Of a stretch of 64,000 nt of DNA, positions 1 to 64,000 are shown in pieces. The notes under the pieces are model-generated. The model made no database searches, was not told where the DNA came from, and was given only the letters and a program-made list of their open reading frames with translations. The stretch is from Variovorax dokdonensis (GTDB taxonomy: Bacteria > Pseudomonadota > Gammaproteobacteria > Burkholderiales > Burkholderiaceae_C): positions 682,001-746,000 of the forward strand of contig NZ_JASZYV010000001.1 of the NCBI RefSeq assembly GCF_030316895.1, written 5' to 3'. The translations under genes were made by a program, and so were the position numbers. The number at the start of each line of letters is the position of its first letter. The first letter of the stretch is position 1.

Positions 1-2277
1 GTCGAGGTAGAAAGCGCCCAGGTCCTCGCTGCAATAGACCTGAAGCTTGGCCACCACCGGGTGGAACTCGTAGACCTTGTAGTGGGCCAGGATCTCGGCC
101 TGGAACTGCGCGGCACGGCTGAGCGCGTAGCGGTCGATCTCGAGCATTTCCTCCAGCGGAACGCAGTCGCGCGAGATGTCGAAGTCGCTGGTGTTGGCCA
201 GCAGAAAGCGCAGCGTGTTGCGGATGCGGCGATAGGCATCGACCACGCGCGCCAGGATCTTGTCGTCGCCAGCGATGTCGCCTGAATAGTCGCTCGCGGC
301 CACCCAAAGGCGGATGATCTCGGCCCCCAGCTTCTTGCTGACTTCCTGGGGATCGATGCCATTGCCCAGCGACTTGCTCATTTTGCGGCCCTGGCTGTCC
401 ACCGTGAACCCGTGCGTGAGCAGGCCGCGGTAGGGCGCGCGACCCTCCAGGGCGCATGCCAGCAGCAGCGAGGAGTGGAACCAGCCGCGGTGCTGGTCAT
501 GGCCTTCGAGGTACAGGTCGGCCTCGGGGCCGCTTTCGTGGTGAACGTTCGGATGGGTGCCGCGCAGCACATGGAAGAAGGTGGAGCCGGAATCGAACCA
601 CACCTCCAGGATGTCGGTGCTCTTGGTGTAGTTGGGCGCATCCTCCGCGCCCAGGATTTCTTCGGTGGTCACGCGGCTCCAGGCCTCGATGCCGCCTTGT
701 TCGACGATCGCGGCCGCCTGGTCGAGGATCTCCATCGTCCGCGGGTGCAACTCGCCCGAATCCTTGTGCAGGAAGAACGGGATCGGCACGCCCCAGCTCC
801 GCTGGCGCGAGATGCACCAATCGGGTCGGTTGGCGATCATGTCGTGCAGGCGGGCCTTGCCGTTTTCCGGGTAGAAGCCGGTCTGCTCGATGGCGGCGAG
901 CGCGAGCTGACGCAGCGTTTGCGCGGGCTTGTCGCCGGGCTTGGTGAAGACGCCTTCGCCTTCGTCCATGCGGATGAACCACTGCGCCGCGGCGCGGTAG
1001 ATGACGGGCGTCTTGTGGCGCCAGCAGTGCGGGTAGCTGTGCGTGATGACCTCGGTGCCGATCAGCCGATCGGCATCGCGCAGCGCCTGAATGATGACCG
1101 GCACCGCCTTCCAGATACTCTGGCCACCGAACAGCGGGAAGTCTGCCGCGTAGCTGCCGTTGCCCTGCACAGGGTTGAGGATCTCGTCGTAGGACAGTCC
1201 GTGCGCGATGCAGGAATTGAAATCCTCCAGGCCGTAGGCGGGCGAGGAATGGACGATGCCGGTACCGTCGTCGGCGGTGGCGTAGTCGGCCAGATAGACC
1301 GGCGACAGTCGGCGGTAGCCGGCATCCACGTCGTACAGCGGATGCTCGAACTCGAGGCCGCCCAGCTTTTCGCCTTTGACCGTGGCGAGCACCTTGCCGT
1401 CCAGCGCCCATCGGTTCATGCACATCTCGACCAGCGAAGCCGCGATCACCAACAATCCGCGTTCGGTGTCGACGAGGGCGTATTCGAGCTCGGGGTTGAG
1501 GTTGAGCGCCTGGTTGGCCGGGATCGTCCAAGCCGTGGTGGTCCAGATGACGACAAACGCGTCCTTGGCAAGGGACGGCAGGCCGAAGGCCGCCGCCAGG
1601 GCGGCAGGGTCATGCGCCTTGAAGGCAACATCCAGCGTCTGGCTCTTCTTGTCGGCGTATTCGATCTCGAACTCGGCCAGCGACGAGCCGCAGTCGAAGC
1701 ACCAGTACACGGGCTTGAGACCGCGGTAGACGAAGCCGCGCTCGATCACGCGCTTGAAGGCGCGGATCTCGCCCGCTTCGTTGGCGAAGTCCATCGTCTT
1801 GTAGGGGTGCGTCCACTCGCCCAGCACGCCCAGGCGCTGGAAGTCGACCATCTGCTGGGCGATCTGCTCCGTGGCATAGGCGCGGCTCTTGGCCTGCATT
1901 TCGTCGCGGCTCAGGTTGCGGCCATGCTTTTTCTCGATGGCGTTCTCGATGGGAAGGCCGTGGCAGTCCCAGCCGGGCACGTAGAGGGCGTCGAAGCCCT
2001 CGAGTTGGCGCGCCTTGGTGATCATGTCCTTGAGGATCTTGTTCACCGCGTGGCCCATGTGGATCTGGCCGTTGGCATACGGCGGTCCGTCATGCAGGAT
2101 GAACTTGGGCGCGCCGATTCGCGCGTCGCGCAGGCGTTGGTAACGCCCTTCGTCGTTCCATTGCTTGACCCAGCCCGGCTCACGCTTGGGCAGGTCACCG
2201 CGCATCGGGAAGGGCGTGTCCGGCAGGTTCAGCGTGGCGCGGTAGTCGGTGGTCGCGTCGTCAGGAGTTTCGGCCAT
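1..2277 (-). CDS. ileS: Isoleucyl-tRNA synthetase (3' end beyond window)
   Basis: Class I synthetase that charges tRNA-Ile with isoleucine in the cytoplasm. Reading leftward from the ATG at 2277, the first 759 residues are present without interruption; the C-terminal part lies outside the window (the family is about 930-960 residues). The HIGH-type motif is in [12 protein letters not shown] at residues 65-76 and KMSKS is at 632-636, followed by [17 protein letters not shown]. The region between them includes the CP1 editing domain. The gene lies downstream of ribF on the same strand, the usual ribF-ileS(-lspA) order of betaproteobacteria, with about 195 bases between them. Identification is secure from the motifs and continuous collinear sequence. 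Confidence 0.97.
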
Positions 2278-2472
2278 GATGGTTCGTTCGAAGATGGCAT
2301 CCGGTGGGCCGGAGCGGCGCCGCCGGTAAGTTGGCGGGCCAGGGGTCGTTTGGCGAGCCGCCGACGCTGTCGCGTATGGCGCACTCGGGCTGGTCGGGAC
2401 TAACGGCGGAGAGACTCGCTCGGCAGGCGGGGGCGGTGTGCCCAGCGGGTGCCTAGGGAGACCGTCCGCCGC

Positions 2473-3498
2473 TCAAATTCGGTCGCGGGTGGTCTGCCGA
2501 TGCGTGGACGCGAAGAACGCACGCGCGTCGTCGCGATCCTTCGCGATGCCGGCCGTCAAGGCCTCGAGGCTGGTGTAGCGCAGCTCGTCGTGCAGTTTGT
2601 GCAGGAGTTCCACGCGGGCAATTTTACCGTAGGCCCCCTCGTCGCCCAGATGCGCCGGCCACTCGAGGCAATGCGTCTCAAGAAGCACCCGGCCGCCATT
2701 GACATCGTTCGCGTCGAGCGAAGGACGGACGCCCAGATTCGCAACGCCGGGCAGCGGTTCGTCCGAAAGCCCGTGAACCAGCACGGCGAAGATGCCGCTG
2801 GCGGCTGGCTTCCAGTGTTTGAAGCGCATGTTGAGGGTGCGAAATCCGTCCAGTCCGCCCGGCGTACTGGCCCCCAGTGCGCGCCCGAGCTTGCGTCCGT
2901 GAACGACGTGGCCGGAGATCGCATAGGGTCTTCCGAGCAGGGTCTGGGCAAGCGCCATGTCGCCAGCGGCCAGGGCTTCGCGCACTGCGGAACTGGAGAC
3001 GCGGCGACCATGCACCTCGTAGCTCATCATCCGGGCCACGTCGAAGCCGAGGCGCTCGCCGGCCTGGTCCAGCATGGCGTAGTCGCCCGCCCGCTTGGCA
3101 CCGAAGCGGAAATCGTCCCCCACCAGGACATAGCGTGCGCCCAGGCCGTCGACCAGCACGTCCTGGATGAACGCGTCGGGCGAGAGCGAGGCCAGCCGCG
3201 CGTCGAAGGGCAGAACCACGGTCTGGGCAACGCCGGAGGCCGCAAGTTCGCTGAGCTTGTCGCGCAGTGTGCCGATGCGCGCCGGTGCCAGCTCAGGCTT
3301 TCGCATGATCTGGGCGAAGTAGTCGCGCGGATGGGGCTCGAAGGTGAGCACGCAGCTCGCCACGCCGCGTTGCCGAGCCTCATTGGCAAGCAGCCCCAGC
3401 ATGGCCTGATGGCCGCGGTGTACGCCGTCGAAATTGCCGATGGTCAAGGCGCAAGCCTTGGCGACACCGGGGTGGCGAAATCCTCTGAAGATCTGCAT
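2473..3498 (-). CDS. ribF: Bifunctional riboflavin kinase / FAD synthetase
   Basis: A 341-residue enzyme that phosphorylates riboflavin to FMN and adenylylates FMN to FAD. The N-terminal nucleotidyltransferase domain shows GNFDGVHRGH (about residues 21-30) and the SSSAVRE stretch near residue 168. The C-terminal flavokinase domain begins at about residue 190 with GHVVHGRKLGRALG. The usual PTAN motif that follows is not seen as such. Instead a short insertion leads to GFRTLNMRF, which keeps the T-x-N spacing. The start at 3498 fits the family N-terminus. It is transcribed toward ileS and is divergent from the HNH nuclease gene, with 152 bases of shared upstream DNA. Confidence 0.96.
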   Translation of the reverse strand: MQIFRGFRHPGVAKACALTIGNFDGVHRGHQAMLGLLANEARQRGVASCVLTFEPHPRDYFAQIMRKPELAPARIGTLRDKLSELAASGVAQTVVLPFDARLASLSPDAFIQDVLVDGLGARYVLVGDDFRFGAKRAGDYAMLDQAGERLGFDVARMMSYEVHGRRVSSSAVREALAAGDMALAQTLLGRPYAISGHVVHGRKLGRALGASTPGGLDGFRTLNMRFKHWKPAASGIFAVLVHGLSDEPLPGVANLGVRPSLDANDVNGGRVLLETHCLEWPAHLGDEGAYGKIARVELLHKLHDELRYTSLEALTAGIAKDRDDARAFFASTHRQTTRDRI

Positions 3499-3650
3499 CG
3501 GCAGTTATGGTTTTGATAGCACGCCAAGCAAGGGTGATGGTCGATTGCAGGCGAGTTGTCATGAAAGCGGGGTAATATTGTGACGCGTTGCGACGAAACG
3601 TTTTGACTGTTCTCCCTTTTCTCTCGTCCATCGAGAAGGAGGCGTTGGTG

Positions 3651-4208
3651 GTGAAGGTGTTGAAGCTGTCGGCCCAAGGGCTGCCGCAATCCTGGATTTC
3701 GCTTGAACAAGCGGTGATTCACTACGCGGCGGAAGAAGTGCGCTGGGAGGTCGGTGCGCAGGTCGCCGTATTCCGCGGTGGGCACAATGCTGCCACCGGG
3801 CAGCAGTCGCAGATCGCCATCAACAGCATCATCGGCACCAAGGGCGTGCCCAAGATCAATCCGTTCGAGATGCGCCCCGGCCTCACGAACAGCAAGCTGT
3901 TCGCCCGCGACCGCAACATCTGCGCCTATTGCGGCGGTCATTTCGCCGACGAAGACCTCACGCGCGAGCACATTCGGCCTTACGCGCAAAACGGCGTCGA
4001 CACCTGGATGAACGTGGTCACTGCGTGCCGCGCTTGCAACCACCGCAAGGCGAATCGCACGCCCGAGCAGGCCGGCATGTCGCTGATCTACACGCCGTAT
4101 GTGCCGACACTGTGGGAAGACTTCATCTTGCGCAATCGGCGCATCCTGGCCGATCAGATGGAGTTCCTGAGCCGCGGCCTGCCGAAGTCGTCCCGCTTGC
4201 GGCACTAG
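3651..4208 (+). CDS. Stand-alone HNH endonuclease
   Basis: A 186-residue HNH-family nuclease. The zinc/HNH core is at residues 90-137: C91-x2-C94, the REHIRP histidine (H107), N121, C126-x2-C129 and the CNHRKANRTPE stretch (H131). I chose the GTG at 3651, giving a protein starting MKVLKLSAQG, because an AAGGAGG ribosome-binding site (3636-3642) sits 8 bases upstream. An in-frame ATG at 3588 would add 21 residues that look unlike the family. No methylase, toxin partner or mobile-element gene adjoins it. It sits between housekeeping genes, so it looks like a chromosomal HNH protein rather than a restriction enzyme or intron product. Its substrate is unknown. Confidence 0.85.
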   Translation: MKVLKLSAQGLPQSWISLEQAVIHYAAEEVRWEVGAQVAVFRGGHNAATGQQSQIAINSIIGTKGVPKINPFEMRPGLTNSKLFARDRNICAYCGGHFADEDLTREHIRPYAQNGVDTWMNVVTACRACNHRKANRTPEQAGMSLIYTPYVPTLWEDFILRNRRILADQMEFLSRGLPKSSRLRH

Positions 4209-4263
4209 CGACGATCCGGTGCCAGACCGGGGTGCTGCTCCCGATCCAGCAGAGCCGTTGGTG

Positions 4264-5472
4264 TCAGTGGAAGTAGCCCACGAAGCCGGTGATGATGGTG
4301 GCGTTCACGAAGTCGATGAACAGCGCGCCGACCATGGGCAGCACGAAGAAGGCCTTGACCGAGGCGCCATTGCGTGCGGTGAAGGCTTCCATGTTGGCCA
4401 TGGCATTGGGCGTCGCACCTAGCCCGAATCCGCAGTGGCCGGCTGCCAGCACGGCGGCGTCATAGTCGCGCCCCATCAGGTTGAAGGTCACGAAATAGGC
4501 GTACAGCCCCATGATCGTCGTCTGGACCAGGAGAATGATCAGCAGCGGTCCGGCGATATCCGCCAGTTCCCACAGCTTCATGGACATGAGCGCCATGCAC
4601 AGGAAGAACGAGAGCGAGATGTTGCCCGTCACTTCGATCTGCTTGACGGGCAGCGTGAGGTTGCGCCAGTCGATGATGTTGCGCAGCACGGCTGCCACGA
4701 GCATGGGGCCGATGTAGGCGGGCAGGGTGATGCCGAACTGCTTGACGAACGGCCCGAAGAACGAGCCTGCACCCATGGCGAAGACGATCAGCATCACCGC
4801 CTGCATGACGGTGCGCTGGTCGGTCACCTTGGTCTCGCGGGCGGTGGAGAGGTCTTTCTCGTAGAAGTCGGCGTCCGGTGACCCAGCCTGAAAGCGCACG
4901 CCCCGACGGCGTAGCAGCATGGTGCCGACCGGTCCGCCGATGAGGCAGCCGGTGACCAACCCCCAGGTCGAGGCAGCAATCGCAGCGGGCAATGCGGCGG
5001 TGGCGCCAGCCTGTTCAAGGATCGGGCCGAAGGCAGCAGAGGTGCCGTGGCCTCCGGTCAGCGACACTGAGCCAGCCGCAAGGCCTAGAAGCGGATGGAC
5101 ACCCAGTGCCGAAGCCAGCGCCACACCCATGCCGTTTTGAAGCACCACCAGCAACGTGGCGCAGACCAGGAACAGCACAACGCCGATGCCACCCTTCTTG
5201 AGCAGCTCGAAGCTGGCCGAAAAGCCGATGGTGGTGAAGAACACCATCATCAGCAGGTTGCGGATGTCGGCGTTGAAGGTGAATTCGAAACTTCCGGACT
5301 GATGACCCGCGAGGGCCACCAGTGAGAACACCAGCCCCCCGATCACAGGGCCCGGGATGAAGAAGCGCTCCAGCACGGCCACGCGCTTCTTGATGAATTC
5401 GCCCAATAACAGCAGTACGGCCGCAATGGCCAGCGTCTGGGCGATGTCGAGTTTGACGATCTCTTGCGTCAT
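4264..5472 (-). CDS. gltS: Sodium/glutamate symporter
   Basis: A 402-residue inner-membrane carrier that takes up glutamate with sodium (GltS/ESS family). The sequence is almost entirely hydrophobic helices. It contains the two pseudo-symmetric signature loops: SLTGGHGTSAAFGP in the first half and GHCGFGLGATPNAMANM in the second. The ATG at 5472 follows a GGGAGCG ribosome-binding site and gives the family's usual N-terminus (MTQEIVKLDIAQT) and length. It is a single gene; the next gene upstream on this strand belongs to the acyl-CoA dehydrogenase pair 164 bases away. Confidence 0.95.
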   Translation of the reverse strand: MTQEIVKLDIAQTLAIAAVLLLLGEFIKKRVAVLERFFIPGPVIGGLVFSLVALAGHQSGSFEFTFNADIRNLLMMVFFTTIGFSASFELLKKGGIGVVLFLVCATLLVVLQNGMGVALASALGVHPLLGLAAGSVSLTGGHGTSAAFGPILEQAGATAALPAAIAASTWGLVTGCLIGGPVGTMLLRRRGVRFQAGSPDADFYEKDLSTARETKVTDQRTVMQAVMLIVFAMGAGSFFGPFVKQFGITLPAYIGPMLVAAVLRNIIDWRNLTLPVKQIEVTGNISLSFFLCMALMSMKLWELADIAGPLLIILLVQTTIMGLYAYFVTFNLMGRDYDAAVLAAGHCGFGLGATPNAMANMEAFTARNGASVKAFFVLPMVGALFIDFVNATIITGFVGYFH

Positions 5473-5636
5473 GTTGCGCTCCCTTTTTTTGTCTCTCGTT
5501 GAATCGCCTTCTACCCTTTGGCGGGCGAAAGGCGCGGCCATTCTGGCACGGTCGACAAGTGCGGGAGCGCCGCCATGCTGGTCGGGCGGCAATGCCCTCG
5601 GCGCGCGGCGGCGCCGGGGCAGTCACGCAGGCTCAA

Positions 5637-6752
5637 TCAGGCGAATACGCCTGCGGTGTCCTGCATGCGCGAGGAGACTTCGCCCAGGTGATGGAGCGAA
5701 TCGCCAAAGGTCATTTCCAGCTGCGTGAGCTTTCGGAAGTAGTGGCTGGCGATGTACTCGTCCGTGACGCCGATACCGCCGTGAAGCTGCACGGCTTGCT
5801 GGCTGATGAAGCGCATCGATTGACCCAACTGATACTTGGCGCGGGCCATGGCCTGGCGCCGCTCGGCGGCCGGCGCGTTGAGCTTGAGGTTGGCGTAGTA
5901 GCTCATGGAGCGTGCCAGCTCCAACTGCATCTTCATGTCGGCGACCCGGTGGCGCAGCGCCTGGAAGGTGCCGATGAGAACGCCAAACTGCTTGCGGGTA
6001 TTCAGATACTCCACCGTGACGGCCAGCATCTTCTCCATCACGCCCACTGCCTCCGCGCATGTGGCGGCGATGCCGATGTCCACGGCATGCTCCAGCACGG
6101 GCAGGCCTTCCTGGGCGAGCAAGGTGGCGGAGGCGTTGTCGAACACGACCTCGGCGGCGCGGCTGCCGTCCTGTGTGCCGTAGCCACGTGCCGCTACCCC
6201 GCTGGCGGCGCGTTCCACCAGGAACATGGCGATGCGGCCATCTGCCTGCGCCGGGACCAGAAAGGCGTCGGCTTGATCGCCCACCGGAACGAGGCTCTTC
6301 GTGCCCGTCACGGTCCAGCCGTCGCCAGATTTTTTGGCGACGGCGGCGCAGACGTCGAGGCGATAGCGTGCCTTGCGCTCCTGATGGGCCAGCACGACGA
6401 TGGCCTGACCGCCAGCAATGCGGGGCAGCCAGTTGTCCTTGGTGTCTTCGTCCGCATGACCTGCCAGCACGGCGCCGGCGATCAGGCTTTGGACAAGCGG
6501 CTCGAGCACGATGCCGCGGCCCAGCTCTTCCATGACCACCATGCCTTCGACGGCGCCCATGCCCAGACCGCCTTCGTCTTCGGGAATGAACAGCCCACCC
6601 AGGCCCAATTCGGACAGCTCGTCCCACGCTTCGCGAGAGAAACCGCCCTCGGCCTCGATGCGGCGGCGGCGTTCGAAGTCGTAACCCTTTTCAACCCACT
6701 TGGCGACGGCGTCGCGCAGTTGCTGTTGGTCGTCGGAAAAATCGAAATCCAT
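5637..6752 (-). CDS. Acyl-CoA dehydrogenase, smaller partner of a pair
   Basis: A 371-residue FAD-dependent acyl-CoA dehydrogenase-fold protein. The N-terminal helical domain, the central beta domain (GWTVTGTKSLVPVGDQAD around residues 145-162) and the C-terminal helical domain with RKQFGVLIGTFQALRH and QLHGGIGVTDEY are all visible. The C-terminal motif that carries the catalytic glutamate in medium-chain enzymes (YEGT) is absent; the equivalent region reads MTFGDSLHHLG. It lies 14 bases downstream of a second acyl-CoA dehydrogenase, so the two are co-transcribed. Such unequal pairs (PimC/PimD and the actinobacterial steroid FadE pairs) form alpha2beta2 enzymes, and I infer the same here. The acyl substrate is not determinable. 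Confidence 0.88.
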   Translation of the reverse strand: MDFDFSDDQQQLRDAVAKWVEKGYDFERRRRIEAEGGFSREAWDELSELGLGGLFIPEDEGGLGMGAVEGMVVMEELGRGIVLEPLVQSLIAGAVLAGHADEDTKDNWLPRIAGGQAIVVLAHQERKARYRLDVCAAVAKKSGDGWTVTGTKSLVPVGDQADAFLVPAQADGRIAMFLVERAASGVAARGYGTQDGSRAAEVVFDNASATLLAQEGLPVLEHAVDIGIAATCAEAVGVMEKMLAVTVEYLNTRKQFGVLIGTFQALRHRVADMKMQLELARSMSYYANLKLNAPAAERRQAMARAKYQLGQSMRFISQQAVQLHGGIGVTDEYIASHYFRKLTQLEMTFGDSLHHLGEVSSRMQDTAGVFA

Positions 6753-6766
6753 TTGTTGTCTCCTTC

Positions 6767-7948
6767 TCAGCCCAAGACGGTTTGCGCGACGATGTTGCGC
6801 TGCACTTCGTTGGATCCACCGTAGATGGTGGTCTTGCGCATGTTGAAGTACGTGGATGCCAGCGGCGCCAGGTTGGGATGGCCGCCAGGGAAATCGCCCT
6901 GCCAGCCGGCTTCCATGGCCTCGCGGATGAGCGGCAGCGAGTAGGGGCCGCCGGCCAGCATCATCAGTTCCGAATAGCGCTGCTGGATCTCGCTGCCGCG
7001 AATCTTTAGCAGGCCGGCGATGTCCAGTGGGTTCTTGCCGGATTTTTCGGCCGAGAGCACCCGCAGAACGAGCATTTCAAGCGCGACGACGTCGACCTCG
7101 AGCTTGGCAATCTCGTCGCGAAAACGCGCGTCGTCCATGACGCCTTCCTGCCTGGCGATGCGCTTGAGGCGCTCCAGTTCGCGCTTGGCGCGGTTGACGT
7201 CTGCGATGTTGGTGCGCTCGTGCGAGAGCAGGTGCTTGGCGTAGGTCCAACCCTTGTTCTCTTCGCCGATCAGGTTCTCGACCGGGACCTCGACGTTGTC
7301 GAAGAACACATCGTTGACTTCGAAACCGCCGTCCATCAACTTGATGGGGCGCACGGTCACGCCGGGCGACTTCATGTCCAGAACGATGAAGCTGATGCCG
7401 GTCTGAGGCTTGCCCTCGGTGCTGGTGCGCACCAGGTTGAACATCCAGTCGCCATATTGACCAAGGGTGGTCCAGGTCTTCTGGCCGTTGATGATGTACT
7501 TGTCGCCTTTGCGTTCGGCACGGGTGCGAAGCGATGCCAGGTCCGAGCCCGAGCCTGGCTCGCTGTAGCCCTGGCTCCACCAGACTTCACCGCTGGCAAT
7601 GCCCGGCAGGAACCGCTTGTGCTGCTCGGCGTTGCCGAAGGCCATGATCACAGGCGCCACCATCACGGGGCCGAAGGGGATGATGCGCGGCGCGCCGGCC
7701 AGCGCAGTCTCTTCCTCGAACAAGTGCTTTTGCACAGCGGTCCAGCCCGGGCCGCCGAACTGCTTGGGCCAGCCGTAGCCCAGCCAACCCTTCTTGCCCA
7801 GGATCTTGGCCCAGTTCTGGAGGTCGTCGCGCGTCAGTTCGAGCGCGTTGTGGACCTTGTGGGAGATCTCTTTGGGAAGGTTTTCCGCAACCCAGGCGCG
7901 GACTTCTTCTCGGAACTTCTGTTCTTCAGGGGTAAAGGCCAAATCCAT
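6767..7948 (-). CDS. Acyl-CoA dehydrogenase, larger partner of a pair
   Basis: A 393-residue acyl-CoA dehydrogenase. QGYSEPGSGSDLASL (about residues 126-140) and NGQKTWTT form the flavin/substrate region, and TIYGGSNEVQRNIVAQ is the C-terminal FAD-binding motif. In that motif the catalytic glutamate of YEG-type enzymes is a glycine. A candidate base is E244 in SHERTNIA, the position used by isovaleryl-CoA dehydrogenase-type enzymes. It is first in a two-gene operon with the smaller dehydrogenase and is divergent from purN. The closest described type I can name is the pimeloyl-CoA dehydrogenase large subunit (PimC-like), but substrate specificity is inference. Confidence 0.9.
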   Translation of the reverse strand: MDLAFTPEEQKFREEVRAWVAENLPKEISHKVHNALELTRDDLQNWAKILGKKGWLGYGWPKQFGGPGWTAVQKHLFEEETALAGAPRIIPFGPVMVAPVIMAFGNAEQHKRFLPGIASGEVWWSQGYSEPGSGSDLASLRTRAERKGDKYIINGQKTWTTLGQYGDWMFNLVRTSTEGKPQTGISFIVLDMKSPGVTVRPIKLMDGGFEVNDVFFDNVEVPVENLIGEENKGWTYAKHLLSHERTNIADVNRAKRELERLKRIARQEGVMDDARFRDEIAKLEVDVVALEMLVLRVLSAEKSGKNPLDIAGLLKIRGSEIQQRYSELMMLAGGPYSLPLIREAMEAGWQGDFPGGHPNLAPLASTYFNMRKTTIYGGSNEVQRNIVAQTVLG

Positions 7949-7977
7949 GAGGACGTCTCCAGTGAATCCGTTTTTTT

Positions 7978-7997
7978 AGCACGCTCGTTCGCGTGCT
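7978..7997. promoter_or_regulatory. Inverted repeat in divergent purN/acyl-CoA dehydrogenase region
   Basis: AGCACGC and GCGTGCT form a perfect 7-base inverted repeat around a 6-base centre, preceded by a run of seven T. It lies 30 bases upstream of the dehydrogenase ATG and 40 bases upstream of the purN ATG. Its symmetry suits an operator for a dimeric repressor. The A/T run is on the wrong side for an intrinsic terminator in either direction. Which regulator binds, if any, cannot be told. Confidence 0.35.
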
Positions 7998-8036
7998 CGA
8001 GTCAGCCCGGTGACACCCAGGATAATCCCGGCCGGA

Positions 8037-8627
8037 ATGAACCAGAACATTGTGATCCTGATCTCGGGCGCCGGCTCCAACATGATGGCCGTCGTCAATG
8101 CCTCCCGCTGCGGCAACTGGGAGCGCAGATTCGGTGCGCGCGTTGCGGCGGTTATCAGCAACAAGGCCGACGCAGGCGGCCTGGCCTTGGCGCGCGAACA
8201 TGGGGTGAGTACCGCGGTGGTTTCGCACCGCGACTTCGAGTCCCGCGAATCGTTCGACGAAGCGCTGGCCGGCGTCATCGATGGCTATTCGCCCGCCCTG
8301 GTCGTGCTGGCGGGATTCATGCGCATCCTGACGCCCGGATTCGTGTCGCGCTACGAAGGGCGCCTGTTGAACATCCATCCGTCGCTGCTTCCCGCCTTTC
8401 CAGGGCTGGACACGCACCGCCGGGCGATCGAGGCGGGATGCCGTGTTGCTGGTGCCACGGTGCATCAGGTCACGGCTGAGCTCGACCATGGTCCGATCCT
8501 TGCCCAGGCCGTGGTCCCGATCCTTCCAGGCGACGACGCGCAAGAGTTGGCTGCCCGCGTCCTGTCACAGGAACACAGTCTGTACCCGCGAGCCATCGAG
8601 AACTATTTGGCAAGCATGGCGCGTTGA
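8037..8627 (+). CDS. purN: Phosphoribosylglycinamide formyltransferase
   Basis: Transfers a formyl group from 10-formyl-tetrahydrofolate to GAR, the third step of purine synthesis, in the cytoplasm. The 196-residue protein begins MNQNIVILISGAGSNM as expected for PurN. The catalytic residues are visible: N112 and H114 in LNIHPSLLPAFPG and D150 in ELDHGPI. A GTG at 8010 in the same frame would add nine residues, but the ATG at 8037 matches the family N-terminus. It stands alone, divergent from the acyl-CoA dehydrogenase operon. Confidence 0.95.
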   Translation: MNQNIVILISGAGSNMMAVVNASRCGNWERRFGARVAAVISNKADAGGLALAREHGVSTAVVSHRDFESRESFDEALAGVIDGYSPALVVLAGFMRILTPGFVSRYEGRLLNIHPSLLPAFPGLDTHRRAIEAGCRVAGATVHQVTAELDHGPILAQAVVPILPGDDAQELAARVLSQEHSLYPRAIENYLASMAR

Positions 8628-8638
8628 GGCTTTGGCGC

Positions 8639-8728
8639 TACAAACTCGTTCACGGAAAGAGGGTTGAAGTCTCCTGGCTCAGTAACAGTTTGTATTAGTC
8701 CCGTTAACATTTCGGCATCTCTTTTCCG
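8639..8728. repeat. Interleaved inverted repeats between purN and the M48 gene
   Basis: Two inverted repeats are interlaced. TACAAACT (8639-8646) pairs with AGTTTGTA (8687-8694). CGGAAAGAG (8653-8661) pairs with CTCTTTTCCG (8719-8728) with one bulged base. If transcribed this could fold as a pseudoknot-like element ending 10 bases before the M48 start. This is a sequence observation only; no known RNA family is recognised. Confidence 0.3.
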
Positions 8729-8737
8729 AGGTATTGC

Positions 8738-10597
8738 TTGGACCGTGCCGACTTCGTTCACCTCGTACGCCTGAGTGAGCACGACAGCGCCGATGACAGC
8801 GCTCGCTATCGCCGTGGCGTCGCCCTGTTTGCGGCGCTCGGTTACGCATGGGTGATTTCCTGCTTGGCGTTGGCCCTCGGCGTGCTTGCGTGGGTGGCGA
8901 TGCCGATGGGCTCGGCCCGCTTCAGTTTCGCGCGCGGATGGGCGGCAGTGTTTGCCCTCGGCCTGCTTTGGGCGACATTGCGTGCGCTGTGGGTGCGTTT
9001 TGATCCGCCGGAAGGGGTGCCGCTCAAGCGAGAAGACGCCCCGCGCTTGTTTGAGGCCTTGGACCGCATCCGCGAACGCATCGATGGCCCGCCGGTGCAT
9101 CACGTCTATCTTGACAATGACTTCAATGCCAGCATCCGCCAGGTGCCGCGCTTCGGGTTCCTGGGAGGCGCGGTCAATCACCTGAATATCGGCTTGCCGC
9201 TGTTGATGGCGCTCGATCGTCGGCGACTTCTGTCGGTCTTGGCTCACGAGTACGGCCACCTGCGCGGCAACCATGGCCGGCTGAGCGCATGGATCTATCG
9301 CACGCGCCTTTCCTGGCTCAAGCTGGACGAAAGCCTTCAGCGCAGCGAAGGCGTCATGGCGCTGGCATCACGCGCATTCTTTACCTGGTACTTCCCAAGA
9401 TTTGCGGCCAAGACCTTCGCATTGGCACGTCAGGACGAATATGAGGCGGACCGCGTTTCAGCTCGTCTTCTTGGAACGGGAGTTGCCGCGGCTGCGCTGA
9501 CAGAGATTGCGGTCAAGGGGCACTGGTATTCGGAACAGTTCTGGGCGACGCATTGGGCTCGCGCCGCCAACGAGCCTGAACCAGTGGGGCCCTTTGCCGG
9601 GCTGCTGGTTCAACTGCGCGCGGCGCCGGAAGCCGCTTTCGCCCGAGACGCGCTGCGCAAGGCCCTTCGCCAGGTGAGCGACGTCGACGACACGCATCCG
9701 GTCCTGCGGGACCGCCTGGAGGCCTTCGAGGAAAAAGCAGGCTTGCCCGAGTGGTCGGTCAAGCCTGCGCTCCATATGTTTGCCGACAAGGGGGAGAGGT
9801 GGATCAAGCACTTCGACCGCCAGTGGTGCACGGAGCACGCGAGCGACTGGCGCCAGCATTCCCAGCACTTGGCCAGGGTCCGAGAGCGCGTTCAGGCACT
9901 GGCCGAAAGCCAAGGTCGAAACAACGCGGACGAGATGGTCGAATGGGCGGATCTGCAGCGTCACCTCGACGTGAACGCGGACGTTCGCGATCGTTACGAG
10001 CGCGCCCTGGCACTCACGCCGGAGCACACCGGCGCGCTGCGCGGCTACGTGCAGATGCTGCCTCCGCTGGATCGCGCCTCACGCCTGCCTGTTCTGGAGC
10101 GTCTGCATGAGGCCGGTTCCGGAAGCCGGTGGTGGGCAGCGAAATCGGCGGTGGAGCTTCTGGAAAATCCTGAGTCCGGGCCGCATGACGAGGTCGCTCT
10201 GAAGCTGTGGCGTGGTCGTCTCAGAGACGCCGAAGAAGCTGAGCGGCGCGCGTGGGACGAGCTGACCGATACGCCCTTCTTCAGCCAGATTGCCCACCAC
10301 GACTTGAGCGATTTCGAGGCGGGAGAGCTGCGAGTCGACCTGGCGCGCTGCCAACCGGTCGCCCGGGCGTGGCTGGTCCGCAAGAACCTGCATGAGTTTC
10401 CCTGGCGCCGGGCGTATATCCTTTTTCTGGACCTGCCCACGCTCGCCGACGACGAGCGATATTCGCTGTGCCGTCACCTCGAGCAGACTTTGAGTCTTCC
10501 GGGCGTCGCGCTTGTCCTGTGGGCTGGAAATTCGCCCACGGCCCAGGACATCGAACGTCATGTGAAGCATCCGTTCTGGCAACGCAGCGCCCGCTGA
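8738..10597 (+). CDS. Membrane-anchored M48-family metallopeptidase with helical C-terminal region
   Basis: A 619-residue protein. Two hydrophobic segments lie at about residues 28-53 and 66-82, giving an inner-membrane anchor. The zinc motif HEYGHLRGNH is at 170-179 (HExxH: H170, E171, H174), and a probable third ligand is in RQDEYEADRVS (E234/E236), as in M48 peptidases. The C-terminal ~300 residues contain no transmembrane helix. They are rich in alpha-helical, repeat-like stretches (NADVRDRYERALALTPEHTGA resembles a TPR), so this may be a peptidase with a protein-interaction tail. The TTG start is the best available but uncertain. The substrate is unknown. Confidence 0.8.
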   Translation: MDRADFVHLVRLSEHDSADDSARYRRGVALFAALGYAWVISCLALALGVLAWVAMPMGSARFSFARGWAAVFALGLLWATLRALWVRFDPPEGVPLKREDAPRLFEALDRIRERIDGPPVHHVYLDNDFNASIRQVPRFGFLGGAVNHLNIGLPLLMALDRRRLLSVLAHEYGHLRGNHGRLSAWIYRTRLSWLKLDESLQRSEGVMALASRAFFTWYFPRFAAKTFALARQDEYEADRVSARLLGTGVAAAALTEIAVKGHWYSEQFWATHWARAANEPEPVGPFAGLLVQLRAAPEAAFARDALRKALRQVSDVDDTHPVLRDRLEAFEEKAGLPEWSVKPALHMFADKGERWIKHFDRQWCTEHASDWRQHSQHLARVRERVQALAESQGRNNADEMVEWADLQRHLDVNADVRDRYERALALTPEHTGALRGYVQMLPPLDRASRLPVLERLHEAGSGSRWWAAKSAVELLENPESGPHDEVALKLWRGRLRDAEEAERRAWDELTDTPFFSQIAHHDLSDFEAGELRVDLARCQPVARAWLVRKNLHEFPWRRAYILFLDLPTLADDERYSLCRHLEQTLSLPGVALVLWAGNSPTAQDIERHVKHPFWQRSAR

Positions 10598-10646
10598 TTT
10601 TGCGCGGGTCCCTCGCTGCCGAGCGCACGGATGGGACAATCGGGGA

Positions 10647-11918
10647 ATGCATCCCAGAGCTTTGTTGGACGCGACGGCGGAACTCGTCGGCCGCGTCTTG
10701 CGTCTTGACCATCCCGCCGACGCCATCGTTTCTCGACATTTTCGGGAGAACCGTTCACTCGGCCAGCGCGAGCGAGCAACGCTGGCAGAGACGACCTACA
10801 ACGTGCTGCGTCGCAAATTGCAGTTCGAGCACTTGGCTGCATCCGGATCGGGCCCGCGCGAGCGTCGGCTGGCGATCCTCGGCTTTCACGGTCCCCGCGA
10901 CTTCCTGCGAAGCGCGCTGACCGACACCGAGGCCGCCTGGCTTGCCGCCTGCGACTCGGTTCCGGCCAGCGACCTGATGGAGCGGCACCGGCACAACCTG
11001 CCCGAATGGCTGGCGGGCCCTTTGCGGGAGCAGCTCGGGGCCCAGTTCTGGCCCCTGGCCGAATCCCTTCTCCGGCCCGCACCTTTGGACCTGCGGATCA
11101 ATGCGCTGGCCGACAAGCGTGCCGACGTGCGCAAGGAGTTGGAATTGGCGGGCATCAAGTCCGTCCCGACTCCTCATTCGCCCTGGGGGCTACGGGTCGA
11201 CGGCAAACCGGCCCTTACGCGACTGGATGCTTTTTCAAGAGGCGCCATCGAGGTGCAGGACGAGGGTTCCCAACTGCTGGCGCTTCTGCTGGACGCCAAG
11301 CGCGGCGAGATGGTGGTGGACTTCTGTGCAGGCGCCGGCGGCAAGACCCTGGCCATCGGCGCCACGATGCGCAACACGGGCCGCCTCTATGCATTCGACG
11401 TCTCAGCACATCGCCTGGATGCCCTCAAGCCTCGGCTCGCGCGCAGCGGTCTGTCGAACGTGCACCCCGCCGCCATTGCGCATGAGCGAGATGAGCGCGT
11501 CAAGCGCCTGGCTGGAAAGATCGACCGGGTGCTGGTGGACGCTCCCTGCTCGGGCCTGGGGACGCTGCGGCGCAATCCTGACTTGAAATGGCGCCAGTCC
11601 CCCCAGGCCATCGAGGAATTGACGGCCAAGCAGGCGGCGATCCTTCAATCGGCGGCTCGCCTGGTCAAGCCGGGCGGGCGCTTGGTTTACGCCACCTGCA
11701 GCATCCTTGCGCAGGAGAACGAAGCAGTGGCCGAGGCCTTTGGTTCGGCGCATCCGGATTTCGAGCCGGCCGATGCGGGTGAAATCCTTGCGGGCCTCAA
11801 GGTGGAAGGCGCTACCGGCCTCGCCAGCGGTGGCGATTCTGGCCAGCGCTATCTGCGCCTGTGGCCGCATCAACACGACACGGATGGTTTTTTTGCGGCT
11901 GTCTGGAAACGTCGCTAG
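10647..11918 (+). CDS. RsmB/NOP-family rRNA (cytosine-5) methyltransferase
   Basis: A 423-residue SAM-dependent RNA methyltransferase. The SAM-binding motif is VDFCAGAGGKTLAI (about residues 231-244). DAPCSGLGTLRRNPDLKW holds the PC-type cysteine and YATCS the TC-type cysteine; the two act together in m5C transfer in this family. The N-terminal ~150 residues are helical and differ from the NusB-like domain of canonical RsmB. It is therefore best called an RsmB/NOP-family enzyme rather than RsmB itself. It begins 49 bases after the M48 gene on the same strand, so co-transcription is possible. Confidence 0.9.
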   Translation: MHPRALLDATAELVGRVLRLDHPADAIVSRHFRENRSLGQRERATLAETTYNVLRRKLQFEHLAASGSGPRERRLAILGFHGPRDFLRSALTDTEAAWLAACDSVPASDLMERHRHNLPEWLAGPLREQLGAQFWPLAESLLRPAPLDLRINALADKRADVRKELELAGIKSVPTPHSPWGLRVDGKPALTRLDAFSRGAIEVQDEGSQLLALLLDAKRGEMVVDFCAGAGGKTLAIGATMRNTGRLYAFDVSAHRLDALKPRLARSGLSNVHPAAIAHERDERVKRLAGKIDRVLVDAPCSGLGTLRRNPDLKWRQSPQAIEELTAKQAAILQSAARLVKPGGRLVYATCSILAQENEAVAEAFGSAHPDFEPADAGEILAGLKVEGATGLASGGDSGQRYLRLWPHQHDTDGFFAAVWKRR

Positions 11919-11959
11919 TTGACCCCAATTGTCCTAATCGGTCAGATTTAGACCTAGAT

Positions 11960-12012
11960 CCTTGAAAACCTTAAGGAAAATCAAGGGTTTTGATGAGGTG
12001 GGCCGGTAAAAT
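11960..12012 (+). promoter_or_regulatory. AT-rich upstream region of the desaturase with nested inverted repeat and -10-like hexamer
   Basis: In an otherwise GC-rich region, CCTTGA (11960-11965) and TCAAGG (11981-11986) flank an inner CCTTAAGG palindrome (11969-11976). A TAAAAT hexamer at 12007-12012 could be a -10 box 52 bases before the desaturase start, but no good -35 is seen at the proper distance. The nested symmetry suggests an operator for a regulator of desaturation; this is inference. Confidence 0.35.
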
Positions 12013-12063
12013 ACGCCTTTGAACGAACAGGCCGTCGTTTTGTGCGGCCATGGAGAACCCAAG

Positions 12064-13281
12064 TTGTTTTTCCCTGATTCCGCGGTCCTGAATTCGGCCG
12101 TCGACTGGCTGGCAAATGGCCTTTGGAACTTGAGCTGGTGGGAGATCGTGCTCTACACGCTCTTCACCACGCACATCACCATTGCCGCCGTTACCATCTT
12201 CCTGCACCGGACCCAGGCACACCGTGCCATGGATCTGGGGCCCATTCCGTCGCATTTCTTCCGATTCTGGCTGTGGATCGGTACCGGAATGGTGACTCGT
12301 GAATGGGTGGCCATCCATCGCAAGCACCACGCCAAGTGCGAAACCGAGGACGACCCGCACAGCCCGCAGACCCGCGGCATCGACACCGTGCTTTGGCGCG
12401 GTGCAGAGCTGTATCGCGCGGAAGCCAAGAACGCCGAGACCATCGCCAAGTTCAGCCATGGCGTGCCCAACGACTGGATCGAGCGAAACCTCTACAGCCG
12501 CTACAGCTGGCAGGGCGTGGGCCTCATGCTGATTCTGAACGTGGCACTGTTCGGCGCATTGGGCCTGACGGTTTGGGCTGTGCAAATGCTTTGGATTCCC
12601 ATCACCGCCGCCGGCATCATCAACGGGATCGGCCACTATTGGGGTTATCGCAATTTCGAGGCGCCCGACGCCAGCACCAACATTTCGCCCTGGGGCCTGA
12701 TCATCGGCGGCGAAGAACTTCACAACAACCACCACACCTATCCCACATCGGCCAAGTTCTCGGTCAAGAAGTACGAGTTCGATATCGGCTGGGTCTACAT
12801 CCGCGTTTTCGAGATGCTGGGCTGGGCCAAGGTCAAGAAGGTGCCGCCAAAGCTTCAGCTTGGCGCGATCCAGCCCGTGCCGGACGAGAAGACGCTCGAA
12901 GCCGTGATCGCCAATCGCTACGAGGTGATGGCCCGCTACGCTCGTGGAATGCGGCACGCCTGCAAGGCTGAAATCGAGCAACTCAAGTCCAAGGGTGCCG
13001 ATCTTTCGCTGTTGCAGGGTGCCAAGCGCTGGTTGCATCGCGACGACGACAAGGTTCCGGCTGCTGCTCGCCAAACCCTGGTGGAGGCGCGGGCGGCCCA
13101 CCCCGTGCTCGACAAGATGTTCACCATGCGTGAAGAGCTTCGTCAGATGTGGCTCAATACCTCCCAATCGCGCGAGCAACTGGCGGCCGACTTGGCGGCG
13201 TGGTGCCATCGCGCCGAAGCCAGCGGCATCGCGGCCTTGCAGGAGTTCTCGGTTCGCCTTCGCTCCGCACGCATGGCCTGA
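12064..13281 (+). CDS. Acyl-lipid/acyl-CoA fatty-acid desaturase
   Basis: A 405-residue membrane di-iron desaturase that introduces a double bond into fatty acyl chains. All three histidine boxes are present: HRTQAH, HRKHH and HNNHH. Hydrophobic segments flank them, including WEIVLYTLFTTHITIAAVTI near the N-terminus. The ~150 residues after the catalytic domain are hydrophilic and helical, longer than in minimal desaturases. I chose the TTG at 12064 (MFFPDSAVLNSAVDW), preceded by GGAG at 8 bases. A TTG at 12019 is also in frame but lacks a ribosome-binding site. It is followed by an intrinsic terminator at 13322. Confidence 0.9.
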   Translation: MFFPDSAVLNSAVDWLANGLWNLSWWEIVLYTLFTTHITIAAVTIFLHRTQAHRAMDLGPIPSHFFRFWLWIGTGMVTREWVAIHRKHHAKCETEDDPHSPQTRGIDTVLWRGAELYRAEAKNAETIAKFSHGVPNDWIERNLYSRYSWQGVGLMLILNVALFGALGLTVWAVQMLWIPITAAGIINGIGHYWGYRNFEAPDASTNISPWGLIIGGEELHNNHHTYPTSAKFSVKKYEFDIGWVYIRVFEMLGWAKVKKVPPKLQLGAIQPVPDEKTLEAVIANRYEVMARYARGMRHACKAEIEQLKSKGADLSLLQGAKRWLHRDDDKVPAAARQTLVEARAAHPVLDKMFTMREELRQMWLNTSQSREQLAADLAAWCHRAEASGIAALQEFSVRLRSARMA

Positions 13282-13321
13282 TTGGACGGCACCAAGGCAA
13301 CTTGCCGCGACACGAAACAGA

Positions 13322-13347
13322 GCCGCCCTCGGGCGGCTTTTCTTTTT
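13322..13347 (+). terminator. Intrinsic terminator of the desaturase gene
   Basis: GCCGCC / GGCGGC stem with a 4-base loop, followed by TTTTCTTTTT, 40 bases after the desaturase stop codon. Confidence 0.85.
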
Positions 13348-13454
13348 CCTGAAGGGCGAGGGGTGAACTCCCATACACATCGGCCTATGCAAGGGCGCTG
13401 CCCGACCATCGGCATCATTGCTTGCGCCAACACGTGCCACGCTCGCGTCCATGA

Positions 13455-13494
13455 AAAAAGCCCGTCAGGTCCGAGGACCTTGACGGGCTTTTGA
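13455..13494 (-). terminator. Intrinsic terminator of the rpmB-rpmG transcript
   Basis: A long hairpin with arms 13460-13472 and 13475-13488 (one bulge) is followed on the minus strand by TTTTTT. It lies 46 bases past the rpmG stop. The plus strand also has TTTT after the hairpin, so it may act in both directions. Confidence 0.85.
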
Positions 13495-13539
13495 GCTTGC
13501 TTGTCGAAGCCTGACGCTGCGCGCCAGACAAGCGCCGAA

Positions 13540-13713
13540 TTACTTCAGCTTGATTTCCTTGTATTCGACGTGCTTGCGTGCCTTCGGGTCGAACTTCATG
13601 ATCGACATCTTTTCAGGCATCGTCTTCTTGTTCTTGCTGGTCGTGTAGAAGTGGCCGGTACCCGCAGTGGATTCCAGCTTGATCTTTTCGCGTCCGCCTT
13701 TGCTCGTGGCCAT
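13540..13713 (-). CDS. rpmG: 50S ribosomal protein L33
   Basis: A 57-residue basic ribosomal protein beginning [16 protein letters not shown] and ending YKEIKLK. It is the zinc-free form, lacking the two CxxC pairs of C+ paralogues. It follows rpmB by 25 bases on the same strand, the conserved rpmB-rpmG pair, and is closed by a strong terminator. Confidence 0.97.
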
Positions 13714-13738
13714 GGTTGCGCTCCTTAACTAGTCGTGG

Positions 13739-13972
13739 TCAGGCTTGGCCGCGCGCACGCAGGTCGGCGAGCACGGCGTCGATGCCATTCTTGTCGATCA
13801 GGCGCAGGGCTGCGCTCGAAACGCGCAGGCGCACCCAGCGGTTTTCGCTTTCGACCCAGAAACGGCGGTATTGCAGGTTCGGCATGAACCGGCGCTTTGT
13901 CTTGTTGTTGGCGTGGGAGACGTTGTTCCCGACCATCGGGCCTTTGCCCGTGACTTCACATACGCGTGCCAT
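13739..13972 (-). CDS. rpmB: 50S ribosomal protein L28
   Basis: A 77-residue ribosomal protein with the family N-terminus [20 protein letters not shown] and the [15 protein letters not shown] region. It is first in the rpmB-rpmG operon. A perfect TATAAT lies about 175 bases upstream, so the transcript appears to carry a long leader. Confidence 0.97.
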
Positions 13973-14050
13973 GTGGACACTCTTTCCTTAGAACAGCTGG
14001 CACCGGGCGCTGATTCGCATTGAAGGCGGCCGGTGGGTTGCAGCTTGACC

Positions 14051-14132
14051 TCGCCAAATTGAGCCGGGGTGGCGGGTTCCCCATCAATGCCGCCCTTCGA
14101 TCAACGAACTCCCAAGGAAGGTCGCCAAATTG
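14051..14132. repeat. Direct 11-base repeat inside the rpmB leader
   Basis: TCGCCAAATTG occurs at 14051-14061 and again at 14122-14132. Both copies lie within the presumed rpmB leader, in the same orientation and 71 bases apart. Confidence 0.5.
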
Positions 14133-14146
14133 CAGCAAAGCCAAGC

Positions 14147-14152
14147 ATTATA
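14147..14152 (-). promoter_or_regulatory. -10 box of the rpmB-rpmG promoter
   Basis: On the minus strand the sequence reads GGGCTATAATGC, a perfect sigma-70 -10 hexamer. It is just past the trxB stop codon and in the correct orientation for rpmB. The -35 region is not consensus. Transcription from here would give a leader of about 165 nucleotides. Confidence 0.6.
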
Positions 14153-14190
14153 GCCCGAAGCTCGCTGGCGCGGCGAATCGGCGGGTGGCG

Positions 14191-15995
<1,805 letters not shown>

Positions 15996-16249
15996 CTTGC
16001 CTGCTTGCGACGTACTGGCGCCACGGCAAGTCGTCTGCGACGGGGTCGGCGATGCCTTGCGTTGCCCAATTTGTGACAATGGGACCTTCGAGCCTCGATG
16101 GGCCCCTTCAATCTGATGGCGGGGCTCTGTTGTGCCGCCTCGGTGGCGTGTTGCCGTCGCCCCAATGAATTCAACGCTGCCCGTTTTGTGTATTTGCCGC
16201 CCTCCATGGGGCCGCTCGCCTGCCGGCCCCGTCCGGCGGGAGGCCTGAC

Positions 16250-18652
16250 TTGTCCTATTCGCTGAACACACTCAATTCCGCCAACGCCGCGCAGCCTGTC
16301 CGCTCGCGCGCCTTGCGCTTCGCTCATGAGATCACGCTGATCGTCAGCTTCGTGCTGCTGCTGTTCTGGCTGATGGCCATGCTCAGCTACACGCCGTCGG
16401 ATTCCGCGTGGTCCACCTCGGGCAGCGGTGGCGAAGTCAAGAACTGGGCGGGCCGCCTGGGTGCCTGGCTGGCCGATGGCAGTTACTTTCTTGCCGGGTA
16501 TTCGGTTTGGTGGTGTCTGGCGGCGGGCTGGCGGGTTTGGCTCGCTTCCCTGGCCGGTTGGCTGCGCGGCGCAGAAGGCTCGGGCAGCGGCGATGGCCAG
16601 CCATCGGCCACCACGGGACGCTTCAATCGCAGTCGACTGGCATTCTGGGGCGGCCTGATCTTGCTGCTGTGCGCCAGCGTCGTGCTCGAATGGTCGCGCC
16701 TGTACCGGCTCGAGTCGCATCTGCCGGGGCATGGCGGTGGCGTGCTGGGCTATCTGGTAGGGCCGGCCAGCGTCCGCTGGCTGGGATTCACCGGCTCCGC
16801 GCTGGTCGCCATTGCCGCCGGCGTGATCGGCTCGGCCCTGGTCTTTCGCTTTTCCTGGGCCCACATCGCCGAGCGGATCGGCTCGCGGCTTTACTCGTTG
16901 TTCGAGCGACGTCGCGAAAAGCGCGAACTGGCGCAGGACATCGCCCTGGGCAAGCAAGCCGCGCGCGAACGTGCACTGGAAGAAGAGTCCATCCTCGGGG
17001 ATCGCGAAAGCCAAGTGCTCGAGTCGCCGGACGAAGAGTTGCGCGTCGAGCCCACGGCAAAGCGGCGCCCCGCAGCGCCGCCGGTTCAGATCGAGCCCGC
17101 GATGACCGAAGTGCCCAAGAGCGACCGCGTGGTCAAGGAACGCCAGAAGCCGCTCTTCCGCGAACTGCCGGACAGCAAGCTGCCGCAGGTCGACTTGCTC
17201 GACGCGGCGCCGGGCCGCCAGGAAACCGTGTCGTCCGACACGCTGGAAATGACCAGCCGCCTGATCGAGAAGAAGCTCAAGGACTTCGGCGTCGAAGTGC
17301 GGGTGGTGCTGGCCTCGCCGGGCCCGGTCATCACGCGCTACGAAATCGAGCCTGCCACTGGCGTGAAGGGCTCGCAGGTGGTCAACCTCGCCAAGGACCT
17401 GGCGCGCTCGTTGTCGCTCGTTTCCATCCGCGTGATCGAGACCATCCCGGGCAAGAACTACATGGCGCTGGAGCTGCCCAACGCCAAGCGCCAATCGATT
17501 CGGCTGTCGGAAATCCTCGGCTCGCAGGTCTACAACGAAGCCAAGTCCATGCTCACCATGGGGCTGGGCAAGGACATCGTCGGCAACCCGGTGGTGGCTG
17601 ATCTGGCCAAGATGCCGCACGTGCTGGTGGCCGGCACGACGGGTTCGGGCAAGTCGGTGGGCATCAACGCGATGATCCTGTCGCTGCTCTACAAGGCTGA
17701 GGCGAATGACGTCCGGCTGCTGATGATCGACCCGAAGATGCTGGAAATGTCGGTCTACGAAGGCATTCCCCACCTGTTGGCTCCGGTCGTCACCGACATG
17801 CGGCAAGCGGCGCACGGGCTGAACTGGTGCGTCGCCGAAATGGAGCGTCGCTACAAGCTGATGAGCAAGCTGGGCGTGCGCAACCTCGCGGGCTACAACA
17901 CCAAGATCGACGACGCCAAGGCCAGGGGTGAATTCATCTACAACCCCTTCAGCCTGACTCCGGACGATCCGGAGCCGCTCAAGCGCGAGCCGCACATCGT
18001 GGTGGTCATCGATGAGCTGGCCGACCTGATGATGGTGGTGGGCAAGAAGATCGAAGAACTGATTGCCCGCCTGGCCCAGAAGGCGCGCGCCGCCGGCATC
18101 CACCTGATCCTGGCGACCCAGCGGCCCAGCGTGGACGTGATCACCGGCCTGATCAAGGCCAACATCCCGACGCGCATCGCCTTCCAGGTCTCGAGCAAGA
18201 TCGACAGCCGCACCATCCTCGACCAGATGGGCGCAGAGGCGCTGCTCGGCATGGGCGACATGCTCTACATGGCCAGCGGTACCGGACTGCCGGTTCGGGT
18301 CCACGGCGCTTTCGTCTCTGATGACGAGGTGCATCGGGTGGTCGCGTATCTCAAGTCACAGGGCGAGCCCGACTACATCGACGGCGTGCTCGAAGGGGGA
18401 ACCGTCGACGGCGACGGTGATCTCACTGGCGAGGGCGGCGACAGCGGCGGCGAAAAGGATCCGATGTACGACCAGGCGGTCGAGGTCGTCCTCAAGCACC
18501 GCAAAGCCAGCATCTCGCTGGTGCAGCGCCACCTGAAGATTGGCTACAACCGCGCGGCGCGGCTGGTCGAGGACATGGAAACGGCCGGGCTGGTCAGTGC
18601 CATGAGCACCAGCGGCCAGCGAGAGATCCTCGTTCCCGCACGTTCCGAATAA
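16250..18652 (+). CDS. ftsK: DNA translocase FtsK
   Basis: An 800-residue septal ATPase that pumps chromosomal DNA and activates XerCD recombination at dif. Hydrophobic membrane segments occupy about residues 28-215. A short proline/glutamate-rich linker follows. The RecA-like motor has Walker A GTTGSGKS (about 462-469) and Walker [11 protein letters not shown], and the C-terminal winged-helix gamma domain begins near YDQAVEVVL. The TTG start is supported by GGGAGG 8 bases upstream. It is shorter than E. coli FtsK (1329 residues), mainly in the linker, as in other betaproteobacteria. lolA follows after 10 bases. Confidence 0.96.
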
Positions 18653-18662
18653 GGCAGAAAAG

Positions 18663-19307
18663 ATGATCATTCGCGCGCCGCGCATTGCGGCTCTCTTGTT
18701 GGCACTGGCTGCGGCCGGTACGGCCTGGGCGGACGGCATGTCGAGCCTGGAGGGCTTCGTGAAAGGTGTGCGTTCAGGGCGCGCGCAGTTCACGCAGACC
18801 GTCACGCCGCCGCCCAAGGACGGGCAGGCGCAGCGCGATCGGGTCTCGACCGGCACCTTCGAGTTCCAGCGGCCAGGCAGATTCAAGTTCGACTACAAGA
18901 AGCCCTTTGCCCAGACCATCGTGGCCGACGGCAAGACCCTCTGGCTGTACGACGCGGACCTCAATCAGGTGACGCAGCGCAGCCAGGCACAGGCGCTCGG
19001 TTCCACCCCGGCGGCTTTGATCGCGTCCGCGGCCGACCTCAAGGCATTGCAGAGCGACTTCAACCTCGAGGCCCAGCCGGAGCGCGATGGCCTGCAATGG
19101 GTAAAGGCAACGCCGCGCAACAAGGATGGGCAACTGCAGTTCGTGCAGATCGGCTTCAAGGGCGAGTCACTGGCCGCTCTGGAGATCCTCGACAGCTTCG
19201 GACAGCGCTCGGTGCTGAAGTTCGATCAGGTGCAGGTCAATCCGACGCTCGCGGAGGGCGCCTTCCGCTTTCAGCCGCCGGCCGGCGCAGACGTCGTCAA
19301 GCAATAG
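18663..19307 (+). CDS. lolA: Outer-membrane lipoprotein carrier protein
   Basis: A 214-residue periplasmic chaperone that ferries lipoproteins from LolCDE to LolB. A signal peptide (positively charged MIIRAPR, hydrophobic core, AWA-D cleavage near residue 22) is followed by the LolA beta-barrel-like domain, with TGTFEFQRPGRFKFDY and DGKTLWLYDADLNQV. It is co-transcribed with ftsK (10-base gap), a conserved arrangement in proteobacteria. Confidence 0.95.
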   Translation: MIIRAPRIAALLLALAAAGTAWADGMSSLEGFVKGVRSGRAQFTQTVTPPPKDGQAQRDRVSTGTFEFQRPGRFKFDYKKPFAQTIVADGKTLWLYDADLNQVTQRSQAQALGSTPAALIASAADLKALQSDFNLEAQPERDGLQWVKATPRNKDGQLQFVQIGFKGESLAALEILDSFGQRSVLKFDQVQVNPTLAEGAFRFQPPAGADVVKQ

Positions 19308-19322
19308 CGGGCAGTTCCCGAT

Positions 19323-19988
19323 TCAGGCACCTGCGCCCGGTCCTTGGGCGCGCTCGAATCGCAGGTGGACGACCTTGGACGTGGTGACGGTCCGTGTCAG
19401 CTGCAGGCCATGCATTTGGCTGCCGACGCCGTCGAACAATCGCTCGCCGTCACCCAGGAGGATCGGCGCGAGGTTGATGTCCATGCAGTCCACGCGGCCG
19501 GTGGACAGGCATTGCTGGGCTGTCTTGGCGCCGCCGCCCACCAGCACGTCCAGGCCGCCGGCCGCGGCCTTGGCACGTTCCACTGCCGCCGACAGTCCGT
19601 CGGTCACGAAATAGAAGGTGGTGCCCCCGTGCAGGGCCAAGGGCGGTCTCGCGTGATGCGTCAATACGAAGACGGGGTGATGAAATGGCGGGTTGTCCCC
19701 CCACCAGCCGTTCCATGGGTCTTCCACGTTCCATGAGCCGGGTGGCCCGCCGAACATGTGGCGGCCCATCAGAGACGCACCGACACCGCCCAACTGCTCC
19801 TCGATGATCGCGCTGCTCTCATTGACGATGCCGCCTTCCAGCCCCAGGTGGCGGCGGAAGGCCAAGGTCTCGAACGCCCAGTCGTGCAGGCGTTCGCCAC
19901 CGATGCCCAGTGGATGCTGGAGTCCTTGCTGCGGCCCGGCGACGAAGCCGTCCAGCGACATCGAGATGCGAAAGCGAAGGCGAGGCAT
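19323..19988 (-). CDS. RibD C-terminal / dihydrofolate-reductase-like protein
   Basis: A 221-residue protein of the DHFR-like RibD C-terminal family. MSLDGFVAGP near the N-terminus, SLMGRHMFGG in the middle and DVLVGGGAKTAQQ for the nucleotide-binding region are typical. Such stand-alone proteins are presumed NAD(P)H-dependent reductases, but physiological substrates are generally unknown. It lies between lolA and rarA on the opposite strand, ending 15 bases from the lolA stop, and interrupts the common ftsK-lolA-rarA order. An AGGAG site precedes the ATG. Confidence 0.85.
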   Translation of the reverse strand: MPRLRFRISMSLDGFVAGPQQGLQHPLGIGGERLHDWAFETLAFRRHLGLEGGIVNESSAIIEEQLGGVGASLMGRHMFGGPPGSWNVEDPWNGWWGDNPPFHHPVFVLTHHARPPLALHGGTTFYFVTDGLSAAVERAKAAAGGLDVLVGGGAKTAQQCLSTGRVDCMDINLAPILLGDGERLFDGVGSQMHGLQLTRTVTTSKVVHLRFERAQGPGAGA

Positions 19989-20015
19989 CGGCAGGCTCCT
20001 GCGGTGGCCGATAGC

Positions 20016-20039
20016 GGCGGTGGCGGTGGCGGTGGCGGA
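20016..20039. repeat. Short GGCGGT hexamer tandem repeat
   Basis: Three GGCGGT units and a variant GGCGGA occupy the region 28-51 bases upstream of the RibD-like gene start. The G-rich strand could form a two-layer quadruplex, and copy-number slippage could change promoter spacing. Confidence 0.5.
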
Positions 20040-20150
20040 TATTAGGTGTGAGCAGGCCTACGCGCAATGCGAATGTCATTGCGGGGGCGGGCAGTTCCGC
20101 GGGGTGCAAGAATCGGCATTGCTGTCACCGACCTGCATCCACTCGAAGCC

Positions 20151-21464
20151 ATGAAAGCGTCCGACCCGACCGTTCCCCACCAGCCCCTGGCCGAGCGCCT
20201 GCGCCCGCGCAGCCTGGGCGAGGTCATCGGACAGCAGCACCTGCTGGGGCAGGGCATGGCGCTGCGCATCGCCTTCGAGTCGGGCGAGCCGCATTCGTGC
20301 ATTCTCTGGGGCCCGCCCGGCACGGGCAAGACAACCATTGCCCGCCTGATGGCGGACGCCTTCGATGCGCAATTCATCGCCATCAGCGCCGTCCTGGGTG
20401 GCGTGAAGGACGTGCGCGACGCCGTCGAGCGCGCGCAGGCAGTCCGCGATGGTCTCATGGCACAGCGCACCATCGTCTTCGTCGACGAAGTCCACCGCTT
20501 CAACAAGAGCCAGCAGGACGCCTTCCTGCCGCATGTGGAAAGCGGGCTTTTCACCTTCATCGGTGCCACGACGGAGAACCCGTCTTTCGAGGTCAATTCG
20601 GCACTGCTTTCTCGTGCCGCCGTCTACGTGCTTCAGCCGCTGGGCGAACTGGAGCTTCGCCAGATCGTCGCCAAGGCCCAGGCGATCGGCGCCGTCCCGG
20701 GCATGGACGATCAAGCCCGCGACCGCCTTGTGGCCTATGCGGACGGCGATGCGCGCCGTCTGCTCAACACGCTGGAGACCTTGTCGACCGCCGCCCGCAC
20801 CGAAAAGCGCGACAGCATCGACGATGCCTGGCTGATGCGCGTGCTGGGCGAGCGCATGCGCCGCTACGACAAGGGCGGCGAGCAGTTCTACGACACCATC
20901 TCGGCGCTGCACAAGTCCGTCCGGGGCAGCGACCCCGACGCCGCCCTCTATTGGCTCGTGCGGATGCTCGATGGTGGCGCCGATCCGCGCTACATGGCGC
21001 GCCGCCTGGTCCGCATGGCCAGTGAAGACATCGGCCTGGCCGACCCCCGCGCCCTTCGGCTGGCCCTGGATGCGGCCGAGGTCTACGAGCGCCTCGGGTC
21101 GCCCGAAGGCGAACTGGCGCTGGCGCAGTGTGTCGTCTATCTGGCCGTTGCCGCCAAGTCGAATGCGGTCTATGCCGCCTACAACGCCGCGCGCGCCTTC
21201 GTTCGGCAAGACGGCACGCGTCCGGTCCCCATGCATCTGCGCAACGCGCCCACCAAGCTCATGAAGCAGCTGGATTACGGCAAGGGCTACCGTTACGCGC
21301 ACGACGAGGAGGGTGGCTTCGCCGCTGGCGAGAACTACCTCCCCGAAGGCATGGAGCCGCCTGGCTTCTACCAGCCGGTCGATCGCGGGCTGGAACTGCG
21401 CATCGCCGAGAAGCTGCGCGAGCTCAGGCGTCTCAACGATGAGGCAGAACGCAATCGCCAGTAG
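20151..21464 (+). CDS. rarA: Replication-associated recombination protein A (AAA+ ATPase)
   Basis: A 437-residue AAA+ clamp-loader-like ATPase (RarA/MgsA) that acts at stalled replication forks. Walker A is GPPGTGKT (54-61), Walker B with the DEVHRFNK loop is at 109-119, and sensor 1 is GATTENPSFEV. The C-terminal tetramerisation region has MARRLVRMASEDIGLADP and FYQPVDRGLE. I took the ATG at 20151, which gives the family N-terminus; an ATG at 20067 would add 28 unrelated residues. Confidence 0.95.
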   Translation: MKASDPTVPHQPLAERLRPRSLGEVIGQQHLLGQGMALRIAFESGEPHSCILWGPPGTGKTTIARLMADAFDAQFIAISAVLGGVKDVRDAVERAQAVRDGLMAQRTIVFVDEVHRFNKSQQDAFLPHVESGLFTFIGATTENPSFEVNSALLSRAAVYVLQPLGELELRQIVAKAQAIGAVPGMDDQARDRLVAYADGDARRLLNTLETLSTAARTEKRDSIDDAWLMRVLGERMRRYDKGGEQFYDTISALHKSVRGSDPDAALYWLVRMLDGGADPRYMARRLVRMASEDIGLADPRALRLALDAAEVYERLGSPEGELALAQCVVYLAVAAKSNAVYAAYNAARAFVRQDGTRPVPMHLRNAPTKLMKQLDYGKGYRYAHDEEGGFAAGENYLPEGMEPPGFYQPVDRGLELRIAEKLRELRRLNDEAERNRQ

Positions 21465-21601
21465 CAAGCGTTCCGGAATCCAGATCGCTTGCGGCGACTG
21501 GGGTGCCATGACGCCTTTTCCTAGCACACAAGGCCAGCGGGAAAACCCGGTCCGAAGCGCCGCAAAAGGGGGATGACACTTGTCTAAAATCCTGCCCACT
21601 C

Positions 21602-21634
21602 AACCCGCAGCCAACAAACGCTGGCGGGTTTTTT
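21602..21634 (+). terminator. Intrinsic terminator upstream of livH
   Basis: AACCCGC (21602-21608) pairs with GCGGGTT (21624-21630), extended by a few inner pairs, and is followed by TTTTTT. It lies 138 bases after rarA and 87 bases before livH. It may end the rarA transcript or act as an attenuator for livH. Confidence 0.7.
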
Positions 21635-21720
21635 GCTAAAGAGCTGTCATGGCGCCGACCCGGCGTCTTTGGCAATAACAAAGTCGACCCCAAAGGTCGT
21701 CCGTTAAAGGGAACCCCCAT

Positions 21721-22650
21721 ATGGACATCCTGCTGCAGCAGATCATCAACGGTCTGGTCCTAGGCAGCATGTACGCCTTGATAGCCCTGGGCTATACCAT
21801 GGTGTACGGCATCATCAACCTCATCAACTTCGCGCACGGTGAAGTCCTGATGGTCGGCGCGCTGACCAGCTGGACCGTCATCGGCATGATGCGCGAAAGC
21901 ATGCCCAACGCGCCGGGCTGGCTGATCCTTCTGCTGGCCCTGATCATCGCTTGCGTGGTGGCGGCGGCATTGAACTTCGTGATCGAGAAGGTGGCTTACC
22001 GGCCGCTGCGCAACAGCCCCAAGCTGGCGCCGCTCATCACGGCCATCGGCATGTCGATCCTGCTGCAGACGCTGGCCATGATCATCTGGCGTCCCACCAA
22101 CAAGGCGTATCCGACGCTGCTGCCCAGCGAATCGATTCAAGTTGCCGGCGCGTCGATCTCGCCGACGCAGATCATGATCCTCGTGATGACGGCGGTATCC
22201 CTGGCGGTGCTGACCTTCATCGTCAACTTCACCAAGCTGGGCCGTGCCATGCGCGCGACGGCCGAGAACCCGCGCGTGGCGGCACTGATGGGCATCCGCC
22301 CCGACATGGTGATCTCGGCCACCTTCATCATCGGCGCCGTCCTGGCGGCCATTGCCGGCGTGATGTATGCGTCCAACTACGGGATTGCGCAGCACGCGAT
22401 GGGCTTCATTCCCGGACTGAAGGCCTTCACCGCTGCGGTGTTCGGCGGCATCGGCAACCTTGCCGGCGCCGTGGTCGGCGGCATCCTGCTGGGCCTGATC
22501 GAGGCCATCGGCGCCGGCTATCTGGCCGATGTCACGGGCGGCCTTCTGGGCAGCCAGCACAGCGATATCTTTGCCTTCATCATCCTGATCCTGACGCTCA
22601 CCGTGCGGCCCTCTGGCCTGCTGGGCGAGCGCGTGGCGGATCGAGCCTGA
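21721..22650 (+). CDS. livH: LIV-type ABC transporter permease LivH
   Basis: A 309-residue inner-membrane permease of the branched-chain amino acid ABC family. Multiple transmembrane helices are visible, with the signatures YTMVYGIINLINFAHGE near the N-terminus and GFIPGLKAFTAAVFGGIGN in the second half. It opens the livHMGF operon (gaps of 13, 15 and 3 bases). No periplasmic binding protein is encoded in the cluster, so one must be supplied from elsewhere. Imported substrates are probably branched-chain amino acids, but the family also handles amides and urea. Confidence 0.93.
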   Translation: MDILLQQIINGLVLGSMYALIALGYTMVYGIINLINFAHGEVLMVGALTSWTVIGMMRESMPNAPGWLILLLALIIACVVAAALNFVIEKVAYRPLRNSPKLAPLITAIGMSILLQTLAMIIWRPTNKAYPTLLPSESIQVAGASISPTQIMILVMTAVSLAVLTFIVNFTKLGRAMRATAENPRVAALMGIRPDMVISATFIIGAVLAAIAGVMYASNYGIAQHAMGFIPGLKAFTAAVFGGIGNLAGAVVGGILLGLIEAIGAGYLADVTGGLLGSQHSDIFAFIILILTLTVRPSGLLGERVADRA

Positions 22651-22663
22651 GTCGGAGGACCGC

Positions 22664-23854
22664 ATGAACGACTCTTTCAAGAAGATTTCGGTCTTTCTGG
22701 TTTGCGCCGTGCTGCTGCTGGCGCTGCCGCTGGTGCTGCAGACCCAGGGCAATGCATGGGTGCGCATCGTCGACATCGCCTTGCTCTACGTGCTGCTGGC
22801 CCTGGGCCTGAACATCGTGGTGGGCTACGCCGGTCTGCTCGACCTGGGCTATGTGGCTTTCTTTGCCATCGGCGCATACCTGTACGCGCTGGCTGCGTCG
22901 CCGCACCTGACGGACACCTTCGCCGCATTCAAGGCGGCGTTCCCCACGGGTGTCCACGTGTCGCTGTTCTGGGTGATTCCGGCCGCCTTCATCCTGGCGG
23001 CGATCTTCGGCGTGCTCCTTGGCGCGCCGACACTCAAGCTGCGCGGCGACTACCTGGCCATCGTGACGCTGGGCTTCGGCGAGATCATCCGCGTGTTTCT
23101 CAACACGCTGGACCATCCGGTCAACATCACCAACGGGCCCAAGGGCATCACCGCCATCGACTCGGTCAAGATCTTCGGTCTGGACCTCGGGCGGCCGCTC
23201 AAGCTCGACGGCTTCACCATCTCTTCGGTTTCGCTGTACTACTACCTCTTCCTGGCGCTGGTGATCATCACGGTGGTGATCTCGCACCGCCTTCAGAACT
23301 CGCGCGTCGGCCGCGCCTGGATGGCCATCCGCGAGGATGAGATCGCCGCCAAGGCGATGGGCATCAATACCCGCAACCTCAAGCTGCTGGCGTTCGGCAT
23401 GGGGGCCAGCTTCGGCGGCGTGTCCGGATCGATGTTCGCGGCTTTCCAGGGCTTCGTTTCGCCGGAGTCCTTCAGCCTGATGGAGTCGGTGATGATCGTC
23501 GCAATGGTCGTCCTGGGCGGCCTGGGGCACCTGCCCGGCGTGATCCTGGGTGCCGTGCTGCTCGCGGCCCTGCCAGAGGTGTTGCGCTATGTGGCCGGCC
23601 CGTTGCAACAGATGACCGGCGGTCGTCTCGATGCGTCGATCCTGCGCCAGTTGTTCATCGCGCTGGCCATGATCGTGATCATGCTGCTGCGTCCCCGTGG
23701 CCTGTGGCCTTCGCCCGAACACGGCAAGTCGCTCGACAAGCGCCAGGCGCCCGACCCGGTGCCCGGCTCGGCGCAAGCGATCAAGCCCGGCGTCGACAAC
23801 CCGGCGGACGAAGTCCCCGGCGATTCCTCCCGTCCGATGTCCATCAACCCCTGA
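22664..23854 (+). CDS. livM: LIV-type ABC transporter permease LivM
   Basis: A 396-residue permease partner of LivH. The family motif GLNIVVGYAGLLDLGYVAFFAIGAY lies near residue 45, and the cytoplasmic coupling region includes GRAWMAIREDEIAAKAMGIN. A ~35-residue hydrophilic proline-rich tail (from HGKSLDKRQAPDP) is an extension of unknown role. It starts 13 bases after livH and ends 15 bases before livG. Confidence 0.93.
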   Translation: MNDSFKKISVFLVCAVLLLALPLVLQTQGNAWVRIVDIALLYVLLALGLNIVVGYAGLLDLGYVAFFAIGAYLYALAASPHLTDTFAAFKAAFPTGVHVSLFWVIPAAFILAAIFGVLLGAPTLKLRGDYLAIVTLGFGEIIRVFLNTLDHPVNITNGPKGITAIDSVKIFGLDLGRPLKLDGFTISSVSLYYYLFLALVIITVVISHRLQNSRVGRAWMAIREDEIAAKAMGINTRNLKLLAFGMGASFGGVSGSMFAAFQGFVSPESFSLMESVMIVAMVVLGGLGHLPGVILGAVLLAALPEVLRYVAGPLQQMTGGRLDASILRQLFIALAMIVIMLLRPRGLWPSPEHGKSLDKRQAPDPVPGSAQAIKPGVDNPADEVPGDSSRPMSINP

Positions 23855-23869
23855 TCGAGGTCACAGTAC

Positions 23870-24640
23870 ATGACTGAAACCATCCTCGACGTCCGGGGCA
23901 TTTCCAAGCGCTTCGGCGGCCTGCAAGCCCTGTCTGACGTCGGCATCACCATCCAGCGTGGCCAGGTCTACGGCCTGATCGGCCCCAACGGTGCCGGCAA
24001 GACCACGTTCTTCAACGTCATCACGGGCCTGTACACGCCAGACAGCGGCACCTTCCAGCTCGGCGGCAAGCCCTACACGCCCAGCGCGGTCCATGAGGTT
24101 GCCAAGGCCGGCATCGCCCGCACGTTTCAGAACATCCGGCTGTTCGCCGACATGACGGCGCTGGAGAACGTCATGGTGGGCCGCCACGTGCGTACGCATT
24201 CCGGCGTGTTGGGCGCGGTGCTTCGCACCAAGTCCTTCAAGGCCGAGGAAGAGGCGATTGCCGAGCGCGCACACCAACTGCTCGAATACGTGGGTGTCGG
24301 CCACTACGCCGACTACAAGGCACGCACGCTCAGCTACGGCGACCAGCGCCGGCTGGAGATTGCACGCGCCCTGGCGACCGATCCGCAACTCATCGCCCTG
24401 GACGAGCCCGCCGCCGGCATGAATGCCACCGAAAAGATGCAATTGCGCGAGCTGATCGACCGCATTCGCAACGACAACCGCACCATCTTGCTGATCGAGC
24501 ACGATGTGAAGCTGGTCATGGGGCTCTGCGACCGGGTCACGGTGCTCGACTACGGCAAGCAGATCGCCGAAGGCACGCCCGCGGACGTACAGAAGAACGA
24601 AAAAGTGATCGAGGCCTACCTCGGCACCGGAGGGCATTGA
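23870..24640 (+). CDS. livG: LIV-type ABC transporter ATPase LivG
   Basis: A 256-residue cytoplasmic ATPase. Walker A is GPNGAGKT, the signature LSYGDQRRLEIARAL is of the canonical LivG type, Walker B is LIALDEPAAGMN, and the switch histidine is in LIEHDVKLVM. It is third in the livHMGF operon, 3 bases before livF. This intact copy is a useful comparison for the degenerate LivG part of the fused transporter at 54693. Confidence 0.95.
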   Translation: MTETILDVRGISKRFGGLQALSDVGITIQRGQVYGLIGPNGAGKTTFFNVITGLYTPDSGTFQLGGKPYTPSAVHEVAKAGIARTFQNIRLFADMTALENVMVGRHVRTHSGVLGAVLRTKSFKAEEEAIAERAHQLLEYVGVGHYADYKARTLSYGDQRRLEIARALATDPQLIALDEPAAGMNATEKMQLRELIDRIRNDNRTILLIEHDVKLVMGLCDRVTVLDYGKQIAEGTPADVQKNEKVIEAYLGTGGH

Positions 24641-24643
24641 GCC

Positions 24644-25363
24644 ATGAGCGCTAAAGCTTTGTTGAAAGTCAGCGGCCTGAAGGTCGCTTACGGCGGCATC
24701 CAGGCCGTCAAGGGCGTGGACTTCGAGGTGCGCGAGGGTGAACTCGTTTCGCTGATCGGCTCCAACGGCGCCGGCAAGACCACCACGATGAAGGCCATCA
24801 CCGGAACCCTACCGGTCATGGCGGGCGACATCGAGTTCCTGGGCAAGAGCATCAAGGGCCGCGGCGCCTGGGACCTGGTGGCCGAAGGACTGGTGATGGT
24901 GCCCGAGGGGCGCGGCGTGTTCGCACGCATGACCATCACCGAAAACCTGCAGATCGGCGCCTACATCCGCAACGACAAGGCCGGCATCGCGGCCGACATC
25001 GACCGCATCTTCGGCATCTTCCCGCGCTTGAAGGAGCGAGCCACGCAGTTGGCCGGCACCATGTCCGGCGGCGAGCAACAGATGCTGGCGATGGGCCGCG
25101 CATTGATGGCCCGGCCCAAGGTCCTGCTGCTGGACGAGCCCTCGATGGGCCTGTCGCCCATCATGGTCGACAAGATCTTCGAAGTGGTGCAGGACGTCTA
25201 CAAGCAGGGCGTGACCGTCCTGCTGGTTGAACAAAACGCCAGCCGGGCATTGCAACTGGCCGATCGCGGCTATGTGATGGAGTCGGGCGTCATCTCGATG
25301 AGCGGTGACGCCAAGGCCATGCTCACCGACCCCAAGGTGCGCGCAGCCTACCTCGGGGAATAA
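24644..25363 (+). CDS. livF: LIV-type ABC transporter ATPase LivF
   Basis: A 239-residue ATPase paired with LivG. Walker A is GSNGAGKT, the signature MSGGEQQMLAMGRAL, Walker B VLLLDEPSMGLS, and the switch region LLVEQNASRALQLADR. It is last in the operon and is followed by a hairpin terminator at 25408. Confidence 0.95.
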   Translation: MSAKALLKVSGLKVAYGGIQAVKGVDFEVREGELVSLIGSNGAGKTTTMKAITGTLPVMAGDIEFLGKSIKGRGAWDLVAEGLVMVPEGRGVFARMTITENLQIGAYIRNDKAGIAADIDRIFGIFPRLKERATQLAGTMSGGEQQMLAMGRALMARPKVLLLDEPSMGLSPIMVDKIFEVVQDVYKQGVTVLLVEQNASRALQLADRGYVMESGVISMSGDAKAMLTDPKVRAAYLGE

Positions 25364-25407
25364 GCAGTCCGAGAGTGCGGAGGGTGCCTGCCCCCGCCTG
25401 CACGTCG

Positions 25408-25443
25408 AGGGCGGCACCGGAAGGGCCGCCCTTTGTGCTTTTG
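25408..25443 (+). terminator. Terminator after livF
   Basis: AGGGCGGC (25408-25415) pairs with GCCGCCCT (25425-25432) and is followed by a T-rich stretch (TTGTGCTTTT). It lies between convergent livF and the TctC gene. Confidence 0.65.
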
Positions 25444-25447
25444 GCGA

Positions 25448-26428
25448 TCAGTCGACTCGGGCGCCGCTGGCCGCCACGACGTCCTTGTACTTCGCCAGTT
25501 CGGCCTTCATGAAGGCGCCGAACTGCTCCGGGGTGTTGCCCACGGGTTCGGCCAACAGGCTTTCGAAGCGCTGCTTGGTCTGAGGTGAATGCAAGGCGTC
25601 CACGAACGCCTTGCTCAGGCGATCGAGCACGTCCTTGGGCGTGCCGGCAGGTGCCACCAGACCCCACCACGTGTCGATCGAGAAGCCCTTGATCGTGTCG
25701 GCCACCGGCGGCACGTCGGGCAGCATGGGGCTGCGCGTGGGCGTGGTCACTGCCAGGGCCACCAGCTTGCCCGAACGGATGTTGGGCGCGGCCGTGGCCA
25801 GGTTGTCGAAGTTGAAATCGACCTGGTTGGACAACAGCGCCAACTGCGCCGGGTTGCCACCGTTGAAGGGGATGTGCACGGCGAAGATGCCCGCATCCTT
25901 CTTGAACATCTCGCCGGCCAGGTGACCGGCACTGCCGTTGCCGCCGCTGCCGTAGTTGAGCTTTCCGGGATTCGCCTTGCCGTAGGCGATCAGGTCCTTC
26001 ACGCTTCGGATGTCGAGCCGCTTGGCCGCTTCTGCGTTCATCACCAGCACGTTGGGCACGCGAACCATCTGCGTGATCGGCGCGAAATCGGTTGCGGCGT
26101 TGAACGGCATCTTGGCGTAGAGCCACGGGTTGACCGCATGGGTCGCCGTGGCGGCGATCCCGATGGTCATGCCGTCCGGCGCAGCCTTGGCGACCGCATC
26201 GGCGCCGATGTTGCCGCCTGCGCCCGGCTTGTTATCGATGATGACGGGGCCCAGCGAGTCCTTGACCTGCTCGGCCAGAGCGCGCGCCGTGACGTCGATC
26301 GGACCGCCAGCGCCGTAAGGCACCACCAGTCGGATCGGCCTGCCGCCTTGGGCGTGCAGCGGCAGCGCAGCAGCGGCGAGAACGGCCGCAGCGCCGGAAA
26401 GCAGCAGGCGTCGGTTGTTTGTCTTCAT
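25448..26428 (-). CDS. TctC (Bug)-type periplasmic substrate-binding protein
   Basis: A 326-residue secreted solute-binding protein of the tripartite tricarboxylate transporter family. The signal peptide is MKTNNRRLLLSGAAAVLAAA with probable cleavage after HAQ. Family motifs are IRLVVPYGAGGPIDVTARAL, DNKPGAGGNIGAD and NYGSGGNGSAGHLAGEMF. No TctA or TctB membrane subunits are nearby, which is common for the expanded Bug proteins of Burkholderiales. The ATG at 26428 is preceded by GAGG at 6 bases. It lies 38 bases downstream of the ferredoxin-reductase gene and converges with livF. The ligand is unknown, probably a carboxylate. Confidence 0.9.
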   Translation of the reverse strand: MKTNNRRLLLSGAAAVLAAAALPLHAQGGRPIRLVVPYGAGGPIDVTARALAEQVKDSLGPVIIDNKPGAGGNIGADAVAKAAPDGMTIGIAATATHAVNPWLYAKMPFNAATDFAPITQMVRVPNVLVMNAEAAKRLDIRSVKDLIAYGKANPGKLNYGSGGNGSAGHLAGEMFKKDAGIFAVHIPFNGGNPAQLALLSNQVDFNFDNLATAAPNIRSGKLVALAVTTPTRSPMLPDVPPVADTIKGFSIDTWWGLVAPAGTPKDVLDRLSKAFVDALHSPQTKQRFESLLAEPVGNTPEQFGAFMKAELAKYKDVVAASGARVD

Positions 26429-26466
26429 TGTCTTCCTCGTTGTTGTCAAACGGATGGCGTTGCGTC

Positions 26467-27528
26467 TCAGGGCAGCGCCTTGTCGGCCTCGGTCGTGAAG
26501 GCGTCGGCAAAGAATTCGTCTTCAGGAAGCCCGGCCTTGGCCACATAGTCACGCCGGGCCGACTCGACGACGATGGGTGCGCCGCAGGCGTAGACCTGGT
26601 GTCCGGAGAGGTCCGGCAGGTCTTCGAGCACCGCCTGATGGACGAAGCCGGTACGGCCCTTCCAGTTGTCCTCCGGGACGGCGTTGGACACGACCGGCAC
26701 GTAGCGCAGTTGCGGCATCGCGGCGAGCTGCTCGCGCATCCACTCGTCCATGTAGAGGTCTTGCGGGCGCCGACCGCCCCAGTAGAGCACGACCTGCCGG
26801 TCGATGCCCTTGTGCGCGATGTGCTCGAGGAGCGCCTTGATCGGCGCAAAGCCGGTGCCAGAGGCCAGCAGCACGATGGGCTTGGCCGATTCCTCGCGCA
26901 GGAAGAAGCTGCCGTAGGGTCCTTCCACGCGCAGGATTTCCTTTTCCTTCATGGCGCCGAACACATGGTCCGTGAACCGGCCACCCGGCATGTGGCGCAC
27001 ATGCAGCTCCAGGCCCGTTCCGGGCGTAGCGAGCGTGTGCGGCGCATTGGCCATCGAATAGCTGCGGCGCACGCCACCTTGCAGGATGAACTCGATGTAT
27101 TGCCCCGCGTGGAACTGCAGTGGCTCACCCGCCGGCAGCTGGAGCCGGATGCCCATGACGTCGTGGGACAGGCGTGTGAGGGCCAGCACGCGCACCGGCA
27201 TCTTGCGGATGGGATGTGCGCCGGCCTCGGTGACCTGGCGTGATTCGAGCACCACGTCGCTGCGAGCACGGGCGCAGCAGGTGAGCACATAGCCCTTGGC
27301 CTGCTCTTCGGCGCTCAGCGCCTTGCTCTGGTGAGGCCCCATCTCGACCTCGCCCGAAAGCTTCCTGCATTTGCAGGAGCCGCAGGCCCCGTCCTTGCAG
27401 CCGTAGGGCAGGCCGATGCCTTGGCGAATGGCGGCCGACAGGATCGTCTCATCGTCCGCCGCCGGAAAATTGCGGCCACTGGGCTCGACGATGATGGAAT
27501 GGGTCGCAGCCTGCGCGCCTGCAGTCAT
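26467..27528 (-). CDS. 2Fe-2S ferredoxin / FAD / NAD(P) oxidoreductase (AscD/phenol-hydroxylase reductase type)
   Basis: A 353-residue electron-transfer protein. An N-terminal plant-type ferredoxin domain carries the cluster ligands C44, C49, C52 and C84 (CKDGACGSC and the later TCC). A ferredoxin-NADP reductase module follows, with RRSYSMAN for FAD, ASGTGFAPIKALL for NAD(P) and the C-terminal VYACGAP. Proteins of this layout are often annotated as CDP-6-deoxy-delta-3,4-glucoseen reductase, but no deoxysugar genes are here, so the partner oxygenase or reductase is unknown. It is divergent from the epimerase-like gene (36 bases between starts). Confidence 0.88.
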   Translation of the reverse strand: MTAGAQAATHSIIVEPSGRNFPAADDETILSAAIRQGIGLPYGCKDGACGSCKCRKLSGEVEMGPHQSKALSAEEQAKGYVLTCCARARSDVVLESRQVTEAGAHPIRKMPVRVLALTRLSHDVMGIRLQLPAGEPLQFHAGQYIEFILQGGVRRSYSMANAPHTLATPGTGLELHVRHMPGGRFTDHVFGAMKEKEILRVEGPYGSFFLREESAKPIVLLASGTGFAPIKALLEHIAHKGIDRQVVLYWGGRRPQDLYMDEWMREQLAAMPQLRYVPVVSNAVPEDNWKGRTGFVHQAVLEDLPDLSGHQVYACGAPIVVESARRDYVAKAGLPEDEFFADAFTTEADKALP

Positions 27529-27564
27529 GATCGCTATTCTTCGCTGAGAGACAAAGGACCGATT

Positions 27565-28512
27565 TTGCCCGCATTCCAAACCCCTCTTGGTGCGCTGCCG
27601 TCGCGCTTTCGACGCGAACGCGTGCTCGTGGTCGGCTGTGGCGACGTCGGGCTGCGCGCGGCCCGCATCTTGCGCGGGCGCGTCAGTTTGCTGGCGCTGA
27701 CCTCTCAACACGCACGCGCGGAAGAACTGCGCGCCGCCGGGATCACGCCGCTGATCGGCAACCTCGACGAGCCCGGGCACATCGCGCGATTGGCGGGCAT
27801 TGCCACCCGTGTATTGCACCTGGCACCGCCGCCTCGCGTCGAAGGCGCTGCGCACTCGGGTGCGTGGTGGCGCGATGCACGTACCACGGCGCTGGTGCGC
27901 GCCTTGCAGCGGCGCAGCCTGCCGCAGGCGCTGGTGTATGGCTCGACGAGCGGCGTGTACGGCGACTGCAACGGGGCGTGGGTCGCCGAATTGCATGCGC
28001 TCAGGCCCGCCACGCCGCGCGCCCATCGACGCGTCGATGCCGAGCGGGCGGTGCGTTGGCTGGGGCGGTCGGGCACCCAGGTGCGCATCCTGCGCATCCC
28101 CGGCATTTACGCACCGGACCGGCAGGGCGGCACGCCGCGCGAGCGCCTTCTGCGGGGCACGCCGGCGCTGCGCGAACAGGACGACGCCTATTCCAATCAC
28201 ATCCATGCCGACGATCTGGCGCGCGCCTGCGTGATCGCGCTTTGGCGAGGCGGAGCGCCACGCGCATTTCATGTGAGCGACGACGGTCCCATGAAGATGG
28301 GCGACTACTTCGATCTGGCGGCCGATCTCTATGGCCTACCGCGTCCAGATCGAATCTCGCGCGAGGAGGCGCAGGCGCAGTTGCCGTCGCAACTGCTGAG
28401 CTTCATGGGCGAGTCGCGTCGGCTGGACAACACGCGGCTCAAGCGCGAACTGAGGATGCGGCTGCGCTATCCAACGGTCCGCGAAGGCTTGCGCGTCGAC
28501 GAGCCCGGTTAG
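27565..28512 (+). CDS. NAD(P)-dependent epimerase/reductase-like protein (atypical extended SDR)
   Basis: A 315-residue Rossmann-fold protein. The nucleotide-binding motif is VVGCGDVGLRAARIL near residue 20. LVYGSTSGVYGDC contains the region where extended SDRs have the catalytic tyrosine, but the expected YxxxK lysine is not evident. It therefore resembles the YeeZ/NAD-dependent epimerase subgroup. I chose the TTG at 27565, with AAAGGA 6 bases upstream. It is divergent from the ferredoxin-reductase gene, and both starts lie in a region of only 36 bases. Confidence 0.82.
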   Translation: MPAFQTPLGALPSRFRRERVLVVGCGDVGLRAARILRGRVSLLALTSQHARAEELRAAGITPLIGNLDEPGHIARLAGIATRVLHLAPPPRVEGAAHSGAWWRDARTTALVRALQRRSLPQALVYGSTSGVYGDCNGAWVAELHALRPATPRAHRRVDAERAVRWLGRSGTQVRILRIPGIYAPDRQGGTPRERLLRGTPALREQDDAYSNHIHADDLARACVIALWRGGAPRAFHVSDDGPMKMGDYFDLAADLYGLPRPDRISREEAQAQLPSQLLSFMGESRRLDNTRLKRELRMRLRYPTVREGLRVDEPG

Positions 28513-28670
28513 ACGAGGCCGTCGCCGACGGCCCGGATGTCGGACTGCGCCGACGCCAAGTGGCATTGCTTGCGGCGGGCATGGCAGGTCGAGTGCCTAT
28601 GTGCCGGCGAAAGAGCCGGTCGTTCAATGGATGAGCAGTCCAGCCACCCGACGAACGAAGGGAACACTCG

Positions 28671-29684
28671 ATGAATGCCAGCAAGAAGCGAAGCGCCAGC
28701 CCGACTGACAGCGACCCGACCACACAAGCGCAGCGCGCTTTGCAGCGCAAGCGCGACGCGGCGGATGCGCAGGCGACCGCCGCCGGCAAGTCTTCCAAGA
28801 AACGCGCCGTCCAGGCGGGCGAACGCAAGGAGCCGGTCAACCCGCTGCCGGCCCAGCATTTGGCCAAGCCCGGGCTCGAGTCGCAACTCGAGGTTCAGCC
28901 GAGGTTCGCTGCGCTGGCGTACCGCGGCAGCGGCAAGCTCGAAGGCATGAGCGCCATCGTCACCGGCGGCGATTCCGGCATCGGGCGCGCTGTGTCGGTG
29001 CTGTTCGCGCGCGAAGGGGCCAACGTGGCCATCATCCATTTGCCCTCGGAGCAGGCGGATGCGGACCAGACCTGCGCCGAGGTGCAGAAGGAAGGAGGGC
29101 GGTGCCTGTCCATCATCGGCGACGTGCGAGACCCGGCCTTTTGCCGGCGCGCCGTCAAGCGGGCAGCCGACGAGTTCGGCCAACTGGACATCCTGGTGAA
29201 CAACGCGGCCTTCCAACTGCATGCCAACGACATCGAGGACATCGACGACGCGCAGTGGGACATGACCATGCGCACCAACATCTACGGCTATTTCCAGATG
29301 GCCCGCGCCGCGGTGCCGTTGCTGCATGAAGGCGGATCGATCATCAACACCGGCTCGGTGACGGGCCTGCAGGGCAGTGCGCAGTTGCTGGACTATTCGG
29401 CAACCAAGGGCGCCATCCACGCCTTCACCAAGTCGCTGGCCAGCAACCTGCTGCCCAAGGGCATCCGCGTGAATGCGGTTGCGCCCGGTCCGGTGTGGAC
29501 GCCCCTGAACCCCGCCGACCGCCCTGCCGACAAGGTGCGCGATTTCGGCAGCCAGGTCGACATGGGTCGGCCTGCGCAACCTGAGGAAATCGCGCCGGCC
29601 TTCGTGTTTCTGGCCGCGCCGGCATGCGCGAGCTACATCACCGGCCTGGTGCTGCCGATCACGGGCAACGTCGGTGCGATCTGA
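28671..29684 (+). CDS. Short-chain dehydrogenase with basic N-terminal extension
   Basis: A 337-residue SDR oxidoreductase. The cofactor motif TGGDSGIG is at 98-105, NNAAFQ follows, the catalytic serine is in NTGSVTG, and Y242 and K246 are in DYSATKGA. About 90 residues precede the catalytic domain. The first 55 are very rich in Lys, Arg, Ala and Ser, and are followed by a conserved-looking linker (PGLESQLEVQPRF). The closest group I know is the YhxC/YdaD/GS39 stress-associated SDRs. Cofactor and substrate are undetermined. Confidence 0.88.
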   Translation: MNASKKRSASPTDSDPTTQAQRALQRKRDAADAQATAAGKSSKKRAVQAGERKEPVNPLPAQHLAKPGLESQLEVQPRFAALAYRGSGKLEGMSAIVTGGDSGIGRAVSVLFAREGANVAIIHLPSEQADADQTCAEVQKEGGRCLSIIGDVRDPAFCRRAVKRAADEFGQLDILVNNAAFQLHANDIEDIDDAQWDMTMRTNIYGYFQMARAAVPLLHEGGSIINTGSVTGLQGSAQLLDYSATKGAIHAFTKSLASNLLPKGIRVNAVAPGPVWTPLNPADRPADKVRDFGSQVDMGRPAQPEEIAPAFVFLAAPACASYITGLVLPITGNVGAI

Positions 29685-29732
29685 AGTCTGGTGGGGAACC
29701 CGCGAACTGTGCGGCTTGCATGGCGCAAACCG

Positions 29733-29817
29733 TGGTGCCGGAGGCCGGAATCGAACCGGCACGCCTTGCGGCGGGGGATTTTGAGTCCCCTGCGTCTACC
29801 AATTTCACCACTCCGGC
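29733..29817 (-). tRNA. tRNA-Leu (anticodon CAA)
   Basis: The minus strand folds as an 85-nt class II tRNA with an encoded CCA end. The acceptor stem is GCCGGAG / CTCCGGC, the anticodon stem GGGGA / TCCCC, and the loop CTCAAAA gives anticodon CAA (reading UUG). There is a long variable arm, and the T-loop is GTTCGAATC. It lies between the SDR gene and cysM, antisense to their direction. Confidence 0.97.
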
Positions 29818-29860
29818 AGCGTTGGGCGGGAAAGACCAAAATTATGGCACAGTGAACGCC

Positions 29861-30763
29861 ATGAAGTACCTGACGATCGAAGATGCCATCGGCAACACGC
29901 CGCTGGTGGCCCTGCAACGCATCGACGCTCAAGAAAATGCCAAGCGTGGCAACGTGATCCTGGGCAAGCTGGAGGGCAACAATCCTGCTGGTTCCGTCAA
30001 GGATCGGCCGGCCCTGTCGATGATCAAGCGCGCCGAGGAGCGTGGCGAGATCAAGCCGGGTGACACGCTGATCGAAGCCACGTCGGGCAACACCGGCATC
30101 GCTCTGGCGATGGCGGCCGCGATTCGCGGCTATCGCATGGTGCTGATCATGCCGGAAGACCTTTCCATCGAGCGCGCACAGACCATGAAGGCCTTTGGTG
30201 CCGAGCTTGTCCTCACTCCCAAGAGCGGCGGCATGGAGTACGCGCGCGACCTGGCCGAGCAGATGGTCGCGCAGGGCAAGGGCAGGGTGCTCGACCAGTT
30301 CGCCAACGGCGACAACCCGCGCATCCACTACGAAACCACCGGCCCCGAGATCTGGGAAGCGACCCAAGGGCGTATTACCCACTTCGTGAGCGCCATGGGC
30401 ACGACGGGCACCATCACCGGTGTTTCGCGCTTCCTCAAGGAGAAGAACCCTGCGGTGCAGATCGTCGGCGCGCAGCCCGAAGACGGCTCGCGCATCCCGG
30501 GCATCCGCAAGTGGCCGGAGGAGTACCTGCCCAAGATCTTCGATCCGAAGTGCGTCGACCAGGTGGTCAACGTGAGTCAGGACGACGCCGAAGAGATGTG
30601 CCGCCGCCTCGCGCGGGAGGAAGGCATCTTCGCCGGCATCTCGGCCGCCGGAGCGTTGTGGGTCGCACAGACGATCTCGCGCACGGTCGAGAACGCCACC
30701 ATCGTGTTCGTGGTGTGCGACCGGGGCGACCGATATCTTTCCACCGGCGTGTTCCCCGCCTGA
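29861..30763 (+). CDS. cysM: Cysteine synthase B
   Basis: A 300-residue PLP enzyme making cysteine from O-acetylserine and sulfide or thiosulfate. The PLP lysine is K47 in NPAGSVKDRP, the substrate loop is EATSGNTGIALA, and the phosphate-binding region is SAMGTTGTITGV. The length and the IRKWPEEYLPKIFD segment fit CysM rather than CysK. The ATG at 29861 is the family start; the frame is open further upstream, but that DNA is the tRNA-Leu gene on the other strand. Confidence 0.95.
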   Translation: MKYLTIEDAIGNTPLVALQRIDAQENAKRGNVILGKLEGNNPAGSVKDRPALSMIKRAEERGEIKPGDTLIEATSGNTGIALAMAAAIRGYRMVLIMPEDLSIERAQTMKAFGAELVLTPKSGGMEYARDLAEQMVAQGKGRVLDQFANGDNPRIHYETTGPEIWEATQGRITHFVSAMGTTGTITGVSRFLKEKNPAVQIVGAQPEDGSRIPGIRKWPEEYLPKIFDPKCVDQVVNVSQDDAEEMCRRLAREEGIFAGISAAGALWVAQTISRTVENATIVFVVCDRGDRYLSTGVFPA

Positions 30764-30779
30764 GTTCGAGGCCCTCGTC

Positions 30780-31331
30780 GTGAACCATCCCCGCTTCTGC
30801 CCGCAGTGCGCGGCTCCCTTGTCCTGGCGCGAGCAACTCGAAGACGGCGGACCCAAGTCGCGCCTGCGTTGTTCGGATTGCGACTACACGCACTGGAACA
30901 ACCCGACGCCGGTTTTGGCGGCGATCGTCGAATATGGCGGGCAGGTCCTCCTGGCGCGCAATGCCGCGTGGCCGGCCAAGATGTTTGCGCTCATCACCGG
31001 CTTCATGGAGGCGGGCGAGACGCCCCAGGAAGGCATCGCCCGTGAGGTCAAGGAAGAAACCAACCTCGATGTGAGCGAAGTCAACATCGTCGGCGCCTAC
31101 GACTTCCAGCGGATGAACCAGGTAATCATCGCCTACCACGTCGTGGCGCACGGAGAAGTCCGCCTGTCGCCCGAACTGGTGGACTGGCGCCTGTACGACT
31201 TGAAGGACCTCAAGTGCTGGCCCGCCGGCACCGGCTATGCGCTGGCCGATTGGCTGCGCACGCGAGGGCACGAGCCGGTGTTCTTCACGGCACAAGAAAA
31301 CGAAGAACGCCGCCGCGGCCTGAACAACTGA
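30780..31331 (+). CDS. Nudix hydrolase with N-terminal zinc ribbon
   Basis: A 183-residue protein. Two cysteine pairs near the N-terminus, CPQC (7-10) and CSDC, form a zinc ribbon as in NADH pyrophosphatase-like proteins. The Nudix box is GFMEAGETPQEGIAREVKEE, matching Gx5Ex7REUxEE. It is shorter than NudC and the exact nucleotide substrate is unknown. The GTG start at 30780 is 17 bases after cysM, and tusA follows after 29 bases, so the three may be one transcript. Confidence 0.9.
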   Translation: MNHPRFCPQCAAPLSWREQLEDGGPKSRLRCSDCDYTHWNNPTPVLAAIVEYGGQVLLARNAAWPAKMFALITGFMEAGETPQEGIAREVKEETNLDVSEVNIVGAYDFQRMNQVIIAYHVVAHGEVRLSPELVDWRLYDLKDLKCWPAGTGYALADWLRTRGHEPVFFTAQENEERRRGLNN

Positions 31332-31360
31332 GCGCCCGACCTGCGCCTGGAGAAGAACTG

Positions 31361-31600
31361 ATGAACGCCCCGACCACGGTCGACATGGAAATCGACACCA
31401 GCGGCTTGAACTGTCCGCTGCCCATCCTCAAGGCCAAGAAGGCACTCAACGAAATGCAGAGCGGGCAACTGCTGCGGGTAATTGCCACCGATCCGGGCTC
31501 GCTGCGCGACTTCCAGGCTTTCGCGCGCCAGACCGGCAACGAGCTGGTCGATCAGCAGACGGCAGGCGCCCAGTTCATCCACGTGCTGCGTCGGCGCTGA
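31361..31600 (+). CDS. tusA: Sulfur carrier protein TusA
   Basis: A 79-residue sulfurtransferase carrier. The persulfide-forming cysteine is C18 in GLNCPLPILKAKKAL, the diagnostic CPxP motif. It passes sulfur to tRNA thiolation and other sulfur pathways. The ATG at 31361 has GGAGAAG upstream. It sits with cysM in a sulfur-related neighbourhood and ends 3 bases before the SGNH hydrolase gene. Confidence 0.93.
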   Translation: MNAPTTVDMEIDTSGLNCPLPILKAKKALNEMQSGQLLRVIATDPGSLRDFQAFARQTGNELVDQQTAGAQFIHVLRRR

Positions 31601-31603
31601 GAC

Positions 31604-32725
31604 ATGCGCATACCGGGCGGGCCTTGGCTGCTGCTCGGATTGGCGCTGGTTGTCGTCGCGGGTGCTGCCTGGTACATGCTGCTGGATGGCCCGGGCCCGG
31701 CGCCGGAGGTCTTGTCGGCAGGCAGGCCGCCGAAGGCCCTCCCCATCGCCGTCATGGGCGATTCCGACAGCCATTCGTACCAGGACCGCCTGAGCTTCCC
31801 GCCGGGCACAGACAGCCGCGGCGGCCCGCTGCGCGAACGCACTTTCAGCTGGCTCGAGATCCTCGCGCGTCTTCGTGCTGACGAAGTGGATCCGGGGCCG
31901 TGGCTCGAATGGGGCACGTCGGGCATCAAGTCATCCGTCAGGCGCAGGCTCGGGCTGCCGGTGGGCCGCATTCCTCGCAAGGAAGACTATCTCTACAACT
32001 TTGCCAACTCCGGGGCGGCCTGCGATGACTTGATGACCGGCCCCTTCCGGCAGGCGCCCTGGCTGGCGGAGTTGATGGGCAAGGAGCCGCAGCGCTGGCA
32101 AGGCGGCATCGTGGTCATCCGGATCGGGCTCAACGATTGGATGAAGCTTCTCGGCGTACAGGCCGAGAATCCGGACGCCGCAGAAGTGAATGCCGCGATC
32201 AGCCGCTGCGCAACGCGGTACGAGGAGGCCATGGCATTGTTGCGCCAGCACGTGCCGGGCCTGCGCTTCCTGCTGGTCGGGATCGCAAACGAAGTCGACG
32301 ACCCGGGGCAGTTCGACCGTTTCCAGTCCGCGCCAGAGACACGCAACATCCGGATGGCATTGGATCGCTTCAACGGCGCGATTCGTGCGCTGGCCGAGCG
32401 CACGCCCGGCGCGGCCTACTTCGACGTCGATGGATGGTTCCAGCGCCTGTGGGGGGCGCGCAGCGAAGACGGGGTGCCCCGCTACAGGACGGTCACCGTG
32501 GGCGGCGAGTTCGAGGTCAACAACACGGCAGGGGACGATCCGCACAACGCCTTGTTGGCGGACCACCACGCCGGCACGGTCTGGAGCGCCTTGATCGTCC
32601 AGGCGATGGTGCAGCGCCTCAGGGATGCCTTCGGGGTGGCGCTCACGCCCATTGCCGACGATGAGCTCTGGCGCTTCCTGCAGCCGCTGGTGCGGCCGCA
32701 GCGAGTCAGAGCGCCAGGCTCTTGA
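31604..32725 (+). CDS. Membrane-anchored SGNH/GDSL hydrolase
   Basis: A 373-residue protein with one N-terminal transmembrane or uncleaved signal segment (residues 8-27) and a periplasmic SGNH domain. Block I is MGDSDSHSY (nucleophile Ser54), block II includes [10 protein letters not shown], block III IRIGLND, and block [15 protein letters not shown] with the catalytic Asp and His. The acyl or sugar substrate is unknown. Its last 20 bases overlap the 3' end of galU on the other strand. Confidence 0.87.
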
Positions 32726-33608
32726 GGTAAGCGCGGAAGGTGTCGCCCACCTCGGGGTGCTGCAGCGCCAGTTCGACGCTTGCCTGCAGGAACCCTTCCT
32801 TGCTGCCGCAGTCGTAGCGCACGCCTTCGTAGGCGTAGGCGTAGACGGGCTCCTTGTCGAGCAGCGCGGCGATGCCGTCGGTCAGCTGGATCTCTCCGCC
32901 GGCGCCCTTGGGCTGATTGCGGATCTGTTCGAACACCGAAGGCGAGAGGATGTAGCGGCCGGCCACGCCCAGGCGCGAAGGCGCCTTCTCAGGGTTGGGC
33001 TTCTCGACCATCTGGCGCACACGCGTCAGGCGGTCGCCTTCGGCATCGCCGGCCACGATGCCGTAGCGCTTGACGTGCTCCAGTGGCACTTCCTGAACGG
33101 CCAGGATGGAGCCGCCATGCTCGGCGTGGCTCTTGACCATCTGCGCGAGCACGCCGTCACCGCCGGCCGGGCCGACCATCAGGTCGTCCGCCAGCAGCAC
33201 GGCGAAAGGCTCGTTGCCCACCAGGTGCGCCGCGCAGAGCACGGCATGGCCCAAGCCCAGCATGCGTGGCTGGCGCACGTAAGAGCAGGTCATGTCCTCG
33301 GGCGACACGGAGCGGGCGATGTTCAGCAGCGCGTCCTTACCGCTGGCCTCGAGCTGGCTTTCGAGTTCGTAGGCGGTGTCGTAGTGATCCTCGATGGCGC
33401 GCTTGTTGCGGCCGGTGACGAAGATCATGTCGCGGATGCCTGCCGCGTAGGCTTCTTCGACGGCGTACTGGATGAGTGGCTTGTCCACCACCGGCAGCAT
33501 TTCCTTGGGCTGCGCCTTGGTGGCGGGCAAGAAGCGAGTGCCGAAACCGGCAACGGGGAAGACGGCCTTGCGGACCTTTGGCGTGGATGCAGACATGCTG
33601 GGCTTCAT
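32706..33608 (-). CDS. galU: UTP-glucose-1-phosphate uridylyltransferase
   Basis: A 300-residue nucleotidyltransferase that makes UDP-glucose for envelope polysaccharides. [20 protein letters not shown] is the nucleotide-binding motif, and [14 protein letters not shown] and [10 protein letters not shown] are also characteristic. A second ATG at 33596 ([10 protein letters not shown]) is an equally possible start. It lies 56 bases downstream of valS on the same strand and overlaps the SGNH hydrolase gene tail-to-tail. Confidence 0.95.
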
Positions 33609-33664
33609 TCACGATGGGTAGTGGATGCAACCCCTATCGTAAACCCCTGCCTGACCTGGTCCTG

Positions 33665-36547
33665 TCAGCCAAGACGCTTGATCTGCTCCTGAAGGCGTGC
33701 CACGGTGGCCGAGAAGTCCGCCACGCGCTGCCTTTCCTGGTCGATCACCGCCGGCGGGGCCTTGGCCACGAAGGCTTCGTTGCCCAGCTTGGCGTTGGCC
33801 TTGGCAAGCTCGCCCTGGATGCGGGCGATTTCCTTGGAGATGCGCGCTTTCTCGGCAGCGACGTCCACTTCCATGTGCAGGCACAGGCGGGCCGGGCCCA
33901 CCACGGCCACCGGCGCGGCCTGAGCCGCGGCGGTCCAGGCGGCCTCGTCGTCGAACACCTTGACCTCGGAAAGCTTGGCCAGCGCGGCCAGCACCGGTGC
34001 GCTGCCCTGCAGGAACTGGGCTTCCTCGGCGTTCTCGGCCAGGGCGTAGAGCGGCAGGCGGGTGGCGGGCGAGACCTTCATCTCGCCGCGCAGCGTGCGG
34101 CAGGCGTCGACCAGCGCCTTGAGGCGGGCGACGTGGGCCTCGGCCTTCTCGTCGATCTTGTTGGGCTGGCTGACCGGGTACGGGGCGATCATGACTGATT
34201 CGCCGCTGATGCCGGCCACCGGCGCCACCTTCTGCCACAGCGCCTCGGTGATGAATGGGATGACCGGATGCGCCAGTCGCAGCAACGCTTCGAGCGTGCG
34301 GATCAGTGTGCGGCGGGTGGCGCGCTGCTGCGCTTCGCTGCCGGTCTGGATCTGCACCTTGGCGATTTCCAGGTACCAGTCGCAGAACTCGTCCCAGGCG
34401 AACTGGTAGAGCGCGGTGGCGACGTTGTCGAGCCGGTATTCCTCGAAGCCCTTGGCGATGTCGGCCTCGACGCGCTGCAGGCGCGATGCGATCCAGCGGT
34501 CGGCCTGGCTGAACTGCATGTAGCCGTGGAACGGGCCGCCGGGCTGGCACTCTTCCTTGGTGTGCTCCTTCAGGCCGCAATCCTGGCCTTCGCAATTCAT
34601 CAGCACGAAGCGCGTGGCGTTCCACAGCTTGTTGCAGAAATTGCGGTAGCCCTCGCAGCGCTTGCTGTCGAAGTTGATGCTGCGGCCCAGCGAAGCCAGC
34701 GACGCGAAAGTAAAGCGCATCGCATCGGCCCCATAGGCCGGAATGCCTTCGGGGAACTCCTTTTGCGTGTTCTTGCGCACCTGCGGCGCGGTCTCGGGCT
34801 TGCGCAGGCCGGTGGTGCGCTTGGCCAGCAGCGGCTCAAGAGCGATGCCGTCGATCAGGTCGACCGGATCGAGCACGTTGCCCTCGGACTTGCTCATCTT
34901 CTTGCCGTGCGAATCGCGCACCACGCCGTGGATGTAGACGTCCTTGAACGGCACCTTGCCGGTGAAGTGCTTGGTCATCATGATCATCCGGGCGACCCAG
35001 AAGAAGATGATGTCGTAGCCGGTCACGAGTACCGTCGAGGGTAGGTAGAGCGAGAGGTCCTGCGTCTGCTCGGGCCAGCCGAGCGACGAGAAGGGCACCA
35101 TGGCCGACGAATACCAGGTGTCGAGCACGTCCTCGTCGCGCGTGAGCCTGGCGCCGGGGTTGACCTTGTCGGCCTGGACCTGCGCGGCGGCTTCGTCGCG
35201 GGCGACGTACACGTTGCCCGCTTCGTCGTACCAGGCAGGGATCTGGTGGCCCCACCAGAGCTGGCGCGAGATCGTCCAGTCCTGGATGTTTTCCATCCAG
35301 TGGTTGTAGGTGTTGACCCAGTTCTCGGGCACGAAGCGCACTTCGCCCGACTTGACCACGTCGATGGCCTTCTGCGCGATGGTCTGGCCGTCATGGCCCG
35401 GCTTGGTCATCGCCACGTACCACTGGTCGGTGAGCATCGGCTCGACCACGGCGCCGGTGCGTGCGCAGCGCGGCACCATCAGCTTGTGCTTCTTGGTCTC
35501 GACCAAGAGGCCCAGCGCATCGAGGTCGGCGACGATGGCCTTGCGCGCGACGAAGCGGTCCATGCCGCGGTATTTCTCGGGCGCGTTGTCGTTGATGGTG
35601 GCGTCCAGCGCCAGCACGCCGATCATCGGCAGCTTGTGGCGCTGGCCGACGGCGTAGTCGTTGTAGTCGTGCGCGGGCGTGACCTTGACCACGCCGGTGC
35701 CGAAGCTCTTGTCCACGTAGTCGTCGGCAATGATCGGGATCAGCGTGCCCACGAGCGGCAGCCGCACCTTCTTGCCGATCAGGGCGGTGTAGCGTTCGTC
35801 TTCGGGGTGGACCATCACAGCCACGTCGCCCAGCATGGTCTCGGGCCGCGTGGTGGCCACGGTGAGCGTGCCCGATCCGTCTTCGAGCGGATAGGCGATG
35901 TGCCAGAGGAAGCCGTCTTCTTCCTCGCTTTCGACTTCGAGGTCGCTCACCGAACTCTTGAGCACCGGATCCCAGTTGCCCAAGCGCTTGCCGCGGTAGA
36001 TCAGGCCTTCCTCGTACAGCTTGACGAAGGTGTCGGTGACGACGGTGGAGAGCGCGTCGTCCATGGTGAAGTACTCGCGGCTCCAGTCGACCGTGTCGCC
36101 CAGGCGGCGCATCTGCTGGGTGATGGTGTTGCCCGACTGCTCCTTCCATTCCCACACGCGCGCCACGAAGTTCTTGCGGCCCAGGTCGTGGCGGCTGATG
36201 TTCTGCTCCTGCAGCTGGCGCTCCACCACGATCTGGGTGGCGATGCCGGCATGGTCGGTGCCGGGAATCCACACCGTGTTCTCGCCCTTCATGCGGTGAT
36301 AGCGCGTCAGGCTGTCCATGATGGTGTGGTTGAAGGCGTGGCCCATGTGCAGCGTGCCGGTCACGTTCGGGGGTGGCAGCTGGATCGCGAAGTTGCCAGC
36401 GCCTTCCTTGGGTTGCTGCGTGCCCCGGAAGCCGGCCTTGGCATAGCCCCGGCGCTCCCATTCGGGTCCCCATTGCGCCTCCAGGGCGGCGGGTTCAAAC
36501 GATTTGGCGAGGCTGTCGAGGCCGGGCTGGTTCACGGTGTCGCTCAT
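33665..36547 (-). CDS. valS: Valyl-tRNA synthetase
   Basis: A 960-residue class I synthetase charging tRNA-Val. HIGH appears as [16 protein letters not shown] (H67-M-G-H70) and KMSKSEGN is near residue 550. The CP1 editing domain lies between them ([10 protein letters not shown]). The anticodon-binding region and a C-terminal coiled coil rich in Ala, Lys and Glu complete the protein. It is divergent from yaaA across a region with three perfect palindromes. Confidence 0.97.
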
Positions 36548-36600
36548 GGCAGTGTTGGCAGTGATGGCAATGTGGGCCAGGGGCGGACAATGCCAAGAAG

Positions 36601-36624
36601 AGCGGCATCCCGCAGGATGCCGCT
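36601..36624. repeat. Perfect 10-bp hairpin between valS and yaaA
   Basis: AGCGGCATCC (36601-36610) and GGATGCCGCT (36615-36624) flank a 4-base loop. No T-run follows on either strand, so it is not an intrinsic terminator. It lies 54 bases from the valS start. Confidence 0.55.
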
Positions 36625-36666
36625 GGTGAGGGGAGGGAGTTGCCGGACATTTTATTCGACCGGCTG

Positions 36667-36695
36667 CCCGTCGCGACGGGGCAGGGCCATGGCCC
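36667..36695. repeat. Two adjacent perfect palindromes upstream of yaaA
   Basis: CCCGTCGCGACGGG (36667-36680, 14 bp) and GGGCCATGGCCC (36684-36695, 12 bp) are each perfectly self-complementary. They end 50 bases before the yaaA start. Confidence 0.5.
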
Positions 36696-36744
36696 GACCA
36701 CGATAATTCCCCGCTACCTTCGACGCTCGATTCCCCTCCGAGAG

Positions 36745-37533
36745 ATGCTCTTCCTGCTGTCCCCCGCCAAGTCGCTCGACTACGAAACCCCGCTGCCCAG
36801 CGACCTGCCGGCCACGGTGCCGCACTTCGAAAGCGCGCGTGGCCCCTCGGTCGAGCTCATCCGCATCCTGCGCCAGAAGTCGCCGCAGGACATCGCCGAA
36901 TTGATGAGCCTGTCGGACAAGCTCTCCGCGCTGAACGTGGGGCGCTACGCCGCATGGCGCACGCGCAGCACGCCGCAGAACGCCCGTCCGGCGGCCTTCG
37001 CGTTCGACGGCGACGTCTACGGCGGCCTCGACGCGCCGTCGATGAAGCGCGCCGACCTCGAATGGGCCCAGCAGCATGTCGTTATCCTCAGTGGCCTCTA
37101 CGGCGTGCTGCGCCCGCTCGACCTGCTGCAGCCCTATCGGCTGGAAATGGGCACCGCGTTGGCCAACCCGCGCGGCAAGGATCTCTACGCCTTCTGGGGC
37201 GCCCGAATCGCCGACTACCTGAACGGCCGCGCCGCCGCCGACGCCACGCCGGTGGTCGTCAACCTTGCGTCGCAGGAGTACTTTCGCGCCGTCGACCGCA
37301 AGGCGCTCAAGGCTCGCGTGGTCGAGTGCGTGTTCGAAGAGCGGCGCCCGGGGGGCGACTACAAGATCGTCAGCTTCTTCGCCAAGCGTGCGCGCGGCCT
37401 GATGGCGCGCTGGGCGGCCGAACATCGCGCGGCGACCCCGCACGCACTGGAGGGTTTCGATGCGGAAGGCTATTCTTTCGATGCTGCGGCCTCGCAGCCT
37501 CATCGAATGGTGTTTCGCAGGACCTCCACATGA
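36745..37533 (+). CDS. yaaA: Peroxide stress protein YaaA (DUF328/UPF0246)
   Basis: A 262-residue protein of the YaaA family, which in E. coli limits free iron and protects against hydrogen peroxide. The start [18 protein letters not shown] and later [18 protein letters not shown] and NLASQEYF are characteristic. The stop codon overlaps the start of the next gene (ATGA at 37530-37533), the first of three such couplings in a four-gene operon with an oxygenase, a hydrolase and queF. Confidence 0.95.
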
Positions 37534-38420
37534 GTTCGAACAAGGCGACTTCTTCCACCTCCCAGCCCATCAGCGCCGACCTGCGCCGCTGGGTCATCGA
37601 GCAGCTCGGTGCCGGTCATTCGGTCGAGTCGCTGCGCCAGTCGATGCGAAAGTCCGGCTGGCACGAGGATGCGATCGACGTGGCCCTGTTCGCCGTTCCC
37701 GCAGATTCGCCTGCCGCGCAGTCGAGCGTTGCCCCGGCCTCGCTGGCCAGGCAGCCGGCGAGGTCGCCAAGGCCTGGCCCCGACCTTGAGGGAAACCCCG
37801 CTTACCTGGATGTCGGCGACCGCCGGGTCGAGGTGCTGATGACCCTGCAAGATCCGCGTGTGGTGATGTTCGGCAACCTGCTGTCGGACGAAGAGTGCGA
37901 CGGCCTGATCGCGGCGGCCGACTCGCGCCTGTCGCGTTCGCTCACGGTCGAGACCAAGACGGGCGGAGAGGCCGTCAACCAGGACCGCACGAGCGATGGC
38001 ATGTTCTTCGAGCGCGGCGAAAACGAGATCGTGCACCGCATCGAGGCGCGCATCGCCCGTCTGCTGAATTGGCCGGTCGAGTACGGAGAAGGCCTGCAAG
38101 TGCTGCGCTACCGGCCCGGCGCGCAGTACCGCCCCCACTACGACTACTTCGATCCCGGCGAGCCCGGGACGCCCACCATCCTGCGCCGGGGCGGTCAGCG
38201 CCTGGGCACCTTGCTCATGTATCTGCGGGCGCCCGAGCAGGGCGGCGGAACCGTCTTTCCCGACGTGGGCGTGGAAATCGCGGCCAAGCGCGGGTGCGGC
38301 GTGTTCTTCGGCTACGACCGCCCCGATCCGGGCACCCGCAGCCTGCACGGCGGCTCGCCGGTGCTGGCCGGCGAAAAATGGGTGGCGACCAAGTGGCTGC
38401 GCGAACGGGAGTTCAAATGA
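37530..38420 (+). CDS. 2-oxoglutarate/Fe(II) oxygenase, prolyl 4-hydroxylase type
   Basis: A 296-residue protein. The first ~55 residues form a small helical domain ([20 protein letters not shown]), then a linker, then a P4Hc double-stranded beta-helix. The iron facial triad is H203 and D205 in [10 protein letters not shown] and H273 in RSLHGGSP; the 2-oxoglutarate lysine is K283 or K288 in GEKWVATKW. Members hydroxylate proline or other residues in proteins or peptides; the target here is unknown. It is translationally coupled to yaaA and to the next gene by ATGA overlaps. Confidence 0.9.
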
Positions 38421-39325
38421 AGGTGCGCGCCAACGGCATCGACATCGAGGTCGAGGACAGCGGCGCCGATGGCAGCCAGGCCGACCGCCCCGTGGTGCTG
38501 CTCATCATGGGCCTGGGCATGCAGCTGATCGGCTGGCCCGACGACTTCTGGCAACCGCTGGTGGCGGCGGGCTTTCGGGTCGTGCGCCACGACAACCGCG
38601 ACATCGGCCTGAGCGAAGGCTTCGACCACGCGCCGCGCCGCAACCTCATGTGGCAGGCCTTTCGCGCGCGCGTCGGCCTGGCGGTGAGCACACCCTATAC
38701 GCTGCAGGACATGGCCAACGACTCGTTGGGCGTGCTCGATGCGCTGGGCATTCGCCAAGCGCATGTGATCGGCGCCTCGATGGGCGGCATGATCGCCCAG
38801 CGGGTCGCCGCCAGCGCGCCCGAGCGCGTGCTCTCGCTCACCAGCATCATGAGTTCGAGCGGCGCGCGCGGACTGCCCGGCCCGCATCCCCAGGTGGCGG
38901 CGCGGCTCATGCGGCCGCTGCCAGCCAGGACGGAACAGGCGCTGGTCGACTACAGCCTGGGATTCATCCGCCTGATCGAAAGCCCGGCCTATCCTTGCGA
39001 AGAGCCGATGCTGCGGCAGCGGCTCACCCAGGCCCTGCGCCGTGCCTATCGGCCTTCCGGCCTCATGCGCCAGATGCTCGCGATCGGTGCCGACGCCGAC
39101 CGGCCCCAGGTTCTGGCCGCAATCCGTTGCCCGACGCTGGTGCTGCATGGCGAGGCGGACCGGCTGGTGCCCATCGCCGCGGGGCGCGACACGGCCCGCC
39201 GCATCAGCGGCGCGCGCTTCGTCAGCATCGCCGGCATGGGGCACGACCTGCCGCCGCCTGTCAACACACTCCTGCTCGGCCACATCATTCCCTTCTTGCG
39301 CGAGTCGCAGGAACGCACGTCATGA
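38417..39325 (+). CDS. Alpha/beta-fold hydrolase
   Basis: A 302-residue serine hydrolase. The nucleophile elbow is GASMGG (near residue 123), with the acid residue in HGEADRLVP and the histidine in GMGHDLP, giving a full catalytic triad. [14 protein letters not shown] matches the subgroup usually annotated as alpha/beta hydrolase or aclacinomycin methylesterase-like. It sits in an operon with yaaA, the oxygenase and queF, coupled by ATGA on both sides. The substrate is unknown. Confidence 0.9.
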
Positions 39326-40179
39326 ACCCTCCCAACACGCCCGAGCAATCGCCGCTGGGCCACGCCACCGTCTACCCCGAGCGCTACGACGCTTCGCTGC
39401 TCTTTCCCATCGCGCGCGCCGCACAGCGCGAGGCGCTGGGCGTTCGAGGCGACGCGCTGCCGTTCTTCGGCGCCGACCTCTGGACGGCCTTCGAGCTGTC
39501 CTGGCTGAACGCGCGCGGCAAGCCGCAACTGGCCATTGCGCACTTCACCATCCCGTGCGAGACGCCCAACATCATCGAGAGCAAGTCCTTCAAGCTCTAC
39601 CTCAACAGCTTCAACAACAGCGTGTTCGCCGATGCGCAGGCGGTGCGCGAGCGGCTGGTCGAAGACCTCAGCCTGGCCGTGTGGCAGGGCAGCGAGCGCA
39701 GTGGCCGGGTGGGTGTGAAGCTGCTGGCCCCGGAGATGTTCGACCGCGAGCCGGTGCATGAGCTGGACGGTCTGGACATCGACCGGCTCGACCTCGAATG
39801 CACGCACCAGCATCCGGCGCCCGAGCTGCTGAGCGCCAGCACGGCCGAAGCGCCCGTGACCGAGACCCTCACCAGCCGCCTGCTCAAGAGCAATTGCCCG
39901 GTGACCGGCCAACCGGACTGGGGCAGCGTGCAGATCCGCTACAGCGGTCCGCAGATCGACCAGGCCGGGTTGCTGCGCTACATCGTGAGCTTTCGCGGGC
40001 ACAACGACTTTCACGAGCATTGCGTCGAGCGCATCTTCCAGGACATCACGGCGCGTTGCCGCCCAACCAAGCTGTCGGTGTACGCGCGCTACACGCGGCG
40101 CGGCGGGCTGGACATCAATCCCTTCCGCACCAGCTGGCCGCAAACGCTGCCGCCGAACGTCCGCACCGCGCGGCAGTAG
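39322..40179 (+). CDS. queF: NADPH-dependent 7-cyano-7-deazaguanine reductase
   Basis: A 285-residue enzyme that reduces preQ0 to preQ1 in queuosine synthesis for tRNA. It is the long, unimodular-fusion form: the NADPH-binding [13 protein letters not shown] is at 86-98 and the catalytic C192 and D199 are in [10 protein letters not shown], matching E. coli C190/D197. Other queuosine genes are not in the window. It is last of the four ATGA-coupled genes starting at yaaA. Confidence 0.96.
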
Positions 40180-40252
40180 ACGTGGCGACTGCCCGCGCGG
40201 CTGTAGACCTGCTCCTACACGCCGGGCCGGGCGCGGCCCCGATACTCGCCCG

Positions 40253-40936
40253 ATGATGAAAGCCTCGCCCGGCGCGCGCAGCTGGATCGCCGCTGGCGTG
40301 CGCCATGAACTCATGTCCCGCGTCCTGCCCGCCTTGCGGCACGACATGGTCGCGCCGGTCTCGGTGGTGCGCATGGCGCTGCTGACCTTGCGGCGTCAGC
40401 TGGCCGCCAGCAGCATCGACGCCCAGGCTTGCCTCGATCGCGTGGCGCTGCTCGACGACCAGTTCGGCGAACTCACCCAACGTGTGCGAGCCCTGCGTGA
40501 TTGGGAGCTGGCGCCGACCGGCGAGAGCATCACCCGCTCGGCGCTGGTGGATCAATGCGTGTCCCTGCTTCGTCCCGCATTCGATTTGCATGGCGTGCAG
40601 CTTCAGGTGGATGCGGACATCGAAAGCGAAGTCGATGGACAGTCGTTGCCGCGCGGCGGCGCGTTGCGCTATCTGCTGTTGTGCGCGATGTGCTACCTGC
40701 ATGATCTGGAACAGGGGCGGCGCCGCATCCACATCACGGCGCCTGAAGATGGCGCTCTGCTCCTGGTTTGCGAACCGCGCGACGACGGCCTGGACGGTCC
40801 CGATGGCGCGGTCAACCCGGCGCCTCGCCAATTGGCGATTGACGCCGTGGCGTTGCAGAGCCTGGCCGATGACCTGGGCTTCGACGTGGCGCACGACGAC
40901 GCCGGAAAAGTGCGGCTACGGCTCGTCCAAGACTGA
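40253..40936 (+). CDS. Histidine-kinase-like protein with H-box but no recognisable ATP-binding boxes
   Basis: A 227-residue cytoplasmic protein that I do not recognise as a named family. ALRHDMVAPVSVVRMALLTL (27-46) matches a histidine-kinase dimerisation helix with H30-D-M-x-x-P35. A second helix (CLDRVALLDDQFGELTQRVRAL) completes a DHp-like hairpin. The remaining ~130 residues have the spacing of a kinase catalytic domain (GGALRYLLLCAMCYLHD where the N-box would be), but no asparagine N-box, DxGxG or GxGxG is visible. It could be a ChpT/Spo0B-like histidine phosphotransferase or a pseudo-kinase. It follows queF by 73 bases. Confidence 0.75.
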   Translation: MMKASPGARSWIAAGVRHELMSRVLPALRHDMVAPVSVVRMALLTLRRQLAASSIDAQACLDRVALLDDQFGELTQRVRALRDWELAPTGESITRSALVDQCVSLLRPAFDLHGVQLQVDADIESEVDGQSLPRGGALRYLLLCAMCYLHDLEQGRRRIHITAPEDGALLLVCEPRDDGLDGPDGAVNPAPRQLAIDAVALQSLADDLGFDVAHDDAGKVRLRLVQD

Positions 40937-40991
40937 GTCAGCGGTGCTTCGGGCCTTCGAGGTGCCAAGTCACGTTGAAGTCGAAGGGCGT

Positions 40992-41639
40992 TCATGGCGG
41001 CATGGCGACGCCGGCGCTGCGCAGCGCTGTGCCCGTCCACTGATTGCAGGTGAACCATAGGCTGTAGCGGCCGCGTGCTTCGTAAAAGGCATCGAAGGCG
41101 CTGTAGTGCGCGCCCGTCACTGCTCGGGCTTTCGCCTCGGGCAGCGCGCTGACGACATGGGTTCGCAGTCGCGCGTATTGCGCCTCAGAAAGCGGCAGCC
41201 GGTGGGCGGCCGCCAGTTCCGCTCGGCGCAGATAGGTCACGTGCAGCAAGGCCGGGTTGCGGCCCAGGGCGGCACCCCATGCGCGCTCGACGGTCAGGTC
41301 CGCCCAGGTCGGGGTGTGCAGGTAGAACTCGCGGTCGCCCCAGCCGATGGCAATGAACTGCGCCTCGGGCGGCAGCGGCGCAGCCAGGTCGGACGGGGGG
41401 AACACCTCGCTCCAGTCGACGCCGTGGCCCCGGATCGGAAAGACAAGGTCGGTGTGCACGCCGTTGCTGAGCACCCAGGCGGGCACCTGCTGCGCTTGGG
41501 GAGGCGCATCGGTGCCGGGTGCGGACGCCGCATGCCAGAGCATCAATGCGCAGGCCAGGCCGACGTAGCCAAGTGCCAGCAAGGCGATCGCGGCCACGGC
41601 CCCGCACGACACCAGCAGCAAGCGACGCAGCATGCGCAT
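40992..41639 (-). CDS. TIGR02117/DUF2459-family protein
   Basis: A 215-residue protein of the DUF2459 (TIGR02117) family, of unknown function. One N-terminal membrane segment (residues 8-33) is followed by the family motifs VLSNGVHTDLVFP, FIAIGWGDREFYLHTPTWADL and YSLWFTCNQWTGTALR. An ATG at 41633 is an alternative start two codons in. It is 10 bases downstream of dinB on the same strand, so the two may be co-transcribed. Confidence 0.85.
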   Translation of the reverse strand: MRMLRRLLLVSCGAVAAIALLALGYVGLACALMLWHAASAPGTDAPPQAQQVPAWVLSNGVHTDLVFPIRGHGVDWSEVFPPSDLAAPLPPEAQFIAIGWGDREFYLHTPTWADLTVERAWGAALGRNPALLHVTYLRRAELAAAHRLPLSEAQYARLRTHVVSALPEAKARAVTGAHYSAFDAFYEARGRYSLWFTCNQWTGTALRSAGVAMPP

Positions 41640-41649
41640 GCGCAGCCGC

Positions 41650-42873
41650 TCAGAAGAGCGAACCGGTGGCGCCGGCGGATTCGCCGGTGTGCGGCCCTGG
41701 CACGGCACGGCCGGCTTCGGCGCTGTCGGCGCGCACCAGCCCGCCCACGCGTACACCCAGAAGGCGCAACGGGCGTTCCAGCGGAACGCGCCTGAGGCAT
41801 TGCCCGGCCGCCTGTCGGATGGCTGGGCCGTCGTCGGTGTAGTGGCCCAGCGTCTGGTCGCGCGTGGCAATCTTGAAGTCGTCGTAGCGCAGCTTGATGC
41901 CGATGGTGCGGCCCTTGTAGCCCTTGCGGCGCAGGTCCTCGGCCACCTTGTGGCACAGGTGGGTGAAGATGCTGCCGAGCTCGCTGCGATCGCGCACCGC
42001 ATGCAGGTCGCGCTCGAACGTCGTCTCGCGGCTCATCGAGACGGGCTCGCTTTCGGTGACGACTGCGCGGTCGTCGCGTCCCCAGGCGACTTCGTGCATC
42101 CAGGCGCCGGTCGCCTTGCCGAAGTGGCCGATCAGCCAGTCTCGCTCGCGAGCGGCCAGCTCGCCGATGGTGTGGATGCCATGTTGCTGGAGCTTGGCGT
42201 CCGCCTTGGGGCCGATGCCATTGACCTTGCGGCACGGCAGCGGCCAGATGCGCGTTTGGAGGTCTTCCTCGTACACGACCGAGATGCCGTTGGGCTTGTC
42301 GAATTCGCTGGCCATCTTGGCGATGAGCTTGTTGGGTGCAACGCCGATGGAGCAGGTCAGCCCGGTGGCCTGCAGGATCGATTTCTGGATGAGCCGGGCC
42401 AGCACCCGGCCGCCTTCGCGCTGGCCGCCGGGCACGTCGGTGAAGTCGATGTACACCTCGTCGACGCCCCGGTCTTCCATCAAGGGTGCGATGTCCGTGA
42501 TGACCTTCTTGAAGGCCCGCGAGAAGCGCCGGTATTCGTCGAAGTCCACCGGCAGCAGGATGGCCTGCGGGCACAGCCGCGCCGCCTTCATCAGGCCCAT
42601 GGCCGAGCCCACGCCGAAGGCCCTTGCCGGGTAGGTGGCGGTGGTGATCACGCCGCGGCCGGCATAGTCCTTGAGCAGCGGAAACGACGCGAGCGGGATG
42701 TCGGCCAGCGTGCCGCCTTCGGGCACCTGGCGCAGCACCTCGTCCTCTCGCCGCCGGCCGCCGCCGATGACCACCGGCAGGCCCTTGAGCTGCGGATAGC
42801 GCAGCAACTCGACGGAGGCATAGAAGGCATCCATGTCGAGGTGCGCGATGCGGCGGCGGGGTGGGGCGGTCAC
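41650..42873 (-). CDS. dinB: DNA polymerase IV (Y family)
   Basis: A 407-residue translesion polymerase. Catalytic acidic residues are D13 in HLDMDAFYASVE and D138-E139 in RGVDEVYIDF. The thumb/HhH region reads VNGIGPKADAKLQQHGI, and the little-finger domain follows (RETTFERDL). Compared with E. coli DinB there are about 30 extra residues (41-72) between IGG and GRGVITTATYPAR in the fingers. The C-terminus ends GSLF, a possible reduced beta-clamp-binding motif. The start is the GTG at 42873 (MTAPPRRRIAHLDMD). No LexA box was seen upstream. Confidence 0.95.
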   Translation of the reverse strand: MTAPPRRRIAHLDMDAFYASVELLRYPQLKGLPVVIGGGRRREDEVLRQVPEGGTLADIPLASFPLLKDYAGRGVITTATYPARAFGVGSAMGLMKAARLCPQAILLPVDFDEYRRFSRAFKKVITDIAPLMEDRGVDEVYIDFTDVPGGQREGGRVLARLIQKSILQATGLTCSIGVAPNKLIAKMASEFDKPNGISVVYEEDLQTRIWPLPCRKVNGIGPKADAKLQQHGIHTIGELAARERDWLIGHFGKATGAWMHEVAWGRDDRAVVTESEPVSMSRETTFERDLHAVRDRSELGSIFTHLCHKVAEDLRRKGYKGRTIGIKLRYDDFKIATRDQTLGHYTDDGPAIRQAAGQCLRRVPLERPLRLLGVRVGGLVRADSAEAGRAVPGPHTGESAGATGSLF

Positions 42874-42966
42874 GCGGCGATTGTGCAGTGCGGCGCCGGC
42901 GCGCTCGTCACGCCGGCTGGCAAGCCCCTCTGGTGCGGCGAGCGCTTCGATGCCATCATTCGCGCC

Positions 42967-43527
42967 ATGCAGACCATCGCCACGGTTTTCTGGCGCCGGC
43001 TTGACTCGCCAGGTCACGATGCCTGCCGCCTGGAGCGGCACGGCGAGTCATGGCAACTCGACGGCGCTGCCGTGTTCCGGCACACCGATGGCCGTCCCGC
43101 GCGGCTCGACTATCGCGTGTTCTGCGACAAGGCCTGGCACACCAAGTGGGGCCGGGTGCGCGGATGGATCGGGGAATCGGCCATCGACTTCGCGATCGCG
43201 CGCAACGCGCGCGGCGATTGGACGCTCAACGACGAGGTGGTGCCCGAACTTGGCCACTGCATCGACCTCGACCTGGGCTTTACCCCGGCGACCAACCTGG
43301 TGCAGCTGCGCCGCGTTCACCTGGACAAGGGGCAGTCGGCGCAGGTGGCGGCGGCATGGGTCGACCTCGACGGCGACTCACTGAGCGAACTGATGCAGCA
43401 CTACGAGCGCAAGAACAACGGCGACTACGACTATCACGCGCCGCGCTTCGACTACAAGGACACGCTCAAGGTCAACGGCGAGAGCTTCGTCACGCACTAC
43501 CCCGGCCTGTGGGAAGTGAGTGCCTGA
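42967..43527 (+). CDS. Putative glycolipid-binding family protein (PF06475-like)
   Basis: A 186-residue protein resembling the putative glycolipid-binding family (YLIN/PA1994-like). Features are FWRRLDSPGHDACRL at the N-terminus, LDYRVFCDKAWHTKWGRVRGW, and the C-terminal YERKNNGDYDYHAP. It lacks a signal peptide. The family function is unproven. It is divergent from dinB (93 bases between starts) and converges with the sulfatase gene 9 bases away. Confidence 0.8.
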   Translation: MQTIATVFWRRLDSPGHDACRLERHGESWQLDGAAVFRHTDGRPARLDYRVFCDKAWHTKWGRVRGWIGESAIDFAIARNARGDWTLNDEVVPELGHCIDLDLGFTPATNLVQLRRVHLDKGQSAQVAAAWVDLDGDSLSELMQHYERKNNGDYDYHAPRFDYKDTLKVNGESFVTHYPGLWEVSA

Positions 43528-43535
43528 GGCCTGCC

Positions 43536-44858
43536 TCAACGCTGCGGCATTTCCTTGTACGAATAGCCCAGGCTGACCGTCGCGTCTTCCGGGATGGGCG
43601 GCATGCTGGCGTTCCACGTCTCCCAAGCTTCGCGCATCTGATCGAGGCGCTGCGGCTCCAGCGGCGCCTTGTTGGCGCGCTCGCGCTCGTCCTGCGGAAT
43701 GTTGAACAGGTAGTCGTTGCCGTCGACGCGCAGATACTTCCATTCGCCGTCGCGCAGGGCTCGCTGCCCGCGGTGGTTCATGCGCCAATGAAGCGGGCGA
43801 GGGAAGGTGTGATCCGCATCGCGCAGCACCGGCATGAGCGAGACGCCGTCGAGCGGGTATTGCGGGTCGGCGGCGACGCCTGCCGCATCGAGCACGGTGG
43901 CGCTCCAGTCCATCGTCATGCAAAGCTGCGCGCTGGTGCCGCCGGGTGCGATGGTCGACGGCCAGTGCGCGATCCATGGCACGCGGATGCCGCCTTCGGT
44001 CAGGTCCATCTTGCCGCCCACCAGGGGCCAGTTGTCGGAGAAGCGCTCGCCGCCGTTGTCGCTGGTGAAGACGACCAGCGTATCGCGCTCCAGACCGGTT
44101 TCGCGCAGCGCCTGCATGATCCAGCCGATGCCTTCGTCCATGTGATGGATCATGCGGCGGTAGGTGTGGATGTTGCCGCCCGCCAGGTCGAACAGCTTGT
44201 TCTGGATGCGGGCGGGGCGGTCGGCGTCTTCGCGCGTTTCCCAGGGCCAGTGCGGCGCGGTGTAGTGCAGGCTGAGGAAGAAGGGGGCATCTTCCTTGGC
44301 CATGCGATGCACGTAGTCGACGGCGCGGCGCGAGAGCAGGTCGGTCAGGTAGCCCTCGGTCTTCTGTTCCTCGTCGCCCAGCCAAAGGTCGTGCTGGCCG
44401 GTGGAGTCGCAGTGGGTGAAGTAGTCGACGCCGCCGGACATCGGGCCGAAGAATTCCTCGTAACCCGACTTGAGCGGGCCGAAGTGCGGCTGCGAGCCCA
44501 GGTGCCACTTGCCGATCAGCGCGGTGCGGTAGCCGGACGCGCGCAGCAGCGACGGCACGGTGGGATGCGAGGGCGGCAGTCCGAGCGTGGCGCTGCCGCG
44601 GCTCTTGCTGTTGATGGGCTCTTCGGCCGCGCCGCGCAGACGGTACTGGTAGCGCGCGGTGATCATGCCGAAGCGCGTGGGCGAGCACACGGGCGAATTG
44701 GCATAGCCCTGCGTGAAGCGCATGCCGGCAGCGGCCAGGCCGTCGAGGATCGGCGAGACGGGGCCGAAGGCCGCATCGCGCCCTCCGTAGCAGCCCAGGT
44801 CGGCAAAGCCGAGATCGTCGGCCACGATGAAGATGACGTTGGGGCGTTGGGTGCTCAT
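43536..44858 (-). CDS. Arylsulfatase-like sulfatase
   Basis: A 440-residue type I sulfatase. The formylglycine motif C58-S-P-T-R62 is present, so a formylglycine-generating enzyme is needed from elsewhere. Metal ligands D14 and D15 are in VADDLGFADLG, and further motifs are GKWHLG and FTSDNGG. No signal peptide is visible, suggesting a cytoplasmic enzyme. It lies 34 bases downstream of a TctC binding protein, so the pair probably imports and desulfates one compound. A LysR regulator is divergent from this operon. Confidence 0.92.
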   Translation of the reverse strand: MSTQRPNVIFIVADDLGFADLGCYGGRDAAFGPVSPILDGLAAAGMRFTQGYANSPVCSPTRFGMITARYQYRLRGAAEEPINSKSRGSATLGLPPSHPTVPSLLRASGYRTALIGKWHLGSQPHFGPLKSGYEEFFGPMSGGVDYFTHCDSTGQHDLWLGDEEQKTEGYLTDLLSRRAVDYVHRMAKEDAPFFLSLHYTAPHWPWETREDADRPARIQNKLFDLAGGNIHTYRRMIHHMDEGIGWIMQALRETGLERDTLVVFTSDNGGERFSDNWPLVGGKMDLTEGGIRVPWIAHWPSTIAPGGTSAQLCMTMDWSATVLDAAGVAADPQYPLDGVSLMPVLRDADHTFPRPLHWRMNHRGQRALRDGEWKYLRVDGNDYLFNIPQDERERANKAPLEPQRLDQMREAWETWNASMPPIPEDATVSLGYSYKEMPQR

Positions 44859-44892
44859 GCGCCTATCCTAATTCGCTGATGCGGACGAACCG

Positions 44893-45885
44893 CTATTCGG
44901 CCTTCATGCCGGTCGCCTTCACGACGGCGCCGTAGCGGGCCTTGGCACTGGCCAGGCGCTCGGTGGCGGCCTTGCCGGTTTCGCCCAGGGCGTTCATGTC
45001 CAGGCTGGCCAGACGCTGCTTGACGTCCGGCAGGGCCAGCGCGGCGGCCATGGCCTTCTGAAGCTTGGCGACGATCGGCTCCGGCGTGGCTGCCGGCACC
45101 ATCGCCAGGTACATGACCTCGAACTCCATCTTCGGCAGGCCCAGCTCGCCCACGGTGGGGACATCGGGCAGCAGCGGCGCGCGTTGGCGGCCCGTCACGG
45201 CCAAGGGCTTGACCTTGCCGGCCTGGATGTGCGGCAGCAGGCCCGGCGTGGCCAGGATGCCGGCCTGCACTTCGCCCGCCAGCAGGGCGGTGACGGCAGG
45301 CGCATTGCCTTTGTAAGGCACGTGCAGGATCTTGGCGCCGGTGGCAGTGCCGAAGATCTCGGCGGCCAGGTGGCCGGGGCTGCCATTGCCGGCGGAGCTG
45401 AAGCTCATCTCCTTCTTCTTGGCCTGCTCGACGAACTCGGGCAAGGTCTTGGCGCCGACCGAAGGGTTCACGCCGAAGGCCAGGCCGGAGGAACTGAAGA
45501 TCATCAGCGGCTTGAGGTCTTTCTCGGCAAACGGCATGGTCGGGTAGACATGCGGATTGATGGTGAAAGGCGTGTCGATCGACAGCAGCACGGTGTAGCC
45601 GTCCGGCGCCGCCTTGGCGACCACGTCGGCACCGATGTTGCCGCCGGCGCCGGGCCGGTTGTCCACCACGAACGGCTGCTTGAGCTCCGACTGCAGCGGA
45701 ACGGCCAGAGCCCGGCCCAGGATGTCGAGCGGGCCGCCCGCGGGGAAGTTGGTGATCAGCTTGACGGGCTTGTCGGGATAGCTGTCTTGCGCATCGGCGG
45801 TGGCCGGTGCGAGCGCCATCAGCGAGGCGGTGCACAGCAGGGCGGCGAGGGCATGCCGGCGAGAGGCGCGGAAATGGGCGCTCAT
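44893..45885 (-). CDS. TctC (Bug)-type periplasmic substrate-binding protein
   Basis: A 330-residue secreted binding protein. The signal peptide covers residues 1-32 with probable cleavage near ADA-QD. Family motifs are VKLITNFPAGGPLDILGRAL, DNRPGAGGNIGADVV and SSAGNGSPGHLAAEIF. Transport subunits are absent. It is first in an operon with the sulfatase and is divergent from a LysR gene, which probably controls both. The ligand may be a sulfated carboxylate (inference from the neighbour). Confidence 0.92.
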   Translation of the reverse strand: MSAHFRASRRHALAALLCTASLMALAPATADAQDSYPDKPVKLITNFPAGGPLDILGRALAVPLQSELKQPFVVDNRPGAGGNIGADVVAKAAPDGYTVLLSIDTPFTINPHVYPTMPFAEKDLKPLMIFSSSGLAFGVNPSVGAKTLPEFVEQAKKKEMSFSSAGNGSPGHLAAEIFGTATGAKILHVPYKGNAPAVTALLAGEVQAGILATPGLLPHIQAGKVKPLAVTGRQRAPLLPDVPTVGELGLPKMEFEVMYLAMVPAATPEPIVAKLQKAMAAALALPDVKQRLASLDMNALGETGKAATERLASAKARYGAVVKATGMKAE

Positions 45886-45997
45886 GGGTCTTGTCTCCTG
45901 GGTCGTTTGTCGGGCGTCCGGCGGGACCAGTCCCGCGGACGTTTCAACCCACTGTAGGCCCGACCCCCAGGCGTCACAACTGAAAGCTCATCGGCCT

Positions 45998-46018
45998 GCT
46001 ATAACCGAACAGAATAGC
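45998..46018. promoter_or_regulatory. LysR-type operator box (T-N11-A)
   Basis: GCTAT-N11-ATAGC is a perfect 5-base interrupted dyad with the T-N11-A core of LysR-type binding sites. It lies 50 bases upstream of the LysR gene and 113 bases upstream of the divergent TctC-sulfatase operon. Confidence 0.7.
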
Positions 46019-46067
46019 TGGTCGCCCTGCTTTGAAGGGGTGCTCAGTTGCCGGCACCCATCCAGCC

Positions 46068-46982
46068 ATGAACTTTGATCGAATCAAGCTGCGGCACCTG
46101 CGCTGCCTGGCCCTGGTCGGGCAGGAGCGCAACCTGGTGCGCGCCGCGGGTGCACTGGCTCTGACGCAACCTGCCGTGTCCAAGACCATTGCCGAGCTGG
46201 AGGACATCGTGGGGCGGCAGTTGCTGGTCCGCCGCAGGCGCGGCGTCGACCTGACGCCCGCCGGCGAAGTGCTGGTGCGCCATGCCGTCGCCACGCTGCG
46301 CGGCTTGCGCGAAGGCTTGACGCTGGCCCTGGACCAGCCCGAAGGCGAACAGTTGCGCGTCGCCGTCGGGGTGCTGCCCAACACGGCCGCCGGGCTGTTG
46401 CCGGAGGTGACTGCCGAGTTGCTGCGGCGGCGCGACCCGCTGCGCGTGCGCGTGGTCAGCGGCACCAACGCGCAGCTCATGACCCAACTGCGCCAGGGCG
46501 AGATCGATCTGGTGGTCGGCCGGCTGGCGCAGCCTTCTGCGATGGCGGACCTGAGCTTCCTGCAGCTCTACAGCGAATCGTTGTTGCTCGTCGCGCGGCC
46601 CGGGCATCCGTTGGCAGGGGTGTCACAGCCGACGCTGGAAGCGCTCTCGGCCTACCCGCTCGTGGTGCCGGTGCACGGCACGCTGGTGCGCGACACCGCC
46701 GATGCCTACCTCTTTGCCCGTGGCAGCTACCTGCCCAGCTCGGTGATCGAGGCGACCGACACCAGCTTCGTGCTGGGGCTGCTGCGGCGCAGCGACGCGG
46801 TGTGGTTTGCGCCCGGCGGTGCCGCCTTGTCGTCGCTGCAGAGCGGCGAGCTGGCGCGCCTGGACTTCGACACCCGCAGCACCGAGGGCCCGGTGGGCAT
46901 CACGCTGCGGCGCACGGGCGAACCCGGCGAGGGGGCGCAGCGCCTGATCCAGGTGATCCAGGAAGTGGCCCGCGCCCGCTGA
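46068..46982 (+). CDS. LysR-family transcriptional regulator
   Basis: A 304-residue regulator. The N-terminal winged helix-turn-helix (VRAAGALALTQPAVSKTIAELEDIVG, about 24-50) is followed by a co-inducer-binding domain. It most resembles the PcaQ/GbpR-like branch, which responds to aromatic or sugar acids. I chose the ATG at 46068 (MNFDRIKLRHLRCL); an upstream ATG would place the operator inside the coding region. It is divergent from the TctC-sulfatase operon with a T-N11-A box between, so it probably activates that operon in response to its substrate. Confidence 0.92.
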   Translation: MNFDRIKLRHLRCLALVGQERNLVRAAGALALTQPAVSKTIAELEDIVGRQLLVRRRRGVDLTPAGEVLVRHAVATLRGLREGLTLALDQPEGEQLRVAVGVLPNTAAGLLPEVTAELLRRRDPLRVRVVSGTNAQLMTQLRQGEIDLVVGRLAQPSAMADLSFLQLYSESLLLVARPGHPLAGVSQPTLEALSAYPLVVPVHGTLVRDTADAYLFARGSYLPSSVIEATDTSFVLGLLRRSDAVWFAPGGAALSSLQSGELARLDFDTRSTEGPVGITLRRTGEPGEGAQRLIQVIQEVARAR

Positions 46983-46996
46983 ACCGGGCCGAACCG

Positions 46997-48328
46997 TCAG
47001 TGGTCGTGGTGCAGGTAGCTCGCCTGCCGCGGCAGGCGCAGCGCGACCAGGAAGGCCACGACCATCATCACGGTCACGTACCAGTAGAAGCTGCTCTCGT
47101 GGCCTTGCGACTTGAGCGCCAGCGCCACGTACTCGGCCGAGCCTCCGAAGATCGCGTTGCCCACGGCATAGGCCAGGCCCACGCCCAGTGCGCGCACCTC
47201 GGGCGGGAACATCTCCGCTTTGACGATGCCGCTGACCGAGGTGTAGAAGCTCACGATCGCCAGGGCCGCGACGATGAGCGCGAAGGCCAGGTATGGGTTG
47301 GTCACATGCTGGAGCGCAGTGAGGATCGGCACCGTGAACAGCGCGCCGAGCGCACCGAACAGCAGCATGTTGGTTCGCCGGCCGATGCGATCCGACAGCG
47401 CTCCGAACACCGGTTGCATGCACATATAGACGAACAGGGCGCAGGTCATCACGTAGCTCGCCGTCTTGATCGGCAGGTGCACGGTGTTGACCAGGAACTT
47501 CTGCATGTAGGTGGTGAAGGTGTAGAAGATCAGCGAGCCGCCGGCTGTGTAGCCCAGCACGGTGAAGAAGGCGGCCTTGTGATGCCTGAACAGGCCGGCC
47601 ATGGTGCCGGCTTCCTTGTTCTTGTCGCCCTGGGCGCCGTGGGTTTCGGTCAGTGCGCGGCGCAGGAACATGGCGATCACCGCCGTCACGGCGCCGATGA
47701 CGAAGGGAATGCGCCAGCCCCAGGCGCGCAACTCCGCCTCGCTGAGCAACTGCTCCAGGACCACGATCACCAGCACCGCCAGCAACTGCCCGCCGATCAG
47801 GGTCACGTACTGGAACGATGAGTAGAAGCCTCGCTGGCCGCGCAGGGCCACCTCGCTCATGTAGGTGGCCGTGGTGCCGTACTCGCCACCCACCGACAAG
47901 CCCTGGAACAGCCGGGCCATGAGCAGCAGGAAAGGCGCCCACGCGCCGATCTGCGCGTAGGTGGGCAGGCATGCGATGACCAGCGAGCCGGCGCACATCA
48001 TGCTCACCGAGATGAGCATCGACGTCTTGCGCCCCACGCGATCGGCAATGCGGCCGAAGAGCCAGCCACCGATGGGCCGCATGAGAAAGCCCGCCGCGAA
48101 CACGCCGGCGGTGTTGAGCAACTGAACCGTCGGGTTCGACTTGGGAAAGAAGGCGCCGGCGAAGTAGATGGCGGAGAAGGCGTAGACGTAGAAGTCGAAC
48201 CATTCCACCAGGTTGCCGGACGACGCTCCGATGATGGAGAAGATGCGGTGCCGCTTTTCGGCTGCGGTATAGGCGCGGGGCTCGGACATGGCGTCCGAGG
48301 CCACCGCTGCGGGCGTGATAGCGCTCAT
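46997..48328 (-). CDS. MFS transporter, metabolite:H+ symporter (KgtP-like)
   Basis: A 443-residue 12-helix permease of the MHS family. [16 protein letters not shown] at the start of helix 1, [14 protein letters not shown] between helices 2 and 3, and [15 protein letters not shown] are typical of alpha-ketoglutarate/dicarboxylate symporters. It lies 101 bases downstream of the alpha-hydroxy-acid dehydrogenase gene on the same strand, suggesting uptake of a hydroxy or keto acid for that enzyme. The start at 48328 is the first ATG giving the family N-terminus. Confidence 0.92.
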
Positions 48329-48429
48329 GCGATGGGCCTCTTGATGTTGGAATTTGGCTCCCGACATCTTGCCCCGCCGCCGCGCATCCTGCAGTAGGCC
48401 GTCGCCTTGTCCCCGCTCGCGGCGGGCGT

Positions 48430-49587
48430 TCAGTAGGTGCCCGGCAGCAGGATGCTCTTGTCCACCGTGTCGATCTGCGTGCGGCCGCAGAACGCCATGG
48501 TCACGTCCAGTTCCTTGTGGATGATCTGCAGGGCGCGCGTGACGCCGGCCTCGCCATAGGCGCCCAGGCCGTACAGAAAGCTGCGGCCGATCAGCGTGCC
48601 GCGCGCGCCGAGCGCCCGGGCCTTGAGCACGTCCTGCCCGCTGCGGATGCCGCCGTCCATCCAGACCTCGATCCTGTTGCACACCGAATCGGCGATGGCG
48701 GGCAGCGCATCGATCGAGGCCGGCGCGCCGTCGAGCTGGCGCCCGCCGTGGTTGGAGACGATGATCGCGTCCGCGCCCGTCTCGGCGGCCAGCCGCGCAT
48801 CTTCCTCGTCCATGATGCCCTTGAGGATCAGCTTGCCGCCCCAGGCGCGCTTGATCCATTCGATGTCCTTCCAGTTGAGCGACGGATCGAACTGTTCGGC
48901 CGTCCAGGCCGACAGCGACGACACGTTGCTCACGTTCTTCGCATGCCCCACGATGTTGCCGAAGGTGCGGCGCTTGGTGCCCAGCATGCCCAGACACCAC
49001 TGCGGCTTGGTGGCCAGGTTGATGAGGTTGGCGATGGTCGGCTTGGGCGGCGTCGACAGGCCGTTCTTGATGTCCTTGTGACGCTGGCCGAGCACCTGCA
49101 GGTCCAGCGTGACCTGCAGCGCCGAGCAGTTGGCGGCCTTGGCGCGATCGATCAGGCGCTGCATGAAGTCGCGGTCGCGCATCACGTACAGCTGGAACCA
49201 GAAGGGGTGGCGATTCGTGCCTTCCGCGATGTCCTCGAGCGAGCACACGCTCATGGTCGACAGCGTGAACGGAATGCCGAAGGCCTTGGCCGCGCGCGCG
49301 CCCAGGATCTCGCCGTCGGCGTGCTGCATGCCGGTCAGGCCCGTCGGCGCGATGGCGACGGGCATGGCCACTTCCTGGCCGATCATGGTGGTGCGCGTGG
49401 AGCGGCCCTCCATGTTCACCGCCACGCGCTGGCGCAGCTTGATCTTCTGGAAGGCGGATTCGTTGTCCCGGTAGGTGCCCTCGGTCCATGCGCCCGAATC
49501 GGCGTAGTCGTAGAACATGCGCGGCACACGCCGCCGGGCCACGCGGCGCAGGTCTTCGATGCAGGTAATCTTGGAAAGGTCGGACAC
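48430..49587 (-). CDS. FMN-dependent alpha-hydroxy-acid dehydrogenase (L-lactate dehydrogenase type)
   Basis: A 385-residue TIM-barrel flavoenzyme that oxidises an alpha-hydroxy acid to a keto acid. The catalytic base is H280 in [10 protein letters not shown]. Flavin-binding stretches include [28 protein letters not shown] and [13 protein letters not shown]. It is close to LldD and to mandelate/lactate dehydrogenases; the exact substrate is open. It is co-oriented with an MHS permease and divergent from a ketopantoate-reductase-like gene (132 bases between starts). Confidence 0.92.
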
Positions 49588-49719
49588 GGACTCGGTCTCC
49601 TGGGTTTCGAGGTCGTTGTATGGAAGGTCCGCGCATTATGAGGAGGCCCGACGCGCGCGCTGTCGATTTGCCGCAGGCCATGCAGAATCGATGCTTGACC
49701 TGGGTAGACGGAGAAGTCG

Positions 49720-50664
49720 ATGACGCGGTTTCTGATGGTTGGCGCGGGAGCGCTGGGCGGTTACTTCGGAGGGCGGCTTCTGCAGGCCGGCGAGGACGTG
49801 ACCTTTCTCGTGCGCGCCCGCCGCGCACAACAGTTGCGCCAGACGGGCCTGGTGATCCGCAGCGCCTTTGGCGACGCCACGATCGAGCATCCGCCGCTGG
49901 TGCGCTCGGAGGACATCGACGGCCACTACGACGTGGTCATCGTCGGCTGCAAAGCGTACGACCTGCCCGCCACGATCGAGTCGTTTGCGCCGGCGGTCGG
50001 TCCGGGCACGGTCATCATCCCAGTGCTCAACGGCCTGCGGCATCTGGACGAACTCGGTCGCCGCTTCGGCGCCGATCGGGTGCTCGGTGGCCTTTGCATG
50101 ATCTCGGCGGTGCTGGACGATGCCGGCCGGGTGATCCACCTCAACGACCTGCATGCGCTGAACTTCGGCGAAACGGGCGGTGGCCGGTCGGCGCGGGTGG
50201 ATGCGATCGGCCAGGCCTTCGCCCGCGCCAACTTCCAGCACCACGTTTCCGAAGACATCCTGCAGGCCATGTGGGAGAAGTGGGTGTTCATCGCATCGCT
50301 GGCCGGCATGACCTGCCTGATGCGAGCCAGCGTGGGCGACATCGTGCAAGCCGGCGGCAAGGATATTGCGGCCAGGCTGGTCGATGAATGCGCCGCCATC
50401 GCCGCGCACCAGGGACATGCGCCGAGCAGTGCGGCGCTGGCGCGCAACAAGGCCGCGTTGGCCAGCGCCGGGTCGACGCTGACCGCGTCGATGCTCAAGG
50501 ACATGGAGCGGGGGCTGCGCATCGAGGCCGACCAGATCATCAGCGACCTGCTGCGCCGCGCGCCCGAATCAGCCTCCTTCGACACGCTGCGCACGGTGCA
50601 GGCGCACCTGCTGGCCTACGAGGCGCGGCGCGCACGCGAATCGAAAGAGGGCGCCGGCCAATAG
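49720..50664 (+). CDS. Ketopantoate reductase family protein (PanE/ApbA-like)
   Basis: A 314-residue NADPH-dependent reductase. The Rossmann motif is [15 protein letters not shown] (6-20). The catalytic lysine is in [22 protein letters not shown] follows, and the C-terminal helical domain has [21 protein letters not shown]. It may be ketopantoate reductase of coenzyme A synthesis. Its neighbour, an alpha-hydroxy-acid dehydrogenase, makes a catabolic keto-acid reductase equally possible. Confidence 0.9.
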
Positions 50665-50693
50665 CCCGCGCCGGACGCTGGCCGCGCGGGCCC

Positions 50694-51443
50694 TCAGCTC
50701 AGCCCGAGGAGATGGGCCAGGCTGCGGTCGCCGCCGGCGCGCTTGACCGACACGTTGCGCTCCAGCGTCTTCAGGTGGTTGTCCATCAATTGGACGGCGC
50801 CGGCGGCATCGCCGCGCGCCATGCAGTCGACGATGCCTTCGTGCTCCTCGTGCTCGCAAGACGCATTGCCCGGCGGCTCGTAGAGCGCCACGATGAGCGA
50901 GCAGCGCGACACCATCTCGACCAGGTAGCGCTCGAGGATCGGGTTGCGAGCCAGCGCCGCCAGTTGCAGGTGGAACGAACTCGCCAGCCGCGCCCATGCG
51001 GGCTGCTCGAAGCGATGCATGGCCTCGTGTTCGGTCTGCAGTTGCCGGCGTAGCGAAGCGATGTCGGCTTCGCTCGCGTTCTGGGTGGCCAGGTTGACGA
51101 TCACTGCTTCCAGTCCGCGCCGTGCCTCGAAGATCTGCCGCGTTTCCTCTTCGGTGGGCACCGCGATGATGGCGCCGCGATTGGGCCGCAGCTGAACGAT
51201 GTGGTCGTGGGCCAATCGCTGCAGCACCTTGCGCACCACAGAGCGCGAGGTACCGAACAGTTCGCACAGCGCGGCTTCGGGCAACTTGGTGCCGGGCGTG
51301 AGCCGCTGGTTCATCACGCTCTCGAAGATGGTGCGGTAGATGCGCGACTCGACCTCATCGCCGTCGTCCACCGCCGCCAATGCGCCACTCGGGCGCGGCG
51401 CCTCGGGTTCGATGAACGGTGCTTGGGTGGCAGGTCGGGCCAT
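50694..51443 (-). CDS. GntR-family regulator with FCD effector domain
   Basis: A 249-residue repressor-type regulator. The N-terminal winged helix-turn-helix (KLPEAALCELFGTSRSVVRKVLQRLAHDHIVQL) is followed by an all-helical FCD domain with histidines that may bind metal (SSFHLQLAAL, HEGIVDCM, DNHL). It starts 3 bases after the deacetylase-like gene ends, so the two form an operon. The operon is divergent from the second LIV-type transporter. Two TTGT-NN-ACA sites in the shared upstream DNA are good candidates for its operators. Confidence 0.92.
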   Translation of the reverse strand: MARPATQAPFIEPEAPRPSGALAAVDDGDEVESRIYRTIFESVMNQRLTPGTKLPEAALCELFGTSRSVVRKVLQRLAHDHIVQLRPNRGAIIAVPTEEETRQIFEARRGLEAVIVNLATQNASEADIASLRRQLQTEHEAMHRFEQPAWARLASSFHLQLAALARNPILERYLVEMVSRCSLIVALYEPPGNASCEHEEHEGIVDCMARGDAAGAVQLMDNHLKTLERNVSVKRAGGDRSLAHLLGLS

Positions 51444-51445
51444 GG

Positions 51446-52387
51446 TCAGGCGTTGGAGGTGGGAAGGCCCGAGCTTGCCACAGGCTCCTCGTGCACCTGT
51501 GCGGCATGCGCGCAGATGGCCCCTGGGGTGGCGAACCAGATCCGGCCCGCATCGCGCAGCCTCGCCAGGTGTTGCAGCGCGCGCCGGAGATGCCGCAGCC
51601 GGTAGGGCTGGCCGACGATGTAGGGATGCAGCGCCAGGCCCATCACCAGGGCCTGGCCGTGCGACTGTTCCACCATCTCGTCGGCGTTGTCGATCACCAT
51701 CTGCGCAAAGTCCTTGGCGTCCATCTGGCGCGCGATGATCATCGGGATGTCGTTGAGCTCCTGCGGATAGGGCATCGACCACAAGGTGCGGCCGCTGCGC
51801 GTTCGCATGGGCACGGGCCGGTCGTCGTGCGCCCAGTTGAGGCTGTAGCTGTAGCCGGCCTCGGCCAGCAGGTCGGGCGTGAGGCGGCTTTCCGATATCC
51901 AGGGAGACAGCCAGCCTTGCGGGGCGGTTCCGCCTTCCGCCTCGATGCGTTCGCGGCAATGCACGAGCAGCGCGGCTTCGTCGGGTTCGTCCAGGTCGGC
52001 CTGCCGCACCGAATTGCTGTGGCCGTGGCCCACGAGTTCATCGCCACGCGCTGCACAGGCTGCGATGAGTTCGGGGCAGTGGTCGTACAGGGCCGTGTTC
52101 AGCAGGGTGGCCGCCGGCAGGCCGAGGCTGTCGAACAGTTCGAGGCAGCGCCATGCGCCAACCCGGTTGCCGTACTCGCGCCACGAATAGTTCAGCACGT
52201 CCGGGTGCGGATGCGCGGGGCCGATCATGGCGCCCAGCCCCTCGCCGAACGCGAAGTGCTCCAGGTTGAAGCCCAGGTACACCGCCAGCCGCGCGCCGCC
52301 AGGCCAGTCGTGGTCGATGTGCCGATGAATGGGCTGGTAGTCGAAACGTCCGTGATGCGCCAGGGGCGCGAAGGTGCGTGCAGGCAT
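51446..52387 (-). CDS. Polysaccharide-deacetylase/PuuE-like hydrolase
   Basis: A 313-residue protein of the NodB/polysaccharide-deacetylase fold. REYGNRVGAWRCLELFDSLG (about residues 79-98) and GDELVGHGHSNS resemble the allantoinase PuuE branch, whose members hydrolyse small cyclic amides rather than polysaccharide. No signal peptide is seen with the ATG at 52387 (MPARTFAPLAHHG); starts further upstream run into the regulatory region. It forms an operon with a GntR regulator and faces an amino-acid/amide ABC transporter. This suggests intracellular hydrolysis of an imported nitrogen compound (inference). Confidence 0.85.
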   Translation of the reverse strand: MPARTFAPLAHHGRFDYQPIHRHIDHDWPGGARLAVYLGFNLEHFAFGEGLGAMIGPAHPHPDVLNYSWREYGNRVGAWRCLELFDSLGLPAATLLNTALYDHCPELIAACAARGDELVGHGHSNSVRQADLDEPDEAALLVHCRERIEAEGGTAPQGWLSPWISESRLTPDLLAEAGYSYSLNWAHDDRPVPMRTRSGRTLWSMPYPQELNDIPMIIARQMDAKDFAQMVIDNADEMVEQSHGQALVMGLALHPYIVGQPYRLRHLRRALQHLARLRDAGRIWFATPGAICAHAAQVHEEPVASSGLPTSNA

Positions 52388-52481
52388 AGGTTGGGGCGGC
52401 GATGAATCCAGTCTGGTGCGCGGCGCCACAAGACAGTGCATGAGCAGCGCGGTGCTTTCGAGTTTGCAAGACGCGTGCCGA

Positions 52482-52528
52482 TTGTTGACAAGAACTGGAT
52501 CGCAATGTCCACCAGATATTGTGAACAT
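52482..52528. promoter_or_regulatory. Two putative GntR/FCD operators
   Basis: TTGTTGACAA (52482-52491) and TTGTGAACAT (52519-52528) share the TTGT-NN-ACA(A/T) pattern typical of FCD-type GntR sites, 37 bases apart. They lie between the divergent deacetylase-GntR operon and the transporter operon. Confidence 0.5.
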
Positions 52529-52589
52529 TGGTGACACTGGCACGGCCCTTGCAAACCTTCCGAGTTCCATTCAACCGGAGGAATCTGCC

Positions 52590-53774
52590 ATGTCCATGCT
52601 TGCACGCCGCACCCTGATCTCCAGCGCCATTGCGCTGGCCGCCGCGACCCTGTCTGGTGCCGCACTTGCGGCTGACACCATCAAGATCGGCCTGGTCACG
52701 GCCATGTCGGGCCAGTCTGCCTTGGCGGGCGAGGCCATCAGCCGCGGCATGCAGGTGGCGATCGACGAGGTCAACGCCAAGGGCGGCCTGCTCGGCGGCC
52801 GCAAGCTGGAACTGGTGCGCCGCGACGACGAAGCCAATCCCGCCAAGGGCGTCATCGCCGCGCGCGAACTGATCTTCAAGGAAAAGGTGGCGGTGCTCTT
52901 CGGCGGGCTCGATACGCCGGTTTCGATGGCCATCGTGCCTTTGGCCAACCAGGAGAAGGTGCCCTTCATGGGTCCCTGGGCGGCTGGCACCGGCATCACC
53001 AAGAACAGCGGCAATCCGAACTTCGCCTTCCGCGTGTCGGCCATGGACGAGATCGTCGACGTGGCGATGCTCCAGTACGCGCAGAAGAACTTCAAGACGA
53101 CCAAGCCCGGCTTGATCCTGGTCAACAACCCCTGGGGCGAATCGAACGAGAAGGGCCTGAAGGCCGCGATGGCTGCCAAGGGCGTCACGCCGGCGGGCAT
53201 CGAGAAATACGAAGGCAACGACCTCGACATGGTGCCGCAGCTCACGCGCCTGAAGGCGGCCGGTGCCGACACGCTGTTCCTGGTGGGCAACGTCGGCCCC
53301 TCGGCGCAGGTGGTGAAGTCGCTCGACCGCATGGGCTGGAAGGTGCCGGTGGTGTCGCACTGGGGCCCTGCCGGCGGACGCTTCTCCGAACTGGCCGGCC
53401 CGAACGCCAAGGAAGTGCATTTCGTGCAGACCTACAGCTTCTTCGGCAAGCAGTCGCCGGTCGGCCAGAAGGTCGTGAAGGAGCTGATGGCCAAGTACCC
53501 GGCGATCAAGGGCCCGGACGACATCACGCCCGCCGTGGGCGTGGCCAATGCGTATGACGCCGTGCACCTGTCTGCGCTGGCGATTGCCGCGGCCGGTTCC
53601 ACCGAAGGCGATGCGGTGCGCCAGGGCTTCTACAAGATCGGCCGCTACGAAGGCCTGATCAAGACCTACGACAAGCCCTTCACGCCGGACCAGCACGACG
53701 CGCTGGGCCCGAACGACTACGTGTGGGCGCAGTTCATCGACAACCGCATCGTGCCGGTGGCCACGGCCAACTGA
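52590..53774 (+). CDS. LIV-type ABC transporter substrate-binding protein
   Basis: A 394-residue periplasmic type I binding protein. A signal peptide (residues 1-28, cleavage ALA-AD) is followed by IKIGLVTAMSGQSALAGEA and the two-lobed Leu/Ile/Val-binding fold (DDEANPAKGVIAARELI). GGAGGAAT lies 8 bases before the ATG at 52590. It opens the operon with livH-like and the fused LivMGF-like genes. The ligand could be a branched-chain amino acid, amide or related compound; the adjacent PuuE-like hydrolase hints at the latter. Confidence 0.93.
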   Translation: MSMLARRTLISSAIALAAATLSGAALAADTIKIGLVTAMSGQSALAGEAISRGMQVAIDEVNAKGGLLGGRKLELVRRDDEANPAKGVIAARELIFKEKVAVLFGGLDTPVSMAIVPLANQEKVPFMGPWAAGTGITKNSGNPNFAFRVSAMDEIVDVAMLQYAQKNFKTTKPGLILVNNPWGESNEKGLKAAMAAKGVTPAGIEKYEGNDLDMVPQLTRLKAAGADTLFLVGNVGPSAQVVKSLDRMGWKVPVVSHWGPAGGRFSELAGPNAKEVHFVQTYSFFGKQSPVGQKVVKELMAKYPAIKGPDDITPAVGVANAYDAVHLSALAIAAAGSTEGDAVRQGFYKIGRYEGLIKTYDKPFTPDQHDALGPNDYVWAQFIDNRIVPVATAN

Positions 53775-53817
53775 TCGCACTCACGCAGGCTCTGGAAGCG
53801 AAGGACATCGGCACGTC

Positions 53818-54696
53818 ATGGAATGGATATCGCCTCTGCTCGCCGGCTTCGGCCTGGGCAGCATGTATGGCCTGATGGCCCTTGGCTTTCATGTCACCTA
53901 CGCCGTGTCGGGCACGGTCAACTTCGCCCAGGGCAGTTCGATGATGCTCGGCGCGGTGCTGACCTTCGCCTTCGCCCAGACGCTGGGCTGGCCGATGCCC
54001 CTGGCCATCGCGCTGGCCTTGGCGCTGTGCGCGCTTTATGGGCTGGTGGTGGAGTTCCTGGCGGTACGGCCGTTCGCCAGCCGTGGCTCGAATGCGTGGC
54101 TCATTGCCACCGTGGCACTGGGCATCGTGCTCGACAACCTGGTGCTGTTCACCTTCGGAAAGGAGCCACGCAGCCTGCCTTCGCCGTTGGCCGTGTCGCC
54201 GCTGTCGGTGGGCGGGCAGGGGCTGGGCGTGTACCCGCTCCAGGTGCTGATTCCGGTGGTGGGGCTGGTGTTGGCGGCCGCGCTGCACTTTGCCGCGCGC
54301 CGCACGCGCTGGGGCGTGGCCATGCTGGCCGTCGTGCAGAACCGTGACGCGGCACGTCTCATGGGCATTCCCATCAAGCGGGTGGTGGCGCTGGCGTTCG
54401 CGCTTTCGGCGCTCTTCGCGGGCGTGGCCGGCGTGCTGATCGCGCCACTGTTCAACGTCAACGCCGACATGGGCACCGTGTTCGGCCTCAAGGCGTTCGC
54501 GGTCGCCATCCTCGGCGGCATCGGGAGCGCCTGGGGTGTGATGGCGGCTGGGTTGATCTTCGGCATGCTCGAAGCCGGCATCACCAGCACGCTGGGTTCG
54601 GGCTACACGCAGATCCTGAGTTTTTCGCTGGTGATCGTGGCGCTGGCGCTGCGTCCCAATGGCCTGTTCGGACGGGCAGAGGTCAAGAAGGTATGA
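53818..54696 (+). CDS. LIV-type ABC transporter permease (LivH-like)
   Basis: A 292-residue membrane permease. MYGLMALGFHVTYAVSGTVNFAQGS and VFGLKAFAVAILGGIGSAWG are the LivH signatures. It starts 43 bases after the binding-protein gene. Its stop overlaps the ATG of the fusion protein (ATGA at 54693-54696), so the two subunits are translationally coupled. Confidence 0.93.
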   Translation: MEWISPLLAGFGLGSMYGLMALGFHVTYAVSGTVNFAQGSSMMLGAVLTFAFAQTLGWPMPLAIALALALCALYGLVVEFLAVRPFASRGSNAWLIATVALGIVLDNLVLFTFGKEPRSLPSPLAVSPLSVGGQGLGVYPLQVLIPVVGLVLAAALHFAARRTRWGVAMLAVVQNRDAARLMGIPIKRVVALAFALSALFAGVAGVLIAPLFNVNADMGTVFGLKAFAVAILGGIGSAWGVMAAGLIFGMLEAGITSTLGSGYTQILSFSLVIVALALRPNGLFGRAEVKKV

Positions 54697-57254
54697 GCGT
54701 CGTGATGCCCATGGTCGATCCAACTGCGTCGCGGCTGCGCACCTCACCGGTTCGCCTGGGACTGGGTACCGCGGCGCAGATCGGCTGCGTGCTCGCGCTG
54801 CTGGCGGCCGGCCTGGCGGCGGCGGGCACCGTCAATGGCTACTACGTCTTCGTGCTGGCCAATGTGGCGTTGTTCGCCATCGTCGGCATCGGGCTGAACG
54901 TCCTTCAGGGCCTGACGGGGCAGGTTTCGTTCGGCCATGTGGGCTTCTATGCCATCGGGGCCTACACGGTCGGCATCCTGATGACGAAGGCCGGTTGGAG
55001 CTTCTGGGCGGCATGGCCTGCGGCGGCGGTGATCTCCGGCGCCGTGGGCGCGCTGCTGGCCTTGCCCGCGTTGCGCGTCAAAGGGCCTTATCTCGCGATG
55101 GTGACCATTGCCTTCGGCTTCATCGTCGAGCACGGCGTGATCGAGATGGGTTCGCTCACTGGCGGGCAGAACGGGATCATGGGCATTGCCGCGCCATCCC
55201 TGGCCGGGCTCGTGACCGGAGAGCGCGCGGTCGCGATGCTGGCCGTGCTGGCCGCCGGCGTGGCGCTGGCGCTGTATGCGTGGCTGTCGCGCGGCACCTG
55301 GGGCGCCGCGATGCGCGCAGTGCGCGACAGCGAGACGGCGGCCGAATCGATCGGCATTCATCCGCTGCAGGTGAAGACGGTGGCCTTTGCGTTGTCGGCG
55401 GTGGCTGCGGGCCTGGCCGGCGGGCTGTCCGCGCCGCTGTCGGGCTTCATTGCGCCGAGCAGCTTCGGCTTCGGCCAATCCATCCTCTTCGTGCTGGTGG
55501 TGGTGCTCGGAGGCGCGGGCGCGGTCTCGGGGCCGATCATCGGGGCGCTGGTGGTGGCCTTGCTGCCCGAGCTTCTGGCGGGGCTGGAGGAATACCGGCT
55601 GCTGTTTTTCGGCGCCTTGCTGCTGGTGGTGCTCTGGGCCGCGCCGGACGGGGCCATCGGCCTGTGGCGCAGGCTGCGTCCTGGCGCGCCGCGCGGGCAC
55701 GAATCGACGCCACCGGTGACACCCCTGGGCGAGGCCGGCAGGCTGCTGGGGCAGGGCGTCGGCGCATCGCTCTCGGCGCAGTCGCTGACGATGCACTTCG
55801 GCGGCGTGCGCGCTGTCAGCGACCTCGGCTTTGCAGCGCCATCGGGCGCCATCACCAGCCTGATCGGGCCCAACGGTGCCGGCAAGACCACGGCGCTGAA
55901 CATGCTCAGCGGCTTCTATGTGCCGACCGGTGGCAGCTTCAGGCTGGGCACTGACGAACTCCAGGGCCTGGCGGCGCATGCCATCGCGAGGCGTGGCGTG
56001 GCGCGCACTTATCAAAGCTCGCAACTCTTCGCCACCTTGGGTGTGGAGGACAACGTTGCACTGGCCGCCAGCCGGGGCGCGCTCGGCCCGCTGTTCGGCA
56101 CCGGCCTGTTCGGCGCCGCAGCCGTGCGCGAGCATGCCCGGATTCTGTTGGCCTTTTGCGGCTATCGCGGCCCGCTCGACATTCCCGCCGCGGATTTGCC
56201 GCATGTGGATCGCCGTCTGGTGGAGATCGCCCGCGCCTTGGCCACGCGGCCACAGATGCTCCTGCTCGACGAGCCCGCCGCCGGCCTCTCGCGCGAAGAC
56301 AAGGAGCGGCTGGGCGAACTGCTTGAACGGATTGCGCACTCGGGCATCGGCGTGCTGGTGGTCGAGCACGACATGGAATTGGTGATGGGCATCTCGCAGC
56401 AGGTGGTGGTGCTCGACGCCGGCCAGCATCTGGCCGCTGGCACGCCATCGCAGGTGCAGGCGGACCCGCGCGTGCGGCAGGCTTACCTCGGCGAGGCGAT
56501 GGGCGGGCCCGGCCAAGCGGCGCGCGAGCGCGTTGCGCAGGCCGAGCAGGCGGAGATCCTGGGCGTCGGCGCGCTGGTCACCGGCTACGGCGCCGAGCCG
56601 GTGCTGCACGGCATCGACTTGCAGGTGCGTCGCGGCCAGGTGGTGGCGCTGCTGGGGGCCAACGGCAGTGGCAAGTCAACGCTGATGCGTTCGCTCGCCG
56701 GCCTGCATCGGCCGGTGCAGGGCGGCATTCACTTCGATGGCAAGGACCTCACGCGCATGTCGGCCGAGCGCATCGTCTCGCGCGGCCTGGTGCTGGTGCC
56801 GGAAGGGCGGCAAGTGTTCCCCGAACTGAGCGTGATGGACAACATCCGTCTGGGCGCCTTCCTGTCGCCACAAGATCGCGAAGCGCGGGCGCAGCAGATG
56901 TTGCAGCGCTTCCCGCGTTTGGCCGAGCGCAAGGACCATCGCGCCGGTCTGCTGTCGGGCGGCGAACAGCAGATGCTGGCCATTGCGCGCGGACTGATGG
57001 CGCGCCCGAGCATCCTGCTGCTGGACGAACCGTCGCTGGGCCTGGCGCCCAAGATCATCGCGGAGCTGTTCGAGGCGCTCGATGCATTGCGCGCCGAAGG
57101 CATGACCATCCTGCTCGTCGACCAGATGGCCAGCCTGGCCCTGGCGCTGGCCGATCGGGCCTACGTGATCGAAGGCGGGCGGATCGTTGCCGAAGGAACT
57201 GCGGCCGAGATTGCCGCGGATGATTCGCTGGCGAAGGCTTATCTGGGGGCTTAG
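54693..57254 (+). CDS. Fused LivM-LivG-LivF ABC transporter protein
   Basis: An 853-residue single protein combining three normally separate subunits. Residues ~25-325 are a LivM permease (GLNVLQGLTGQVSFGHVGFY). Residues ~355-600 form a LivG ATPase (Walker A GPNGAGKT, Walker B LLLDEPAAGL, switch VVEHDMELVM). Residues ~620-853 form a LivF ATPase (Walker A GANGSGKS, signature LSGGEQQML, Walker B LLLDEPSLGL). In the LivG part the signature LSYGxQRR has become LPHVDRRLVEIARAL. No stop or frameshift separates the parts. With LivH and the binding protein it completes a transporter from only three genes. Confidence 0.93.
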   Translation: MSVVMPMVDPTASRLRTSPVRLGLGTAAQIGCVLALLAAGLAAAGTVNGYYVFVLANVALFAIVGIGLNVLQGLTGQVSFGHVGFYAIGAYTVGILMTKAGWSFWAAWPAAAVISGAVGALLALPALRVKGPYLAMVTIAFGFIVEHGVIEMGSLTGGQNGIMGIAAPSLAGLVTGERAVAMLAVLAAGVALALYAWLSRGTWGAAMRAVRDSETAAESIGIHPLQVKTVAFALSAVAAGLAGGLSAPLSGFIAPSSFGFGQSILFVLVVVLGGAGAVSGPIIGALVVALLPELLAGLEEYRLLFFGALLLVVLWAAPDGAIGLWRRLRPGAPRGHESTPPVTPLGEAGRLLGQGVGASLSAQSLTMHFGGVRAVSDLGFAAPSGAITSLIGPNGAGKTTALNMLSGFYVPTGGSFRLGTDELQGLAAHAIARRGVARTYQSSQLFATLGVEDNVALAASRGALGPLFGTGLFGAAAVREHARILLAFCGYRGPLDIPAADLPHVDRRLVEIARALATRPQMLLLDEPAAGLSREDKERLGELLERIAHSGIGVLVVEHDMELVMGISQQVVVLDAGQHLAAGTPSQVQADPRVRQAYLGEAMGGPGQAARERVAQAEQAEILGVGALVTGYGAEPVLHGIDLQVRRGQVVALLGANGSGKSTLMRSLAGLHRPVQGGIHFDGKDLTRMSAERIVSRGLVLVPEGRQVFPELSVMDNIRLGAFLSPQDREARAQQMLQRFPRLAERKDHRAGLLSGGEQQMLAIARGLMARPSILLLDEPSLGLAPKIIAELFEALDALRAEGMTILLVDQMASLALALADRAYVIEGGRIVAEGTAAEIAADDSLAKAYLGA

Positions 57255-57318
57255 AGCACAGGGCGGAGGGGGCCTCGGGCTCGAAGCACCTCGCGAGACC
57301 GATGCGTTCCGGCACGAC

Positions 57319-57834
57319 CTAAGGCTGCGCCAGCACCTTCTTCTTTTCCTGCTCGAACTCGGCCTGAGTCAGCGTTCCGTTGTCGAGCAACTTCTTGAGA
57401 TTGCTTAACTTGTTGAACTTGGCATCGTCGGTTTGGGCCGAGGCCGCTGCCGCCATAGGCTTTGGAACGCATTCGAATTCGAGCTCTGCTCGTGGAAAGT
57501 TGCCGAGTATGTGTGGTGGGACCGACGTTGTTTCACGCAGTGCGTTCATCGACTGACCCTTGCGATCGCAAAACTGCGAGGCGCGAAGTTCGACGTCGTC
57601 TCTCACGGATTGAAGTGAAACATAGCCCGTGGCGCCTTGCTGAAACAAACGATATTGCTCGCTGCCTTTCGTTGCCTCTGCCAAGACTGTCGTTTCGCCC
57701 TTGAACGTTGCATTCGCGAAGTGCGAAGTAGATTTGTCGCTAGCTTGGATCGCCGAGGTTTGGCCGCAGCCGATCAGTACCAGCACCGGGACCAACGAGA
57801 AGCTTACGGCCAAGACCTTTGCCTGTTCTTGCAT
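57319..57834 (-). CDS. SHOCT-domain lipoprotein
   Basis: A 171-residue protein I do not recognise beyond its ends. An N-terminal hydrophobic segment with a possible lipobox (VLIG-C, about residue 23) suggests export and lipidation. The middle is a polar domain with a cysteine pair (SQFCDRKGQ and FECVPK). The last ~32 residues (LSNLKKLLDNGTLTQAEFEQ and following) are a SHOCT motif, a short oligomerisation or peptide-binding helix pair. It lies 17 bases downstream of another SHOCT lipoprotein gene. Local G+C is clearly below that of the surroundings. Confidence 0.78.
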   Translation of the reverse strand: MQEQAKVLAVSFSLVPVLVLIGCGQTSAIQASDKSTSHFANATFKGETTVLAEATKGSEQYRLFQQGATGYVSLQSVRDDVELRASQFCDRKGQSMNALRETTSVPPHILGNFPRAELEFECVPKPMAAAASAQTDDAKFNKLSNLKKLLDNGTLTQAEFEQEKKKVLAQP

Positions 57835-57851
57835 GGCGACGAACCGATTTT

Positions 57852-58208
57852 TCAGAGTGAATCCAGGATCTGCTTGCGCTTGAGCGCATGCTCGTCCTTC
57901 GAAATGGCGCCCGACCGATACAAGTCATCCACGGCCTTGAGTCGGTCCGCTGCACTTTGATTGGGCATTGATGCGGCAGGCGCGGCCGCGCTTCTGGCCG
58001 GGCAGCCCTTGATGCAAACATCGTAAGTGTCGTTGCATTGCTTCTGCTGCACGACGGGAAACATCTTGAATCCGCTGCTACAGCTACTCAGGTTCACCGA
58101 ACACTGTTGAGCGCAGCCTGCCTCAACGAGGGAGGGATCTGCTTCAGGAGGTGATGCGCACGCAGCTAAAGCCAATGCGACGCAGGCGGACACCAGGGCG
58201 TGTTTCAT
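57852..58208 (-). CDS. Small cysteine-rich SHOCT-domain lipoprotein
   Basis: A 118-residue protein. The signal MKHALVSACVALALAAC has a clear lipobox (LAAC, lipidation at C17). The mature part carries six cysteines in a mirror-symmetric pattern, C-x3-C-x6-C-x14-C-x6-C-x3-C (EAGCAQQC to CIKGC), suggesting a helical hairpin held by disulfides. The C-terminus (ADRLKAVDDLYRSGAISKDE and following) is a SHOCT motif. I chose the ATG at 58208, which places the signal peptide correctly. It is first in a two-gene operon with the larger SHOCT protein. Function unknown. Confidence 0.8.
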   Translation of the reverse strand: MKHALVSACVALALAACASPPEADPSLVEAGCAQQCSVNLSSCSSGFKMFPVVQQKQCNDTYDVCIKGCPARSAAAPAASMPNQSAADRLKAVDDLYRSGAISKDEHALKRKQILDSL

Positions 58209-58300
58209 GCTTTTCCTCGTTGGGCAGCATTCGCAAAGCAGGCCAGAGTTTGCTGCCCAGCGTCGGATGGAGCAACGCCAGGATTGTTTCAAGATGCCCG

Positions 58301-58582
58301 CTAGGCAACGGGGCTATGTCCATATCGCAACGCCGCCCGCTCCCGCGCCTTCGCCGCTTCCTCTTCCCGATCCCTCGGATCGGCAGTGGTCACCAGCGAG
58401 TCGATCAGCCGCCTTGCGCTGGCGCCGATCTCTTCCACGGCGAGATCGAACGCGGCGGCATTGGCCTTCGACGGTGAATTGAAGCCGCTGAGCTTGCGCA
58501 CGAATTGCAAGGCGGCGGCGCGCACCTCCTCGTCGGTGGCGGGCGGCGCGAAGTTGTAGAGCGTCTTGATGCTGCGGCACAT
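58301..58582 (-). CDS. DUF2277 protein
   Basis: A 93-residue small soluble protein of the DUF2277 family. The start MCRSIKTLYNFAPPATDEEV and ALQFVRKLSGFNSPSKAN are characteristic. GGGAG lies 9 bases upstream of the ATG at 58582. The family has no established function. It sits between the SHOCT lipoprotein pair and the terminator of the protease operon, all on the minus strand. Confidence 0.88.
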   Translation of the reverse strand: MCRSIKTLYNFAPPATDEEVRAAALQFVRKLSGFNSPSKANAAAFDLAVEEIGASARRLIDSLVTTADPRDREEEAAKARERAALRYGHSPVA

Positions 58583-58612
58583 CGGGCGTTTCTCCCAGTA
58601 CGGTTGGCAGGG

Positions 58613-58653
58613 ACAAAAAAAGAGGCGCAAGGCGGAGTGTCCGCCATTGCGCC
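58613..58653 (-). terminator. Intrinsic terminator of the protease operon
   Basis: On the minus strand a 13-base-pair hairpin (arms 58640-58653 and 58624-58636, one bulge) is followed by TCTTTTTTT. It lies about 50 bases after the Do-type protease stop codon. Confidence 0.85.
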
Positions 58654-58657
58654 CCAC

Positions 58658-58678
58658 CTTGCGCGCGGCGCGCGCAAG
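58658..58678. repeat. Perfect hairpin next to the protease terminator
   Basis: CTTGCGCGC and GCGCGCAAG form a perfect 9-base-pair stem with a 3-base loop, between the protease stop codon and the terminator. It may stabilise the transcript end. Confidence 0.5.
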
Positions 58679-58704
58679 CCCGGAGTCTTCAATCTCTCGC
58701 GAAA

Positions 58705-60198
58705 TCAGCCGATGCGCACCGGCACGAAGATCTTGTCGTCGCCACGCTGAACCAGCAGGGCTACCGACTTGTCCGACTTGGACACCACCTCGCGCACCTG
58801 TGCCACGCTGCGAACCGGCGTGCCGTTCACCGCCAGCAGCAGGTCGCCGGGCTGCACGCCAGCCAGGGCAGCGGGCCCGTCCACGTCTTCGACGACGAGG
58901 CCCGCATCCAGGCCCGCCTCGCTGCGTTCACGCGGCTGCAGCGGGCGCAGTGCCAGGCCCAGGCGGCCCTGGCTGGCGTCGCCGCCGGCGCTGGCCACCT
59001 GCTCGCCCTTGTCGCTCAGGCTGCCCAGGCGCGCGGTGATCTCCTTGGCGCCGCCGTCGCGCCACACCTTCATTTCGACCTTGTCGCCGGGCGATGCCAG
59101 GCTGATGGCGGCAGGCAGGTCGCCCGAGGAGGCGATGGACTTGTCGCCCAGGCCGATGATCACGTCGCCCGTCTTCAGGCCGGCCTGGTCGGCGGGGCCA
59201 CCTTTCTCGACGCTGGCCACCAGCGCGCCTTCAGGGCGCGGCAGCTTGAAGGAGTCGGCCAGGGTCTGGTTGACCTCCTGCACGACCACGCCGAGCTTGG
59301 CATGGTCGACCTTGCCGTGCGCGACGATCTTGTCCTTGATCTTGTTCGCCAGGTCGATCGGGATGGCGAACGAGACGCCCTGGTAGCCGCCGCTCTTGCT
59401 GTAGATCTGCGAGTTGATGCCCACCACCTCGCCGCGCGCGTTGAACAGCGGCCCGCCCGAGTTGCCCGGGTTGATCGCCACGTCGGTCTGGATGAAGGGC
59501 ACGGCGCTGTCGTCCGGCAGCGAGCGGCCCTTGGCGCTGACGACGCCGGCCGTCACGGTGTTGTCGAAGCCGAAGGGGGAGCCGATGGCCAGCACCCATT
59601 CGCCCACATTCAGGCTGTCGGCGCTGCCCAGCTTGACCACGGGCAGGTTGTTCGCCTCGATCTTGAGCACGGCGATGTCGGTCTTCGGGTCGCTGCCCAG
59701 CACCTTGGCCTTGAGTTCGCGTCGGTCGGTGAGCTTGACGGTGACGTCCTTGGCGTCCTGCACCACATGGGCGTTGGTCAGGATGATGCCGTCCGCGCTC
59801 ACGATGAAGCCCGAGCCCTGCCCGCGCACGACCGGCGCGCTGCCGCCGCCGCGGCGCGGCATCTGCGGCTGCATGCCGGGGCCGAAGTGGCGGAAGAAGT
59901 ACTGCGCGAACGGATCGCCGCCGAAGGGCGAATCGTCGCCCTCGTCGTATGAGGCGTCGCGGTTCTTCGCCTTGCCCACCACGCTGATGTTGACCACGGC
60001 CGGGCCGGCCTGACGCGTGATCTGCGAGAAGTCGGGCAGTGCCACCGGCACGCCGGTGGTCGTGGTGGCGGTGGCCACCGGTGGTGTCTGCGCGTGAGCC
60101 TCGTGCATGTTGATGGCAGACACGCTGGCGCCGCCAATGACGCCAGATGCCAGAAGCGCGACAACCAGTCGCGAGGGGGTCAGGGAATCGAGTCGCAT
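58705..60198 (-). CDS. Do-type periplasmic serine protease (DegP/MucD-like)
   Basis: A 497-residue HtrA-family protease/chaperone for envelope quality control. An N-terminal signal or anchor (residues 10-36) is followed by the trypsin-like domain with H144 (TNAHVV), D174 (KTDIAVL) and S247 (NPGNSGGPL), then PDZ domains at about 295-390 and 405-490. It follows the histidine-kinase gene by 64 bases, with an AAGGA site before the ATG, and ends at a strong terminator. A TTAAG-type direct repeat upstream suggests the neighbouring response regulator also drives it separately. Confidence 0.94.
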   Translation of the reverse strand: MRLDSLTPSRLVVALLASGVIGGASVSAINMHEAHAQTPPVATATTTTGVPVALPDFSQITRQAGPAVVNISVVGKAKNRDASYDEGDDSPFGGDPFAQYFFRHFGPGMQPQMPRRGGGSAPVVRGQGSGFIVSADGIILTNAHVVQDAKDVTVKLTDRRELKAKVLGSDPKTDIAVLKIEANNLPVVKLGSADSLNVGEWVLAIGSPFGFDNTVTAGVVSAKGRSLPDDSAVPFIQTDVAINPGNSGGPLFNARGEVVGINSQIYSKSGGYQGVSFAIPIDLANKIKDKIVAHGKVDHAKLGVVVQEVNQTLADSFKLPRPEGALVASVEKGGPADQAGLKTGDVIIGLGDKSIASSGDLPAAISLASPGDKVEMKVWRDGGAKEITARLGSLSDKGEQVASAGGDASQGRLGLALRPLQPRERSEAGLDAGLVVEDVDGPAALAGVQPGDLLLAVNGTPVRSVAQVREVVSKSDKSVALLVQRGDDKIFVPVRIG

Positions 60199-60250
60199 GG
60201 CAGTCCTTTGCTATGGAGGTATGGAACAGCCTCCATGGTGAGGACCACCG

Positions 60251-60266
60251 CTTAGCCAGGACTTAA
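60251..60266 (-). promoter_or_regulatory. Direct repeat upstream of the protease gene
   Basis: On the minus strand TTAAG-N6-CTAAG has an 11-base period, as in PmrA/QseB-type response-regulator boxes. It lies 53-68 bases upstream of the protease ATG and overlaps the kinase stop codon. Confidence 0.45.
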
Positions 60267-61591
60267 TCGGCGGCGAATCGGACCGTGACTTTCAGCCCAC
60301 CCAGCGACGAGGATTCGCCCAGCCGCACGCTCGCACCTTGCTGCTGCGCAATGGTCTGCACGATCGCCAGGCCAAGCCCGCTGCCTTCGCCGACGCTGCC
60401 CGGCACGCGATAGAAGCGGTCGAAGGCGCGCTCGCGCTCGGCCGGGGCAATGCCGGGGCCGTTGTCTTCGACGGTGAGGACCGCCGCGCCATCCTGCACG
60501 TGCAGCGACACGTCGACACGGCCACCCTCGGGTGCATATTTCACGGCGTTGTCGATCAGGTTGCCCAGCATCACGCGCAGCGCTGCGCTGTCGGCGCGCA
60601 CCGTGGCGGGCGCGCTTTCGGCCACGCCCAGGTCGATGTGCCGTGCCTGTGCCTGCGTCAGGGCCGCCGCAACGCATTGCGCCATGACTTCTTCCAGCGC
60701 CACGGGCCCATCCGCTGCCTGGGCGCCCGTCGTGCCGGACTCCTGCCGGGCCAGCAGCAGCAACTGCGCGACGAGGTGAATGGCGCGCTCGATGCCGCCT
60801 TGCAGCCGGGCAATGGCGGCGTCGCGGCTGGCGGGATCGTTGGCGCGGCGCAATGCCTCGGCCTGCAGCTTGAGCGCCGTGAGCGGCGAGCGCAGTTCGT
60901 GCGCGGCATCGGCCACGAAGTTCTTCTGCGCCGCGAAGGCCGACTGGACGCGATCGAACAGCAGGTTGAGTTCGCGCACCAGCGGCTGCACTTCGTCCGG
61001 CAGGCCTTCACGCGGCAGGGGAGAGAGATCGTCGTCCGCCCGGCCGGCAACGTTGCGGCGCATGCGGTCGATGGGGGCGAGCGATCGGTTGATGATCCAG
61101 CCCACGGCCAGCATGAGCAGCGGCGCCATCAATGCCATCGGGATGGTGGCGCGCAACGCGAGGCCACGCGCTCGCGCCTCGCGCGCATCCATGTCCTGCG
61201 CGATCTGCACGGTCTGCACCGGCGTCTGCAGCGAATAGAGCCTGAAGCGCCGGCCGTTCACCGTGGCATCGGAAAAGCCCAGCACGGCCTGCGGCGGCAG
61301 GGCAGAGCGCGCGGAGCGAAAGACCTGGCGGCCATCAGGGCCCCAGATCTGGATGAAGAGGTCGTAGCCTTCGCGGCCGTCTTCGCTGGGGTCGATGCCC
61401 AGGCCCAAGGGCAGGCCGCCGCGCAGCGAATGTGCCATCTGCTGCAGGTGCAGATCGAACATGGCATCGGCATCGCGCAGCGCGCTGCGGTAGGCGGTCA
61501 CGCCCAGCACCGAGGTGGCAATGAGGATCGACGCCAGCACGAAGCCGAGCAGGCGCCGGCGCAGCGAGAAGCCCCGGGTTGCCACACTCAT
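60263..61591 (-). CDS. Two-component sensor histidine kinase
   Basis: A 442-residue inner-membrane kinase (QseC/PmrB-like layout). TM1 lies at about 13-35, a ~110-residue periplasmic sensor follows, and TM2 lies at about 150-168. HAMP comes next, then the H-box H231 in DAAHELRSPLTALK, N-box DNAVKYAP, G1 DNGPGIA and G2 GSGLGLAIV. It overlaps the response-regulator stop by an ATGA at 61588-61591 and is followed by the Do-type protease gene, pointing to an envelope-stress role (inference). Confidence 0.95.
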   Translation of the reverse strand: MSVATRGFSLRRRLLGFVLASILIATSVLGVTAYRSALRDADAMFDLHLQQMAHSLRGGLPLGLGIDPSEDGREGYDLFIQIWGPDGRQVFRSARSALPPQAVLGFSDATVNGRRFRLYSLQTPVQTVQIAQDMDAREARARGLALRATIPMALMAPLLMLAVGWIINRSLAPIDRMRRNVAGRADDDLSPLPREGLPDEVQPLVRELNLLFDRVQSAFAAQKNFVADAAHELRSPLTALKLQAEALRRANDPASRDAAIARLQGGIERAIHLVAQLLLLARQESGTTGAQAADGPVALEEVMAQCVAAALTQAQARHIDLGVAESAPATVRADSAALRVMLGNLIDNAVKYAPEGGRVDVSLHVQDGAAVLTVEDNGPGIAPAERERAFDRFYRVPGSVGEGSGLGLAIVQTIAQQQGASVRLGESSSLGGLKVTVRFAAD

Positions 61592-62247
61592 TCGCGCGGC
61601 ACCAGGTAGCCCAGCCCGCGCACGGTCTGGATGAAGCCGCTGCCCAGCTTCTTGCGCAGGCCGTGAATGTAGACCTCGATGGCGTTGCTGTTGATGTCGT
61701 CCTTCCAGCTGTAGAGCTTTTCCTCGAGCTGGGCGCGCGACAGCACCATGCCCGGCCGCGCGATCAAGGGTTCGAGCACGGCCCATTCCTTGGCCGACAG
61801 CGCCACCGCCTGCCCGTTGCTGGTGGCCTCGCGCGTGGCTGGGTTGAGCGTCACGCCCATGTGCGAGAACACCGGCTCCGGATTGCCGGCGCCTCGGCGC
61901 AGCAAGGCGCGAACGCGGGCCAGCAGTTCGTCGGTGTCGAAGGGCTTGAGCACGTAGTCGTCGGCGCCGGCGTCGAGCCCGGCCACGCGGTCGCTGACGG
62001 CATCGCGCGCCGTGGCCACCAGCACCGGCACCCGTTCGCGCCGCTGGCGCAGGGCGCGAAGCACATCCAGCCCGTCGCGCCGGGGCAAGCCCAGGTCGAG
62101 CACGACGAGGTCGTACTGGTGCGAACGCAAGGCGGTGTCGGCCATCTCGCCGTCACGGACCCAGTCGACGGCGTAGTGCTCGGCGCGAAGCAGGTCCAGC
62201 ACGGCTTCGCCGATCATCGGATCATCTTCAACAAGCAGTAGGCGCAT
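61588..62247 (-). CDS. OmpR-family response regulator (QseB/PmrA-like)
   Basis: A 219-residue DNA-binding response regulator. The phospho-acceptor is D51 in LVVLDLGLPRRDG, with D8/D9 acidic pocket residues, T79 and K101 (VLKPFD). The C-terminal winged helix includes RAQLEEKLYSWKDDINSNAIEVYIHGLRKK. It is co-translated with the kinase gene. A TTCAG-N6-TTAAG repeat 44-59 bases upstream is a candidate autoregulatory site. Confidence 0.95.
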   Translation of the reverse strand: MRLLLVEDDPMIGEAVLDLLRAEHYAVDWVRDGEMADTALRSHQYDLVVLDLGLPRRDGLDVLRALRQRRERVPVLVATARDAVSDRVAGLDAGADDYVLKPFDTDELLARVRALLRRGAGNPEPVFSHMGVTLNPATREATSNGQAVALSAKEWAVLEPLIARPGMVLSRAQLEEKLYSWKDDINSNAIEVYIHGLRKKLGSGFIQTVRGLGYLVPRE

Positions 62248-62290
62248 GGTGGGCAGGTTCGAGGGTGAAGGGTCGATTGTCTGGCCGCCG

Positions 62291-62306
62291 CTTAAATCTG
62301 CCTGAA
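62291..62306 (-). promoter_or_regulatory. Direct repeat upstream of the response regulator
   Basis: On the minus strand TTCAG-N6-TTAAG shows the same 11-base period and similar half-sites as the element at 60251. It lies 44-59 bases before the response-regulator ATG. Confidence 0.45.
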
Positions 62307-62314
62307 AGAAACCA

Positions 62315-63562
62315 TCAAGCCGGAGCGGCTCGGCCAGCCGCCAGGGCCGCGGCGAGTTCTTGCTCGTACACGGCCCAGGGTCTTTGGCGCGCGGTGGCCA
62401 GCGCGGCCTCTCCCGCCTGTGCAATCTGTGCGGGTTGCGCCACCAGCGCTTCGATCGCTTGTCGCAGGCTCTGGGTGCTGCCTGCTTCGACCAGCCAGCC
62501 GTTCCTGCCGTGTTCGATCAGGTCGGCGCCGGCGGTCCGGTCGGTGGTGATGACCGGCGTGCCCTGCGACATGGCTTCGGTGATGACCAGCCCGAAGCCT
62601 TCGAACAACGAGGGAAAGACGAGCACGTCATGCGCGCGCATCTGGGCCAGCACTTCGGCATGCGGCAGGCTGGGGATCCAGCGGTGCTTTTGCAGCGCGG
62701 CATCGAGCGCGGCATTGGGCGGGCCGGCCTTTCCGCCGACGACGGTCAGCTGCACGGCATCGCCCAGCGCATCGACCGCGGCGAACAAGTCGGCAATGCC
62801 CTTGCGTTGGGACAGCCCGCCGACAAAGAGCAGCCTGATCGGCTGCCGCCCGTCGGGGCCTTCGGGCTTGGACTGGGCCGCTGGCGGAAATCCGTAGGGA
62901 ATCACCTCGACCTGCAGACGACGGCCGGGAAAGTCTTCCAGCGTCTTCTTCGTGAAGCTGCTGGCCACGAAGATCCGGTCGGCCAGTTCGAGTTCGCGAT
63001 CCTTGCGGGCCAGCTTTTCGTCGGAGTCGATGAAGCCGGTCATCGTCGAGGCCCATTCGGGCCAGCGCTCATGTTCGATGGCGAGCAGCCGGCGCGCGGC
63101 GCGCCAGTAGCCGATGGGCAGGTCGTAGTAGCAGGCAAGGCCCAGTGCCTTGGCGGCCTCGAACGAGGCTTGCGCCCCGTCTTCGTACGCGTAGACACCG
63201 GTGATGCCGCGCCCGCGCCGTTGCCGCAGTGCGGCGGCCACGTGCGCGTCGAGGCTGCGATAGACCGCGTCCACCGAGAACGCGCCCGTTTCGTGGGCGG
63301 TCCACGCATGCATGCGAAGTCGCGACGCCAGCAGCCGGCCTGCCTCGCGCCAGGGCCACAGGTGGGTCAGGCCGCGCAGCGCAGCGGGGAGTTCGCGCCG
63401 CCGCAGCTCGCGCAGGCCGGGCAGGCCGCCGAGATGGTCCAGCGCGCTGCCGGGAAAGGTGGCGATGCAGGTGTGGAACGCGGCGAGCTGGCCGCGCTGG
63501 GCCAGGGCCAACGCGGCGGCTCTGGAGTTGGCGTTTCCGGTGGGGTGCGACAGGACGAGCAT
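62315..63562 (-). CDS. Glycosyltransferase family 4-like protein
   Basis: A 415-residue GT-B glycosyltransferase. The C-terminal donor-binding domain shows LLFVGGLSQRKGIADL and FPSLFEGFGLVITEAMSQG with the Ex7E motif. The N-terminal acceptor domain begins MLVLSHPTGNANSRAAAL. The family uses nucleotide-sugars to build glycans; the acceptor is unknown. It is 27 bases downstream of argH on the same strand, and no polysaccharide cluster surrounds it in this window. Confidence 0.9.
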   Translation of the reverse strand: MLVLSHPTGNANSRAAALALAQRGQLAAFHTCIATFPGSALDHLGGLPGLRELRRRELPAALRGLTHLWPWREAGRLLASRLRMHAWTAHETGAFSVDAVYRSLDAHVAAALRQRRGRGITGVYAYEDGAQASFEAAKALGLACYYDLPIGYWRAARRLLAIEHERWPEWASTMTGFIDSDEKLARKDRELELADRIFVASSFTKKTLEDFPGRRLQVEVIPYGFPPAAQSKPEGPDGRQPIRLLFVGGLSQRKGIADLFAAVDALGDAVQLTVVGGKAGPPNAALDAALQKHRWIPSLPHAEVLAQMRAHDVLVFPSLFEGFGLVITEAMSQGTPVITTDRTAGADLIEHGRNGWLVEAGSTQSLRQAIEALVAQPAQIAQAGEAALATARQRPWAVYEQELAAALAAGRAAPA

Positions 63563-63589
63563 CGTCGGGTGATGCAGGTTCCGCGCCCG

Positions 63590-64000
63590 TCAGCCGGCCT
63601 GTTGCTCGAGCCGCTTGCGGTGCCGATCCACTTGCGCCAGCACCTGGGTGGGCGCCGTGCCGCCGAGCACGTTGCGGGCATTGAGCGAGCCGCGCAGGCT
63701 CAGCACGTCGAAAACGTCCTTCTCGATGCTGGCATGAAAGCCCTTGAGCACTGTCAGCGGAAGTTCGGACAGATCGCACTGGTGCGAGATCGCGGCCTTC
63801 ACCGCGTGGGCCACGGTCTCGTGCGCGTCGCGGAAGGGCAGTCCCTTCTTGACCAGGTAGTCGGCAAGGTCGGTCGCGGTGGCATAGCCGCGCAGCGCGG
63901 CGCGTTCCATGGCTTCGGGCTTGACGGTGATGCCGCCGACCATCTCCGCGAAGATGCGCAGCGTGTCCTTGAGCGTGTCGACGGTGTCGAACAGCGGCTC
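63590..64000 (-). CDS. argH: Argininosuccinate lyase (5' part beyond window)
   Basis: The C-terminal 136 residues of ArgH, which splits argininosuccinate into arginine and fumarate. EPLFDTVDTLKDTLRIF, MVGGITVKPEAM, ATDLADYLVKKGLPFRDAHE and SLNARNVLGGTAP are typical of this end of the protein. The reading frame is open to the window edge; the start and the catalytic serine loop (SSxMPxKxN) lie outside. Confidence 0.95.
   Translation of the reverse strand, partial: EPLFDTVDTLKDTLRIFAEMVGGITVKPEAMERAALRGYATATDLADYLVKKGLPFRDAHETVAHAVKAAISHQCDLSELPLTVLKGFHASIEKDVFDVLSLRGSLNARNVLGGTAPTQVLAQVDRHRKRLEQQAG

Follow-up and report, generated by a model that had tools for sequence, protein, structure and literature searches.

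The livKH-livMGF locus of Variovorax dokdonensis (GCF_030316895.1, contig NZ_JASZYV010000001.1) carries both ATPases of a putative importer on a single LivM-LivG-LivF chain, for which a consensus composite ATP site and an impaired one are predicted from the sequence. We suggest, with a probability of about 0.6, that this is a working LIV/HAA-type importer in which site 1 would hydrolyse ATP and site 2 would hold it as a pivot. Positions below are those of the window, the whole stretch of 64,000 nucleotides analysed.

51446..52570, minus strand: polysaccharide-deacetylase-like protein, divergently oriented, with weak PuuE (allantoinase) resemblance
52590..53774, plus strand: livK-type periplasmic binding protein (Peripla_BP_6)
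53818..54696, plus strand: livH permease, the partner TMD (BPD_transp_2)
54693..57254, plus strand: livMGF, single-chain LivM-LivG-LivF of 853 aa (ORF, Pfam, clade of 84 distinct proteins)
54846..55634, plus strand: LivM permease domain over residues 52-314 (BPD_transp_2; helical in the AlphaFold2 model)
55770..56498, plus strand: LivG ATPase domain, residues 360-602 (NF008449 stretch; AlphaFold2 model)
56013..56015, plus strand: LivG Q-loop glutamine Q441 (consensus site)
56196..56216, plus strand: degenerate LivG signature LPHVDRR, L502-R508 (sequence alignment)
56367..56369, plus strand: LivG switch histidine H559 (consensus site)
56559..57248, plus strand: LivF ATPase domain, residues 623-852 (profile matches and AlphaFold2 model)
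56802..56804, plus strand: LivF Q-loop position E704, Glu replacing Gln (degenerate site)
56952..56972, plus strand: canonical LivF signature LSGGEQQ, L754-Q760 (consensus site)
57123..57125, plus strand: LivF switch position Q811, Gln replacing His (degenerate site)

The genes are ordered livK, livH and livMGF, with a 4-base overlap between the livH stop and the livMGF ATG. The livMGF frame has no internal stop and two ABC_tran stretches (Pfam). All parts of a LIV/HAA transporter are present: BPD_transp_2 permeases (PF02653; 144.6 bits for the LivM part and 143.1 for LivH, cut-off 26.8), LivG- and LivF-type ATPases, whose best profile stretches span residues 360-602 and 625-852, with BCA_ABC_TP_C over its cut-off, and an adjoining Leu/Ile/Val-type binding protein (Peripla_BP_6, 189.6 bits). 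Equivalog names are indecisive for LivMGF, since it misses the E. coli-type cut-offs (LivG 340.8 against 362, LivF 302.7 against 441) while passing the UrtE (323.1 > 285.8) and LptB (279.4 > 240) models. A urea transporter UrtABCDE was considered and rejected: UrtE passes, but UrtD (301.6 < 304.1), UrtB (144 < 250.3) and UrtA (58.5 < 492.75) fall short. The neighbouring genes, called crudely and in some clusters including antisense ORFs, hint at some nitrogen compound as substrate. The PuuE-like neighbour, which lies under the cut-offs of TIGR03212 (88.6 bits, cut-off 424.6) and PF01522 (20.3 bits, cut-off 23.1), is possibly a clue to it and nothing firmer.

The LivG half keeps Walker A, Walker B (D526, E527) and the switch histidine, as the first-pass annotation had read it. 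Its LPHVDRR was compared there with the LSYGDQR(R) of the intact livG at 23870 of the same window, and the comparison holds, the D and the final R being retained. The LivF half had been called canonical, which is right for its signature but not for its Q-loop (Glu704) and switch (Gln811), where it departs from consensus as most sampled LivFs do; Walker A K661 and the catalytic Walker B E779 are both kept. In a head-to-tail dimer, LPHVDRR is expected to lie opposite the LivF Walker motifs. One composite site thus combines a deviating signature (LPHVDRR against LSGGEQQ in the other NBD) with a deviating switch residue (Gln811), and its catalytic Walker B Glu is not replaced. The pair of one normal and one impaired site proposed earlier is what the residues at each site predict.

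An AlphaFold2 model of the LivMGF chain alone (mean pLDDT 86), modelling having been advised earlier, is consistent with both NBDs facing each other within one chain, although the modelled pairing resembles a known dimer only roughly (rmsd 6.7). The best Foldseek match was 8wdb_D, the twin-NBD chain of ATP-bound DppABCD (537 columns, TMt 0.66). For the LivM part no solved chain matched at E up to 1; the Foldseek and VIA lists were filled by NBDs and barely probed the permease domain.

Other single-chain proteins, a search for which had also been advised, do exist. LivM, LivG and LivF share one frame in 83 of the 84 distinct clade proteins collected, and the second signature glycine is lost in 76 of them (75 V, 1 I). 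Among the 58 of 80 loci kept, with LivG at least 48% identical, the VD signature is present in 58 and the single frame in 57. The VD-type clade was found in beta-, gamma- and alphaproteobacteria and in two cyanobacteria. All 67 VD-type pairs keep the Walker A Lys and Walker B DE in both NBDs, the LivG Q-loop Gln and switch His, and the LivF SGG, and all have Glu at the LivF Q-loop and Gln at the LivF switch. Synonymous codons vary at the V and D positions among 17 sequences, and dN is 0.15-0.25 against dS of 0.63-0.87 in six pairwise comparisons, showing that livMGF is under purifying selection. A sequencing error or a pseudogene, the first of which had been named as what would undo the fusion, is refuted: conservation across phyla and in 84 distinct proteins, codon variation and dN well below dS exclude chance or error, the livMGF frame is intact, and no evidence in favour was found.

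The second glycine is kept in 8 of the 84 clade proteins, all with an HGEKR signature and from one genus; they are the sole homologues with the intact signature that had been named as a second ground for doubt. In a quick tree with no bootstrap and long branches, the HGEKR rows fall inside the VD rows, which would go against HGEKR as an outside, ancestral lineage, but a constraint holding the VD rows together is not rejected (p-AU 0.063).

The asymmetry was compared across 218 LivG/LivF pairs (67 VD-type and 151 non-VD). The LivG-Walker/LivF-signature site is intact at the positions checked, with SGG, switch His and Q-loop Gln in 218/218. The LivF-Walker/LivG-signature site has Q-loop Glu in 190, switch Gln in 205 and no signature serine in 176, while the catalytic LivF Walker B Glu (DE) is kept in all. 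The switch His remains in only 8 LivFs and the Q-loop Gln in 22; one pair (L185), whose LivF partner resembles a polar-amino-acid ATPase (GIVFQQFNLFPH) and is probably mis-paired, is still counted in the 218, the 8 and the 22. After reduction at 60% redundancy, the 91 representatives have LivF SGG in 91, LivG His in 91, LivF switch Gln in 83 and Q-loop Glu in 72. The off-consensus pattern is also present in LivF of E. coli and in 1ji0, a solved LivF. One-sided asymmetry thus seems to extend through much of the LIV importer family sampled, a trend of which fused LivMGF proteins are the extreme. The earlier statement that such asymmetry is unusual for an importer is not supported, since 210/218 LivFs have no switch His and 196/218 no Q-loop Gln, and nine RbsA-type importers checked show the same polarity.

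In the mechanism we propose, LivK would be the binding protein and LivH and LivM the permease pair, with LivMGF assembling with LivH and its NBDs closing as a head-to-tail dimer. Site 1, formed by LivG Walker A/B, Q441 and H559 with LivF LSGGE, would be the consensus site and hydrolyse ATP. Site 2 (LivF Walker A/B, E704 and Q811 with LivG LPHVDRR) would retain ATP as a stable pivot, its hydrolysis being slow or nil, and one ATP per cycle would drive transport by analogy with asymmetric exporters. Since the catalytic Glu is kept in both NBDs, we can only infer single-site hydrolysis. The LivF Q-loop Glu and switch Gln might also compensate each other, which counts against a pivot; so do the Walker B Glu kept in all 218 LivFs, the 8 clade members with glycine, a fused protein with mixed residues (L137) and 15 pairs combining LivF Q-loop Gln with switch Gln.

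A less likely reading, although one with some weight, is tolerated drift, in which LivG signatures are loose throughout the family, V is another accepted variant and both sites hydrolyse. The signature serine is indeed missing in 110 of the 151 non-VD LivGs (P 63, A 38, T 7, V 1, N 1), including E. coli LivG with LAYGDQR, so that only 41 have S at position 2; G4 is also missing in 10, and the LivF catalytic Glu is retained. The rare change is that of G to V, 141 of the 151 keeping the glycine. Against drift, an alignment of 45 rows with a mean column identity of 65% shows no variation at V505, D506 or R508, the V recurs across three proteobacterial classes and cyanobacteria, and the LivF SGG does not vary in the 218 pairs. 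Such conservation would also suit a new role for the PHVDRR loop, as a regulatory contact or a non-ATP ligand at the site rather than mere loss, but we find this improbable. H/F-V-D-R/K-R is strongly kept in most clade members (exceptions being L267, with L at R/K, and L283, with I for V), and in the AlphaFold2 model the signature helices of LivG and LivF are predicted to begin at equivalent points of the motif (504 and 756). However, D and R are common in ordinary LivGs (LSYGDQR), so just P/A-H-V and R507 are special, and no partner for the loop was found.

Fusion of the NBDs might itself permit decay of one site, a question posed for RbsA/NupO in PMC11466899; we consider this very improbable as the cause here. 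The checked RbsA-type fused NBDs are degenerate, as is the fused LivMGF clade, but separately encoded LivFs mostly have no switch His either, and G4 is kept in 11 of the 77 one-ORF LivG-LivF pairs, 6 of the 11 also having Q-loop Gln and switch His. A second fused clade of six proteins (L129, L130, L133-L136; support 1.0) combines Q-loop Gln, switch His and LSYGGQR in 6/6. Since its second site is complete, fusion alone is not the cause of degeneration, and fusion as a sufficient cause is weakened. The three features are not always together, since L137 has the switch His yet Q-loop Glu and LPHGAKR; the seven fused His rows are not one clade in the tree, their common ancestor spanning 14 rows. 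Among the 151 non-VD pairs, a LivF switch His goes with an intact S and G4 in LivG (Fisher, p 0.0046; 6/8 against 34/143), which is not independent evidence because all six rows come from one clade.

Extending the preferred single-site reading, it is possible, though we hold it tentatively, that the whole LIV/HAA family including E. coli LivFG has a single catalytic site, with LivG Walker and LivF signature hydrolysing, the LivF site as pivot and polarity as in the RbsA type. In the fused LivMGF clade the sequence would then have locked the pivot in place, whereas the other fused clade may have reverted naturally by rebuilding its second site. If one composite site is non-hydrolysing, LIV-type importers do not have the two equivalent sites usually assumed for them, and such importers are numerous (24 LivG-bearing systems were found in the source genome). 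A natural graded series runs from ordinary LivFG through the VDRR clade and the HGEKR lineage to the second fused clade, whose second site is complete. Since VDRR-clade proteins are single chains, mutations can be placed in one NBD at a time and every assembly will be uniform, making fused LivMGF a clear test of whether such importers use ATP at one site only.

The E. coli LIV-I/HAA system LivKHMGF (b3454-b3458) has the same gene order and domains, and its LivF shows the same Q-loop Glu and switch Gln. It differs in its separate chains and in its LivG, which retains the second glycine. The general view is that LIV importers contain a single copy of each subunit. The fixed 1:1:1 stoichiometry that had been singled out adds little, LivM-LivG being in one frame in 5 further systems of the same genome.

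RbsA/MglA-type proteins resemble LivMGF in having two NBDs per chain, a loose NBD1 signature and an NBD2 with Q-loop Glu and no switch His. In 9 distinct proteins, His is found in NBD1 of 9 and NBD2 of 0, SGG in NBD2 of 9 and NBD1 of 0, and NBD2 has Q-loop Glu in 9/9 and Walker A Lys in 0/9. LivMGF is not of this type in the last respect, since its LivF keeps K661. E. coli RbsA has no permease domain (RbsC is separate), whereas LivMGF carries LivM; we take the permeases of RbsA/MglA-type systems to be of the same PF02653 family. Degenerate sites in RbsA/NupO are noted in PMC11466899. Grouping LivG with NBD1 and LivF with NBD2 (p-AU 0.435) fares like the opposite grouping (p-AU 0.422), and the free NBD tree joins LivG and LivF (support 92); an earlier tree, in which duplicates and LivMGF rows had entered the RbsA set, was discarded.

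Asymmetric exporters (TAP, TM287/288, TmrAB, MsRv1273c/72c) likewise have one consensus and one deviating site. In MsRv1273c/72c, the switch Gln marks the degenerate site (PMC12038006), but MsRv1273c is an exporter with catalytic Glu changed to Asp, while LivMGF is an importer that keeps it. Many degenerate exporter sites have no catalytic Walker B Glu (PMC7756269, PMC7544095). For MRP1, transport stays wild-type-like when the switch residue of NBS2 is Gln or Asn (PMC7756269), so a switch Gln need not block hydrolysis. In the mycobacterial importers DppABCD/OppABCD, too, a single chain carries both NBDs (PMC12136057); they are the best Foldseek matches of LivMGF, and we judge them to be another family. 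In open-licence literature we found nothing on switch/H-loop or Q-loop residues of LivF or of branched-chain/hydrophobic amino acid ABC importers; for LivG/LivF nucleotide-binding domains PMC6703430 was returned, the available text of which concerns LptB, and the accessible sections of PMC2821768, returned for fused Liv terms, do not include the LivMGF fusion.

For the LivF part, LptB is the solved fold next after 1ji0 in the structural list. LptB pairs with itself. In E. coli LptB2FGC, LSGGE and the switch His are on one LptB chain, unlike the split sites of LivMGF.

The gene under study and the two upstream genes of its operon in the window are as follows.

52590-53774, Peripla_BP_6 binding protein (LivK), 5' of the livMGF ORF
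53818-54696, LivH permease, directly before livMGF, its stop overlapping the livMGF start by 4 bases
54693-57254, + strand, livMGF ORF, ATG start, 853 codons, no internal stops

The encoded protein contains one BPD_transp_2 domain and two ABC_tran stretches (Pfam). In the LivG part, residues 502-508 read LPHVDRR; that part also has its Walker A and Walker B motifs, the Q-loop Gln and the switch His. The signature of the LivF part is LSGGEQQ. Since the ORF is intact and these domains and motifs are found in it, the first-pass annotation was correct in describing a single LivM-LivG-LivF chain with a degenerate signature in LivG and a canonical one in LivF. Compared column by column with LSYGDQR, LPHVDRR has two signature-relevant losses, with proline in place of the serine and valine in place of the glycine, and retains the D and the last R. 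Loss of the serine is commonplace: it is absent in 110 of the 151 LivGs that do not have VD at signature positions 4-5.

From 456 confirmed stretches in a scan of the genome collection, 80 loci were kept, from organisms including Variovorax, Acidovorax, Hydrogenophaga, Herbaspirillum, Cupriavidus, Alloalcanivorax, Roseibium, Rhodobacterales, Hyphomicrobiales and two cyanobacteria. In 58 of them LivG shares 48% identity or more with the query; all 58 have L[PAS][HF]VD[RK]R, and M, G and F are in one frame in 57, the exception being L063, with the LivF part in another frame. The remaining 22 loci all keep the second signature glycine; one of these (L068) is a fused M-G-F and two have M-G in one frame. 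The comparison proposed in the first-pass annotation, in which other single-chain LivMGF proteins are sought and their LivG signatures aligned, was extended with whole-genome searches to 84 distinct clade proteins: the three domains share a frame in 83 (including L283, whose LivF is truncated by the contig end), and 76 have VD (75) or ID (1), with GE in the other 8. Between the query and six relatives, whole-protein dN is 0.15-0.25 and dS 0.63-0.87, and the V and D signature codons show synonymous variation among 17 sequences. The fused LivMGF with a degenerate signature is conserved and real, and adds a new form to an importer type already known. Among evenly drawn genomes, the clade is present in 11 of 299 from the phylum (rows of at least 50% identity, three candidates scored per genome) and 11 of 300 from the order, both samples containing the window's own genome, in 10 of 98 from the sampled genus g82, and in 1 of 98 around the cyanobacterial genome G299, the one being G299 itself.

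In the LivG+LivF tree, 67 VD rows and L125 form one clade (support 1.0), and the LivM+LivG+LivF tree, built with the signature columns removed, unites 47 fused rows in a single clade (SH-aLRT 99). Eight fused-clade members from g82 (L125, L268-L274) have L[PS]HGEKR, in which the signature glycine is present, and fall inside the 47-row clade; the data do not reject a topology that keeps the VD rows as one group (p-AU 0.063). Two further clade members of the g82 sample, with LAHVDLR and LPHVDRR, are not GE. The glycine of HGEKR is possibly a reversion within the VD rows.

The two composite ATP sites were compared in 218 distinct LivG/LivF pairs, a sample that leans towards relatives of the search queries and is no census. 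Whole-genome searches supplied 124 of the pairs, the genome collection 70, the window genome 23 and E. coli 1. At the consensus site (LivG Walker motifs, LivF signature), the checked residues are invariant: Walker A Lys, Walker B DE, Q-loop Gln and switch His of LivG and SGG of LivF are each found in 218/218. On the LivF side of the second site, Walker B DE is found in 218/218 and Walker A Lys in 215/218; the Q-loop position is Glu in 190 (Gln 22, Asp 4, Gly 2) and the switch position Gln in 205 (His 8, Lys 3, Arg 1, Ser 1). In the LivG signature, position 2 is S in 42/218 pairs, and the second glycine is present in 141/151 non-VD and 0/67 VD pairs. The pattern is similar in 91 representatives at 60% redundancy. 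By alignment, the solved LivF 1ji0 has the same Glu and Gln at Q-loop and switch, as does E. coli LivF; E. coli LptB differs in retaining both LSGGE and the switch His. Judged by these residues, most LIV pairs sampled appear asymmetric, a pattern wider than the fused clade. A search of open-licence literature found no earlier account of LIV ATP-site asymmetry.

The same polarity, with LivG corresponding to NBD1 and LivF to NBD2, is seen in RbsA-type importers. In 9 distinct twin-NBD proteins, including E. coli RbsA and MglA, the switch His is present in NBD1 (9/9) and not in NBD2 (0/9), SGG in NBD2 (9/9) and not in NBD1 (0/9), and the NBD2 Q-loop is Glu in 9/9. PMC11466899 describes degenerate sites in RbsA and NupO and asks how NBD fusion relates to degeneracy; 'LivF' and 'branched' are absent from its text. 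In three RbsA-like twin NBDs (L091, L105, L112), NBD2 retains LSGG, with Walker A Lys, Walker B DE and switch His all missing from it.

LivG and LivF share one ORF in 77 cases: 66 combine VD with switch Gln, 7 the glycine with switch His and 4 the glycine with switch Gln. A second fused clade of six single-chain LivMGF proteins (L129, L130, L133-L136; support 1.0), 35-37% identical to the query, has LivG LSYGGQR, LivF Q-loop Gln and switch His in 6/6. Two complete ATP sites are predicted for it, so there are single-chain proteins whose second site is, judged by these residues, complete. Fusion and site asymmetry are, on these residue combinations, separate matters. The co-occurrence of the three features across two domains fits one functional unit, with no significance claimed, since this is a single clade. 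The fused L137, not exclusively grouped with the six, has switch His with Q-loop Glu in LivF and LPHGAKR in LivG. Two LivG-LivF one-frame proteins of genome G302 (L260 and L263; Acidimicrobiales MAG, L075) have LSTG signatures, LivF switch Gln and Q-loop Gly.

AlphaFold2 (query plus 44 orthologues) gave a mean pLDDT of 86 and pTM of 0.77, with pLDDT below 50 at residues 1-22 and 601-609. In both NBDs the signature helix begins at the same position of the motif, residue 504 for LivG and 756 for LivF. For the LivF part the best structural match is 1ji0 (236 aligned, rmsd 1.8, Z 35.0). The top Foldseek match of the model is 8wdb_D, the chain carrying both NBDs of ATP-bound DppABCD (537 columns, TMt 0.66, rmsd 6.7), so the model sets its two NBDs roughly as a facing pair.

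We suggest that LivK would pass its substrate on to the LivH-LivM permease pair, the NBDs carried by the LivM chain would close over two ATPs, hydrolysis would occur at the consensus site, and the second site would retain ATP and act as a pivot. The model is TAP, in which ATP is reported to remain in the degenerate site and ADP to be seen in the consensus site (PMC12422388). Against hydrolysis at a single site, the LivF catalytic Glu is retained in 218/218 pairs, and MRP1 still transports when its NBS2 switch residue is Gln or Asn (PMC7756269). We give the proposed LivMGF mechanism a probability of roughly 0.6. Its extension to all LIV/HAA importers, hydrolysing at the consensus site alone with the second site as pivot, is a tentative idea that we consider less likely than not. 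The separability of the three features, as seen in L137, slightly lowers confidence in both.

Neighbouring genes, clustered over 70 loci (window and L117 counted as one place), include a gamma-glutamyltransferase-like protein beside livMGF in 14 and a cytosine-deaminase-like amidohydrolase in 11. Five scanned representatives of these, and the gene adjoining the operon in the window, are:

L015, 7551-9497
L020, 6961-8970
L053, 7294-8574
L060, 7014-8285
L126, 3915-5177
window, 51446-52570, - strand, divergent deacetylase-like gene with weak resemblance to the allantoinase PuuE

The five match those two families with scores below the curated NCBIfam cut-offs, and the three run on Pfam are over the cut-offs for G_glu_transpept or Amidohydro_3. 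As a lead, these neighbours hint at a nitrogen-rich substrate rather than leucine.

The 5 Mb window genome has 24 LIV-type systems bearing LivG (L089-L116 and the window). The signature glycine is also missing from the LivGs of L098 (LNLHQRK), L109 (ITPSQQR) and L116 (LTYAEQR), and LivM-LivG is in one frame in five more systems (L094, L097, L098, L099, L101).
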